From an uncultured Alcanivoracaceae bacterium (GTDB taxonomy: Bacteria > Pseudomonadota > Gammaproteobacteria > Xanthomonadales > Marinicellaceae), in the NCBI GenBank assembly GCA_913061105.1, contig CAJXVJ010000005.1, positions 1-42,123 on the forward strand: a stretch of 42,123 bases of DNA, given 5' to 3'. Below the pieces are notes generated by a model. That model made no database searches and was not told the DNA's origin. It saw only the letters and a list, made by a program, of their open reading frames with translations. Positions 1-42,123 of the stretch are shown here, in pieces; positions within the stretch are counted from its first letter, which is position 1, and each line of letters starts with the position of its first letter. The position numbers were made by a program, and so were the translations under genes.

Positions 1-49
1 ACGAGATTTCTGCCTGTCTCGTGGGCTCGGAGATGTGTATAAGAGACAG
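1..49 (+). other. Untrimmed Illumina Nextera i7 adapter (tail of P7, 8-nt index TTCTGCCT, read-2 transposase adapter)
   Basis: acgagat + ttctgcct + gtctcgtgggctcgg + agatgtgtataagagacag; the last two blocks are the Nextera read-2/mosaic-end adapter sequence. Confidence 0.97.
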
Positions 50-90
50 ATTCGGTACAATATAAACTTTCAAATCCGCAATGAACAACT

Positions 91-2169
91 ATGAAACTTC
101 GTTTTTTATTACTAATTTTCTTATTCAATACTGGTTATATTACTTGTAGCATAGCAGGGACAAATGACCTGATTTTCAACAGCAGTTTTGAGCCGTTGTT
201 TTTTGTAGGTGGGACTACCACCACATCAAATGTTGTCCTAAAGCTCAACCAATATGATGACTACACTATTCTTGGTATTGGTGCTTATGTGACTCCATAC
301 CCTGTTGAAAACGGTTCAGAATATACAGTTGAAGTTGTTCAGTCCCCAGGTAACAATTTGTGTTCTGTCCAAAATAATAATGGTGTGATTCAAAATGATG
401 ATGTGGATAATATTGATGTGTATTGTGGATTAATCAATACAATTTATGATGTCAAACAAGAAAATGTGACTGGACTTGTCTCAATTGAAAACTTGATTGT
501 GACAGAATGCAAAGATTCAGATGGTTACTGGGTACAAACCATTGCAGGAGATGCTGATTATAGTGGTGATGATTATTCTGGTTCTTATGTTAATAAAAGT
601 GGAATCGTTTGTTCAGGTGATAATGCAGATGTTAAAGTGGGTGATAGAGTGACATTAAATCCTGCGTTTGCCAATGATTTTTTTGGACAAGTTCAAATGG
701 TCCATAATTCAATGACCATTCTTTCATCTAATAACACACTACCACAACCTGTAAATACAAGTGTTGCAAGTATATCTGGTATAAATGCAGGACCTCTGGA
801 AGGGGTCTTAGTTAAGGTTAACAACTTAACTGTTACAGATGTACAAACCCCGCCAGGTATTGGAGAATCAAGCCCGAGTAATACTTTTGAAGTCAACAAT
901 CAATTACTTGTGGATGATATACTTTATTTAAAGCAGCCATTTCCTGAAGTTAATGATTTTTATCCATCTGTTACTGGTATTTCAATTTTTAGAAATGGTC
1001 TGTCTAAATTGTTACCGAGATTTTCCCAAGATGTGTATTTTTCTACTGATGGCGTTACTAACTTGGTTATTAATGAAGTTGATTATAATCAAATAAATAC
1101 GGATCAAAATGAATTCGTAGAGATAATGAACCCTTCCAATGGTCCTATATCCCTTGATGGTGTCACAGTATATTTTATAAACGGCAGTAATAATCTAGAT
1201 TACGCTCAGATTGATCTAACAACAATAGGGACTTTATTAGCTGGTCAATATTTAGTCATTGGGTCTGCCAATATGATTGATAACGTGGCAAATGGAGCTT
1301 TGACCCTTGAATTTGATAATCCTGAAAACCAAATACAAAATGGAAACCCAGATGGGTTGGTTTTATTCAACAATAATACAAATTCAGTCATTGACAGCCT
1401 TTCTTATGGTGGAGATATTCCGACAGCTACATTGACTGATATCAATATGGTAGTCAACGTGACTGAAAATAGCGGAAGTGTTGCAGACAGTGGTTTAATT
1501 GATGGGAGTATTGCAAGGGTTCCTAATGGTTTAGATAGAAACTTGAATGATCAAGATTTTACATTCACAGCAGTAGCTACACCTGGTGCTTATAATAACT
1601 TAGTTACAACTCCTGAATTATTAGTTATCAATGAATTTGATTACAACACTCCTGGGACCGATGACATGGAGTTCATAGAAATCTATAATCCATCCTTATC
1701 AGATATTTCATTGATCAATGTCAGTCTTTATTTAATCAACGGGTCAAATAATACAGACTATTCCCAGATAGAACTTGATAGTCTGGTATCAATTCAAGCT
1801 GGGCAATATCTTGTCGTCGGTTCTTCAAATATGATAAATTCTGTTGCCGAAGGGGCATTGAGGTTAACGTTTGAAAACCCAGAAGGCCAAATACAAAACA
1901 GTGATCCTGAGGGCATGGTCTTATTTAATAAAAACAACAATTCAGTAATCGACTCACTGTCTTATGGCAGCGCCATCGCATTGGCAACATTATCAGATTT
2001 GGGTATTATGGTTCAAGTTACTGAGGGCAGCGCTACTGCCACAGACACTAATAATATAAATGGCAGTATTGCAAGAATTCCCAATGGGGATGACACTGAT
2101 AATAATGGTTTTGATTTTAGATTCACAGAAACACTTACTCCTGGTGAATCAAATATTTTTGTAGAATAA
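91..2169 (+). CDS. Exported protein with two tandem lamin-tail-like (LTD) domains
   Basis: N-terminal signal peptide; two similar blocks starting LVINEVDYNQINTDQNEFVEIMNPS... and LVINEFDYNTPGTDDMEFIEIYNPS..., each followed by YFINGSNN/YLINGSNN and GQYLVIGSAN/GQYLVVGSSN, typical of LTD. Confidence 0.8.
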   Translation: MKLRFLLLIFLFNTGYITCSIAGTNDLIFNSSFEPLFFVGGTTTTSNVVLKLNQYDDYTILGIGAYVTPYPVENGSEYTVEVVQSPGNNLCSVQNNNGVIQNDDVDNIDVYCGLINTIYDVKQENVTGLVSIENLIVTECKDSDGYWVQTIAGDADYSGDDYSGSYVNKSGIVCSGDNADVKVGDRVTLNPAFANDFFGQVQMVHNSMTILSSNNTLPQPVNTSVASISGINAGPLEGVLVKVNNLTVTDVQTPPGIGESSPSNTFEVNNQLLVDDILYLKQPFPEVNDFYPSVTGISIFRNGLSKLLPRFSQDVYFSTDGVTNLVINEVDYNQINTDQNEFVEIMNPSNGPISLDGVTVYFINGSNNLDYAQIDLTTIGTLLAGQYLVIGSANMIDNVANGALTLEFDNPENQIQNGNPDGLVLFNNNTNSVIDSLSYGGDIPTATLTDINMVVNVTENSGSVADSGLIDGSIARVPNGLDRNLNDQDFTFTAVATPGAYNNLVTTPELLVINEFDYNTPGTDDMEFIEIYNPSLSDISLINVSLYLINGSNNTDYSQIELDSLVSIQAGQYLVVGSSNMINSVAEGALRLTFENPEGQIQNSDPEGMVLFNKNNNSVIDSLSYGSAIALATLSDLGIMVQVTEGSATATDTNNINGSIARIPNGDDTDNNGFDFRFTETLTPGESNIFVE

Positions 2170-2214
2170 ATATCAATGCTATAAAAGATGATCCAAATCT
2201 ATGAACTGTTATTC

Positions 2215-2253
2215 AAGTAATAGGAAGAGTGCTTTTCTCTCCCTATTACTTTT
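2215..2253 (+). terminator. Putative intrinsic terminator after the LTD gene
   Basis: AAGTAATAGG (2215-2224) ... CCTATTACTT (2242-2251) inverted repeat followed by T's. Confidence 0.6.
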
Positions 2254-2404
2254 ATCCTTGTTACAAGGTTCAAATCTTATAGCAGCTATACTCAACAAGT
2301 TTTTAAAACAACCTTTCCAGATAATTACCTAAAGCTGATTTTATTTTTATACCCAAGCTATTTTTCTGCTAAAATCATGGATTAATTTTAAATGAGAGTT
2401 AAAC

Positions 2405-5400
2405 ATGTTGAATATCCATCACAAATTTGTCTTGATACTTTGCCTGTTATTGGTGTCGTTAACAGGCATTGCAAAAAAAGACGAAAAGAAAAAAGACAAC
2501 CCATTGGCTGGCATGCCATTAAGAAACATTGGACCCGCTTTAATTTCTGGACGTATTTCAGATTTTGCTTTTCATCCTGATAAAAAGCACGTTTTTTATG
2601 TGACCACCGCAGCTGGCAACATGTGGAAAACCACCAATAATACCATTACTTGGGAACCCATATTTGACAACGAAGGTTCATACTCTATAGGTTCGATGAA
2701 AATGGACCCATCAAATCCTTTAACTTTGTGGGTTGGTTCAGGTGAAAACAATGCACAAAGATCGGTGGCATTTGGTGATGGAATTTACAAATCTGTAGAT
2801 GGTGGAAAGTCTTGGAAAAACATGGGTTTAAAAAATTCTGGACATATTTCACAGATATGGGTTCATCCAAAAGATTCAGATACAGTTTTAGTTGCTGCAC
2901 AAGGACCTTTGTGGAGTGATGGTGGAGACCGTGGTTTGTATAAAACCACTGATGGTGGAAAAACTTGGAAAAAAATACTGACAATTGACAAGTACACAGG
3001 TGTTAACGAATTTGTTGTGGATGTGAATAATCCAGATAATATTGTTGCCAGTTCTTATCAACGACGTAGACATGTATGGGTTCTTATCAATGGTGGACCA
3101 GGCAGTGGGATTCACAGAACAACTGACGGAGGAGTTACTTGGAGCGAAGTCAAATCATCATTACCAAAAGACCACATGGGTCGCATTGGCTTGATAGGTG
3201 CACCATCCATGCCAAATCGTATTTATGCCATTGTTGAATCAAACAAAAAAGAACAAGGTGTGTTCTTATCAGATGATTTCGGTGTTTCATTCAGTAAACA
3301 ATCAAGCTATATGGCTAGCAGCCCACAATATTATAACGAATTAGTGGTTGACCCTAAAAATCCAGATCGGGTTTATTCATTAAGTACATTCACAAACATC
3401 TCTGAAGATGCCGGTAAAACTTGGACAAAGTTATCTGATAAATTCCGACACGTAGATGACCATGCCTTATGGATTGATCCAGATAACACTGAACACTTAT
3501 ATATAGGTGGAGATGGTGGAATCTATGAATCCTATGACAGAGGCCAAACTTGGAGACATGTTCAAAATTTACCGATTGCTCAATTTTACAGAATAACACC
3601 AGATAACGCTGAACCTTTCTATAATGTTTGTGGTGGCACCCAAGACAATAATTCTTTATGTGGTCCTTCAAGAACAGACAAAGTTCACGGCATTACTAAT
3701 GCAGATTGGGACATCATTCTTGGTGGTGATGGTTACAAATCTCAAATTGATCCAAACGACCCAAATGTAGTCTATGCACAATACCAATATGGTGGTCTGG
3801 CCCGTGTTGATCGCACAACCGATGAACGTTTATACATTACGCCTCACCCAAAAAAAGGCGAGAATGCATACAAGTGGAATTGGAATACTCCATTAATTAT
3901 TAGTCCACACAAAAGCACACGGTTGTTTTATGCGGCTGAGAAATTATTTCAATCTGATGACCGTGGCAATTCATGGAAAGTGATTAGTCCTGATTTAACC
4001 CAAATGATTGACCGCAACAAACTCAAAGTAATGGGCCGTGTTTGGAGTGTAGATTCTGTAGCAAAAAATGTATCCACTTCAAAATATGGCAGTTTAATTG
4101 GCATTGCTGAAAGTCCTCTACAAGAAGGTTTAATCATGGTGGGTTCGGATGATGGTATTATCAGCACAACCAATAATGGTGGTAAAGATTGGAATTCAAT
4201 CAAAACATTCCCTAAAGTACCGGACATGTCTTATGTTTCAGATGTGTTATTATCTTCTCATAATAAAAATGTGGCATATGCGACTATTGATAATCACAAG
4301 CGTGGTGATTTCAAACCTTATGTTTTGAAATCAACTGATCAAGGCAAAAGCTGGAAACAAATCAGCAACAATTTACCAAAAAGAGGTCCTACTCATACAA
4401 TTGTAGAAGATCACATCGATCCAAATCTATTGTTTGTTGGTACTGAATTTGGATTATTTTTCACACAAAATGGTGGAGACAGTTGGACTGAATTTTCCAG
4501 CCTACCAACCACTGCCATTCGTGACCTAGAAATTCAACGCCGAGAGAGCGATTTGGTTGTTGCATCTTTTGGACGAGGTATTTATATTTTAGATGATTAC
4601 TCTCCTTTAAGAACAAAAGCCTCAGACTTAAACAAAGAAGCAGCTACCCTATTCCCTATACGTGATTCATGGATTTATATAGAAGGTTCTCGCATTGACA
4701 ACAGAGAAAAAGGCTCGTCAGGCAGTGGTTATTTCACTGCAAAAAACCCACCCTCTGGTGTGACGTTTTCTTATTATCTAAAAGACAATTATAAGTCTCT
4801 CAAGAAACAACGCCGAGCCAAAGAAATAAAGCTTGAGAAAGATTCAGCAGATACACCTTATCCTTCTTGGGAACAGTTAAGAAAAGAAGACAATGAACAA
4901 GCACCAAAACTGTATTTTGAAATTAAAGACAGCAATGACACAATTGTTAGTCGTGTTGCTGCCAAAACCCAAAAAGGTTTCCACAGAAGCCAATGGAACA
5001 TGCGCTTGCCTGCTCCTGATGCAGTTAAGTTAAAACAACCGGCATGGATTCCGTATTGGGCATCACCTCCTATGGGACCATTAGCTACTCCTGGCATGTA
5101 TACCGCGACTCTTTTCAAAAGACAAGCTGGTACATTGACTCAAATGGGCAGTTCACAACCATTTAAATTAAAAGTATTAAGAAACAGCACTGAAATCACC
5201 AAAGATCCACAATCAGTCCAAGATTTCCATACCAAACTGGTTAATTTACAACGCGTAATCGAAGGTGTTGATGGCAAATACGGTGAGATAAATAACAGTG
5301 TCGCTTATCTTTACAAAGCCTTAGAACTAACGACAACTACTGATGAAGCAATGAGAAATGAATTGAATAACCTCAGAGAAAGACTCATTAGTTTTGGAAT

Positions 5401-5674
5401 TAAATTGAATGGTGATTCTACCATTTCTTCAAGAGCTGAACCCGTACCTTGGTCAGTATCTAATCGTGTTGGTAGTTTGTATGGAAGCATTATTAAAACC
5501 CAATATGATATACCACAAGGTTTTAAAGATTCGTATGTCATAGCCGAGTCAGAAACTTCAAGCCTAGTTAAAGAATTGAAATCAATTTATACAGATCTCA
5601 AAACTTTCGAAAAAGCAATTGAAGCCAAGGGTGCCCCATGGACGCCAGGAAGATTGCCCAATTGGGAAGATTAA
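2405..5674 (+). CDS. Exported BNR/VPS10(sortilin)-like beta-propeller protein
   Basis: Signal peptide; many Asp-box-like repeats (SVDGGKSWKNMG, TTDGGKTWKKI, SEDAGKTWTKL, SYDRGQTWRHV, STDQGKSWKQI). Confidence 0.85.
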   Translation: MLNIHHKFVLILCLLLVSLTGIAKKDEKKKDNPLAGMPLRNIGPALISGRISDFAFHPDKKHVFYVTTAAGNMWKTTNNTITWEPIFDNEGSYSIGSMKMDPSNPLTLWVGSGENNAQRSVAFGDGIYKSVDGGKSWKNMGLKNSGHISQIWVHPKDSDTVLVAAQGPLWSDGGDRGLYKTTDGGKTWKKILTIDKYTGVNEFVVDVNNPDNIVASSYQRRRHVWVLINGGPGSGIHRTTDGGVTWSEVKSSLPKDHMGRIGLIGAPSMPNRIYAIVESNKKEQGVFLSDDFGVSFSKQSSYMASSPQYYNELVVDPKNPDRVYSLSTFTNISEDAGKTWTKLSDKFRHVDDHALWIDPDNTEHLYIGGDGGIYESYDRGQTWRHVQNLPIAQFYRITPDNAEPFYNVCGGTQDNNSLCGPSRTDKVHGITNADWDIILGGDGYKSQIDPNDPNVVYAQYQYGGLARVDRTTDERLYITPHPKKGENAYKWNWNTPLIISPHKSTRLFYAAEKLFQSDDRGNSWKVISPDLTQMIDRNKLKVMGRVWSVDSVAKNVSTSKYGSLIGIAESPLQEGLIMVGSDDGIISTTNNGGKDWNSIKTFPKVPDMSYVSDVLLSSHNKNVAYATIDNHKRGDFKPYVLKSTDQGKSWKQISNNLPKRGPTHTIVEDHIDPNLLFVGTEFGLFFTQNGGDSWTEFSSLPTTAIRDLEIQRRESDLVVASFGRGIYILDDYSPLRTKASDLNKEAATLFPIRDSWIYIEGSRIDNREKGSSGSGYFTAKNPPSGVTFSYYLKDNYKSLKKQRRAKEIKLEKDSADTPYPSWEQLRKEDNEQAPKLYFEIKDSNDTIVSRVAAKTQKGFHRSQWNMRLPAPDAVKLKQPAWIPYWASPPMGPLATPGMYTATLFKRQAGTLTQMGSSQPFKLKVLRNSTEITKDPQSVQDFHTKLVNLQRVIEGVDGKYGEINNSVAYLYKALELTTTTDEAMRNELNNLRERLISFGIKLNGDSTISSRAEPVPWSVSNRVGSLYGSIIKTQYDIPQGFKDSYVIAESETSSLVKELKSIYTDLKTFEKAIEAKGAPWTPGRLPNWED

Positions 5675-5694
5675 TGATTCTTTGAAGAACGGAC

Positions 5695-5721
5695 AAAAGC
5701 CTGCTTAATGCAGGCTTTTTT
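5695..5721 (+). terminator. Intrinsic terminator
   Basis: AAAAGCCTGC-TTAAT-GCAGGCTTTTTT hairpin 20 bp after the stop codon at 5674. Confidence 0.9.
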
Positions 5722-5808
5722 GTATGATAAAAATCTTGAGAATAATTATGCTTCACTAATCAAACTATTTTATTTATAATATAGTATCCTAAGCAATTGA
5801 GAATATTG

Positions 5809-8800
5809 ATGACACCACATAGATCAATCCATAATTATTTATTATTAATACTCTTTTCAATCGCCATACAAGCCAAGGATGAAGACAAACCCATGGCCTA
5901 TTCAGAGCTTCCCAGTCAATATTATCAGAAGTTTATATTGTCTAATTTTAATAATGATAATGATAAAATTACATTCTATGGGCTTAAAAATGGCAATCAA
6001 GACTTTAGCATTCAACAAAAAAGTATATACCAAAATGGAGATTTGAGTATACAAGCAAAATCTGAAGGTTCAAATGCATGGATTAATGCAACGATAGGTA
6101 AAAATAGCATATTTGGAGAAATGCATGAAAATAATAAGCACCACATAATTACTACTGATGCCAATGGCTCATGGTTAATTGAATTGCCTAAAGATGGATT
6201 AATTTACAACAGTTGTCCACTCAATCATGAACAACCAGAATCTCAAAAAGTTTCCCATAATTCAACCCAAAAAAATAATTCCAATGAAGGTACATCAAAT
6301 GTCATTGATTTTTATATGATGTATGATCAAGCCATTGAAGACAGGTACCCTGGAGAATTACTTGAAACGCGATTAAATCAATATTTCAATGTCGCCAATC
6401 AATCACTGTTTAATAGTAATATTGATTTGAAGGTTAGATTAGTTGGCTTTGAAAAAACCAATTACAACTCTTCCAATTCAAATGAAATTGCCAGAAATAA
6501 TATAAGAGCGGCTTTAGCTGGAGCACCAGTCAACGGATTAAATAACTTACTTCAAAGACGTCAACAATTGGGTGCAGATATGGTTGTATTAATAAGACCG
6601 CATAATATTCAGACCCGTGGAAATTGTGGTATTGCCTATTTTCCTGTAACTACTGACAATGGCAATTCATTCGATGACACATATGGTGTCCATGTGATGA
6701 GCGATGGCATGAGTAGCTGGTCTATTTGTACTGATCAATTGATGATACATGAACTTGGACACAATTTAGGTGCCACGCATCACAATGATCCAAACGATTA
6801 TTTGCCTGGCGGTGGGGGCTATGCCAAAATTGGTAAATTTAGCACAATTATGGGTTCCTTTGGCACAGGTCAACCTGAAAGGTTTTTCGAGATTGATGCC
6901 TTTTCAAACCCAAATATACAATGTGCAGGTGTACCTTGCGGTGTTGCCAATCAATCCAACAATGCTAATGTAGCCTCACAGTTGGTTCCATTTGTGGCCA
7001 ATTATCAACCAAGCATTTCAAACCTGCCGTTGTCAAACATTAAAACCCCATCAAACCCAGACAGTGATGGGGATGGTCTCAGTGATTGGGATGATGAATT
7101 TCCTTTTGATAAAAACGAAACATCAGACCTCGATGATGATGGTGTTGGAGATAATTCTGATGCCTTTCCTACAAATGCTTCTGAACAATATGATACTGAT
7201 AATGACGGTATTGGGAACAATGCCGATAACGATGATGATGGAGATGGTGTTAATGATAATTCCGATTATTTTCCTTTAGATGAAAATGAAGTCAGTGACA
7301 GTGATATCGATGGTATGGGTGATAATGCGGATGCATTTCCAAATAATATTTTCGAGCAAGTTGATAATGACAATGATTCAATCGGTGATAATCAAGACCT
7401 GGATGATGACAATGATGGTTTTGATGATACTGATAACATTGCTCAAGACATTTTGGTTATTAATACTGGTAGTAATCAAATATTGCGATTTGATGCACAA
7501 ACTGGTCAACCTAAAGGCATTGAATTAACAGCCGATGATGGATTACTCACTTTTCAGTCTGATTTAAGCTACCGTGAAGGTGAACAGGTGCTGTACTATA
7601 CCAGCTCTTCTTCAGTCAAACGATTAGATTTAAGTAACAGAAACCCATTGGATTTAGCTATTCCTCCTTATTTCAGAGATGATTTTTATCCGCGATTGTC
7701 AATTTATTTGAACTCAGGTTTTCCAACAAGTTTAACCAATATTCAAGGGACATCTGAAATAGTTCTCTCAACACTAAGAAGTACACAACCAATTAGATTC
7801 AAAGGTTCTTTTCCTACACTGAGAAATGGAAGTTATATTTTAGAAAACAACGAAAACATATTAGACATAGTTAATGATAATTCTGATATATATTTCCTAG
7901 ACCAATCTTCAAGCATATACAAAGGCCAAATTACAGACACAAATATTCAAAAATTAGGTGGAAACAATTCATGGATGAGCAATCAATTTGCCATGCAAAA
8001 GACCCAGGACAACCGATTGTTAATTTCCAATCAAAACACAAATCATATTGGTACCATTGATGCCAATTCTGGCGCTTATTTAGGCATTTTTGCCAAGATT
8101 AGTGATTATGGTTATACCAACCCAACAGGAATGGCAATTACAAATGAGAACATACTGTTAGTTGCAGCAAATGACCAAAACAGTATTTTAAAGTTTGACA
8201 TTTCTAATGGTGAATTTTTAGGACTATTGGTGGCTGATAAAGGCTTAAACGATCCTTATAAAATGATAGTCGTTCCTAAATTAGTTGATAGGTTTCACAA
8301 TGAAGATGATAAAGTCATCAGACCAAATGCAGGCCTATGGTTTAACCAAGCCAAAAATGGCAGAGGATTTGACATACAGATTTTTAATAACCGTTTGTCA
8401 GTGATTTGGTATACCTTCGACGAATCAGGCTTACCAATATGGTACATCAGTTCTGGCGAATTGAACGGGTTTCAGTATGAAGGCGAATTTTTAAAAACAC
8501 ACTTAAATACTGATAACTCTGTTTCAACTGAAATAGTTGGCAGCATTAGTATTGACTTTAATGATGAAAGAAATGCCGAGGTTAACTGGCAAATTAATAA
8601 CAATCAAGGTTCAGAATCCATTGATTGGTTGACTTGGAGCAACCAAGCTGAGACCGAAAACTATACAGGATTATGGGGCCGCCCAGATGGTCCTGGTTGG
8701 GGAGTTTCAGTAGCTACCATTGGCCCAACTTCAGTAGCTATTCCTTATATCTATGATTCATCAGGTGAGCCTAGGTGGTTAATAAGCAACCCAATTGATA

Positions 8801-9033
8801 CACTTACTCCTTTAAGCTTTTCACTCAACTCTGTCTATAGCAATACATTGTGCCCTGGTTGTACTGGCGATCCTTCATTTACCATGGACCCTTCAGGAAC
8901 AATGACATTAGATCTTTCAGAAAACAAGTCTTGGGACAGCAATATATTATTTAATGCGCCATTAAATGGAGATTGGATACTTGATGATACTGATTTAATA
9001 CTGTTCTCTTTACCGGCAACAAGACCTCGCTAA
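5809..9033 (+). CDS. Secreted M12-type (reprolysin-like) zinc metalloprotease with thrombospondin type 3 repeats and a duplicated C-terminal WY-rich module
   Basis: HELGHNLGATHH zinc motif (6748-6783) followed by Met-turn TIMGS; Asp-rich TSP3-like repeats (DSDGDGLSDWDDEFP...); signal peptide. ORF track starts at TTG 5797; ATG at 5809 is preferred. Confidence 0.85.
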   Translation: MTPHRSIHNYLLLILFSIAIQAKDEDKPMAYSELPSQYYQKFILSNFNNDNDKITFYGLKNGNQDFSIQQKSIYQNGDLSIQAKSEGSNAWINATIGKNSIFGEMHENNKHHIITTDANGSWLIELPKDGLIYNSCPLNHEQPESQKVSHNSTQKNNSNEGTSNVIDFYMMYDQAIEDRYPGELLETRLNQYFNVANQSLFNSNIDLKVRLVGFEKTNYNSSNSNEIARNNIRAALAGAPVNGLNNLLQRRQQLGADMVVLIRPHNIQTRGNCGIAYFPVTTDNGNSFDDTYGVHVMSDGMSSWSICTDQLMIHELGHNLGATHHNDPNDYLPGGGGYAKIGKFSTIMGSFGTGQPERFFEIDAFSNPNIQCAGVPCGVANQSNNANVASQLVPFVANYQPSISNLPLSNIKTPSNPDSDGDGLSDWDDEFPFDKNETSDLDDDGVGDNSDAFPTNASEQYDTDNDGIGNNADNDDDGDGVNDNSDYFPLDENEVSDSDIDGMGDNADAFPNNIFEQVDNDNDSIGDNQDLDDDNDGFDDTDNIAQDILVINTGSNQILRFDAQTGQPKGIELTADDGLLTFQSDLSYREGEQVLYYTSSSSVKRLDLSNRNPLDLAIPPYFRDDFYPRLSIYLNSGFPTSLTNIQGTSEIVLSTLRSTQPIRFKGSFPTLRNGSYILENNENILDIVNDNSDIYFLDQSSSIYKGQITDTNIQKLGGNNSWMSNQFAMQKTQDNRLLISNQNTNHIGTIDANSGAYLGIFAKISDYGYTNPTGMAITNENILLVAANDQNSILKFDISNGEFLGLLVADKGLNDPYKMIVVPKLVDRFHNEDDKVIRPNAGLWFNQAKNGRGFDIQIFNNRLSVIWYTFDESGLPIWYISSGELNGFQYEGEFLKTHLNTDNSVSTEIVGSISIDFNDERNAEVNWQINNNQGSESIDWLTWSNQAETENYTGLWGRPDGPGWGVSVATIGPTSVAIPYIYDSSGEPRWLISNPIDTLTPLSFSLNSVYSNTLCPGCTGDPSFTMDPSGTMTLDLSENKSWDSNILFNAPLNGDWILDDTDLILFSLPATRPR

Positions 9034-9180
9034 TGTAATGAGAAATCTATTAAGGATTATTAGATAAAACCATGCATAGAACATAAGTTTTAAAAATGTG
9101 TTTTACAAATATTTAACACAAGCAAAATATAACCATGGTAGTATGTGCTATCTCCATTTTGACTTGACCAGGACCAACAC

Positions 9181-10398
9181 ATGATTCTAAAAAAAATATT
9201 AGTTTTTATTACCATTGTTTGTTTAGTCAACAGTAATGTTATAGCTCAATCCACAGATAAAACCAATGGGGTTTTTAACACCAAACCAAAACTCATAAAC
9301 AAGAATCATAAAACGGTTATCCCAATTGAAATCTGGAACAACAAAATATTTCTAACTGCCAAAGTCAATGACAAAGCTTATCGTTTTATATTAGACACTG
9401 GATCTCCTACCATATTAACCACTAAAGTCGCCAATGAATTGAAGCTTGAGATTAAAGGAGAAAATACAGGTCAAGATGCCAATGGAAACCTGGTTAAAAT
9501 GGATTTGTCCATTCTAGAAAAATTGCAATTAGGTGATGTTACCATTGAAAATATTCCTGTGTTTATATTTGATCCATCAAAGTTGGAAATTGCTGGAGAA
9601 CTGTTTGATGGCGGAATTATTGGATCTGAAATAATGCCATTAACCAATTGGCAAATTAATTTTAAAGACAAATACATCATATTAACCGATGATACTTCTC
9701 AATTGGATTACATTAAAAAAGCCCAAAAGGCCGAACTGAAAATTTACAATTACCCATTCATGCCCATCATGGAATATACCATCAATAAGAAATTCAAAGA
9801 CAATGCTTTGTTTGACACTGGCAGTACTGAGTTATTGCACCTTTTTGACAAGGCATATCAAGAATTAATCAAGCAAAAATTGGTCAATTCTCAGGCACAA
9901 ATAGCCCATGGTACTTTTGGAGAATCTGGTGGTGGCAGAGGCAAAGACAACACATTTCACTTCACTTCTATAAAAAAATTAAACATAGGAGAATTGGATT
10001 TTAAAGATTCTCAGGTGTGGACACGGCCCCATGCACCTTCATTGATTGGTTCGAAAATATTTGAATCACAAATAGTAACATTGGATTATGCCAATAAGGC
10101 GGCCTATTTCCATCAATACAAAAAACCTTTACCTCAGGAAAAATCATTTGGATTTAGACCCTATTTTAAGGATCAAAAAGTTTATCTTGGTTTCTTAAAA
10201 GAGCTATCCCCAGCTGCCAGATCAGGATTACAATTACATAACCAAATATTAAAAATTAATGACACAGGTTTAACCCAACTAAATAAATCAGAACTGCTTG
10301 ATACCCTAACATTAATATCAAACAGCCTTAAAGAAGAATCAATCGAAATAACCTTTGTGAGTAATGGAGTTGAAAAGAAAGTGACGTTGAAAAAATAA
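9181..10398 (+). CDS. Exported aspartyl protease family protein with two DTG motifs and a C-terminal PDZ-like domain
   Basis: FILDTGSPTILTT and ALFDTGSTELLHLF; C-terminal GFLKELSPAARSGLQLHNQILKINDTGL resembles PDZ. Confidence 0.8.
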   Translation: MILKKILVFITIVCLVNSNVIAQSTDKTNGVFNTKPKLINKNHKTVIPIEIWNNKIFLTAKVNDKAYRFILDTGSPTILTTKVANELKLEIKGENTGQDANGNLVKMDLSILEKLQLGDVTIENIPVFIFDPSKLEIAGELFDGGIIGSEIMPLTNWQINFKDKYIILTDDTSQLDYIKKAQKAELKIYNYPFMPIMEYTINKKFKDNALFDTGSTELLHLFDKAYQELIKQKLVNSQAQIAHGTFGESGGGRGKDNTFHFTSIKKLNIGELDFKDSQVWTRPHAPSLIGSKIFESQIVTLDYANKAAYFHQYKKPLPQEKSFGFRPYFKDQKVYLGFLKELSPAARSGLQLHNQILKINDTGLTQLNKSELLDTLTLISNSLKEESIEITFVSNGVEKKVTLKK

Positions 10399-10423
10399 TG
10401 GCTCTTCCAAAAATAATTTAGAC

Positions 10424-11344
10424 TCAATCACTCAGATATTTATCAAACCACTTAAGCGCCTCATCAACACCGCGTTTTGACTGTGCTAAGGTTGGTATAT
10501 GGCTGGTGTTGTCAAATTCAATGTATTCTGATGCGACTCCAGCTTCTTGTAATGCATCGAATATCATTTCTCCATGTTTAATAGGAATAATATCATCTGT
10601 ATTGCCATGCATAATCAATGTTGGAGGATCCTCTGATGACACATAGGATATGGGAGAGAACTCTGTGTATTGTTCTTCAGTGAGATGTAATACACGGAAA
10701 TACTTTTTCATCTCTGGATTGTCCTTTACAAACAGAGATAAATCGGTGGGTGATGCAAAAGTGGCAATCGCCGTAACTGATGAATTAGCTTTTTCCCAGT
10801 CAGCTTTGGCGCCTTTCAGCCCTATTTCTGGACTGCTGCCAATCAGTAATGACAAATGGCCACTGGCACTTCCGCCCCATAGACCAATGCGATTAGAATC
10901 AACACCATAGTCTTTTGCATGATGTTTGATAAAACGTATGGCGCGTCGAACATGCTGGACCAATTCTGGCATATCAAATTTTGTTCCACTGCCGTGTCTG
11001 ACTTCAAAAACGGTATAGCCATTATCAACCAATAATTTTGGATTAAGAATGGGCCACATTTCTAAAGCATATAACTCTTCATTGGAGGCCAATCGGTAAT
11101 GACCTGAGTCTAACAATTTATAGGTATCATTCGGAGATTTCCAACCCCCACTGTTAGTTAGAATCACACCTGCTCCGTTTGGTTTTGCTGGTTGAATCAC
11201 ATCAAATGTCATCGCCATGCCATGTGAATGACCATAAATAACATCAATCTCAAATTGTACTTGTTTGCTTCTGTCTTTATGATTTGTAGACGTGCACGAG
11301 ATAATAAATAGTGCCATTAATAATCTTAAGCTCAATCGTAGCAT
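10424..11344 (-). CDS. Alpha/beta hydrolase (esterase/acyl-peptidase-like), lipoprotein or exported
   Basis: GGSASGHLSLL nucleophile elbow, HGNTDDIIPIKHGE acid region, SHIP catalytic His; N-terminal LFIISC lipobox-like sequence. Confidence 0.8.
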   Translation of the reverse strand: MLRLSLRLLMALFIISCTSTNHKDRSKQVQFEIDVIYGHSHGMAMTFDVIQPAKPNGAGVILTNSGGWKSPNDTYKLLDSGHYRLASNEELYALEMWPILNPKLLVDNGYTVFEVRHGSGTKFDMPELVQHVRRAIRFIKHHAKDYGVDSNRIGLWGGSASGHLSLLIGSSPEIGLKGAKADWEKANSSVTAIATFASPTDLSLFVKDNPEMKKYFRVLHLTEEQYTEFSPISYVSSEDPPTLIMHGNTDDIIPIKHGEMIFDALQEAGVASEYIEFDNTSHIPTLAQSKRGVDEALKWFDKYLSD

Positions 11345-11414
11345 TTTGTATTCCTTATTGTTTTAATAAAATTGTATCATAAATATTATTTGTACTAATT
11401 TAGATATTAAAATA

Positions 11415-12911
11415 TCAGTTCTTCTCATCTGAACAATTAAGTGGCTCATTGAAATCTATCTGATTAATACTAGCAGGTTTTGAGATGACAACACGTTGGT
11501 CAGATAAGCCTTTATAGCTGCCTTCTGAACTGCCCCAACAATTTTGTCGGGCATCAATGTGTGCATCTGGGACATGTAGCATTATATCAGCTTGGCCATT
11601 ATCTATGATTGTATTGTTTCTCAACACAACGTCATAAAAACTCATCTCATTCTGCCCACTGGCCAAAATTTCCAAATCTCCAAATTCAAAGCCAGTGCGT
11701 CCTGCGCCTTCAATTCTGCTGTTCATGATTTTAAGGCTATAACTACCTTTTGCTGGTGCAAGGTCATCTAAGAATTGAGAGCCTCCTAACCAGACGTTTG
11801 CAGCCACATCTTCAAATCCACTCACAGCTCCTGCATCTCGAATGGTACTTCCATTAATTTCAATAGACACCCTGCCCTTATGATCCTGCATATTATCTAC
11901 AGGAGTTAAATTAACTAGTGTTCCTTCAATATTCATTTGGCCCGCACCTTCAATAATTGAATCACCAATATAAAGGTCAATTTCTGAAGGGCTTTGCATC
12001 ACAGCAGCTACTATTCCATCTTGACCAGTTGGGCCACTCAAAAATTGCTCAACGTGAGCATCAATTTTTGCTCCTCCACTTGCAACCATCATGATATTTC
12101 TCCCATTTCGAGTCATACGTCCTTGAACCTCTGAGTCGAATACATCGAGCAAGGCTTTCGCAGATGAACCCTGTGACAAAACAGCAATTCCAACATCGAA
12201 GAATCCTATTTTTGTGCCTCCTTCAATGTGGGTTTGATTCACTGACAATAAGCTTTCAACTGAGTTTGAGGTGACCGATAAAATGCCAAAACCTGCTGTA
12301 TTCATTACTTTAGATCCTGTAATCTTTATTTGACCTGGCTGATCAGTATGTATAAACACCATTCCTGCATGCGGAAGTGAACCTGGTAAAGTCGGATATG
12401 TTACCTTTAAAAAAGATTCTGAACGATTAGCTCCATCTACCTCAACATCATCAATTTGAACAGAAGAAATGTTTCGCCCATAAATTCCACTTGCATGGCT
12501 GTTTTCTATTCGTATATTTGAAATTTGATTATTGTTAGCCAATACAACCCCAATCCCATTATTGCTTAATCCATCAGTATTGCTTATAACAGGCTTATTT
12601 TTTTGATCGTGCAAACCTAATAACCGTTGGTTGTCCTTTAATTTAATGCCTCCTTGCAAAGGAAAATCACTGGCAAGTACGAAAATACTGTCACCTTTTT
12701 TACTCATACTTTCCAGTAGTGCTAACGATCCTATTGGGTTCGAAATACTTTTACCATTGCCAGAGGCTCCTGTCTTTATGAACCAAATGTTCTTATTGAT
12801 TTGTTTTTCAGAAATGACATTGTTTTTTAACTGCTTACTATCATGATTTGAAGCAGAACAAGACATCAAAAATATTAAAACCATCAATGTAAGTGTGTTA
12901 AATCGGAGCAT
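11415..12911 (-). CDS. Putative lipoprotein with right-handed parallel beta-helix fold
   Basis: Lipobox-like FLMSCSAS; repeated short strands (NQISNIRIENSHASGIYGRNISSVQIDDVEVDGANRS...). Confidence 0.65.
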   Translation of the reverse strand: MLRFNTLTLMVLIFLMSCSASNHDSKQLKNNVISEKQINKNIWFIKTGASGNGKSISNPIGSLALLESMSKKGDSIFVLASDFPLQGGIKLKDNQRLLGLHDQKNKPVISNTDGLSNNGIGVVLANNNQISNIRIENSHASGIYGRNISSVQIDDVEVDGANRSESFLKVTYPTLPGSLPHAGMVFIHTDQPGQIKITGSKVMNTAGFGILSVTSNSVESLLSVNQTHIEGGTKIGFFDVGIAVLSQGSSAKALLDVFDSEVQGRMTRNGRNIMMVASGGAKIDAHVEQFLSGPTGQDGIVAAVMQSPSEIDLYIGDSIIEGAGQMNIEGTLVNLTPVDNMQDHKGRVSIEINGSTIRDAGAVSGFEDVAANVWLGGSQFLDDLAPAKGSYSLKIMNSRIEGAGRTGFEFGDLEILASGQNEMSFYDVVLRNNTIIDNGQADIMLHVPDAHIDARQNCWGSSEGSYKGLSDQRVVISKPASINQIDFNEPLNCSDEKN

Positions 12912-12963
12912 ATTTAATCCTCTTATTGTATTTTGTTATTAAGGAGTAAAGAAAAACAATTCA

Positions 12964-13839
12964 TCATGAAGGTTTTCTAACTTGTTCAAAATAAGATTTT
13001 CCTAAAATAACCATCAATATACCACCAAGGATAATTATTGATGACACCACCAATCTTATAGATAAATTTTCATCAGCAAATACCACGCCCCCTAATCCTG
13101 CTAGCACTGGCACCAGTAATTGAACAACGGCAGCTTGTGTAGCAGAAAGACCACCCAGTGCCAAATACCACAAGGTATAACCAATGCCAGAAGTGATACC
13201 ACCAGAGATAATGGCTAAAGCAATGCCTTCTGTAGATAAACTGATATTTTGAATGGTAAAAGCCATTAAGATAACAACAAATGGTAACGAACGCATAAAG
13301 TTATAGACTGTATCACTTAGTGGGTTTTCTGATTGTTTTCCTGCCAAAGAGTAAAAACCCCACGCAATTCCGGCAACTGTCATCAAAATAAAACCGAGTA
13401 ATGAAGGAGAGGTTAATTCTGGAAACACCAAATAAATAAATCCTGAAAATGAAACCATAACACCAAGCCATTCAACTAAACGTAACTTATTACCAAGGTA
13501 AATTCCGACAGCAATCATGGTTATTTGCACAGATGCAAATAAAATCAATGCCCCTGTGCCTGTATCTAATGACAAATAAGCATAGGAAAAGGCAATGGCA
13601 TAGAGAAACAACATAAATGCAGCACTCCAGCTTCCTTTTGAAGTAACAGTGCTCTTTGGTTGTACTATCTTTGCTTGTGCTAGTTTAAGTATAACAAATA
13701 AAACAACAATACCTGAAAACAATCGAATAGACGTAAAACTGGCCGCATCAATGGTGTTGTCACCTATGGCCAACCTGCACAGAATTGAATTTCCAGCAAA
13801 TGCAAGAAGAGCCATAATAGTAAATAAAATTGTTTTCAT
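12964..13839 (-). CDS. DMT superfamily (EamA-like) transporter
   Basis: About ten hydrophobic helices in 291 aa; EamA-like GYTLWYLALGGLSATQAAVVQLLVPVLAGLGGVVFADE. Confidence 0.85.
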   Translation of the reverse strand: MKTILFTIMALLAFAGNSILCRLAIGDNTIDAASFTSIRLFSGIVVLFVILKLAQAKIVQPKSTVTSKGSWSAAFMLFLYAIAFSYAYLSLDTGTGALILFASVQITMIAVGIYLGNKLRLVEWLGVMVSFSGFIYLVFPELTSPSLLGFILMTVAGIAWGFYSLAGKQSENPLSDTVYNFMRSLPFVVILMAFTIQNISLSTEGIALAIISGGITSGIGYTLWYLALGGLSATQAAVVQLLVPVLAGLGGVVFADENLSIRLVVSSIIILGGILMVILGKSYFEQVRKPS

Positions 13840-14076
13840 GCCTATATTGTTTTGGTGATGAATAAGACTTATTTACTATACATGTTTATTTGAAATGTCA
13901 CATTATAAATATCGTGTAGAATCCATTAATTAATTTTCTCGTGATTGTATTTTTCAAAACGGCCTTTTTCTCAAATTAAGTTTATATAGAAGTACATTGT
14001 ATAAATCTCTAAATGTATTTATAACATAAACATTGTTTTCCGTTTTCTCTTTATGTATTTTCATTATACTAATTAG

Positions 14077-14859
14077 TTATAGAGCCTGACCAACGCGTTT
14101 CAATCCTTCGATAAAATCACCTGGACGCCAATGCATCCAAATCATCTTTGCCTGACCCACTACATTTTTTTCAGGAATCAAGCCAAAGACTCGGCTGTCC
14201 TTGCTGAAATCACGGTTATCTCCCATGCCAAAATAATGCCCTTCTGGAACAACTAAATCGGTATATTCATAATTGTGTCTCACTTGATTAGAATGCAGTA
14301 TAGTGTGTTGCTTTCCATTAATATTTGATGCTTTTTGATTGAGCCCAATAGGATTAACATCATCATAAAAGCCTTTATAAGCTCCATCAAACTTTACATC
14401 AATGGCTTTTTCATTAACAAAAACCTGTTTGGTGCGTTGGTTATAAACTATGTGATCACCTGGGACGCCTATTACTCTTTTTATGATATCAACAGATGGA
14501 TCTTCAACAGACCGAAAAACAAAAACATCGCCTCTTTGCGGATGACCTGTTTCTATCAGAGTATTGTGAAATACTGGCATTTTTAATCCATAGGCCGTTT
14601 TATCTACGAAAATAAAGTCACCGGTTAATAACGTAGGCATCATTGATGATGATGGAATTCGAAAAGGTTCAAATGCAAAAGTACGTACCGACATAACCAA
14701 AAAGATGACAGGAAAGAAACTACCCGTAGTGGCCATAAATTTTAAATATTTGTTATCGCTGCTTTTAAAGGTTTTTTTTCTGCTCATTAAATAAGCACAT
14801 AAGGTTAAAATTGTGCCAATAAATAAAACCATTTCATAATCAAAATGTACATCATTCAT
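14077..14859 (-). CDS. lepB: Signal peptidase I
   Basis: IPSSSMMPTLLTGDFIFVDK (Ser), RGDVFVFRSVEDPSVDIIKRVIGVPGD (Lys), GMGDNRDFSKDSRVFG box. Confidence 0.93.
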   Translation of the reverse strand: MNDVHFDYEMVLFIGTILTLCAYLMSRKKTFKSSDNKYLKFMATTGSFFPVIFLVMSVRTFAFEPFRIPSSSMMPTLLTGDFIFVDKTAYGLKMPVFHNTLIETGHPQRGDVFVFRSVEDPSVDIIKRVIGVPGDHIVYNQRTKQVFVNEKAIDVKFDGAYKGFYDDVNPIGLNQKASNINGKQHTILHSNQVRHNYEYTDLVVPEGHYFGMGDNRDFSKDSRVFGLIPEKNVVGQAKMIWMHWRPGDFIEGLKRVGQAL

Positions 14860-15295
14860 AAGTGAATCCTCTGGTTAATATAGTTAAATAGAGGCAACAA
14901 TTCTTCAAAGGTTCACTGTTTACTAGATATTGGCTAATAAAGTGACTTATGACCTAGTATTGGTTGTGATTATTGTGAGTATCTGTGTTTAAAGAAAGTT
15001 AATATTACAGATGCTGCTAACCAACCAAAAAAAAATGATTATTTCGTCCACATCACTGCAATAAACCTGGCAATAACCAGATAATTATTGGAAGGATATT
15101 TTCTATACTGACAGAGTCTCAGTAAACATAATTCTTAGTCACCTTAACTTTGCCTTTGTGGTTATCTGTTACAGAACCATTACTAAATAATGACGTAACG
15201 TGTGCTGAAATAAAAAAACAATTACATTAATGTCAGATTTTTTTTAATAATTACGTATTAATAATTGAACTAAAAATATATTAAGGAAAAAAAGA

Positions 15296-17029
15296 ATGAA
15301 TACTAAATACTTTTTAATAATGCTAATGGTTTTATTGATTGTACCTTTTGTGACCAAAGCAGGAGGAACAGCTATAGTGACGGTGGGATTGGATGTTTCA
15401 TGTGACTACAGCAGCATCACCGGTGCCAGTTTTAATGAGCCAGCAAGTGATTGGTTGGAAATCAGGATTCCAAAAAACTACAGTTTACCTGGTCTTGAGT
15501 TATTGGCCGATCGAAATACCACACTGATTGGCGGTTATGACACATGTAATGACACCACAGTGTCGGGCAATACAGTTCTGGTTGGTAATCAATCAAGTGC
15601 TATTTTTGTAGCAGGTGTGAGTAGTAACACCACTACACGAACGAATCTGAACATGGTGAATTTAGAAATCAGTGGTGGTAATTCGAATGCCGATGGGGGT
15701 GTGTTAAGTCTTACTGGAAGTTGGGAATTAACGCTGTACAATACCACATTAAGTTTCAATCACAGCAATCAAAATGGCGGCGCTTTAGCCATTGAACCAA
15801 ATGATGACACGAATGTGTTGACTCCCAGGGTATTTATTTCTGATAATAGCATTTTAAGTAACAATACTGCCAATGGAAATGGTGGTGCAATTGCGTGTGA
15901 CGGTGGAGGCTCTGTGTCAGTATGGAATACGCAAGTGGCTTTTAATGAGTCTGATGGCTTTGGTGGTGCAGTTTTTATGAATAATAGCTGTAACTATTAT
16001 CAATACGGTGGCCGCTTGTTTCAAGGTGTATTTTTCAACGACGCGGTACAATCAGGTGGGGGAATTGCCGCATTGAATGATTCACTGGTCTATATTAACA
16101 GCAACAGACATAACGTAGATGCTGCGCTTATTTCTTCAAATACAGCAGCAAATGGCGGTGGCATTTTTGTATCTGGTGACTCTAGGTTAGAAGCCATTGA
16201 TGCCACAATCAATAACAATACAGCGATTTTCACTGGAGGAGGGATTCGTTCAGCTGATAGTCATGTGATTATCAGGCGATCCAGTCCAGGTGCACAGTGC
16301 CACAATGAAGTGCGTTGTTCAACCGTTTCTAATAATACTGTTACTAATACCGATCCCCTTTATGGTGGTGGTGCAATAGCTACATTTGGCGGCACTTTAG
16401 AAATTACTGGAACCTATATCGAAAACAACAGTGCAAGTTATGGCAGTGCCATTAGAGCACGATTTATGCCTTTTGATTTTGACAGTAATTTTACTATGGT
16501 TGGGAATGTTGTAGCAAAAAATAGGGGTGCCCAACAAGTGATATATTTAGATGAATCTTCAGGAGAAATTGCATTCACTACTTTTGTTGATAATGAAGAT
16601 ATGAATCAGGTAATAGAAATGTCCTATCCAACTACTTCAGCTGATGGAAACGAAGTCCTCATTTCTGGTTCAATTTTTGATCACTCCAGTAATACAATAC
16701 CATCAGCAAAATTGACTACAGCAGGTCAACTTCCAATAGGCGACTGTAATCGTAATGCACCTAGTTCAACAGGAGACTTGGTAGCCGAGCCTAGATCAGT
16801 CGGCAGCATCGTTGCCTATGAGGACCGAGCAGGTGGTGATTATCGCCTACAAGATACTTCAACATTTGTGGATTTTTGTAACGGAAGTTTCATGGGCTTA
16901 GGTTCTAATTATTCTGCCAATGGATTCGCCAAGCCAATAGATAACAATATTTCAAATCTTCATGGTACGTATGATCTTGGTGGATTAGAGCGTTATGATT
17001 TAGACCTGATTTTTAAAGATAATTTTTGA
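15296..17029 (+). CDS. Exported beta-helix / polymorphic-outer-membrane-like repeat protein
   Basis: Signal peptide; repeats of the GGGI/GGAI-NNT type (SNNTANGNGGAIACDGGGS, SSNTAANGGGIFVSGDSRL, NNNTAIFTGGGIRSADSHV); C-terminal DLIFKDNF. Confidence 0.75.
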   Translation: MNTKYFLIMLMVLLIVPFVTKAGGTAIVTVGLDVSCDYSSITGASFNEPASDWLEIRIPKNYSLPGLELLADRNTTLIGGYDTCNDTTVSGNTVLVGNQSSAIFVAGVSSNTTTRTNLNMVNLEISGGNSNADGGVLSLTGSWELTLYNTTLSFNHSNQNGGALAIEPNDDTNVLTPRVFISDNSILSNNTANGNGGAIACDGGGSVSVWNTQVAFNESDGFGGAVFMNNSCNYYQYGGRLFQGVFFNDAVQSGGGIAALNDSLVYINSNRHNVDAALISSNTAANGGGIFVSGDSRLEAIDATINNNTAIFTGGGIRSADSHVIIRRSSPGAQCHNEVRCSTVSNNTVTNTDPLYGGGAIATFGGTLEITGTYIENNSASYGSAIRARFMPFDFDSNFTMVGNVVAKNRGAQQVIYLDESSGEIAFTTFVDNEDMNQVIEMSYPTTSADGNEVLISGSIFDHSSNTIPSAKLTTAGQLPIGDCNRNAPSSTGDLVAEPRSVGSIVAYEDRAGGDYRLQDTSTFVDFCNGSFMGLGSNYSANGFAKPIDNNISNLHGTYDLGGLERYDLDLIFKDNF

Positions 17030-17080
17030 ATCATTACTACATGTGTTTATCATTAATGCTTTAGATATGTAAGTTTAGTA

Positions 17081-17461
17081 TTATCTCTTTTTCTTAATAA
17101 GAGGATTGGTATAAAAAGCATACAACAGAACAATCCCAACCATAATGAAATGAATGATATCGTTCTTTTCAAAATTAACTGCACTGGCTTGTTCTGGACT
17201 ACCTGCCATGAGAAATACAGGTAAGTAAATACTTTTAAAAAGCAATATCAAATTCACAGAACTTTCTACAAGGGCAAAAATGTTTGTGACTACAGAATTT
17301 TTTAAGAAGATAATACCCACGGCAAAACAAATGCCAAGATACAAAAAATAACTGCCTCCCCAAGGGATTGAAATACGAATATCGGAACCAGCCACAAACT
17401 CAACCAATACAAATAATGGGGTGGCAAGATAATATTTTGATAGAAGGCTGCTTTTTATCAT
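17081..17461 (-). CDS. Small membrane protein of unknown function
   Basis: 126 aa with about four hydrophobic segments. Confidence 0.6.
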   Translation of the reverse strand: MIKSSLLSKYYLATPLFVLVEFVAGSDIRISIPWGGSYFLYLGICFAVGIIFLKNSVVTNIFALVESSVNLILLFKSIYLPVFLMAGSPEQASAVNFEKNDIIHFIMVGIVLLYAFYTNPLIKKKR

Positions 17462-17524
17462 TTATAAAATTACATCAACTATGAATGACAGTGTGGGTCA
17501 AAAAGATTCATTTGCAATATTGAA

Positions 17525-18160
17525 TTAAGCAGTCTTTAGTACAATATTATACGCAAGTGTATCGGCTTTTCCTTCAACTTTTGAGGCTATCATTTGCGCT
17601 TGCTCTTCTTTATTTTTACTCTTCAATAACCTATCTGGAGCATTGAGCTCGTGCCCTGGGAAATACATCTGAGTTATAATTTCAACAAAACCTTTTTTGG
17701 TGACTTTGAAATGAATGTGTGGTGGCCTGTCCCAAGTTTCTGTGGCTGGATAGACACCTGGTATGATTGTTTTAAATCTAAACACACCTTTTTTACCACT
17801 TTGCACAATCGCCCAACCTTGAAAATTTGGGTCAATGGGTGCATCAAATGAATCTAGCGGATGGTTATATTTACCCGCTGCATTGGCTTGCCAAATATCA
17901 ACAGTGGCATCTTCAATGGGATTGTTGTCAGTATCTAGAACTTGCCCCTCAATAAAAACCACCTGTCCTTTAGCCACACCTGTATTATCATCAACCTTGG
18001 TTAAATCAAAGTCCTTGTCTTTTTGTGCTACTACGGGATAAAAAGGTCCTTTGATTTCTTTTGGTGTAGGGTTACTTGCATTTGTGGAACCGGAAAACAA
18101 AGCCAAAGCACTGCCCCATAATCCAGTTTTAATAAAAAGTCGTCTGTTTGTTTTTTTCAT
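17525..18160 (-). CDS. Intradiol ring-cleavage dioxygenase family protein, probable Tat substrate
   Basis: VDIWQANAAGKYNHPLDS, GVYPATETWDRPPHIHFKVTKKG (iron-ligand region); N-terminus MKKTNRRLFIKTGLWGSALALFSG with twin-Arg motif. Start corrected from ORF start 18322 to ATG 18160. Confidence 0.85.
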   Translation of the reverse strand: MKKTNRRLFIKTGLWGSALALFSGSTNASNPTPKEIKGPFYPVVAQKDKDFDLTKVDDNTGVAKGQVVFIEGQVLDTDNNPIEDATVDIWQANAAGKYNHPLDSFDAPIDPNFQGWAIVQSGKKGVFRFKTIIPGVYPATETWDRPPHIHFKVTKKGFVEIITQMYFPGHELNAPDRLLKSKNKEEQAQMIASKVEGKADTLAYNIVLKTA

Positions 18161-18174
18161 TTGATATTTACCTT

Positions 18175-18555
18175 TTATTTCTGTGAATGTAGACCAAACA
18201 TATTGCCTTCTGAATCCATGGCAAGGGTAACGAAACCATATTCTCCAATCGACATTTTTGGCTGATTTACTTGACCACCAGCTGGAACAATTCTGGCCTC
18301 TTCTGTGGCGCAATCTTCGCAAGCGAAATAAACCAATGTACTGTTTCCACCAGCTTTCATGCCTTCCATTTTTACCAATGCCCCACTGGCACCATATTGC
18401 TCCATATTTGAGGGAAATGCGAGCATTTCAATGGTTGTATCACTGGGATCACTTAATACTTCTACTTTAATATCTAATATGGTCTCATAAAACTTTTTTG
18501 CTCTATTGACTTCATCTACGTAAATTTCAAACCAACCTATTGGGTTTTTTGCCAT
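18175..18555 (-). CDS. VOC superfamily (glyoxalase/bleomycin-resistance-like) protein
   Basis: IGWFEIYVDEVNRAKKFYETIL ... SIGEYGFVTLAMDSEGNMFGLHSQK. Confidence 0.85.
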   Translation of the reverse strand: MAKNPIGWFEIYVDEVNRAKKFYETILDIKVEVLSDPSDTTIEMLAFPSNMEQYGASGALVKMEGMKAGGNSTLVYFACEDCATEEARIVPAGGQVNQPKMSIGEYGFVTLAMDSEGNMFGLHSQK

Positions 18556-18596
18556 GATTTTTTCTCAATAATAGTGTGAGTGTGGACAATATTCTA

Positions 18597-19148
18597 TCAC
18601 ATAAAATTATTCAGAACTTCATCAGTTGATTTAACTGTACAAAACTCACCATTTAAACTGGCCAGATGAATGTTGTGTATTTGATCAGCTGTATAATGAA
18701 TACCATCTTCGCCTTTTCGATCAAAAGTGGCAGTTGCATCAGAAACCAAAGTCACTTCAAACCCATAATTTCCAGCCATGCGTGTTGTGGTTGATACACA
18801 GTGGTCTGTGGTTAAACCGGCTATTACAAGTGACTGAATAGCATTGTCTTCGAGATAACTCTTTAAATTTGTCCCTATAAAAGCGCTGTTTACTGATTTT
18901 TTAAAGACGGCTTCACCTGTTATTGGTTTGGTTTCTTGTTTAAATTCATTGCCTGCAAAACCAGTTCTGAGTGGTGAATTGGGTTCGACCGAACAATGCT
19001 GTACATGGATCACTGGCCATTTATTTTTACGCCAATGTGCCAACAACAATGCCATTTTATTTTCGGCATCAAGATTGTTTCTTTGTCCCCAAACAGGGTG
19101 ATCAAACCCCTTTTGATAATCAATGGATATTAAGGCAACTTTATTCAT
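18597..19148 (-). CDS. Isochorismatase-family cysteine hydrolase
   Basis: [63 protein letters not shown]. Confidence 0.88.
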
Positions 19149-20157
19149 TTGAAAGCACGATTCTGTATTTGGCTTTACCCGATTTTAGGTGTTCGAAAGC
19201 CTCATTGATATTGGTCATCGGATACACTTCGACTTGAGGCGCGATATTGTGCAAGTTAGCAAAATCTAACATGGTTTCTATTGTTGTGGGACTTCCAACC
19301 GGTGAACCTGATATGGATTTTTGTCCGCCAAGCAAGGAAAACACTCCCACATCAAGCGGTTCAAGTGTTGCTCCTACAAAATGTAATCGGCCTTTTGGCT
19401 TTAGTGTACTGAGGTATAAATCCCAATTCAGTTTTACGTTGACAGTTGAAACAATAAAATCAAAACTATTCGCAGCTAACTCAATCTCGGCTTCATCTCG
19501 AGAATTCAAGGTTTTGTGCGCACCCAACTCTAAAGCTTCTGTGCGTTTAGACTCACTGGATGTAAATGCTGTGACTTCACAACCCCATTTATTTAAAAAT
19601 TGTAAAGCAATATGTCCAAGACCACCAATACCAATAACTGCGACTTTATCTGTTGGTTTAACATCAAACTGAACAAGAGGGTTGAACACTGTAATGCCAC
19701 CACAAAACATAGGACCCGCTGCTTTTGGATCAAGCCCTTCAGGAATCACCACAACACTTGCTTGATCTGCACGAACTTTATCTGCGAACCCACCATGTCT
19801 TGCCACTATAGTTGCTTGAGCAGTTGAACATAGGTTCTGATCACCAGTTTCACAAGGATTACAGTCACCACAATAGCCTGAATGCCAGCCCAATCCAACT
19901 GTCATGCCTGGTTTTAAGTTGTTAACATGACTTCCAGTTGCTGCAATCTTACCCACGATTTCATGCCCTGCTACCAAAGGAAAATGCGACATCCCCCACT
20001 CATTATCGATCATGCTTAAATCGCTGTGACAAATACCACAATAAAGCACATCTATTTCCACCTCGTTGGCATCAAGCTCACCTACTTCATAGGTAAATTG
20101 TTCTAATTTCCCACCCGCTTCTAGAGCAGCATAGGCATTTATTGTTTTTGTTTTCAT
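19141..20157 (-). CDS. Zinc-dependent NAD(P) alcohol dehydrogenase (MDR superfamily, YahK/AdhC-like)
   Basis: [45 protein letters not shown] zinc cluster, [18 protein letters not shown]. Confidence 0.92.
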
Positions 20158-20318
20158 AGATTATACCAAGATTTGTTTCAAATCATATTATAAAGTCCTT
20201 TGGATAATTATCATATTGATACTTAATAATTCAGATGATATTCAATTATTAAAAATAACCTGACAGCTTATTAGAAAAATAATCGTACTAAGAGATATTC
20301 AAACAATAGAGAAAAATT

Positions 20319-20861
20319 ATGAAATTATTGATATCAATGATTATTTTAATATTTACCACATCCTGTTCATCAGAGAAAGGACAGGCACAAACCCATGAAA
20401 ACAAGCAAAGTGGTGAGTTTACCCTTGAGTTGTCTAATGGTAAGGGTTTTACCCATAAGTCAAAAAAGTTTAAAATTAAAAATGCTACAAGTGATTATTT
20501 CGAATTTGAATCATTTGGTTGGCACACTAGATTTAGCGCCAGCCAATTAGATGAAACATCTCCAAGCAGCTCAACAAGGATGATATATAACAATACATTT
20601 GTGTCATTTTATAAAGACATTAATGGCAAACGTACCAGAGTTTCTTGTAAACCAGATCAAGATCCCTTGGGCGAAATCAAAATAACAGCCATTGAAAACA
20701 ATACATTCAGTGGTGAATTTGAGTTCGAATTGGTGAAATGCAATGAGTTTTATTCATCTAAAAATGTAACGGAAATTGAATTGCCATTTAAAGCCAAAGG
20801 CTATTTTAAAGACATTGCCTATGAAAATCATTTAGAAAAGCTCATGAATAAAAATAAATAA
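20319..20861 (+). CDS. Hypothetical lipoprotein
   Basis: MKLLISMIILIFTTSCSS lipobox; rest unassigned. Confidence 0.6.
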   Translation: MKLLISMIILIFTTSCSSEKGQAQTHENKQSGEFTLELSNGKGFTHKSKKFKIKNATSDYFEFESFGWHTRFSASQLDETSPSSSTRMIYNNTFVSFYKDINGKRTRVSCKPDQDPLGEIKITAIENNTFSGEFEFELVKCNEFYSSKNVTEIELPFKAKGYFKDIAYENHLEKLMNKNK

Positions 20862-20999
20862 ATTCATTATTAAGTCATATTAAATGATTGTTATATGGCT
20901 TTCAATTTGTATTCAATGCCATAAAATCTCATCTGATAAAAAACGCTAACAGTAAGATTCGTCATTCATCGTTCCAGTCTTATGTGTTATATTTAATTC

Positions 21000-21584
21000 A
21001 TGGATAAAAGAATTGAGAAAGTATTAGATACCATTGAATCAAATTTATCGAGATCATTTTCGTTAGGTGACTTGGCTGGTATCGCCTGTATGTCTGCTTC
21101 ACAATTTCACCGTGTTTTCAAAAAAGAAACCAATGCAACGCCTTTTAAATTTATTGAGAAAATAAAAATGCAATCCGCCTATGATCACATGTTAAAACAA
21201 GACATTCAAGTGCAGGAACTTTCCGAAAACTTGGGATATCAGGATTACGAGACCTTCTCACGGGCATTCAAAAAACATTTTCAAATATCGCCAGATGACT
21301 TAAAGGCCATTGCTGTTAAGATTAAATCTCAAACAAATGAAGATGTATCTGATAATCTCTATTTTGCCGTATTTGATGATGAAGCAGAAGCCAAAGACTA
21401 TGTCGCTAACAAATTTAAGGAAATTATAGAGAAGAACCAATATACTGAAGAAGATTTAAAACTTGCACAAGTTTTTCAGGTCAGTGAAATAACAAATGAC
21501 ACATCAAAGGAAATGCGGGTCAAAAACAAATTTCAAATTAAATCCGATACAAAGGTTTGGAAAAAATTGTTAAGCCAGCCCTAA
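21000..21584 (+). CDS. AraC-family regulator, N-terminal HTH pair with unassigned C-terminal extension
   Basis: SFSLGDLAGIACMSASQFHRVFKKETNATPFKFIEKIKMQSAYDHML...VQELSENLGYQDYETFSRAFKKHFQISP. Confidence 0.88.
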   Translation: MDKRIEKVLDTIESNLSRSFSLGDLAGIACMSASQFHRVFKKETNATPFKFIEKIKMQSAYDHMLKQDIQVQELSENLGYQDYETFSRAFKKHFQISPDDLKAIAVKIKSQTNEDVSDNLYFAVFDDEAEAKDYVANKFKEIIEKNQYTEEDLKLAQVFQVSEITNDTSKEMRVKNKFQIKSDTKVWKKLLSQP

Positions 21585-21589
21585 TTAAT

Positions 21590-22054
21590 CTATTTTTCCT
21601 GCTTGGTAAAGACCACATCTTTGGGAACTTTTCCTGGAGGCAATCTAGTAGAGTGCATTTGCGATAGACGCCATTTGCCTTTTTTCTTCTCAACGATAAC
21701 ACTTTCCAACCAAATAACTGATTCATTATAATTGTCATTACTAAAAGTTGCTTTATTCCAATAGTTGACCGTTACAATGCTACCATGGTCCTTCATGTTA
21801 ATAATGCTGAAATAGTTATCCCTAACATAATCGTTTTCGTTGACCACTTTAATCAAATCTTTAATGGACCAAACTTCACCATGTTCCAATAGCACAAATT
21901 TTTTGGTTACTAGAGATTTCATGTCCTTATGATTGACTTCTGATATGGCCAAAAAGAATTTATCAACGGCTTTGAATGCATTGCCCTCCTTATTGGCTTG
22001 GGCTTGAGTGACCAGACAAACTGATAGTACCGTTATTAAAATATATTTGAACAT
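21590..22054 (-). CDS. SnoaL/NTF2-like exported protein
   Basis: Signal peptide; VDKFFLAISEVNHKDMKSLVTKKFVLLEHGEVWSIKDLI... and WLESVIVEKKKGKWRLSQMHSTRLPP. Confidence 0.7.
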   Translation of the reverse strand: MFKYILITVLSVCLVTQAQANKEGNAFKAVDKFFLAISEVNHKDMKSLVTKKFVLLEHGEVWSIKDLIKVVNENDYVRDNYFSIINMKDHGSIVTVNYWNKATFSNDNYNESVIWLESVIVEKKKGKWRLSQMHSTRLPPGKVPKDVVFTKQEK

Positions 22055-22130
22055 TTACTTTCTCCTAAATTGATTATTACTGGCATGTTATTTTATGCCT
22101 GGATTAAATGATTGTTATTAAATATCTGAG

Positions 22131-22532
22131 TCACATACCCAACATTGACATAATTATTCCAATTAATGCCATGACTGCAAGCACAGCTGCAGGAATGATT
22201 GACAACATAAAACCAGGACCACGTTTTGAAGGTTCAGTCACATAAGCACGCCAGTATAAAACACGGCCAATGACATAAACTATTCCAATACCTGCTATTA
22301 TCAATGAAGACCAGTATTTACTGGCGATATATAGAGCCGGTAGAAAGATCACCAATAATTCCAAGGTATTCATTTGCACCCTGTACATGCACTCAAATTC
22401 ATGATTTCCTGTCACTGCAGGGCCTTTTAAGCCAGTTTTTTCTCGGGCTTTGCCTGTCAATGCTCCAAAGAACAAAAACTGAAGTACCGCTATAATTGCA
22501 ACTAAATCTACATATTCCATAATATTTACCAT
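22131..22532 (-). CDS. MAPEG-family membrane protein
   Basis: GPAVTGNHEFECMYRVQMNTLELLVIFLPALYIAS...IGRVLYWRAYVTEPSKRGPGF. Confidence 0.85.
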   Translation of the reverse strand: MVNIMEYVDLVAIIAVLQFLFFGALTGKAREKTGLKGPAVTGNHEFECMYRVQMNTLELLVIFLPALYIASKYWSSLIIAGIGIVYVIGRVLYWRAYVTEPSKRGPGFMLSIIPAAVLAVMALIGIIMSMLGM

Positions 22533-22570
22533 AATTAATATAACATAATTTTAGCACATTATTGACTGAA

Positions 22571-23044
22571 TTAATAATAATCAAATCCATTGTCTTGTAG
22601 ACTATCTGGAAGGCCTTCATTAAACCAATCTTGGTATCCAATTAAATCTTCTGGGTCTCCTTCTTCCCAACTTTTCAATTGAATTTCATTATTCAGATTT
22701 CGAATAAAAATCAAATAAAATTCTTCTCCTTTCCCTTTAATTCTAACATCTGAATCTAGGAATACATCTTGAAAAAAACCTGCCAATTGCATCAATGAAT
22801 CCTCTGAACCATTTCCTCCTGCTAGAGTAGCAACAATATAACCTTCTTCTTGATAAACATCATCAAAGAAAAAGGCATCAATTTCTGATTTATTAAATAG
22901 TTTGTCTACTAAATAGTTTTTATTATCACCGATGATATCATTAAGATTTGAAGGATATAGTTCTCCTTGTTCAATCAATTCAAACAATGAATTATGATTA
23001 TTTTTCTCAAATAAATTTACATAAAGTGTTGCATGCAGTTCCAT
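22571..23044 (-). CDS. Hypothetical acidic protein
   Basis: 157 aa intact ORF, acidic, no motif recognised. Confidence 0.55.
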   Translation of the reverse strand: MELHATLYVNLFEKNNHNSLFELIEQGELYPSNLNDIIGDNKNYLVDKLFNKSEIDAFFFDDVYQEEGYIVATLAGGNGSEDSLMQLAGFFQDVFLDSDVRIKGKGEEFYLIFIRNLNNEIQLKSWEEGDPEDLIGYQDWFNEGLPDSLQDNGFDYY

Positions 23045-23238
23045 TAAATTTTACCTCAAAATAATTGTATTTAATTATAGAGACCTATGCATAACTCTGG
23101 GACGATGAAAAAAAGAATGACAAAAGCTCCAATCAAGGCAAAAAATAAGTCAAATAGCCCGCTATTTGCGAGTTTTTTAACGATGAGTGGAGTTTATAAC
23201 AACTTTTTTACACTTTCCAGTGGTTGTGCAAAGGTATC

Positions 23239-23483
23239 TTATACTAACCAAATGGTAATTAGTGCTAAAAAGATTACCCAACCCATTAAATAGACATATG
23301 TCTGTTGTTGCAAATCACTTTTAGGTGAAATAAATTCATCAGGATATTTTCCTAATGTGATGATTCTCAAAAATACGAAACCAACAGTATAAAAAACAGC
23401 ATGGGTTAATACTTCTAAAAATATAAACCTAAAATACGTCCAATCACAGGGAAAACCACTTCTAAAATCACTTCAAGAACCAT
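23239..23483 (-). pseudogene. Small membrane protein gene interrupted by one -1 frameshift at an A5/T5 run (23417-23421)
   Basis: Frame 1: MVLEVILEVVFPVIGRILGLYF(TAG). Adjacent frame from the T run: FLEVLTHAVFYTVGFVFLRIITLGKYPDEFISPKSDLQQQTYVYLMGWVIFLALITIWLV(TAA). One added T joins them. Confidence 0.65.
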
Positions 23484-23539
23484 AATATTTATTCCTTTAA
23501 AACTATTATTATACAATGATGATCAATCTATGCTAACCG

Positions 23540-23576
23540 CCAAAAGTCATGTCTTAGTTTAGACTGTAACTTTTGG
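23540..23576. repeat. Inverted repeat / hairpin 3' of the GNAT gene
   Basis: CCAAAAGT (23540-23547) ... ACTTTTGG (23569-23576), with inner GTCT/AGAC. Confidence 0.6.
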
Positions 23577-23607
23577 ATAATACTAACTCCTCTTATATCA
23601 TTATTGT

Positions 23608-24063
23608 TTATTCAGTATTAAGTTTCATTTCTATCAGGCATGGCTTGAAACCAGTTTTTTCATAGGCTCTAATAGCCGATGTATTGCCTGAATACACTTC
23701 TAAATAATGATTGTTAACTCCTTGGTTTTTACTCCATGAAATAAGTTTTTGCATGATTGTTTTGTTTAAGCCTTTGCCTCGATATTGCGGAGATACATAC
23801 ATAAACCCTAGATAAGCATGTTTTTTATGTTCAAGTGATTGTTTTGACATCTGAATCTGTGAATAACCCGTACCCACAATTTCACCCTTGTCTTCTGCGA
23901 CTAACAGATAGGAATCATCCTTTGTTATCAGATGCTTCATGTCATAATATATCGGCTTATTTTTTTTTATATCGGCATTATACGGACGCTCTGCTTCAAC
24001 TACTTTTTGTTCCAGTGCAAATAGCTGCTCAATGTCAGTTATGACGGCTTGTCTATATTTCAT
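23608..24063 (-). CDS. GNAT-family N-acetyltransferase
   Basis: MKYRQAVITDIEQLFALEQ...LGFMYVSPQYRGKGLNKTIMQKLISWSKNQGVNNHYLEVYSGNTSAIRAYEKTGFKP. Start corrected from 24147 to ATG 24063. Confidence 0.9.
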   Translation of the reverse strand: MKYRQAVITDIEQLFALEQKVVEAERPYNADIKKNKPIYYDMKHLITKDDSYLLVAEDKGEIVGTGYSQIQMSKQSLEHKKHAYLGFMYVSPQYRGKGLNKTIMQKLISWSKNQGVNNHYLEVYSGNTSAIRAYEKTGFKPCLIEMKLNTE

Positions 24064-24064
24064 A

Positions 24065-24412
24065 TTATTTATTATTTTCTCTATTTTTTGAACGGGTATA
24101 TTTGCTAAAACCAAATTTGCCTTTGACCTCAATGTTATCATGATCAATCACAATGTATTCAGGGTCATCAATTATTTTACTGTTTGGTCGGTATTCGCCC
24201 TTTGCAAAACAACCTCCTGGGCCGCAAAAAGAAATATAGTACAAGCCACCAGGAGCTTTTCCAATAGCAAGGCCAAAATCGTGCTTTTGGTTCTGTTTCC
24301 AAAATCCACCTAGCGGATGTGTTTTGCTTGGCTTAGCTGCCTTCTCAATGTACCAGTTTGGATAATGAGGACTTTTAAGAACTGTTATAAAATCTTTAAT
24401 GAATTTGATCAT
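24065..24412 (-). CDS. Conserved-looking hypothetical protein, 115 aa
   Basis: Intact ORF; stop/start nearly abut GNAT, overlaps 3' end of the MBL gene by 17 nt, consistent with an operon. Confidence 0.6.
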   Translation of the reverse strand: MIKFIKDFITVLKSPHYPNWYIEKAAKPSKTHPLGGFWKQNQKHDFGLAIGKAPGGLYYISFCGPGGCFAKGEYRPNSKIIDDPEYIVIDHDNIEVKGKFGFSKYTRSKNRENNK

Positions 24413-25316
24413 TGGTTTTTTCTTGAATTAAACGTTTTTGGAGTCTTTTAGTAATGCTTTCAGCGTAATTTTTACAACTGTTTTTGTCAAACAAACCTTC
24501 AGGGCTTAGCAGGTTTTTGCGCATCTTGCTTGCTGATGGGTGTGGCGTGAGTAAAATTTCACACTCCAATAAACTCAAATTTCGTATTCCTTTCTTGTAA
24601 TCATCGACATATTGAGGGTGTTCACTAAAAAGATAACTGTCATGACTAATTGGCGACAAACTATCTGCATAGACGATAATAACACACTCTGTGTTTTCAC
24701 AGGACTGCCACTGCCAACTTAATGCACCCAGCGTATGCCCAGGTGTTGCAATTGGTAAAAAAGTAAGATTTCCAAGTGTTAATGACTGACCAACATTAAT
24801 AATTTCATCTACCTTTGAAGTTGGAAATTCCTCATGCATGCCAGCTTGTGGGTCGTGTTTAGAAGCAATTCCTGATTGTAATACTGGCGCAGCTTCTGGA
24901 GAAGCGAATAACTTTGCAGAACTGAGTTCTTGTAATTTTGCCAGTCCAGCCACATGATCAAAATGTTCGTGGCTGTGCAGCAGGAACCTCACATCATTCA
25001 TCGAAAAACCTAGAGATTTAATATTTTCAGCAATAATGTCAGCACCAGCCTCAGTACCACCATCTATTAATACATGACCATCATTACTGGTAATCAAAAT
25101 AGCTGAAATACCACAAGTTCCGACATAATAGCTATTTCCATAAATACGGAATGGAGGACCAGGTTTGTCCCAGTCATCCCAGGTGGAACAGACTTCTGCC
25201 CATTTATTTTGTGAAGGTCGATCCATTATTTGCGGGACGGTTTTGACAGTACACCCTGATATTACAATAAAAACTAAAAACGCCATCAATGTGTTAATTT
25301 TTACACTATTAATCAT
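24396..25316 (-). CDS. Subclass B3-like metallo-beta-lactamase, predicted lipoprotein
   Basis: HSHEHFDHVAG (HxHxDH), TPGHTLGALSW (His196-type), YADSLSPISHDSY (Ser221-type B3 signature), LLTPHPSASKM (His263-type); N-terminal FLVFIVISGC lipobox. Start uncertain (25379, 25316 or 25286). Confidence 0.82.
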   Translation of the reverse strand: MINSVKINTLMAFLVFIVISGCTVKTVPQIMDRPSQNKWAEVCSTWDDWDKPGPPFRIYGNSYYVGTCGISAILITSNDGHVLIDGGTEAGADIIAENIKSLGFSMNDVRFLLHSHEHFDHVAGLAKLQELSSAKLFASPEAAPVLQSGIASKHDPQAGMHEEFPTSKVDEIINVGQSLTLGNLTFLPIATPGHTLGALSWQWQSCENTECVIIVYADSLSPISHDSYLFSEHPQYVDDYKKGIRNLSLLECEILLTPHPSASKMRKNLLSPEGLFDKNSCKNYAESITKRLQKRLIQEKTNDQIH

Positions 25317-25347
25317 AAAAACAATGAATGATATAGGATTGGTCATT

Positions 25348-25734
25348 TTAACAATTAAACGTTGTATTAAAATCAACATAATATTTAAACTCTAACACGT
25401 TGTCTGCTGGATCTTTCACAATGAATTTGCCAGACTCAGTGCCAGTTCCTTCTTGTTTAATACTAGGACTCATTTCGAATTTAACACCATGTGAACTAAA
25501 TAAACCTGAAATATTGTTCCACTCCTGTTTATCTAAGATAGCACCAAAATGATCAATTGGCATGGCTACCATTCCCTCACGCTCTTGATGTAATGTGATC
25601 TGATGGCCAAAGAAAATGATATCAATCCAATTACCAGTATCTCGGCCCTTCTTACAACCGATTAAATTAATATAAAATTCTTTTGCTTCATCTAAAGATG
25701 GCACAACTAGTGATAAATGAAATGGTTTAATCAT
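25348..25734 (-). CDS. VOC superfamily protein
   Basis: MIKPFHLSLVVPSLDEAKEFYINLIGCKKGRDTGNWIDIIFFGHQITLH...FIVKDPADNVLEFKYY. Start corrected from 25794 to ATG 25734. Confidence 0.85.
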   Translation of the reverse strand: MIKPFHLSLVVPSLDEAKEFYINLIGCKKGRDTGNWIDIIFFGHQITLHQEREGMVAMPIDHFGAILDKQEWNNISGLFSSHGVKFEMSPSIKQEGTGTESGKFIVKDPADNVLEFKYYVDFNTTFNC

Positions 25735-26047
25735 AAGAGTGTTTTTTACCTCAGCCAGTTGCGGTAGGCTTGGCGTGCAATGTAATCTGACCATGTAAAA
25801 ATTCTATTCTATCACCTTATTGTTAGATATGTTTTGCAAAATTAATAAAATATTTTATTAACCGATTCAAGCTTTGATCACTCTTTTGATGCCTGACCAG
25901 ATGTACGATCCATTGTTACAGAACTTGCACAAACTTCATAACTTATTGTCCCTTCTTAAGTCGTATGCTCATTTTAAAGTAACAAGATTCTTTCCAGTAC
26001 TTTTCTTCTATAAATCACTAATTGATTTCATAAAACAACTTAAGGAC

Positions 26048-26095
26048 TTTTAACGCCTTGCTCATCAGTTTATCTGATGCAGCTACATGTTAGAC
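26048..26095 (-). other. Candidate integron attC recombination site
   Basis: Minus strand: GTCTAAC-ATGTA-GCTGCATCAG-ATAAA-CTGATGAGC-AAGGC-GTTAAAA. 1L box RYYYAAC matches; 5-nt spacers; 2L/2R pair with one extrahelical G; 1R GTTAAAA differs from GTTRRRY only at the last base. The racemase stop TAA lies within GTCTAAC. Confidence 0.72.
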
Positions 26096-26844
26096 ACAAT
26101 TTGTATGCTCTGTTGCCTCCCTAACTGCAGCCTCAGCCAACAGACGATTTGAGTTTAATGTTGGCAGCACTGAATTTGAGTCATCAATAATTAATGGTAT
26201 CTCTGTGCATCCAAGAATAATTGCGTCACAGCCTTTGTCTTTTAAACTACTGATCACCTCCTGAAAATAGATTACTGATTCTGGCTTAAAAATACCATAA
26301 ACCAATTCCTCCATAATTATGCGCCCAACTTCATTAATTTCTTCATTCGATGGCCGTTCCCAAGTAAGTCCTAAACATTCTATTTTTTCTGGATAAACAC
26401 TGCTTTCAACCAACCACTTAGTTCCCAAAATTCCAAGTTTCCTAAAACCCTTATATTTTGAGTTTTCTACGACAACCTCTGCTATATGAAGCCAAGGTAA
26501 GGGAGCGCGTTTTTCAACGTATTTGAAAGCCTGATGGATTGTATTGTCAGGGCAAATTAGAAAGTCTGCGCCCAGCGCCTTCAATTTGTTAGCAGAAGAA
26601 AGCATTAATTCACCAATGCCATTTATATCATTAGAGTTCAAGCAATCCACATAATCGGCGAGAGAATGAGTATGCATAGAAATTTCAGGGTGAACATGCT
26701 CACCTAATGTTTTTGGGCTTTCAGTACATATCGTTTTGTAACAAAGTGCCGCCCCTTCGGCAGAACATCCAACTATTCCAATATGTTTAGAAGAATTCCC
26801 CATACTTATTTACGCCTCAATGATTAGGTTCCGAGTTTGTCTAA
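26054..26844 (-). mobile_element. Candidate integron gene cassette (about 791 bp) carrying the racemase-family gene
   Basis: Predicted cassette start G|TTAGACA (minus strand, core at 26838-26845) is the exact complement of the 1L box TGTCTAAC at the 3' end; 41-nt leader, one ORF, attC right at the stop codon. Confidence 0.68.
26090..26803 (-). CDS. Aspartate/glutamate racemase family protein
   Basis: IGIVGCSAEGAALCYKTI, LICPDNTIHQAF, AIILGCTEIPLII. Confidence 0.88.
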   Translation of the reverse strand: MGNSSKHIGIVGCSAEGAALCYKTICTESPKTLGEHVHPEISMHTHSLADYVDCLNSNDINGIGELMLSSANKLKALGADFLICPDNTIHQAFKYVEKRAPLPWLHIAEVVVENSKYKGFRKLGILGTKWLVESSVYPEKIECLGLTWERPSNEEINEVGRIIMEELVYGIFKPESVIYFQEVISSLKDKGCDAIILGCTEIPLIIDDSNSVLPTLNSNRLLAEAAVREATEHTNCV

Positions 26845-26889
26845 CAACTTGATAGTAGTGCATTTTTGCACATTAATTTATGTAAGACA
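26838..26889. repeat. 52-bp imperfect inverted repeat at the upstream cassette boundary (possible degenerate att site)
   Basis: TGTCTAAC (26838-26845) vs GTAAGACA (26882-26889), 7/8 pairing; central GTGCA-TTTT-TGCAC (26858-26871). Confidence 0.45.
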
Positions 26890-26967
26890 GTCATTTTTGG
26901 TCTTTTTTTGGTGAATTTTGATTCTATCACATCATTTTATCGAATAATAGAGGTGGTTTTATACGCT

Positions 26968-27028
26968 ATAATCGTGATTAATTTGCACTAAAGAACTATT
27001 ATCAGTAATAATCGTGATTAATGTGCAT
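26968..27028 (-). promoter_or_regulatory. Two 21-bp direct repeats 40 bp apart, each with a palindromic core TAATC-GT-GATTA; possible operators
   Basis: ATAATCGTGATTAATTTGCAC (26968-26988) and ATAATCGTGATTAATGTGCAT (27008-27028), upstream of the minus-strand racemase gene. Confidence 0.5.
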
Positions 27029-27122
27029 TTTTAATAGATTGTTATGCTGAATAATAATAGTTTGTTTTCATTTCTATGCTCGGTTTTGACGAGTGGATAA
27101 TAAGGTACCCACGAAGGGCACA

Positions 27123-27500
27123 CCGTACGGCAAATTCAATAAATATGTATGGCGCAACCTTTGAAAGTGTGAAATAACTCTTTTTAATGTAGTGGAGCAC
27201 CTGTGTGTGCTCCTTCTCTTGGGTTTTCTCACTATATGTGAAGAGTAATGATAGATTTACAATGAAATACTTCCAAAATAGGGCGGACACACAGTTCCGC
27301 ACCCTACACCGAGCGATTTAACAGTATCCATGTGGTTGCCCTTCTCATACAAGAAATTGATTTACAAAGTAATTATTTAACTACAAATGAATAAATAGTC
27401 ATTGGATAGTTGGCTTTAGCCACCCTTTTTATGTATTTTTCTTAAGTGGATTTTGTTACTATTAATTTCGCAAGCGAAATTGGGCGGGACTGAAGTCCCG
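27123..27500. repeat. Cluster of short extragenic palindromes (REP-like)
   Basis: CCGTACGG 27123-27130; GGAGCAC-ctgtgt-GTGCTCC 27194-27213; TAGGGCGGA...TCCGcaCCCTA 27280-27307; TGGCT-tt-AGCCA 27411-27422; AATTTCGC-aa-GCGAAATT 27464-27481; CGGGACT-ga-AGTCCCG 27485-27500. Confidence 0.6.
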
Positions 27501-27569
27501 ACTTTTGAATACAAAGAATCATTCAAAATTAATGTACGGCTTAATCCTTGTGAATATCCATTTTAACAT

Positions 27570-27941
27570 TTAAGTACTTATTTTCATACCAACAAAAAAA
27601 GCCAAAAAGCACAATACAAATGTTGATATCAAATAGGTAAAGCCTTTTAAGTATTCCCCATAGGACATCATTAATACAGTTTCCATTGAAAAGGTTGACC
27701 AAGTGGTTAATGCCCCTAGAAAACCCATCATTATGAACAACTTCACATTTTCAGAGGCTTGGTACTTGTCTATTAAATACACATAGGCTATTCCCATTAA
27801 AAAACAACCTACAACATTAACTAGCAAAGTTGCCCATGGGGTTGAAGCTCCAAAATAATGCGTAATGGCTTTTGAGTTAAAGAATCGTATAACAGCACCC
27901 AATGCACCACCTGCTGCCACCACTAAGATTTGCTTAATCAT
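27570..27941 (-). CDS. crcB: Fluoride-specific ion channel CrcB (Fluc)
   Basis: GGALGAVIRFFNS, PWATLLVNVVGCFLMGIAY, GFLGALTTWSTFSMETVLMM. Confidence 0.95.
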   Translation of the reverse strand: MIKQILVVAAGGALGAVIRFFNSKAITHYFGASTPWATLLVNVVGCFLMGIAYVYLIDKYQASENVKLFIMMGFLGALTTWSTFSMETVLMMSYGEYLKGFTYLISTFVLCFLAFFVGMKIST

Positions 27942-29184
27942 TTCTATTGCTTCTTATTATTTCTAGTTTTTGTGCTATTTTAATTTCTAAGCCGGCTTGT
28001 TTGGGATGGTAATAGACTTTTTCACCCATCTTATCAGGAAATCCTTTTTGTGAATAGGCCACAGAATGTTCACTGTCATGATCATATTGATAACCGCTGC
28101 CAAATCCTTGTTTTTTCATTAAATCAGTCGGAGCATTGCGCAAATGCATGGGCACATCCAGTGATCCCAAATTTTTAGCATCAGCTCTGGATTCATTGTG
28201 AGCTGTATAAACAGCATTACTTTTTGGACAACTGGCTACATACACCGCAGCTTGTGCTAAGGCCAAATCTCCTTCTGGCGAACCCAATCTTCGCCATGTT
28301 TCCCAAGCATCCAAACACAGTGTCAGCGCCCTTGGGTCGGCATTGCCCACTTCTTCACTGGCCATTCTTAATAACCTTCGCGCAATGTATTGAGGATCAC
28401 ATCCTGCATCTAACATGCGATTCATCCAATAAAGAGCGGCATCAGGATTAGAGCTGCGCACACATTTGTGTAATGCAGATATTTGTTCGTAAAAGACATC
28501 ACCTTTGTTATCAAATCTTCTGGCTTGTCCAGAGACAATTAGTGAAACCTCTTCATCATTCACATCACCATCATGAGAGTAATCAGATAATATTTCTAGA
28601 AGGGTTAGTAGTCTTCTGGCATCGCCATCTGCCGATTGAATCAACTGATTTTGTTGTGCTTCAGATAAGTCTAAACCTGTTTCTTTAACGCCTTTCTCTA
28701 ATAAAATCCGCAAATCATCGGCCTCAATATTTTTAAGAATATAGACACGCGATCTTGATAATAACGCATTATTCAGAGCAAATGATGGATTTTCTGTGGT
28801 GGCACCAATTAATGTAATTAGCCCGTTCTCCATGTGCGGAAGAAAAGCATCTTGTTGCGATTTATTGAAACGGTGTATTTCATCAACAAACAAAACCGTG
28901 TTTAAATTGTTGTCGCGATTTTCTTCGGCTTGTTTGATGGCTTTACGGATATCAGCCACTCCTGACAGGATAGCTGATAAATTAATTTGTTGAACATTGG
29001 TTTTTTCACACAGTATACGGGCCAATGTGGTTTTACCTGTGCCAGGTGGTCCCCACAATACCATTGAATGCAAATGGTTGTTTTCAATGACTTTTGCAAA
29101 TGGCCGATTGTCAGCTGTGAGGTGTTGTTGACCAACAACATCGTCTAAAACTTGAGGTCTCAGTTTATCGGCGAGTGGTTGCAT
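27934..29184 (-). CDS. rarA: Replication-associated recombination protein A (AAA+ ATPase)
   Basis: PLADKLRPQVLDDVVGQQHL, LWGPPGTGKTTLARIL, FVDEIHRFNKSQQDAFLPHME, GATTENPSFALNNALLSR. Confidence 0.96.
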   Translation of the reverse strand: MQPLADKLRPQVLDDVVGQQHLTADNRPFAKVIENNHLHSMVLWGPPGTGKTTLARILCEKTNVQQINLSAILSGVADIRKAIKQAEENRDNNLNTVLFVDEIHRFNKSQQDAFLPHMENGLITLIGATTENPSFALNNALLSRSRVYILKNIEADDLRILLEKGVKETGLDLSEAQQNQLIQSADGDARRLLTLLEILSDYSHDGDVNDEEVSLIVSGQARRFDNKGDVFYEQISALHKCVRSSNPDAALYWMNRMLDAGCDPQYIARRLLRMASEEVGNADPRALTLCLDAWETWRRLGSPEGDLALAQAAVYVASCPKSNAVYTAHNESRADAKNLGSLDVPMHLRNAPTDLMKKQGFGSGYQYDHDSEHSVAYSQKGFPDKMGEKVYYHPKQAGLEIKIAQKLEIIRSNRND

Positions 29185-29190
29185 GATCGT

Positions 29191-29865
29191 TTAAAACTCG
29201 GCTGAGAATCCTGCTTCTCTAATTACATCAACTCCTTTTGGCACTTCAAAATTAAAGAATCCCAATTCTAATTCTGGGTTTCTGAGAATATTATCGAATT
29301 CAAATACGACCATGTTATCAAATTGATTTTTTAACTTTATCACTTTTAATTTATCATTCTCTATTCCTAACCACACTTTTTTAACATCATCACCAGGGTT
29401 TTTCGGGTTCATTTCAATCCAATTATACTGTGATTTTTCATCCTTCTCATCATTCATAGATATCTCTGCAAGCAAGGACAATTCAAAGTTTTCTTCGGTT
29501 TCCTGTTTATTCAGCAATACATAGATTGGATTTTTTGTGCTTTCTTGTTTTTTAATGGTAACCTGATCTAAATCTTCATCAAATATCCACACCTCTTTAC
29601 CATTGGCCACTATTAATTGTGGAGCAGGTTCTGCGTATTCCCATTTAAATTTATTCGGTGTATCTAACCAAACCTGACCACCAATTTTTTCAGATATGTT
29701 CTCATTGGCATCAATTTCGTATTGTACAAATTCAGCTGACAATGATGATAAGTCCTTACGGACATTATCCAATATGTCCTGTGCAGTTTTTGGGCTTTGG
29801 TCATCTGCAATTGAAATAAATGACAAAAGTAATAGTGAAAAACAAGTTAGTATTTTAATTTTCAT
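29191..29865 (-). CDS. lolA: Outer-membrane lipoprotein carrier protein LolA
   Basis: Signal peptide; LSSLSAEFVQYEIDANENISEKIGGQVWLDTPNKFKWEYAEPAPQLIVANGKEVWIFDEDLDQVTIKK; conserved position next to rarA and ftsK. Confidence 0.92.
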   Translation of the reverse strand: MKIKILTCFSLLLLSFISIADDQSPKTAQDILDNVRKDLSSLSAEFVQYEIDANENISEKIGGQVWLDTPNKFKWEYAEPAPQLIVANGKEVWIFDEDLDQVTIKKQESTKNPIYVLLNKQETEENFELSLLAEISMNDEKDEKSQYNWIEMNPKNPGDDVKKVWLGIENDKLKVIKLKNQFDNMVVFEFDNILRNPELELGFFNFEVPKGVDVIREAGFSAEF

Positions 29866-29924
29866 AGGATTCTCAAATTTTTAATCATTATAACAGAGAC
29901 ATTTAATAAATCAGAATGTTCAGG

Positions 29925-30018
29925 AATAATTAGTAATTAACAATTAGTAATTATTAATTAAGATCAAGAGCTCTTTAGTCTTTTGATCTTGATCTTCAAT
30001 TGTTAATTACTAATTATT
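29925..30018. repeat. Long compound inverted repeat between lolA and ftsK
   Basis: AATAATTAGTAATTAACAATT (29925-29945) and AATTGTTAATTACTAATTATT (29998-30018), 21 bp perfect; inner AAGATCAAGA (29960-29969) / TCTTGATCTT (29987-29996). Confidence 0.85.
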
Positions 30019-30033
30019 AATTGTACATTGTAT

Positions 30034-32337
30034 TTACAAGGGGTCATCATCCATTGAGACAGGCGCTGGCGCCAATACTTCTCTGGCACCATTGTGAGCT
30101 GCAGCGCTGACGACACCATTTTCTTCTAATTGCTCGACAATGGTTGCTGCACGATTGTAACCAACACGTAAACGCCTTTGTACATAGGATATTGATGCTT
30201 TGCGACTTTCTGTGACGACAAATACAGCTTTATCGTACAATTCATCTACATCGCTTTCTGGTTTTTGCGGTATGCCGGTGGCGCTGAGTTCTTGGCCATC
30301 ATCCATCAATTGCACTTCGTCTAATATGCCTTTTTGGTAATCGGCTTCATAATGTTTAGTGAGGTAATTCACGATGCCATGTACTTCATGGTCATCAACA
30401 AATGCACCATGAATACGTTCTGGTATGGCCTTTCCCGGTGGTAAATACAGCATGTCACCATGTCCAAGCAATTGTTCAGCTCCGCCTTGATCTAAAATTG
30501 TTCTTGAATCAATTTTAGATGATACTTGGAATGCAATTCTGGTAGGAATATTGGCTTTAATTAATCCAGTAATCACATCTACAGATGGACGTTGTGTGGC
30601 CAATATCAAATGCACTCCAGCTGCACGTGCTTTTTGTGCCAATCTGGCAATCAGTTCTTCAACTTTTTTGCCCACAATCATCATCATATCAGCAAACTCA
30701 TCTATGACAATAACAATATAAGGCATGGTTTCTAGTTCAGGTGCTTTTTGACCAGGAATTAAGGCATCTGGCCTAAACAATGGATCGAGTAGAGGCTCAC
30801 CCTCTTCTCTGGCTTTTTTAACTTTGCGGTTATAGCCAGCGAGGTTTCTGACACCCACTGCTGCCATCATCTTGTAACGTCTTTCCATTTCTGCCACACA
30901 CCAACGTAGCGCATTTGATGCTTCTTTCATGTCTGTGACCACAGGTGCCAATAAGTGCGGAATGCCTTCGTAGACTGATAACTCCAACATTTTTGGATCA
31001 ACCATAATCATTTTTACTTGTTCAGGAGTGGCTTTATATAGCAGACTGATTATCATGGCATTAACTGCCACAGATTTACCTGATCCGGTTGTGCCTGCAA
31101 CCAATACATGTGGCATTTTTGCAATATCAACAACCACAGGCCTGCCAGATATACTTTTTCCTAATCCCAGTGTTAAAGGCGAAGATGATTTATCAAATTC
31201 TACTGACTTAAGTACTTCACTTAAATAAACGATTTCTCGATTGGTGTTGGGAATTTCTAAGCCAATATAAGGTTTTCCTGGTATGACATCAACTATTCGA
31301 ACACTGATGACTGATAAACCACGAGCCACATCTTTGGCTAAATTAACCACCTGGCTGACTTTTACACCGGCTGCTGGTTCTAATTCAAATCGGGTCACAA
31401 CTGGTCCTGGAAAAACCCCTACTACTTTCACTTTAACCCTAAAGTCAGCCAATTTTAATTCTACTTGTCGTGACAGTACATCCAACTCTTCTTTTGAATA
31501 CCCAATGACTTGTGTCGTGGGGTTATCTAATAATGTCAAAGGGGGGAATTTACTGGCTGGCAATGTATCAAACAGTTGGCCTTGGCGTTCTTTAACCGCT
31601 CGCTTGCTTTCTGAGTACTTGGGTTCGAATGATGGTTCGATAACAACGGGTTCTCTTTTGGATTGAACCACTGCATCGATTTTTCTGACTTCTTCGCGGT
31701 CGTGTTTGGCTTTTTTACCAATGCGCCAGTCTTTAAAATGTTCGAATTTAAGCTTAAACCATGCGATCAGTTGTAATGTCCACTTGCCAATTAAATCAGT
31801 TGACTGTATCCACGACATCCCTGTAAATAATGTAGTGCCCGCTAAAAAGATGGCAGATAATATCAGTGTCGCACCGACAATTCCGAGGCTACTAAATAAT
31901 GAGTTACCAACAACCTCACCTACAATCCCACCGCCTGAAAAAATAGCGTCATGGGTATTGATATAATGGTGTGCCAAAGCACATCCTGACAATAACACAG
32001 AGATAAATCCACCTGCTTTTATCAAAGTATCATGCCAACTGGTGTTATCATCTATGTCATGTTTTCTATATACACGCCATCCAACAAAAACCAAACCAAT
32101 TGGGATTAAATAGGACAAATAACCGATGGTATTAAAAAATACATCAGCAATAAAAGCACCACTTGATCCACCAAAATTATGAATCACATCATTATCTGAT
32201 GCCGAAAATGGTCCTGAATCTTGGGGGTGATAACTGAGCAAAGAAATCAGAACATAAATCGCCAACGGGATAATGAGAAAGAATAAACTCTCTCTTAAAC
32301 GGTTGCGAATATGTCCTGATACTTTGTTTTTTGGCAT
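30034..32337 (-). CDS. ftsK: DNA translocase FtsK
   Basis: N-terminal TM helices; [20 protein letters not shown] Walker [15 protein letters not shown] Walker B; C-terminal winged-helix gamma domain [28 protein letters not shown]. Confidence 0.97.
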
Positions 32338-32344
32338 AAATTAA

Positions 32345-33397
32345 TTATAGAGCAGGATGAACAATTTTTCCAGCATCGACATTGATTCCTTTTGCCAATG
32401 AATCGACATCTCTCCAACCATCAAGAGCCAATCTTTGCACATATGGCAGGATGGCAGCTGATATAGCCTGAGTTGATGTTCTTGGAACAGATCCTGGCAT
32501 ATTTGTTACTGAAAAATGCGTCACACCATGTTCAACAAATGTTGGGTTTTCCCATGTTGTTGGCCTGGTAGTTGCCACACATCCGCCTTGATCAACGGAA
32601 ATATCTGCAATAACTGAACCCGGTTGCATGCCTTTAACCATTTCTTCAGTAATAACATGTGGCGCTTTTGCACCTGTGACCAGTACAGCTCCAACCACTA
32701 AGTCAGCATCAGAAATTTCTTTGGCCACAGATTCTTCATAAGGATACAAAGCTGTCACGTTGGCACCCAGTGCCATCATTTCTGCCAAACGGTCTTGACG
32801 TTTGTCAAACACAACAACATTAGCACCACCTTTTGCAGCCAATGCGGCTGAGTTTCCACCGGCAGCGCCAGCACCCAAAACCACAACTTTTCCTCTTTCA
32901 GTAGATGGCAATCCACCCAATAAAACACCTTTACCACCAGATGGTTGGTGTAACAAGTGTGTGCCAACTTGTGTGGCAATCATGCCTGCAATAATACTCA
33001 TTGGCGCCAATAATGGTAATGATCCATCTGCTTCTTCAACTGTTTCAAATGCAACGCCAGTCAAACCTATATCTAATAATGACTGAGTTAATTCTGGTTC
33101 AGCTGCTAAATGTAAATAACAAAATAACAAATGTTCTTTGCGTAAATATTTTAAATCACCAGCAATGGGTTCTTTGACTTTAACAATCATTTCACCTGTC
33201 GCATAAAGTTCTTCAGCATCTTTAGAAATATTAACACCTACTTTGGTGTAATCTTCATCGCTGAATCCACTTTTTATGCCTGCATTTGCTTCAATATAAA
33301 CATCATGACCGGCTTTAACTAAATCGGCTGCAGCAGCTGGTACAAGTGCCACACGGCCTTCTAAGGTTTTTGTTTCTTTAGGTATGCCTATTCGCAT
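32345..33397 (-). CDS. ald: Alanine dehydrogenase
   Basis: MRIGIPKETKTLEGRVALVP, KVKEPIAGDLKYLRKEHLLFCYLHLA, VVLGAGAAGGNSAALAAKGGANVVVFD, VTNMPGSVPRTSTQA. Confidence 0.95.
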   Translation of the reverse strand: MRIGIPKETKTLEGRVALVPAAAADLVKAGHDVYIEANAGIKSGFSDEDYTKVGVNISKDAEELYATGEMIVKVKEPIAGDLKYLRKEHLLFCYLHLAAEPELTQSLLDIGLTGVAFETVEEADGSLPLLAPMSIIAGMIATQVGTHLLHQPSGGKGVLLGGLPSTERGKVVVLGAGAAGGNSAALAAKGGANVVVFDKRQDRLAEMMALGANVTALYPYEESVAKEISDADLVVGAVLVTGAKAPHVITEEMVKGMQPGSVIADISVDQGGCVATTRPTTWENPTFVEHGVTHFSVTNMPGSVPRTSTQAISAAILPYVQRLALDGWRDVDSLAKGINVDAGKIVHPAL

Positions 33398-33509
33398 TTT
33401 TTGTCCCCTAATATAGTGTTGAATAAAAGTTGTTTATTTTATCCGATAATGTGATTGAGAATACATAATTCATTAATTTTTGATTAATTAACTTAATTGA
33501 TATCAGAAA

Positions 33510-33770
33510 TCATCTTTTTTTGGTCCAATTAAAGTCAATGGACGGTTTTTTACTGCTGATATATAATTGCTCAACTTCTGATCTTGCCCAATCTACTTTT
33601 CTTAAAAACTTAAGACTTGAATTAATACTTGGATCATTTTTAAAACAATTGATTTTAACTAACTGGCTTAATTTTTCCCAACCATATTTTTCATATAACT
33701 CAGTGACTATGGCTTTTAATGTGACACCATGCAAAGGATCGTTACTGTTTCCTGTTTTATCCATCTTCAA
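33510..33770 (-). CDS. VF530/DUF2132-like small DNA-binding-type protein
   Basis: [62 protein letters not shown]. Confidence 0.85.
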
Positions 33771-33906
33771 TCTAATATCTAATAATCATTCTATTATACA
33801 GGCTTGATTCATATTCTGAACGCTTTCTGAACACATTTTTACCATTCAGGAATAATTCAGGAATTCTCATTAAACTGGGAACCGTAACTTAAATTGGAGA
33901 ATTACC

Positions 33907-34683
33907 ATGAATTTCAAAAACACATATTTAGTATTAACAATAATCCTTGGATTTGGCACATTTGCTGAAGCCAGGAATAATGTCAATCTTAATGAAAATG
34001 GCCATACCACAAATAAGCAAGTCAATCGGAGTAACTCTAGTGGGCAACGCAATCGTGGTAATAGTGACAGAAACAAACAAAGCAAAAGTCGCAGTAATAA
34101 GAGCATGCCTTTTTCAAACAATACCGCAAGTAGCCACAGACGTTCAAATAGAAACGACCATGGCAACCGCCACTCAAATAGAAATGGCAATAGAAACTCT
34201 CGTGGCAACCGCCATGGTAGCAGAAATGACCGTCGAAATGGTTATGAAAACAGAAGCAACCATAGAAACAACCATGGTAACCGCCACTCCAATAGAAGCG
34301 GGCATAGAAATAAGCATGGCAATCGTTATGATAGCAGAAGAGGCAACAGAAATGGACACAGATACAGTTATAGAGGAGGATACAGAGACGGATATAGAAG
34401 TTGGTATAACCCTAGATATCGTGGCCAAAATTACAGTTATTACCATAATTATTATAGCAATTATAAGCCTTACTATGAAACCAGATATCAATACCGTCCA
34501 ATTAGAGGATTAGGACATTTTTATTACCGAACTGGGTATGGATATGGACACTGGCATGATAACTATTGGTGTGCTGTAGAACACCCAGATTCATATTATT
34601 ATGATTATTACTCAAACTATCCTTATCAAAGTGGATGGACATTTGGTGACGGAGACTTTGGCATATCATTCTATTTTGATTAA
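33907..34683 (+). CDS. Exported Asn/Arg/Gly/His-rich low-complexity protein with Tyr-rich C-terminus
   Basis: Signal peptide MNFKNTYLVLTIILGFGTFAEA; NRNGNRNSRGNRHGSRNDRRNG... repeats; YRPIRGLGHFYYRTGYGYGHWHDNYWCAVE C-terminus. Confidence 0.7.
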   Translation: MNFKNTYLVLTIILGFGTFAEARNNVNLNENGHTTNKQVNRSNSSGQRNRGNSDRNKQSKSRSNKSMPFSNNTASSHRRSNRNDHGNRHSNRNGNRNSRGNRHGSRNDRRNGYENRSNHRNNHGNRHSNRSGHRNKHGNRYDSRRGNRNGHRYSYRGGYRDGYRSWYNPRYRGQNYSYYHNYYSNYKPYYETRYQYRPIRGLGHFYYRTGYGYGHWHDNYWCAVEHPDSYYYDYYSNYPYQSGWTFGDGDFGISFYFD

Positions 34684-34709
34684 CAGCTTAATCTAAAAAT
34701 AATAAAACC

Positions 34710-34741
34710 AAAAAGGGCAATCGTGAATGATTGCCCTTTTT
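34710..34741. terminator. Bidirectional intrinsic terminator
   Basis: AAAAAGGGCAATC-GTGAAT-GATTGCCCTTTTTT between convergent genes. Confidence 0.92.
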
Positions 34742-34785
34742 TTGATTAAAAACTAACTTTGATAAACTTGAACACTAATATAGTT

Positions 34786-37452
34786 TTACAAAAATTCTAT
34801 ACTCCAAGTATCAATATAGCCAGTATCAGCACCAGCACTGTCAATAACTTTTAGGCCCCAAGTCCCAGTAGCACCAGTATTACCGAGATCTAATGACTTA
34901 GATTCATTAATATCATTGGCACTTCCACCAGCAGGGCTTCTTAATGTGGTGATTGAACCCGTCGGATCAACCAATTGGACAGTTAAGTCACCTATATATG
35001 TATGTACAATGCTATATGTGATTTTTACATTGTTACTGACACCAGTTCTACTAACACTGATATTACTTGTGACTCCAGTTGAGTTATTGTCAGGTATATT
35101 TGCATTGGTAGTAGTTGAAAATACCTCACCAGAATTTGATCCAGTTGAATAATTACCAGTTAAACTCACGCCGCTAAATGAACTATATGCACGAACCATC
35201 ACATAATATGTCCCTGCTTGTGCCACTGAAACATCACAAACTTCATTGTTTCCACCAATATATGGACGACAATCATAATTTGAAGTCGTTGGCGCACTGC
35301 CATATCTCACATATAAATCTGCATCACCTGATCCACCATTGATAACAAAACTCAGTTGACTTGCACCAGCTGGCACTTCCATACTGTATTCAATGCTGTT
35401 GTTTTGGCTAGCAGATAATCCTGTAATTGTCACCCCATTACTTAACACATTACCTACTGGTGGAGCAGTAACTGAAACAGATTGAGATGATGTATCAGTT
35501 GCTGCATCATTATCAGTAACAGTCAACGTTACATTATAGGTACCAGCACTGGCATAAGTGTTAGATGCTGATATACCAGATGCACCGAATGACCATGAAT
35601 AATTGACTATACTGCCATCGTTATCTGAACTGGTTGTTGCATCAAATCCACAAACTAAATCTGTACAATTCACTGTAAATGAAGCCGTAGGTGACACATT
35701 GACTGGTGGTGCTGTGACAGTAACAGATTGTGAACTTGAATTACTGGCACCTTCATTATCAGTCACAGTCAACGAAACCGTATAAGTACCAGCACCAGAA
35801 AAAGTATTATTTGACGCAATACCCGATCCGCCAAATGACCATGAATAACTGACTATACTGCCATCTCCATCAGTACTGTTTGAAGCATCGAAACTACAGG
35901 TTAAATCAATACAATTTGAACTAAATGAAGCAACAGGTGCATTATTTGATGAAGGATTCGTGTAACTCCCCTCCAAACTTACTCCAGCATATGTTGAATA
36001 AGCCCGAATCATGACATGATAAGTGCCTGCTTGAGCATTGGATATATCACATGATTCAACATTACCACCAATATAAGGACGACAATCGTAATTTGACTGT
36101 GTTGGAGCTGAGCCAAATCTAACATATAAGTCGGCATCTCCTGAACCTCCACTAATATTAAAACTTAAATTTGTTGCGCCAGTTGGAACAGATAAGGTGT
36201 AGTTCTGTTCATTTCCTTGATTTCCAGATAAACCAGTTTTGGCCACACCATTAGCCAACACATTGTCAGTCTGAGTATTATCCAGTGAAGTCACCGATAG
36301 TTGTGAACTATTTGAAGACTCATTGTTACTGTTATCTAAGGCTGTTACACGGTAATAATATTGGGTGTCTAAAGCTACAGTATTGTCTGTGTAATCTGAA
36401 ACATTCACTAATGTATTATTTAGTTTAGAAAAACCAGAACCACTGGTGGTTGAACGGTAAACATTATAACCAGCTAAATCTGATTCAGTATTATTAAACC
36501 AATCCAAGGTAATCGTGCCAATAGAAGGTGCTTCTCCAGTTAAATTATTGGGAGCATTCGGAGCCGTAGTATCCGTACCTCCTCCATTACATACCAGTTC
36601 AAACACACATTCAACCCATTCTGGATGATCGATAAATGGATTGCGATTGCCTTGACCATTGGCAACAGCTTCGTTATGTTGGTGTTCATAAATATCAACT
36701 GGATCACTGTTGTGCCACGTAATTAATACTGATAACAAGCCCATATAAGCTTGTGATTCATTGGAGCCAGTTTGTGAAGCATTAATCAATGCCAAATCAT
36801 CTGTTAATTCTAAATCAGGCTCTGAATGGTTGGTAATCCCATGCGTTCCACCTTCATAACGGACGGCCATATAAAACATGGCACGCGCTACATCGCCTTG
36901 GCGAGCCTCCCATACATCCCATATGCCAGTTTTTGTAAAGTTGGATTGACCAGTTCCACCTCGACCATTATTGACATCTGTTGGCTTTTCAGTACAGCCA
37001 CTGGTACAAATGTCAAATGGTTTATTGGAGCGTGAAGAATTGTAAGAACTATTTGCAATAAATAAATGGTGCATATCCGTATATGGATAGTTACTACTGC
37101 CATCATTTGGAAAACCATAAGACTTAGGCCAAGAATGTTCTCGGTTATAATTGTTATTGCCACCAGTGACTTTTGCGTAATCACTGTTTTTGTATAATGC
37201 AATGACGCGGTTAGAATCATCCACATCTTCACCAGCCAATTCCAATATATCCCAGGTATCTGTGGATGATGAAGTATAGGGAATTCTTGTATGATCTTTA
37301 ATAATATTGTGCAATGAAGATTTCAATGCAGAAGGGGTTGAAGCATCTACAGATGAGTAATAACCTGGATCAGCTTGCGAATAGACAACATTAACATTTA
37401 AAACTAAGACCAAATAAGTAACTAATAACTTTACAAATTCTTTTTTGAACAT
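34786..37452 (-). CDS. Secreted endonuclease I-family nuclease with FN3, two PPC-like, two PKD and one proprotein-convertase P-like domain
   Basis: YNREHSWPKSYGFPNDGSSNYPYTDMHHLFIANSSYNSSRSNKPF (endonuclease I); FN3 (APNNLTGEAPSIGTITLDW); PPC-like pair with GGSGDADLYVRFGSAPTQSNYDCRPYIGGN; PKD (SYSWSFGGSGIASNNTFSGAGTYTVSLTVTDNEG); C-terminal VQLVDPTGSITTLRSPAGGSANDINESKSLDLGNTGATGTWGLKVIDSAGADTGYIDTWSIEF. Confidence 0.9.
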   Translation of the reverse strand: MFKKEFVKLLVTYLVLVLNVNVVYSQADPGYYSSVDASTPSALKSSLHNIIKDHTRIPYTSSSTDTWDILELAGEDVDDSNRVIALYKNSDYAKVTGGNNNYNREHSWPKSYGFPNDGSSNYPYTDMHHLFIANSSYNSSRSNKPFDICTSGCTEKPTDVNNGRGGTGQSNFTKTGIWDVWEARQGDVARAMFYMAVRYEGGTHGITNHSEPDLELTDDLALINASQTGSNESQAYMGLLSVLITWHNSDPVDIYEHQHNEAVANGQGNRNPFIDHPEWVECVFELVCNGGGTDTTAPNAPNNLTGEAPSIGTITLDWFNNTESDLAGYNVYRSTTSGSGFSKLNNTLVNVSDYTDNTVALDTQYYYRVTALDNSNNESSNSSQLSVTSLDNTQTDNVLANGVAKTGLSGNQGNEQNYTLSVPTGATNLSFNISGGSGDADLYVRFGSAPTQSNYDCRPYIGGNVESCDISNAQAGTYHVMIRAYSTYAGVSLEGSYTNPSSNNAPVASFSSNCIDLTCSFDASNSTDGDGSIVSYSWSFGGSGIASNNTFSGAGTYTVSLTVTDNEGASNSSSQSVTVTAPPVNVSPTASFTVNCTDLVCGFDATTSSDNDGSIVNYSWSFGASGISASNTYASAGTYNVTLTVTDNDAATDTSSQSVSVTAPPVGNVLSNGVTITGLSASQNNSIEYSMEVPAGASQLSFVINGGSGDADLYVRYGSAPTTSNYDCRPYIGGNNEVCDVSVAQAGTYYVMVRAYSSFSGVSLTGNYSTGSNSGEVFSTTTNANIPDNNSTGVTSNISVSRTGVSNNVKITYSIVHTYIGDLTVQLVDPTGSITTLRSPAGGSANDINESKSLDLGNTGATGTWGLKVIDSAGADTGYIDTWSIEFL

Positions 37453-37894
37453 TTTAAACCTCTCTCTCTTTTTTTATATGATAAACCGCAAGATTCACAC
37501 ACAAATGTAGATAAGGTCGATAAAAAATAACAACAACTAACAAGTGGAATGAAAACTTATGCAGTTTAATTATTGATGTTCATATTACATGAACGCCATT
37601 CATTATTTCCGTTGCTTTGGAACTTTATACAAAGCTCTCTATTATTATTTTTTTTATGGGGTTTATTAAAGAATAAATTTGATAAAATATTCACTAACAG
37701 CCCAAAAGAATATTACATTTTTTTATTAAAAATGTAAACTGATTTTATAATATTTAATGCGATTGATAACATTTACTAATGCGAAATACATCAATGATAT
37801 ATATTACAAAATTAATGATAGATTAATACCATATATTGTCACCTATCAATAAACCAGATTATATACATGATTAGTGAGGATTGAATAAATCTAT

Positions 37895-38746
37895 TCAATC
37901 AAAACTTGATTTGAAAATTGTATCAAAACGCTGATGAAAATAACCATCAAATAGGTTTTGAACAAGGTACTCGTGACTTTGAGGACTCAGATGAAAACAA
38001 TCTGGAACACCAATCCCAAGCGTGTCACGCATCGACTCTACAGGACTTGGACGATTTAAATCACCGGGAGGTAACAATTGCCCAGGAAGTATTCCATCAT
38101 CTGGAAAACCATAATAAGATTGCATAAGACCAGCATGATCGACGTGAAATACTTTTGAGTTATTGTTCGCCAATTGTTGATAAACCAGTTCAAAAGCAGT
38201 TGAACTGGTATTGAGCTCTAAAGCACTTGGCTCTCCAAGACCTTCCCATTTTTCTCTACACAGATCTCCTGTAAAAATTCCAATCGTATCAACAAAATTA
38301 GGATAGTCATAAAAGCTTAAGATTATTTCAATGTCTGTATCAAGCAATAAAATGGCATCAATTATTGTATTGAGGTCATTGACAATGGTTTGTTGCAAGG
38401 ACAATATTTGCATTTCAGGCATTCCTGAGATCCAATTACCTAGAAAATCATTACCGCCAAGTGTCAATTGAACCGTATCTATGGAAGGATTATTCATTAA
38501 CTCATTAGTAATAATGAGCAATTGGTCAGGTTGAACCCAATCAGAAGCTCGGGTCCCTAATTGGGTTGTTAATAAACCCAGTACTTCAATATTGGCAAAA
38601 CCATTGTCTGCGAACACATCTTCATGGGCTCCATCAATAAATTGGAACTGTGCCCAGCTATCGCCTACAAGTAACACCCTTTTGTTTTGGGCCAAAACAG
38701 TGATGGCAAAAGTCATTCCAAATGCCATTATTAAAAAACGTTTCAT
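37895..38746 (-). CDS. Exported SGNH/GDSL-like hydrolase
   Basis: VLLVGDSWAQ, QLTLGGNDFLGNW, CFHLSPQSHEYL; signal peptide from ATG 38746; C-terminus DTIFKSSFD. Confidence 0.8.
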   Translation of the reverse strand: MKRFLIMAFGMTFAITVLAQNKRVLLVGDSWAQFQFIDGAHEDVFADNGFANIEVLGLLTTQLGTRASDWVQPDQLLIITNELMNNPSIDTVQLTLGGNDFLGNWISGMPEMQILSLQQTIVNDLNTIIDAILLLDTDIEIILSFYDYPNFVDTIGIFTGDLCREKWEGLGEPSALELNTSSTAFELVYQQLANNNSKVFHVDHAGLMQSYYGFPDDGILPGQLLPPGDLNRPSPVESMRDTLGIGVPDCFHLSPQSHEYLVQNLFDGYFHQRFDTIFKSSFD

Positions 38747-38751
38747 ATGTA

Positions 38752-39351
38752 TCAGACGTTCATGCCTTTTATAACAGCTGACCGTTTGCTTAATTGTTGA
38801 TGCCAACGAACAATATTATCATATCCTAACTCAACAAAACTGTCACACAACCTATCAATGGCAGGGTAAGCTGCAATGTCTGCTATCGAGTAATCAAAAC
38901 CATTTAAAAACTCATGTTCTGATAACTGTTTATCAAAATATTGGTATAAATTCAAATAACGGTCCTTGATAAATTGGGCCGCGACCAGTTGTGGTTCCTT
39001 GATCAACGCCTTAAGGTAAAAATTATTAAATAAGTTGGGAGCCAAATCACTGGCATGAAACATCATCCATTCTTGTGTTTTTGCTTTTTTACTGGTATCT
39101 GATGGCATCAGTTTTCCTGATTTTTCAGCCAAGTAAATTAATATGGCTGATGACTGAGACAAAACCAATCCATTGTCTTGATCGACGATAATAGGAATGC
39201 GACCTGATGGATTTAGTTTTAAAAACTCAGGTTTTTGTTGCTCTCCTTTCATTAAATTTACTTTATGAAGATTGTATTCTAACTGCATTTCTTCTAATGC
39301 AATAACAATATTTTGGCCGTTAATGGTGGCATATGTATATAAGTCAATCAC
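38752..39351 (-). CDS. Glutathione S-transferase family protein
   Basis: IALEEMQLEYNLHKVNLMKGEQQKPEFLKLNPSGRIPIIVDQDNGLVLSQSSAILIYLAEK. Confidence 0.92.
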   Translation of the reverse strand: MIDLYTYATINGQNIVIALEEMQLEYNLHKVNLMKGEQQKPEFLKLNPSGRIPIIVDQDNGLVLSQSSAILIYLAEKSGKLMPSDTSKKAKTQEWMMFHASDLAPNLFNNFYLKALIKEPQLVAAQFIKDRYLNLYQYFDKQLSEHEFLNGFDYSIADIAAYPAIDRLCDSFVELGYDNIVRWHQQLSKRSAVIKGMNV

Positions 39352-39451
39352 GATTTTTATTTATTTGAAAACCATATTTTAGCATTTTAAATTGAAAGAA
39401 TAAAATGGCGAACTCTAATATTTACTGTTAAAGCAAAGGGCTTTAGAAATT

Positions 39452-40744
39452 TTACAAACTGTTTATCAACGCTTCGGCTTTGTGCATAGACTCTATGGCT
39501 TCATTTTCTGCAATTGAATCATAAACAATTCCTGCTCCTGCTTGGAACGATAGTTTATTATTTGAAAGTGTGAATGTGCGAATAAGAATATTTAAATCCA
39601 TCCTGCCATCATCTGTAATGTATCCCATTGACCCTGTATAGGCGCCCCTTGGATGGGTTTCTAATTCATCAATAATTTGCATACAACGAATTTTAGGGCA
39701 CCCAGTAATTGTACCACCAGGGAATGTGGCCTTCATAATATCGTAAAATGTCGTATTATCTATTAATTCACCCACAACATTGGATACGATGTGATGGACT
39801 TTTGCATAGGATTCAACCTCCATAAATTCATCAACTTTTACAGTGCCGATTTTACTGACTCGGCCCAAATCATTGCGTTCTAAATCAATTAACATGATGT
39901 GTTCGGCTTGTTCTTTTGGGTGATTGATCAATTCTTCAAGCAACTCTTGATCTTTGTGTTTATCTTTATGTCTTGGGCGAGTACCTGCAATTGGTCTTGA
40001 TTCTATGATGTGATTTTCAACTTTGACCAGCCTTTCAGGAGATGAACTGATGATTGAGAAATCTTGGGTTTGTAAAATCCCAGCAAAGGGTGAAGGATTA
40101 TGTACAGACAAGGTTGTGTAAAGTTCTAAAGCGTCAATTTTGCAATCTGATTTCACCTGCCAATTTCGGGCAAGATTAACTTGGTAGACATCTCCTTGTT
40201 TTATATAGGACTTGGCTTTGTCTACATTTCTAACGTAGGCTTCTACATCGTCACTTTGTAATTCTAAATGATTGGTAAAATTAATGGTGCTGCAATTTTG
40301 ATTTTTTATTAACTTCTGAAGCTTTTTAACGTGCTTTTTTGATTGTCCAACCAACCAATATTGATCTTTTATGTGATCAATAATAATCGCTGATTTACAC
40401 CTGATTGCAATTGCCAATGGTTGTTCATTATCATGCTGTACATCAGATAGAACTTCTTCCCATTCAAGCACACTGGCATAACTCAGATAGACAAACCATC
40501 CAGAATAAAACGGCAAATCATCACCCTTATAATTTATGACTGGTTTATTGAATTTTTTTAACAGTTTTTTGAGTTGTTTTCTATTGAATGCGGCTTTGAC
40601 TTTTTTAGATTTTGCAAATAACAGACTGTATCGTCCTGTTTTCTTATTTTTGGTATTACTCGCTAATAGAGCAGGAAACTTGTCAGGATAGCTTCGAGTT
40701 AAACCAATTAAATCTGGTTTTGATTTCAGCTCAACTCGAAACAT
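39452..40744 (-). CDS. pabB: Aminodeoxychorismate synthase component I
   Basis: YIKQGDVYQVNLARNW, SPERLVKVENHIIESRPIAGTRPR, LIDLERNDLGRVSKIGTVKVDEFMEVESYAKVHHIVSNV, TFPGGTITGCPKIRCMQIIDELE. Confidence 0.92.
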   Translation of the reverse strand: MFRVELKSKPDLIGLTRSYPDKFPALLASNTKNKKTGRYSLLFAKSKKVKAAFNRKQLKKLLKKFNKPVINYKGDDLPFYSGWFVYLSYASVLEWEEVLSDVQHDNEQPLAIAIRCKSAIIIDHIKDQYWLVGQSKKHVKKLQKLIKNQNCSTINFTNHLELQSDDVEAYVRNVDKAKSYIKQGDVYQVNLARNWQVKSDCKIDALELYTTLSVHNPSPFAGILQTQDFSIISSSPERLVKVENHIIESRPIAGTRPRHKDKHKDQELLEELINHPKEQAEHIMLIDLERNDLGRVSKIGTVKVDEFMEVESYAKVHHIVSNVVGELIDNTTFYDIMKATFPGGTITGCPKIRCMQIIDELETHPRGAYTGSMGYITDDGRMDLNILIRTFTLSNNKLSFQAGAGIVYDSIAENEAIESMHKAEALINSL

Positions 40745-40758
40745 AATTAGATAACGTC

Positions 40759-41997
40759 TTAAATCTTTTTGAAGATAACAGTGGCATTGGTTCCACCAAA
40801 TCCAAATGAGTTTGACATACTGGTATCAATGACTGAATTTCTAGACTCATTGGCAATATAGTCCAAATCACAACCTTCTCCAGGATTATCTAAGTTAATT
40901 GTACCTGGCAATATTTGATCTCTAATAGCAAGCAAACTAAAGATAGCCTCTACTCCACCTGCAGCCCCCAATAAATGTCCAGTCATGGACTTTGTAGATC
41001 CAACAGCTGTGGTATAAGCATATTCACCCAAAGCAATTTTAACTGCATCAGTTTCACCTTTATCGCCTAACGGTGTTGATGTACCATGTGCATTAATATA
41101 ATCAATTTGATTTGGGTTTATTTCTGCATCATTCATGGCATTAACCATGCAACGTGCTGCACCTTCGCCGCCAGGCGATGGAGATGTCATGTGGTAAGCA
41201 TCTGAACTCATGCCAAAACCTGATACCTCTGCATAAATTTTAGCACCACGGGCTTTTGCATGTTCGTATTCTTCTAATACCAATACTCCTGCACCATCAC
41301 CCAATACAAAACCATCTCTGTCTCTGTCCCATGGACGTGAGGCAGCTTTAGGGTCATCGTTTCTTGTTGATAAGGCTTTAGCTGAAGCAAATCCACCAAT
41401 GGCCAAAGGTGTGGTTGCATATTCACAACCTCCACAAATCATAACATCAGCATCACCATAAGCAATGCTGCGCATGCCCAGACCAATATTATGTGTGGCC
41501 GTTGAGCATGCTGAAACTGCAGACAAACTTGGTCCTTTTATGCCATACATAATAGACAAGTGACCTGCGGCCATATTAATAATTGTACTGGGAACGAAAA
41601 ATGGTGAAATTCTTCGCGCGCCTTTTTCCAGCCAAGTTTCAGTGGTTTTTTGAATACCATAAATACCACCTATACCTGCTGCCACATAAACACCGACTCT
41701 TTCTGCATTTTGTTCTGTTATTTCTAGACCAGAATCATTAATGGCATCAACGCCAGCTGCAATCCCATAATGCATAAATGGATCCATTTTACGCGCATCT
41801 TTTTTCTTGATGTATTTGTCTACATCTAAATCTCGTACTTCGCCCGCAATTGTGCAGGCAAAATCTGTTGTATCAAAATGGGTTAATTGATCAATACCAC
41901 TGTTTCCTTCAGTGATATTTCCCCAAGCTGTTTTTATTGAGTTTCCGACAGGTGAAACGATTCCCATCCCTGTCACTACGACTCTTCTTTCGGTCAT
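40759..41997 (-). CDS. fabF: 3-oxoacyl-ACP synthase II
   Basis: [30 protein letters not shown] catalytic Cys, [49 protein letters not shown]. Confidence 0.97.
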
Positions 41998-42017
41998 TAG
42001 ATTTACCTATTTTTAGT

Positions 42018-42047
42018 AAAAAAAAAGCCACGTAATGTACGCAGCTT
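42018..42047 (-). terminator. Intrinsic terminator of the gene upstream of fabF (off-contig)
   Basis: Minus strand AAGCTGCGT-ACATT-ACGTGGCTTTTTTTTT; stem pairs fully with two G-U wobbles. Confidence 0.7.
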
Positions 42048-42070
42048 TTCTAATTAATTTCATTATTAAT

Positions 42071-42123
42071 CTGTCTCTTATACACATCTCCAAGCCCACG
42101 AGACAGGCAGAAATCTCGTATGC
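42071..42123 (-). other. Untrimmed Illumina Nextera i7 adapter
   Basis: CTGTCTCTTATACACATCT + CCAAGCCCACGAGAC (one mismatch, A at 42092) + AGGCAGAA + ATCTCGTATGC; index is the reverse complement of that at 8-15. Confidence 0.97.

Follow-up and report, generated by a model that had tools for sequence, protein, structure and literature searches.

On the minus strand of the window, our term for the whole stretch of 42,123 nucleotides analysed here, a gene for a racemase-like protein ends inside a sequence laid out like an integron attC site, and no integrase lies beside it. This raises the question of whether the gene is a true integron cassette and, if so, what received it at this place.

The racemase cassette and its attC site

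The GTC TAA that ends the ORF at 26090-26803(-) falls within GTCTAAC-ATGTA-GCTGCATCAG-ATAAA-CTGATGAGC-AAGGC-GTTAAAA (26095-26048, 48 nt), exactly as a preliminary description of this DNA had reported. The site was judged with a covariance model (R1) for which 18 attC sites in the arrays of related genomes served as the training set, with the genome itself left out; hand-written attC scanners were dropped because they were too loose for this use. R1 scored the site at 32.3 bits, with E values of 5.9e-6 in the 96 kb searched and 1.1e-6 in 18 kb with filters off (runner-up match, 7.9 bits); across the full 3.59 Mb of the genome, E was 2.2e-4. The check with attC models proposed in the preliminary description thus placed the site above background level. 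As a single strand, the site was predicted to fold (-6.9 kcal/mol, z -2.8) into a 2L/2R hairpin that leaves one base extrahelical.

At the opposite end of the unit, TGTCTAAC at 26838-26845 reads GTTAGACA on the minus strand. The first seven bases of the cassette, GTTAGAC, and the 1L box of its attC, GTCTAAC, are complementary at 7/7 positions, as in a circular form that closes the attC. This complementarity and the one-gene unit of 791 bp had both been predicted, and both were borne out (Table 1). These results confirm that the racemase gene is a true integron cassette, which comprises one gene, has an attC, and begins in a way that agrees with circularisation. Its attC is the only one that the R1 search found in the window, which is under the minimum of two for a CALIN (a cluster of attC sites without an integrase).

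Five R1 matches with E<=1 were found in the 3.59 Mb genome, namely two on contig C75 (42.6 and 37.1 bits), the window site (32.3 bits), one on C248 (25.8 bits), and one on C32 (22.2 bits, E=0.115). All of them (5/5) are on contigs that bear the leader sequence described below.

The cassette protein scored 128.5 bits with TIGR00035 (amino acid racemase), against a curated cut-off of 93.1, and 84.8 against 31 with PF01177, and its closest solved structures were Asp/Glu racemases such as 5ell and 5hqt. By family, the predicted product is an amino acid racemase, for which the cell-wall role put forward in the preliminary description would be one possible function. No homologue at E<=1e-40 was found in ten congeners (0/10). 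Homologues at 56-64% are present in scattered families of the order; no attC was found near them in the other genomes of the order, and the idea that the racemase is also a cassette elsewhere was dropped for this reason.

Table 1. Coordinates of the cassette, the leader, and the adjoining host gene in the window.
Feature	Position	Strand	Evidence
Cassette as integrated (one gene, 791 bp between the crossovers)	26054-26844	-	7/7 start/1L complementarity; leader boundary; attC boundary
Cassette gene, 237 aa, predicted amino acid racemase, Asp/Glu racemase superfamily	26090-26803	-	TIGR00035, PF01177, solved relatives
attC: 1L GTCTAAC (26095-26089), 2L GCTGCATCAG, loop ATAAA, 2R CTGATGAGC, 1R GTTAAAA (26054-26048)	26048-26095	-	R1 score; hairpin fold
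Integron leader (attI and intI-promoter region), integrase-less	26843-27031	+	R2 101.8 bits, E=2.9e-30 (this copy is in the training set); independently, BLAST
attI core, with palindrome GTGCATTTTTGCAC at 26858-26871	26843-26877	+	32/35 invariant columns in the genome's own four integrase-less leaders
Promoter-like element TTGCAC-N17-TAATAA of the lost intI gene	26983-27011	+	Alignment of leaders preceding intI genes; predicted from sequence
Stretch where intI would start, without integrase or recognisable intI remnant	27032-27569		tblastn
crcB, first host gene past the platform, then rarA/mgsA-like and lolA-like genes	27570-27941	-	PF02537

The adjoining leader and the integrase of the genome

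The sequence directly adjoining the cassette start is homologous to the ~190 bp that precede an integron integrase gene (intI) on contig C32 of the same genome. BLAST comparison showed that it is 73-81% identical to this C32 intI leader and to further copies on C75, C349, and C248, and the predicted IntI crossover lies between 26845 and 26844. A tblastn search with the genome's own IntI found no integrase in the window. Since the adjoining leader is homologous to the C32 intI leader and intI is absent here, the racemase cassette stands at an attI that lacks an intI of its own. Of the parts of a complete integron, an attI adjoining the first cassette is present, and an intI beside that attI is not.

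The statement in the preliminary description that no integrase is present is therefore correct for the window and wrong for the genome, in which C32 carries a full integron integrase (6434-7384; TIGR02249, 381 bits vs a cut-off of 265). The suggested search of other contigs yielded this gene and the attC sites on C75, C248, and C32. Besides the C32 leader with intI, four integrase-less leaders were found (on the window contig C5, C75, C349, and C248); C236 and C198 bear further copies that are incomplete or decayed. On the right-hand side of the leader, the sequences on C5, C75, C349, and C248 are unrelated and contain no integrase gene; the genome is a draft of 371 contigs, in which an intI beside a contig-end leader could be missed, and the window is unaffected by this.

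The four integrase-less leaders are unevenly conserved. Invariant columns made up 32/35 of the first 35 bp vs 47/93 of the middle (p=8e-6), and 41/61 of the intI-promoter part (p=0.03). In the window leader, a 29-bp sequence is present twice in tandem (26959-26987 and 26999-27027), and the promoter-like element lies inside this duplication. GTGCA palindromes are found at both the attI and the intI promoter (26858-26871 and 26959-27027), and together with the 29-bp repeat they are possible binding sites for a regulator or for IntI.

Three further observations concern the contigs of this genome. On C32 (L010), a 28-bp perfect palindrome, ATAAGTGGCGCATGGATGCGCCACTTAT, at 6205-6240 opens the cassette side at the attI of the sole complete integron, so that the attI G is followed by AT where TT is usual. 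On C72 (L011), a second intI 3' end (23-157; 92% identical over 39 aa) lies at the contig start, and a second integrase copy or remnant may therefore exist in the genome. Some contig ends (L011 1-32 and the starts of L010, L035, and L036) resemble an untrimmed sequencing adapter, TGTATAAGAGACAG, with the recurring peptides MCIRDR and SDVYKRQ.

Leaders in Marinicellaceae and in sister species

With a sequence model of the leader (R2; match threshold E<=1e-8), 102 leaders were found in 26/33 genomes of the family, spread over two genera; 12 genomes from other families of the order yielded no match. The same two genera contain about 24 integron integrases over the cut-off, and the surplus of leaders over intI is approximate because some leaders lie at contig ends; at most of the fetched leader loci, the absence of intI is directly visible. 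Integrase-less leaders also align with the sequences that precede 20 intI genes. Marinicella litoralis KMM 3900 (G012), which with M. gelatinilytica S6413 (G024) represents the named relatives in the set and identifies the family as Marinicellaceae, has eight leaders by R2 and two intI, and in G022 there are four leaders and no intI above the threshold. Several attI sites are thus scattered over Marinicellaceae chromosomes, usually with one or two integrases, and therefore one enzyme probably loads many places.

In 20 fetched regions around integrase-less leaders, all attC matches were on the attI side of the leader in the correct orientation, and the attC nearest to the leader was mostly 0.3-0.7 kb away. 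The first seven cassette bases were compared with the 1L box behind 21 leaders, and 18 matched at 7/7 positions. At the four variable positions, 79/84 were complementary, with a mean of 41.8 and a maximum of 60 in 10,000 shuffles. These junctions are therefore the ones that IntI crossover at attI yields. The attI core is also the conserved part of the G016 leaders, which like those of the own genome are old copies (33/35 invariant columns vs 54/91 in the middle, p=5e-5); no significant contrast between core and rest was found in G012, whose copies are recent, or in G005.

The sister species G001 and G004 share one such locus, with flanks of 92% over 2.2 kb on one side and 79% over 1.9 kb on the other. 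Each has an integrase-less leader and a cassette there; the cassettes differ, and the common flank restarts at TTAAAG, the attC crossover. The leader type differs too, and therefore leader and cassette may have been replaced jointly. The cassette change could predate the loss of intI in one species. At a second locus (G001_C185/G004_C370), where one flank is comparable, the leader is of the same type (90%) and the cassettes are again different. Separately, an intI-bearing integron is 100% identical between the two species (G001:C7, L067; G004:C356, L069), compared with about 92% at other loci, which indicates either a recent transfer or a mis-binned contig.

The order crcB-rarA-lolA is kept in ten congeners. 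No empty site was recovered at crcB in these congeners, which lack homologues of the window's far-side genes beside it; a complete integron on the crcB contig of G002, about 5 kb away, is suggestive only. Nor was an empty site found for the recent M. litoralis copy G012_507, as the upstream DNA is not conserved in relatives.

Dispersed attI platforms and alternative readings

Taken together, the comparisons suggest that Marinicellaceae probably have dispersed attI platforms that are served in trans by one integrase. The window carries an integrase-less platform consisting of attI, leader, and one captured amino acid racemase cassette. This is one of at least five platforms in its genome, of which one (C32) has a complete integrase gene, and integration and excision of cassettes at the remaining attI sites are most likely the work of the C32 IntI. 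Behind the leader of each platform, a few cassettes follow immediately, in a position where a leader promoter could express them, and expression of the racemase may be driven in this way. Platform copies may have spread within each genome and then lost intI, leaving remnants at several, and cassette exchange would have continued after this loss by means of the remote integrase. The conservation of the attI core and the cassette difference between G001 and G004 argue for such continued use of integrase-less leaders, as far as sequence comparison can indicate it.

In the leader tree, copies clustered mostly by genome (own genome, 5/5, 97/92; G008, 3/3; G005, 3/3), and leaders have therefore spread or been homogenised within genomes. 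In M. litoralis, one leader shares 98% identity over 201 bp with a leader that has intI, and past this point the two are unrelated. More tentatively, the attI leader could be a self-standing, spreading docking station. It would be copied without intI, often stopping immediately ahead of the start codon of that gene, and would stay matched to the resident integrase, so that one integrase and many attI sites form a cassette network. A fixed right end of the leader was ruled out as a general feature: the pair G012_278/G012_1182 has about 120 bp in common beyond the leader, and the right end is therefore not always sharp. Flanking inverted repeats were likewise rejected as the ends of a mobile unit, since the repeat at the G001/G004 locus is a dispersed intergenic repeat that is also present away from leaders; no strong flanking repeat pair was found in the window.

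Remnants of intI follow the leader at G008_C4 (where the leader runs straight into mid-intI sequence), G008_C36, G018_582, G014_C86, and G005_C129, and about 75 bp of intI remain at G001_C154. They are what would be expected if whole integrons had been duplicated or gained and their intI had decayed, so that the leftover leaders and last cassettes are now inert. We consider this reading rather unlikely, because in two independent genomes (the own genome and G016) the attI core has stayed conserved next to a decayed middle part of the leader, and because leaders with 96-98% identity within one genome are followed by different cassettes from the crossover on. The earlier proposal of a remnant of a sedentary array comes closer to the present picture than its alternative, insertion at a secondary site, and is incomplete in that an intact intI exists elsewhere in the genome, further integrase-less attI leaders are present, and the pattern is family-wide.

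The somewhat conserved intI-promoter part of leaders without intI would also fit retention of the leader solely as a promoter or other regulatory sequence of the following gene and not as a recombination site. Conservation peaks at the attI end, and the cassette junctions are exact crossovers, which makes this quite improbable. Chance insertion of a single cassette at a secondary (attG-like) site, as proposed earlier for a window with one cassette only and without integrase, is hardly credible because the 189 bp upstream of the cassette are an attI-bearing integron leader common to the intI locus and several others.

An integron is usually pictured as one platform with one integrase, one attI, and one array, of which the first cassettes are mainly expressed. 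If the reading of dispersed platforms served in trans is correct, a single integrase would be able to keep the first positions at several attI sites filled simultaneously, which would change the view of the limits on cassette expression and order. As in a sedentary chromosomal integron, attI, attC, cassettes, and an integron-family IntI are present in the genome; the difference is that several attI platforms per genome, mostly without intI, hold few cassettes each. A functional IntI is stated to be able to mobilise CALINs in trans (PMC12444791). They share with the window attC-bearing cassettes without a neighbouring integrase, whereas here a conserved attI leader precedes the cassette, and there is one attC where the usual threshold is two. 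Integrase-less attI leaders would give an origin for solitary cassettes that remain uncalled by pipelines requiring two attC sites.

A prophage case is similar in that an attI precedes an integrase-less array and a complete integron is also in the genome, but it is one case in one prophage, and here there are several per genome in two genera of one family. Extra attI-type sites are also known from the delta-attI cassettes of mobile integrons, where they are usable by IntI1 (PMC12901181); those lie within one array beside a cassette, whereas here whole leaders head separate loci. In the open literature (subscription papers and preprints being outside the scope of the search), we found no report of genomes with multiple integrase-less attI leaders, nor any paper in which Marinicella and integrons are both named.

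Other arrangements of leaders were also observed. In G016:C12 (L151, 5001-6904), two integrase-less leaders stand face to face over 1.9 kb, with one attC each between them. In M. litoralis, extra leaders (L075 2992-3190; L074 6745-6896) lie a few kb from intI-bearing leaders on the array side, and one of them carries a piece of the 3' end of a host gene.
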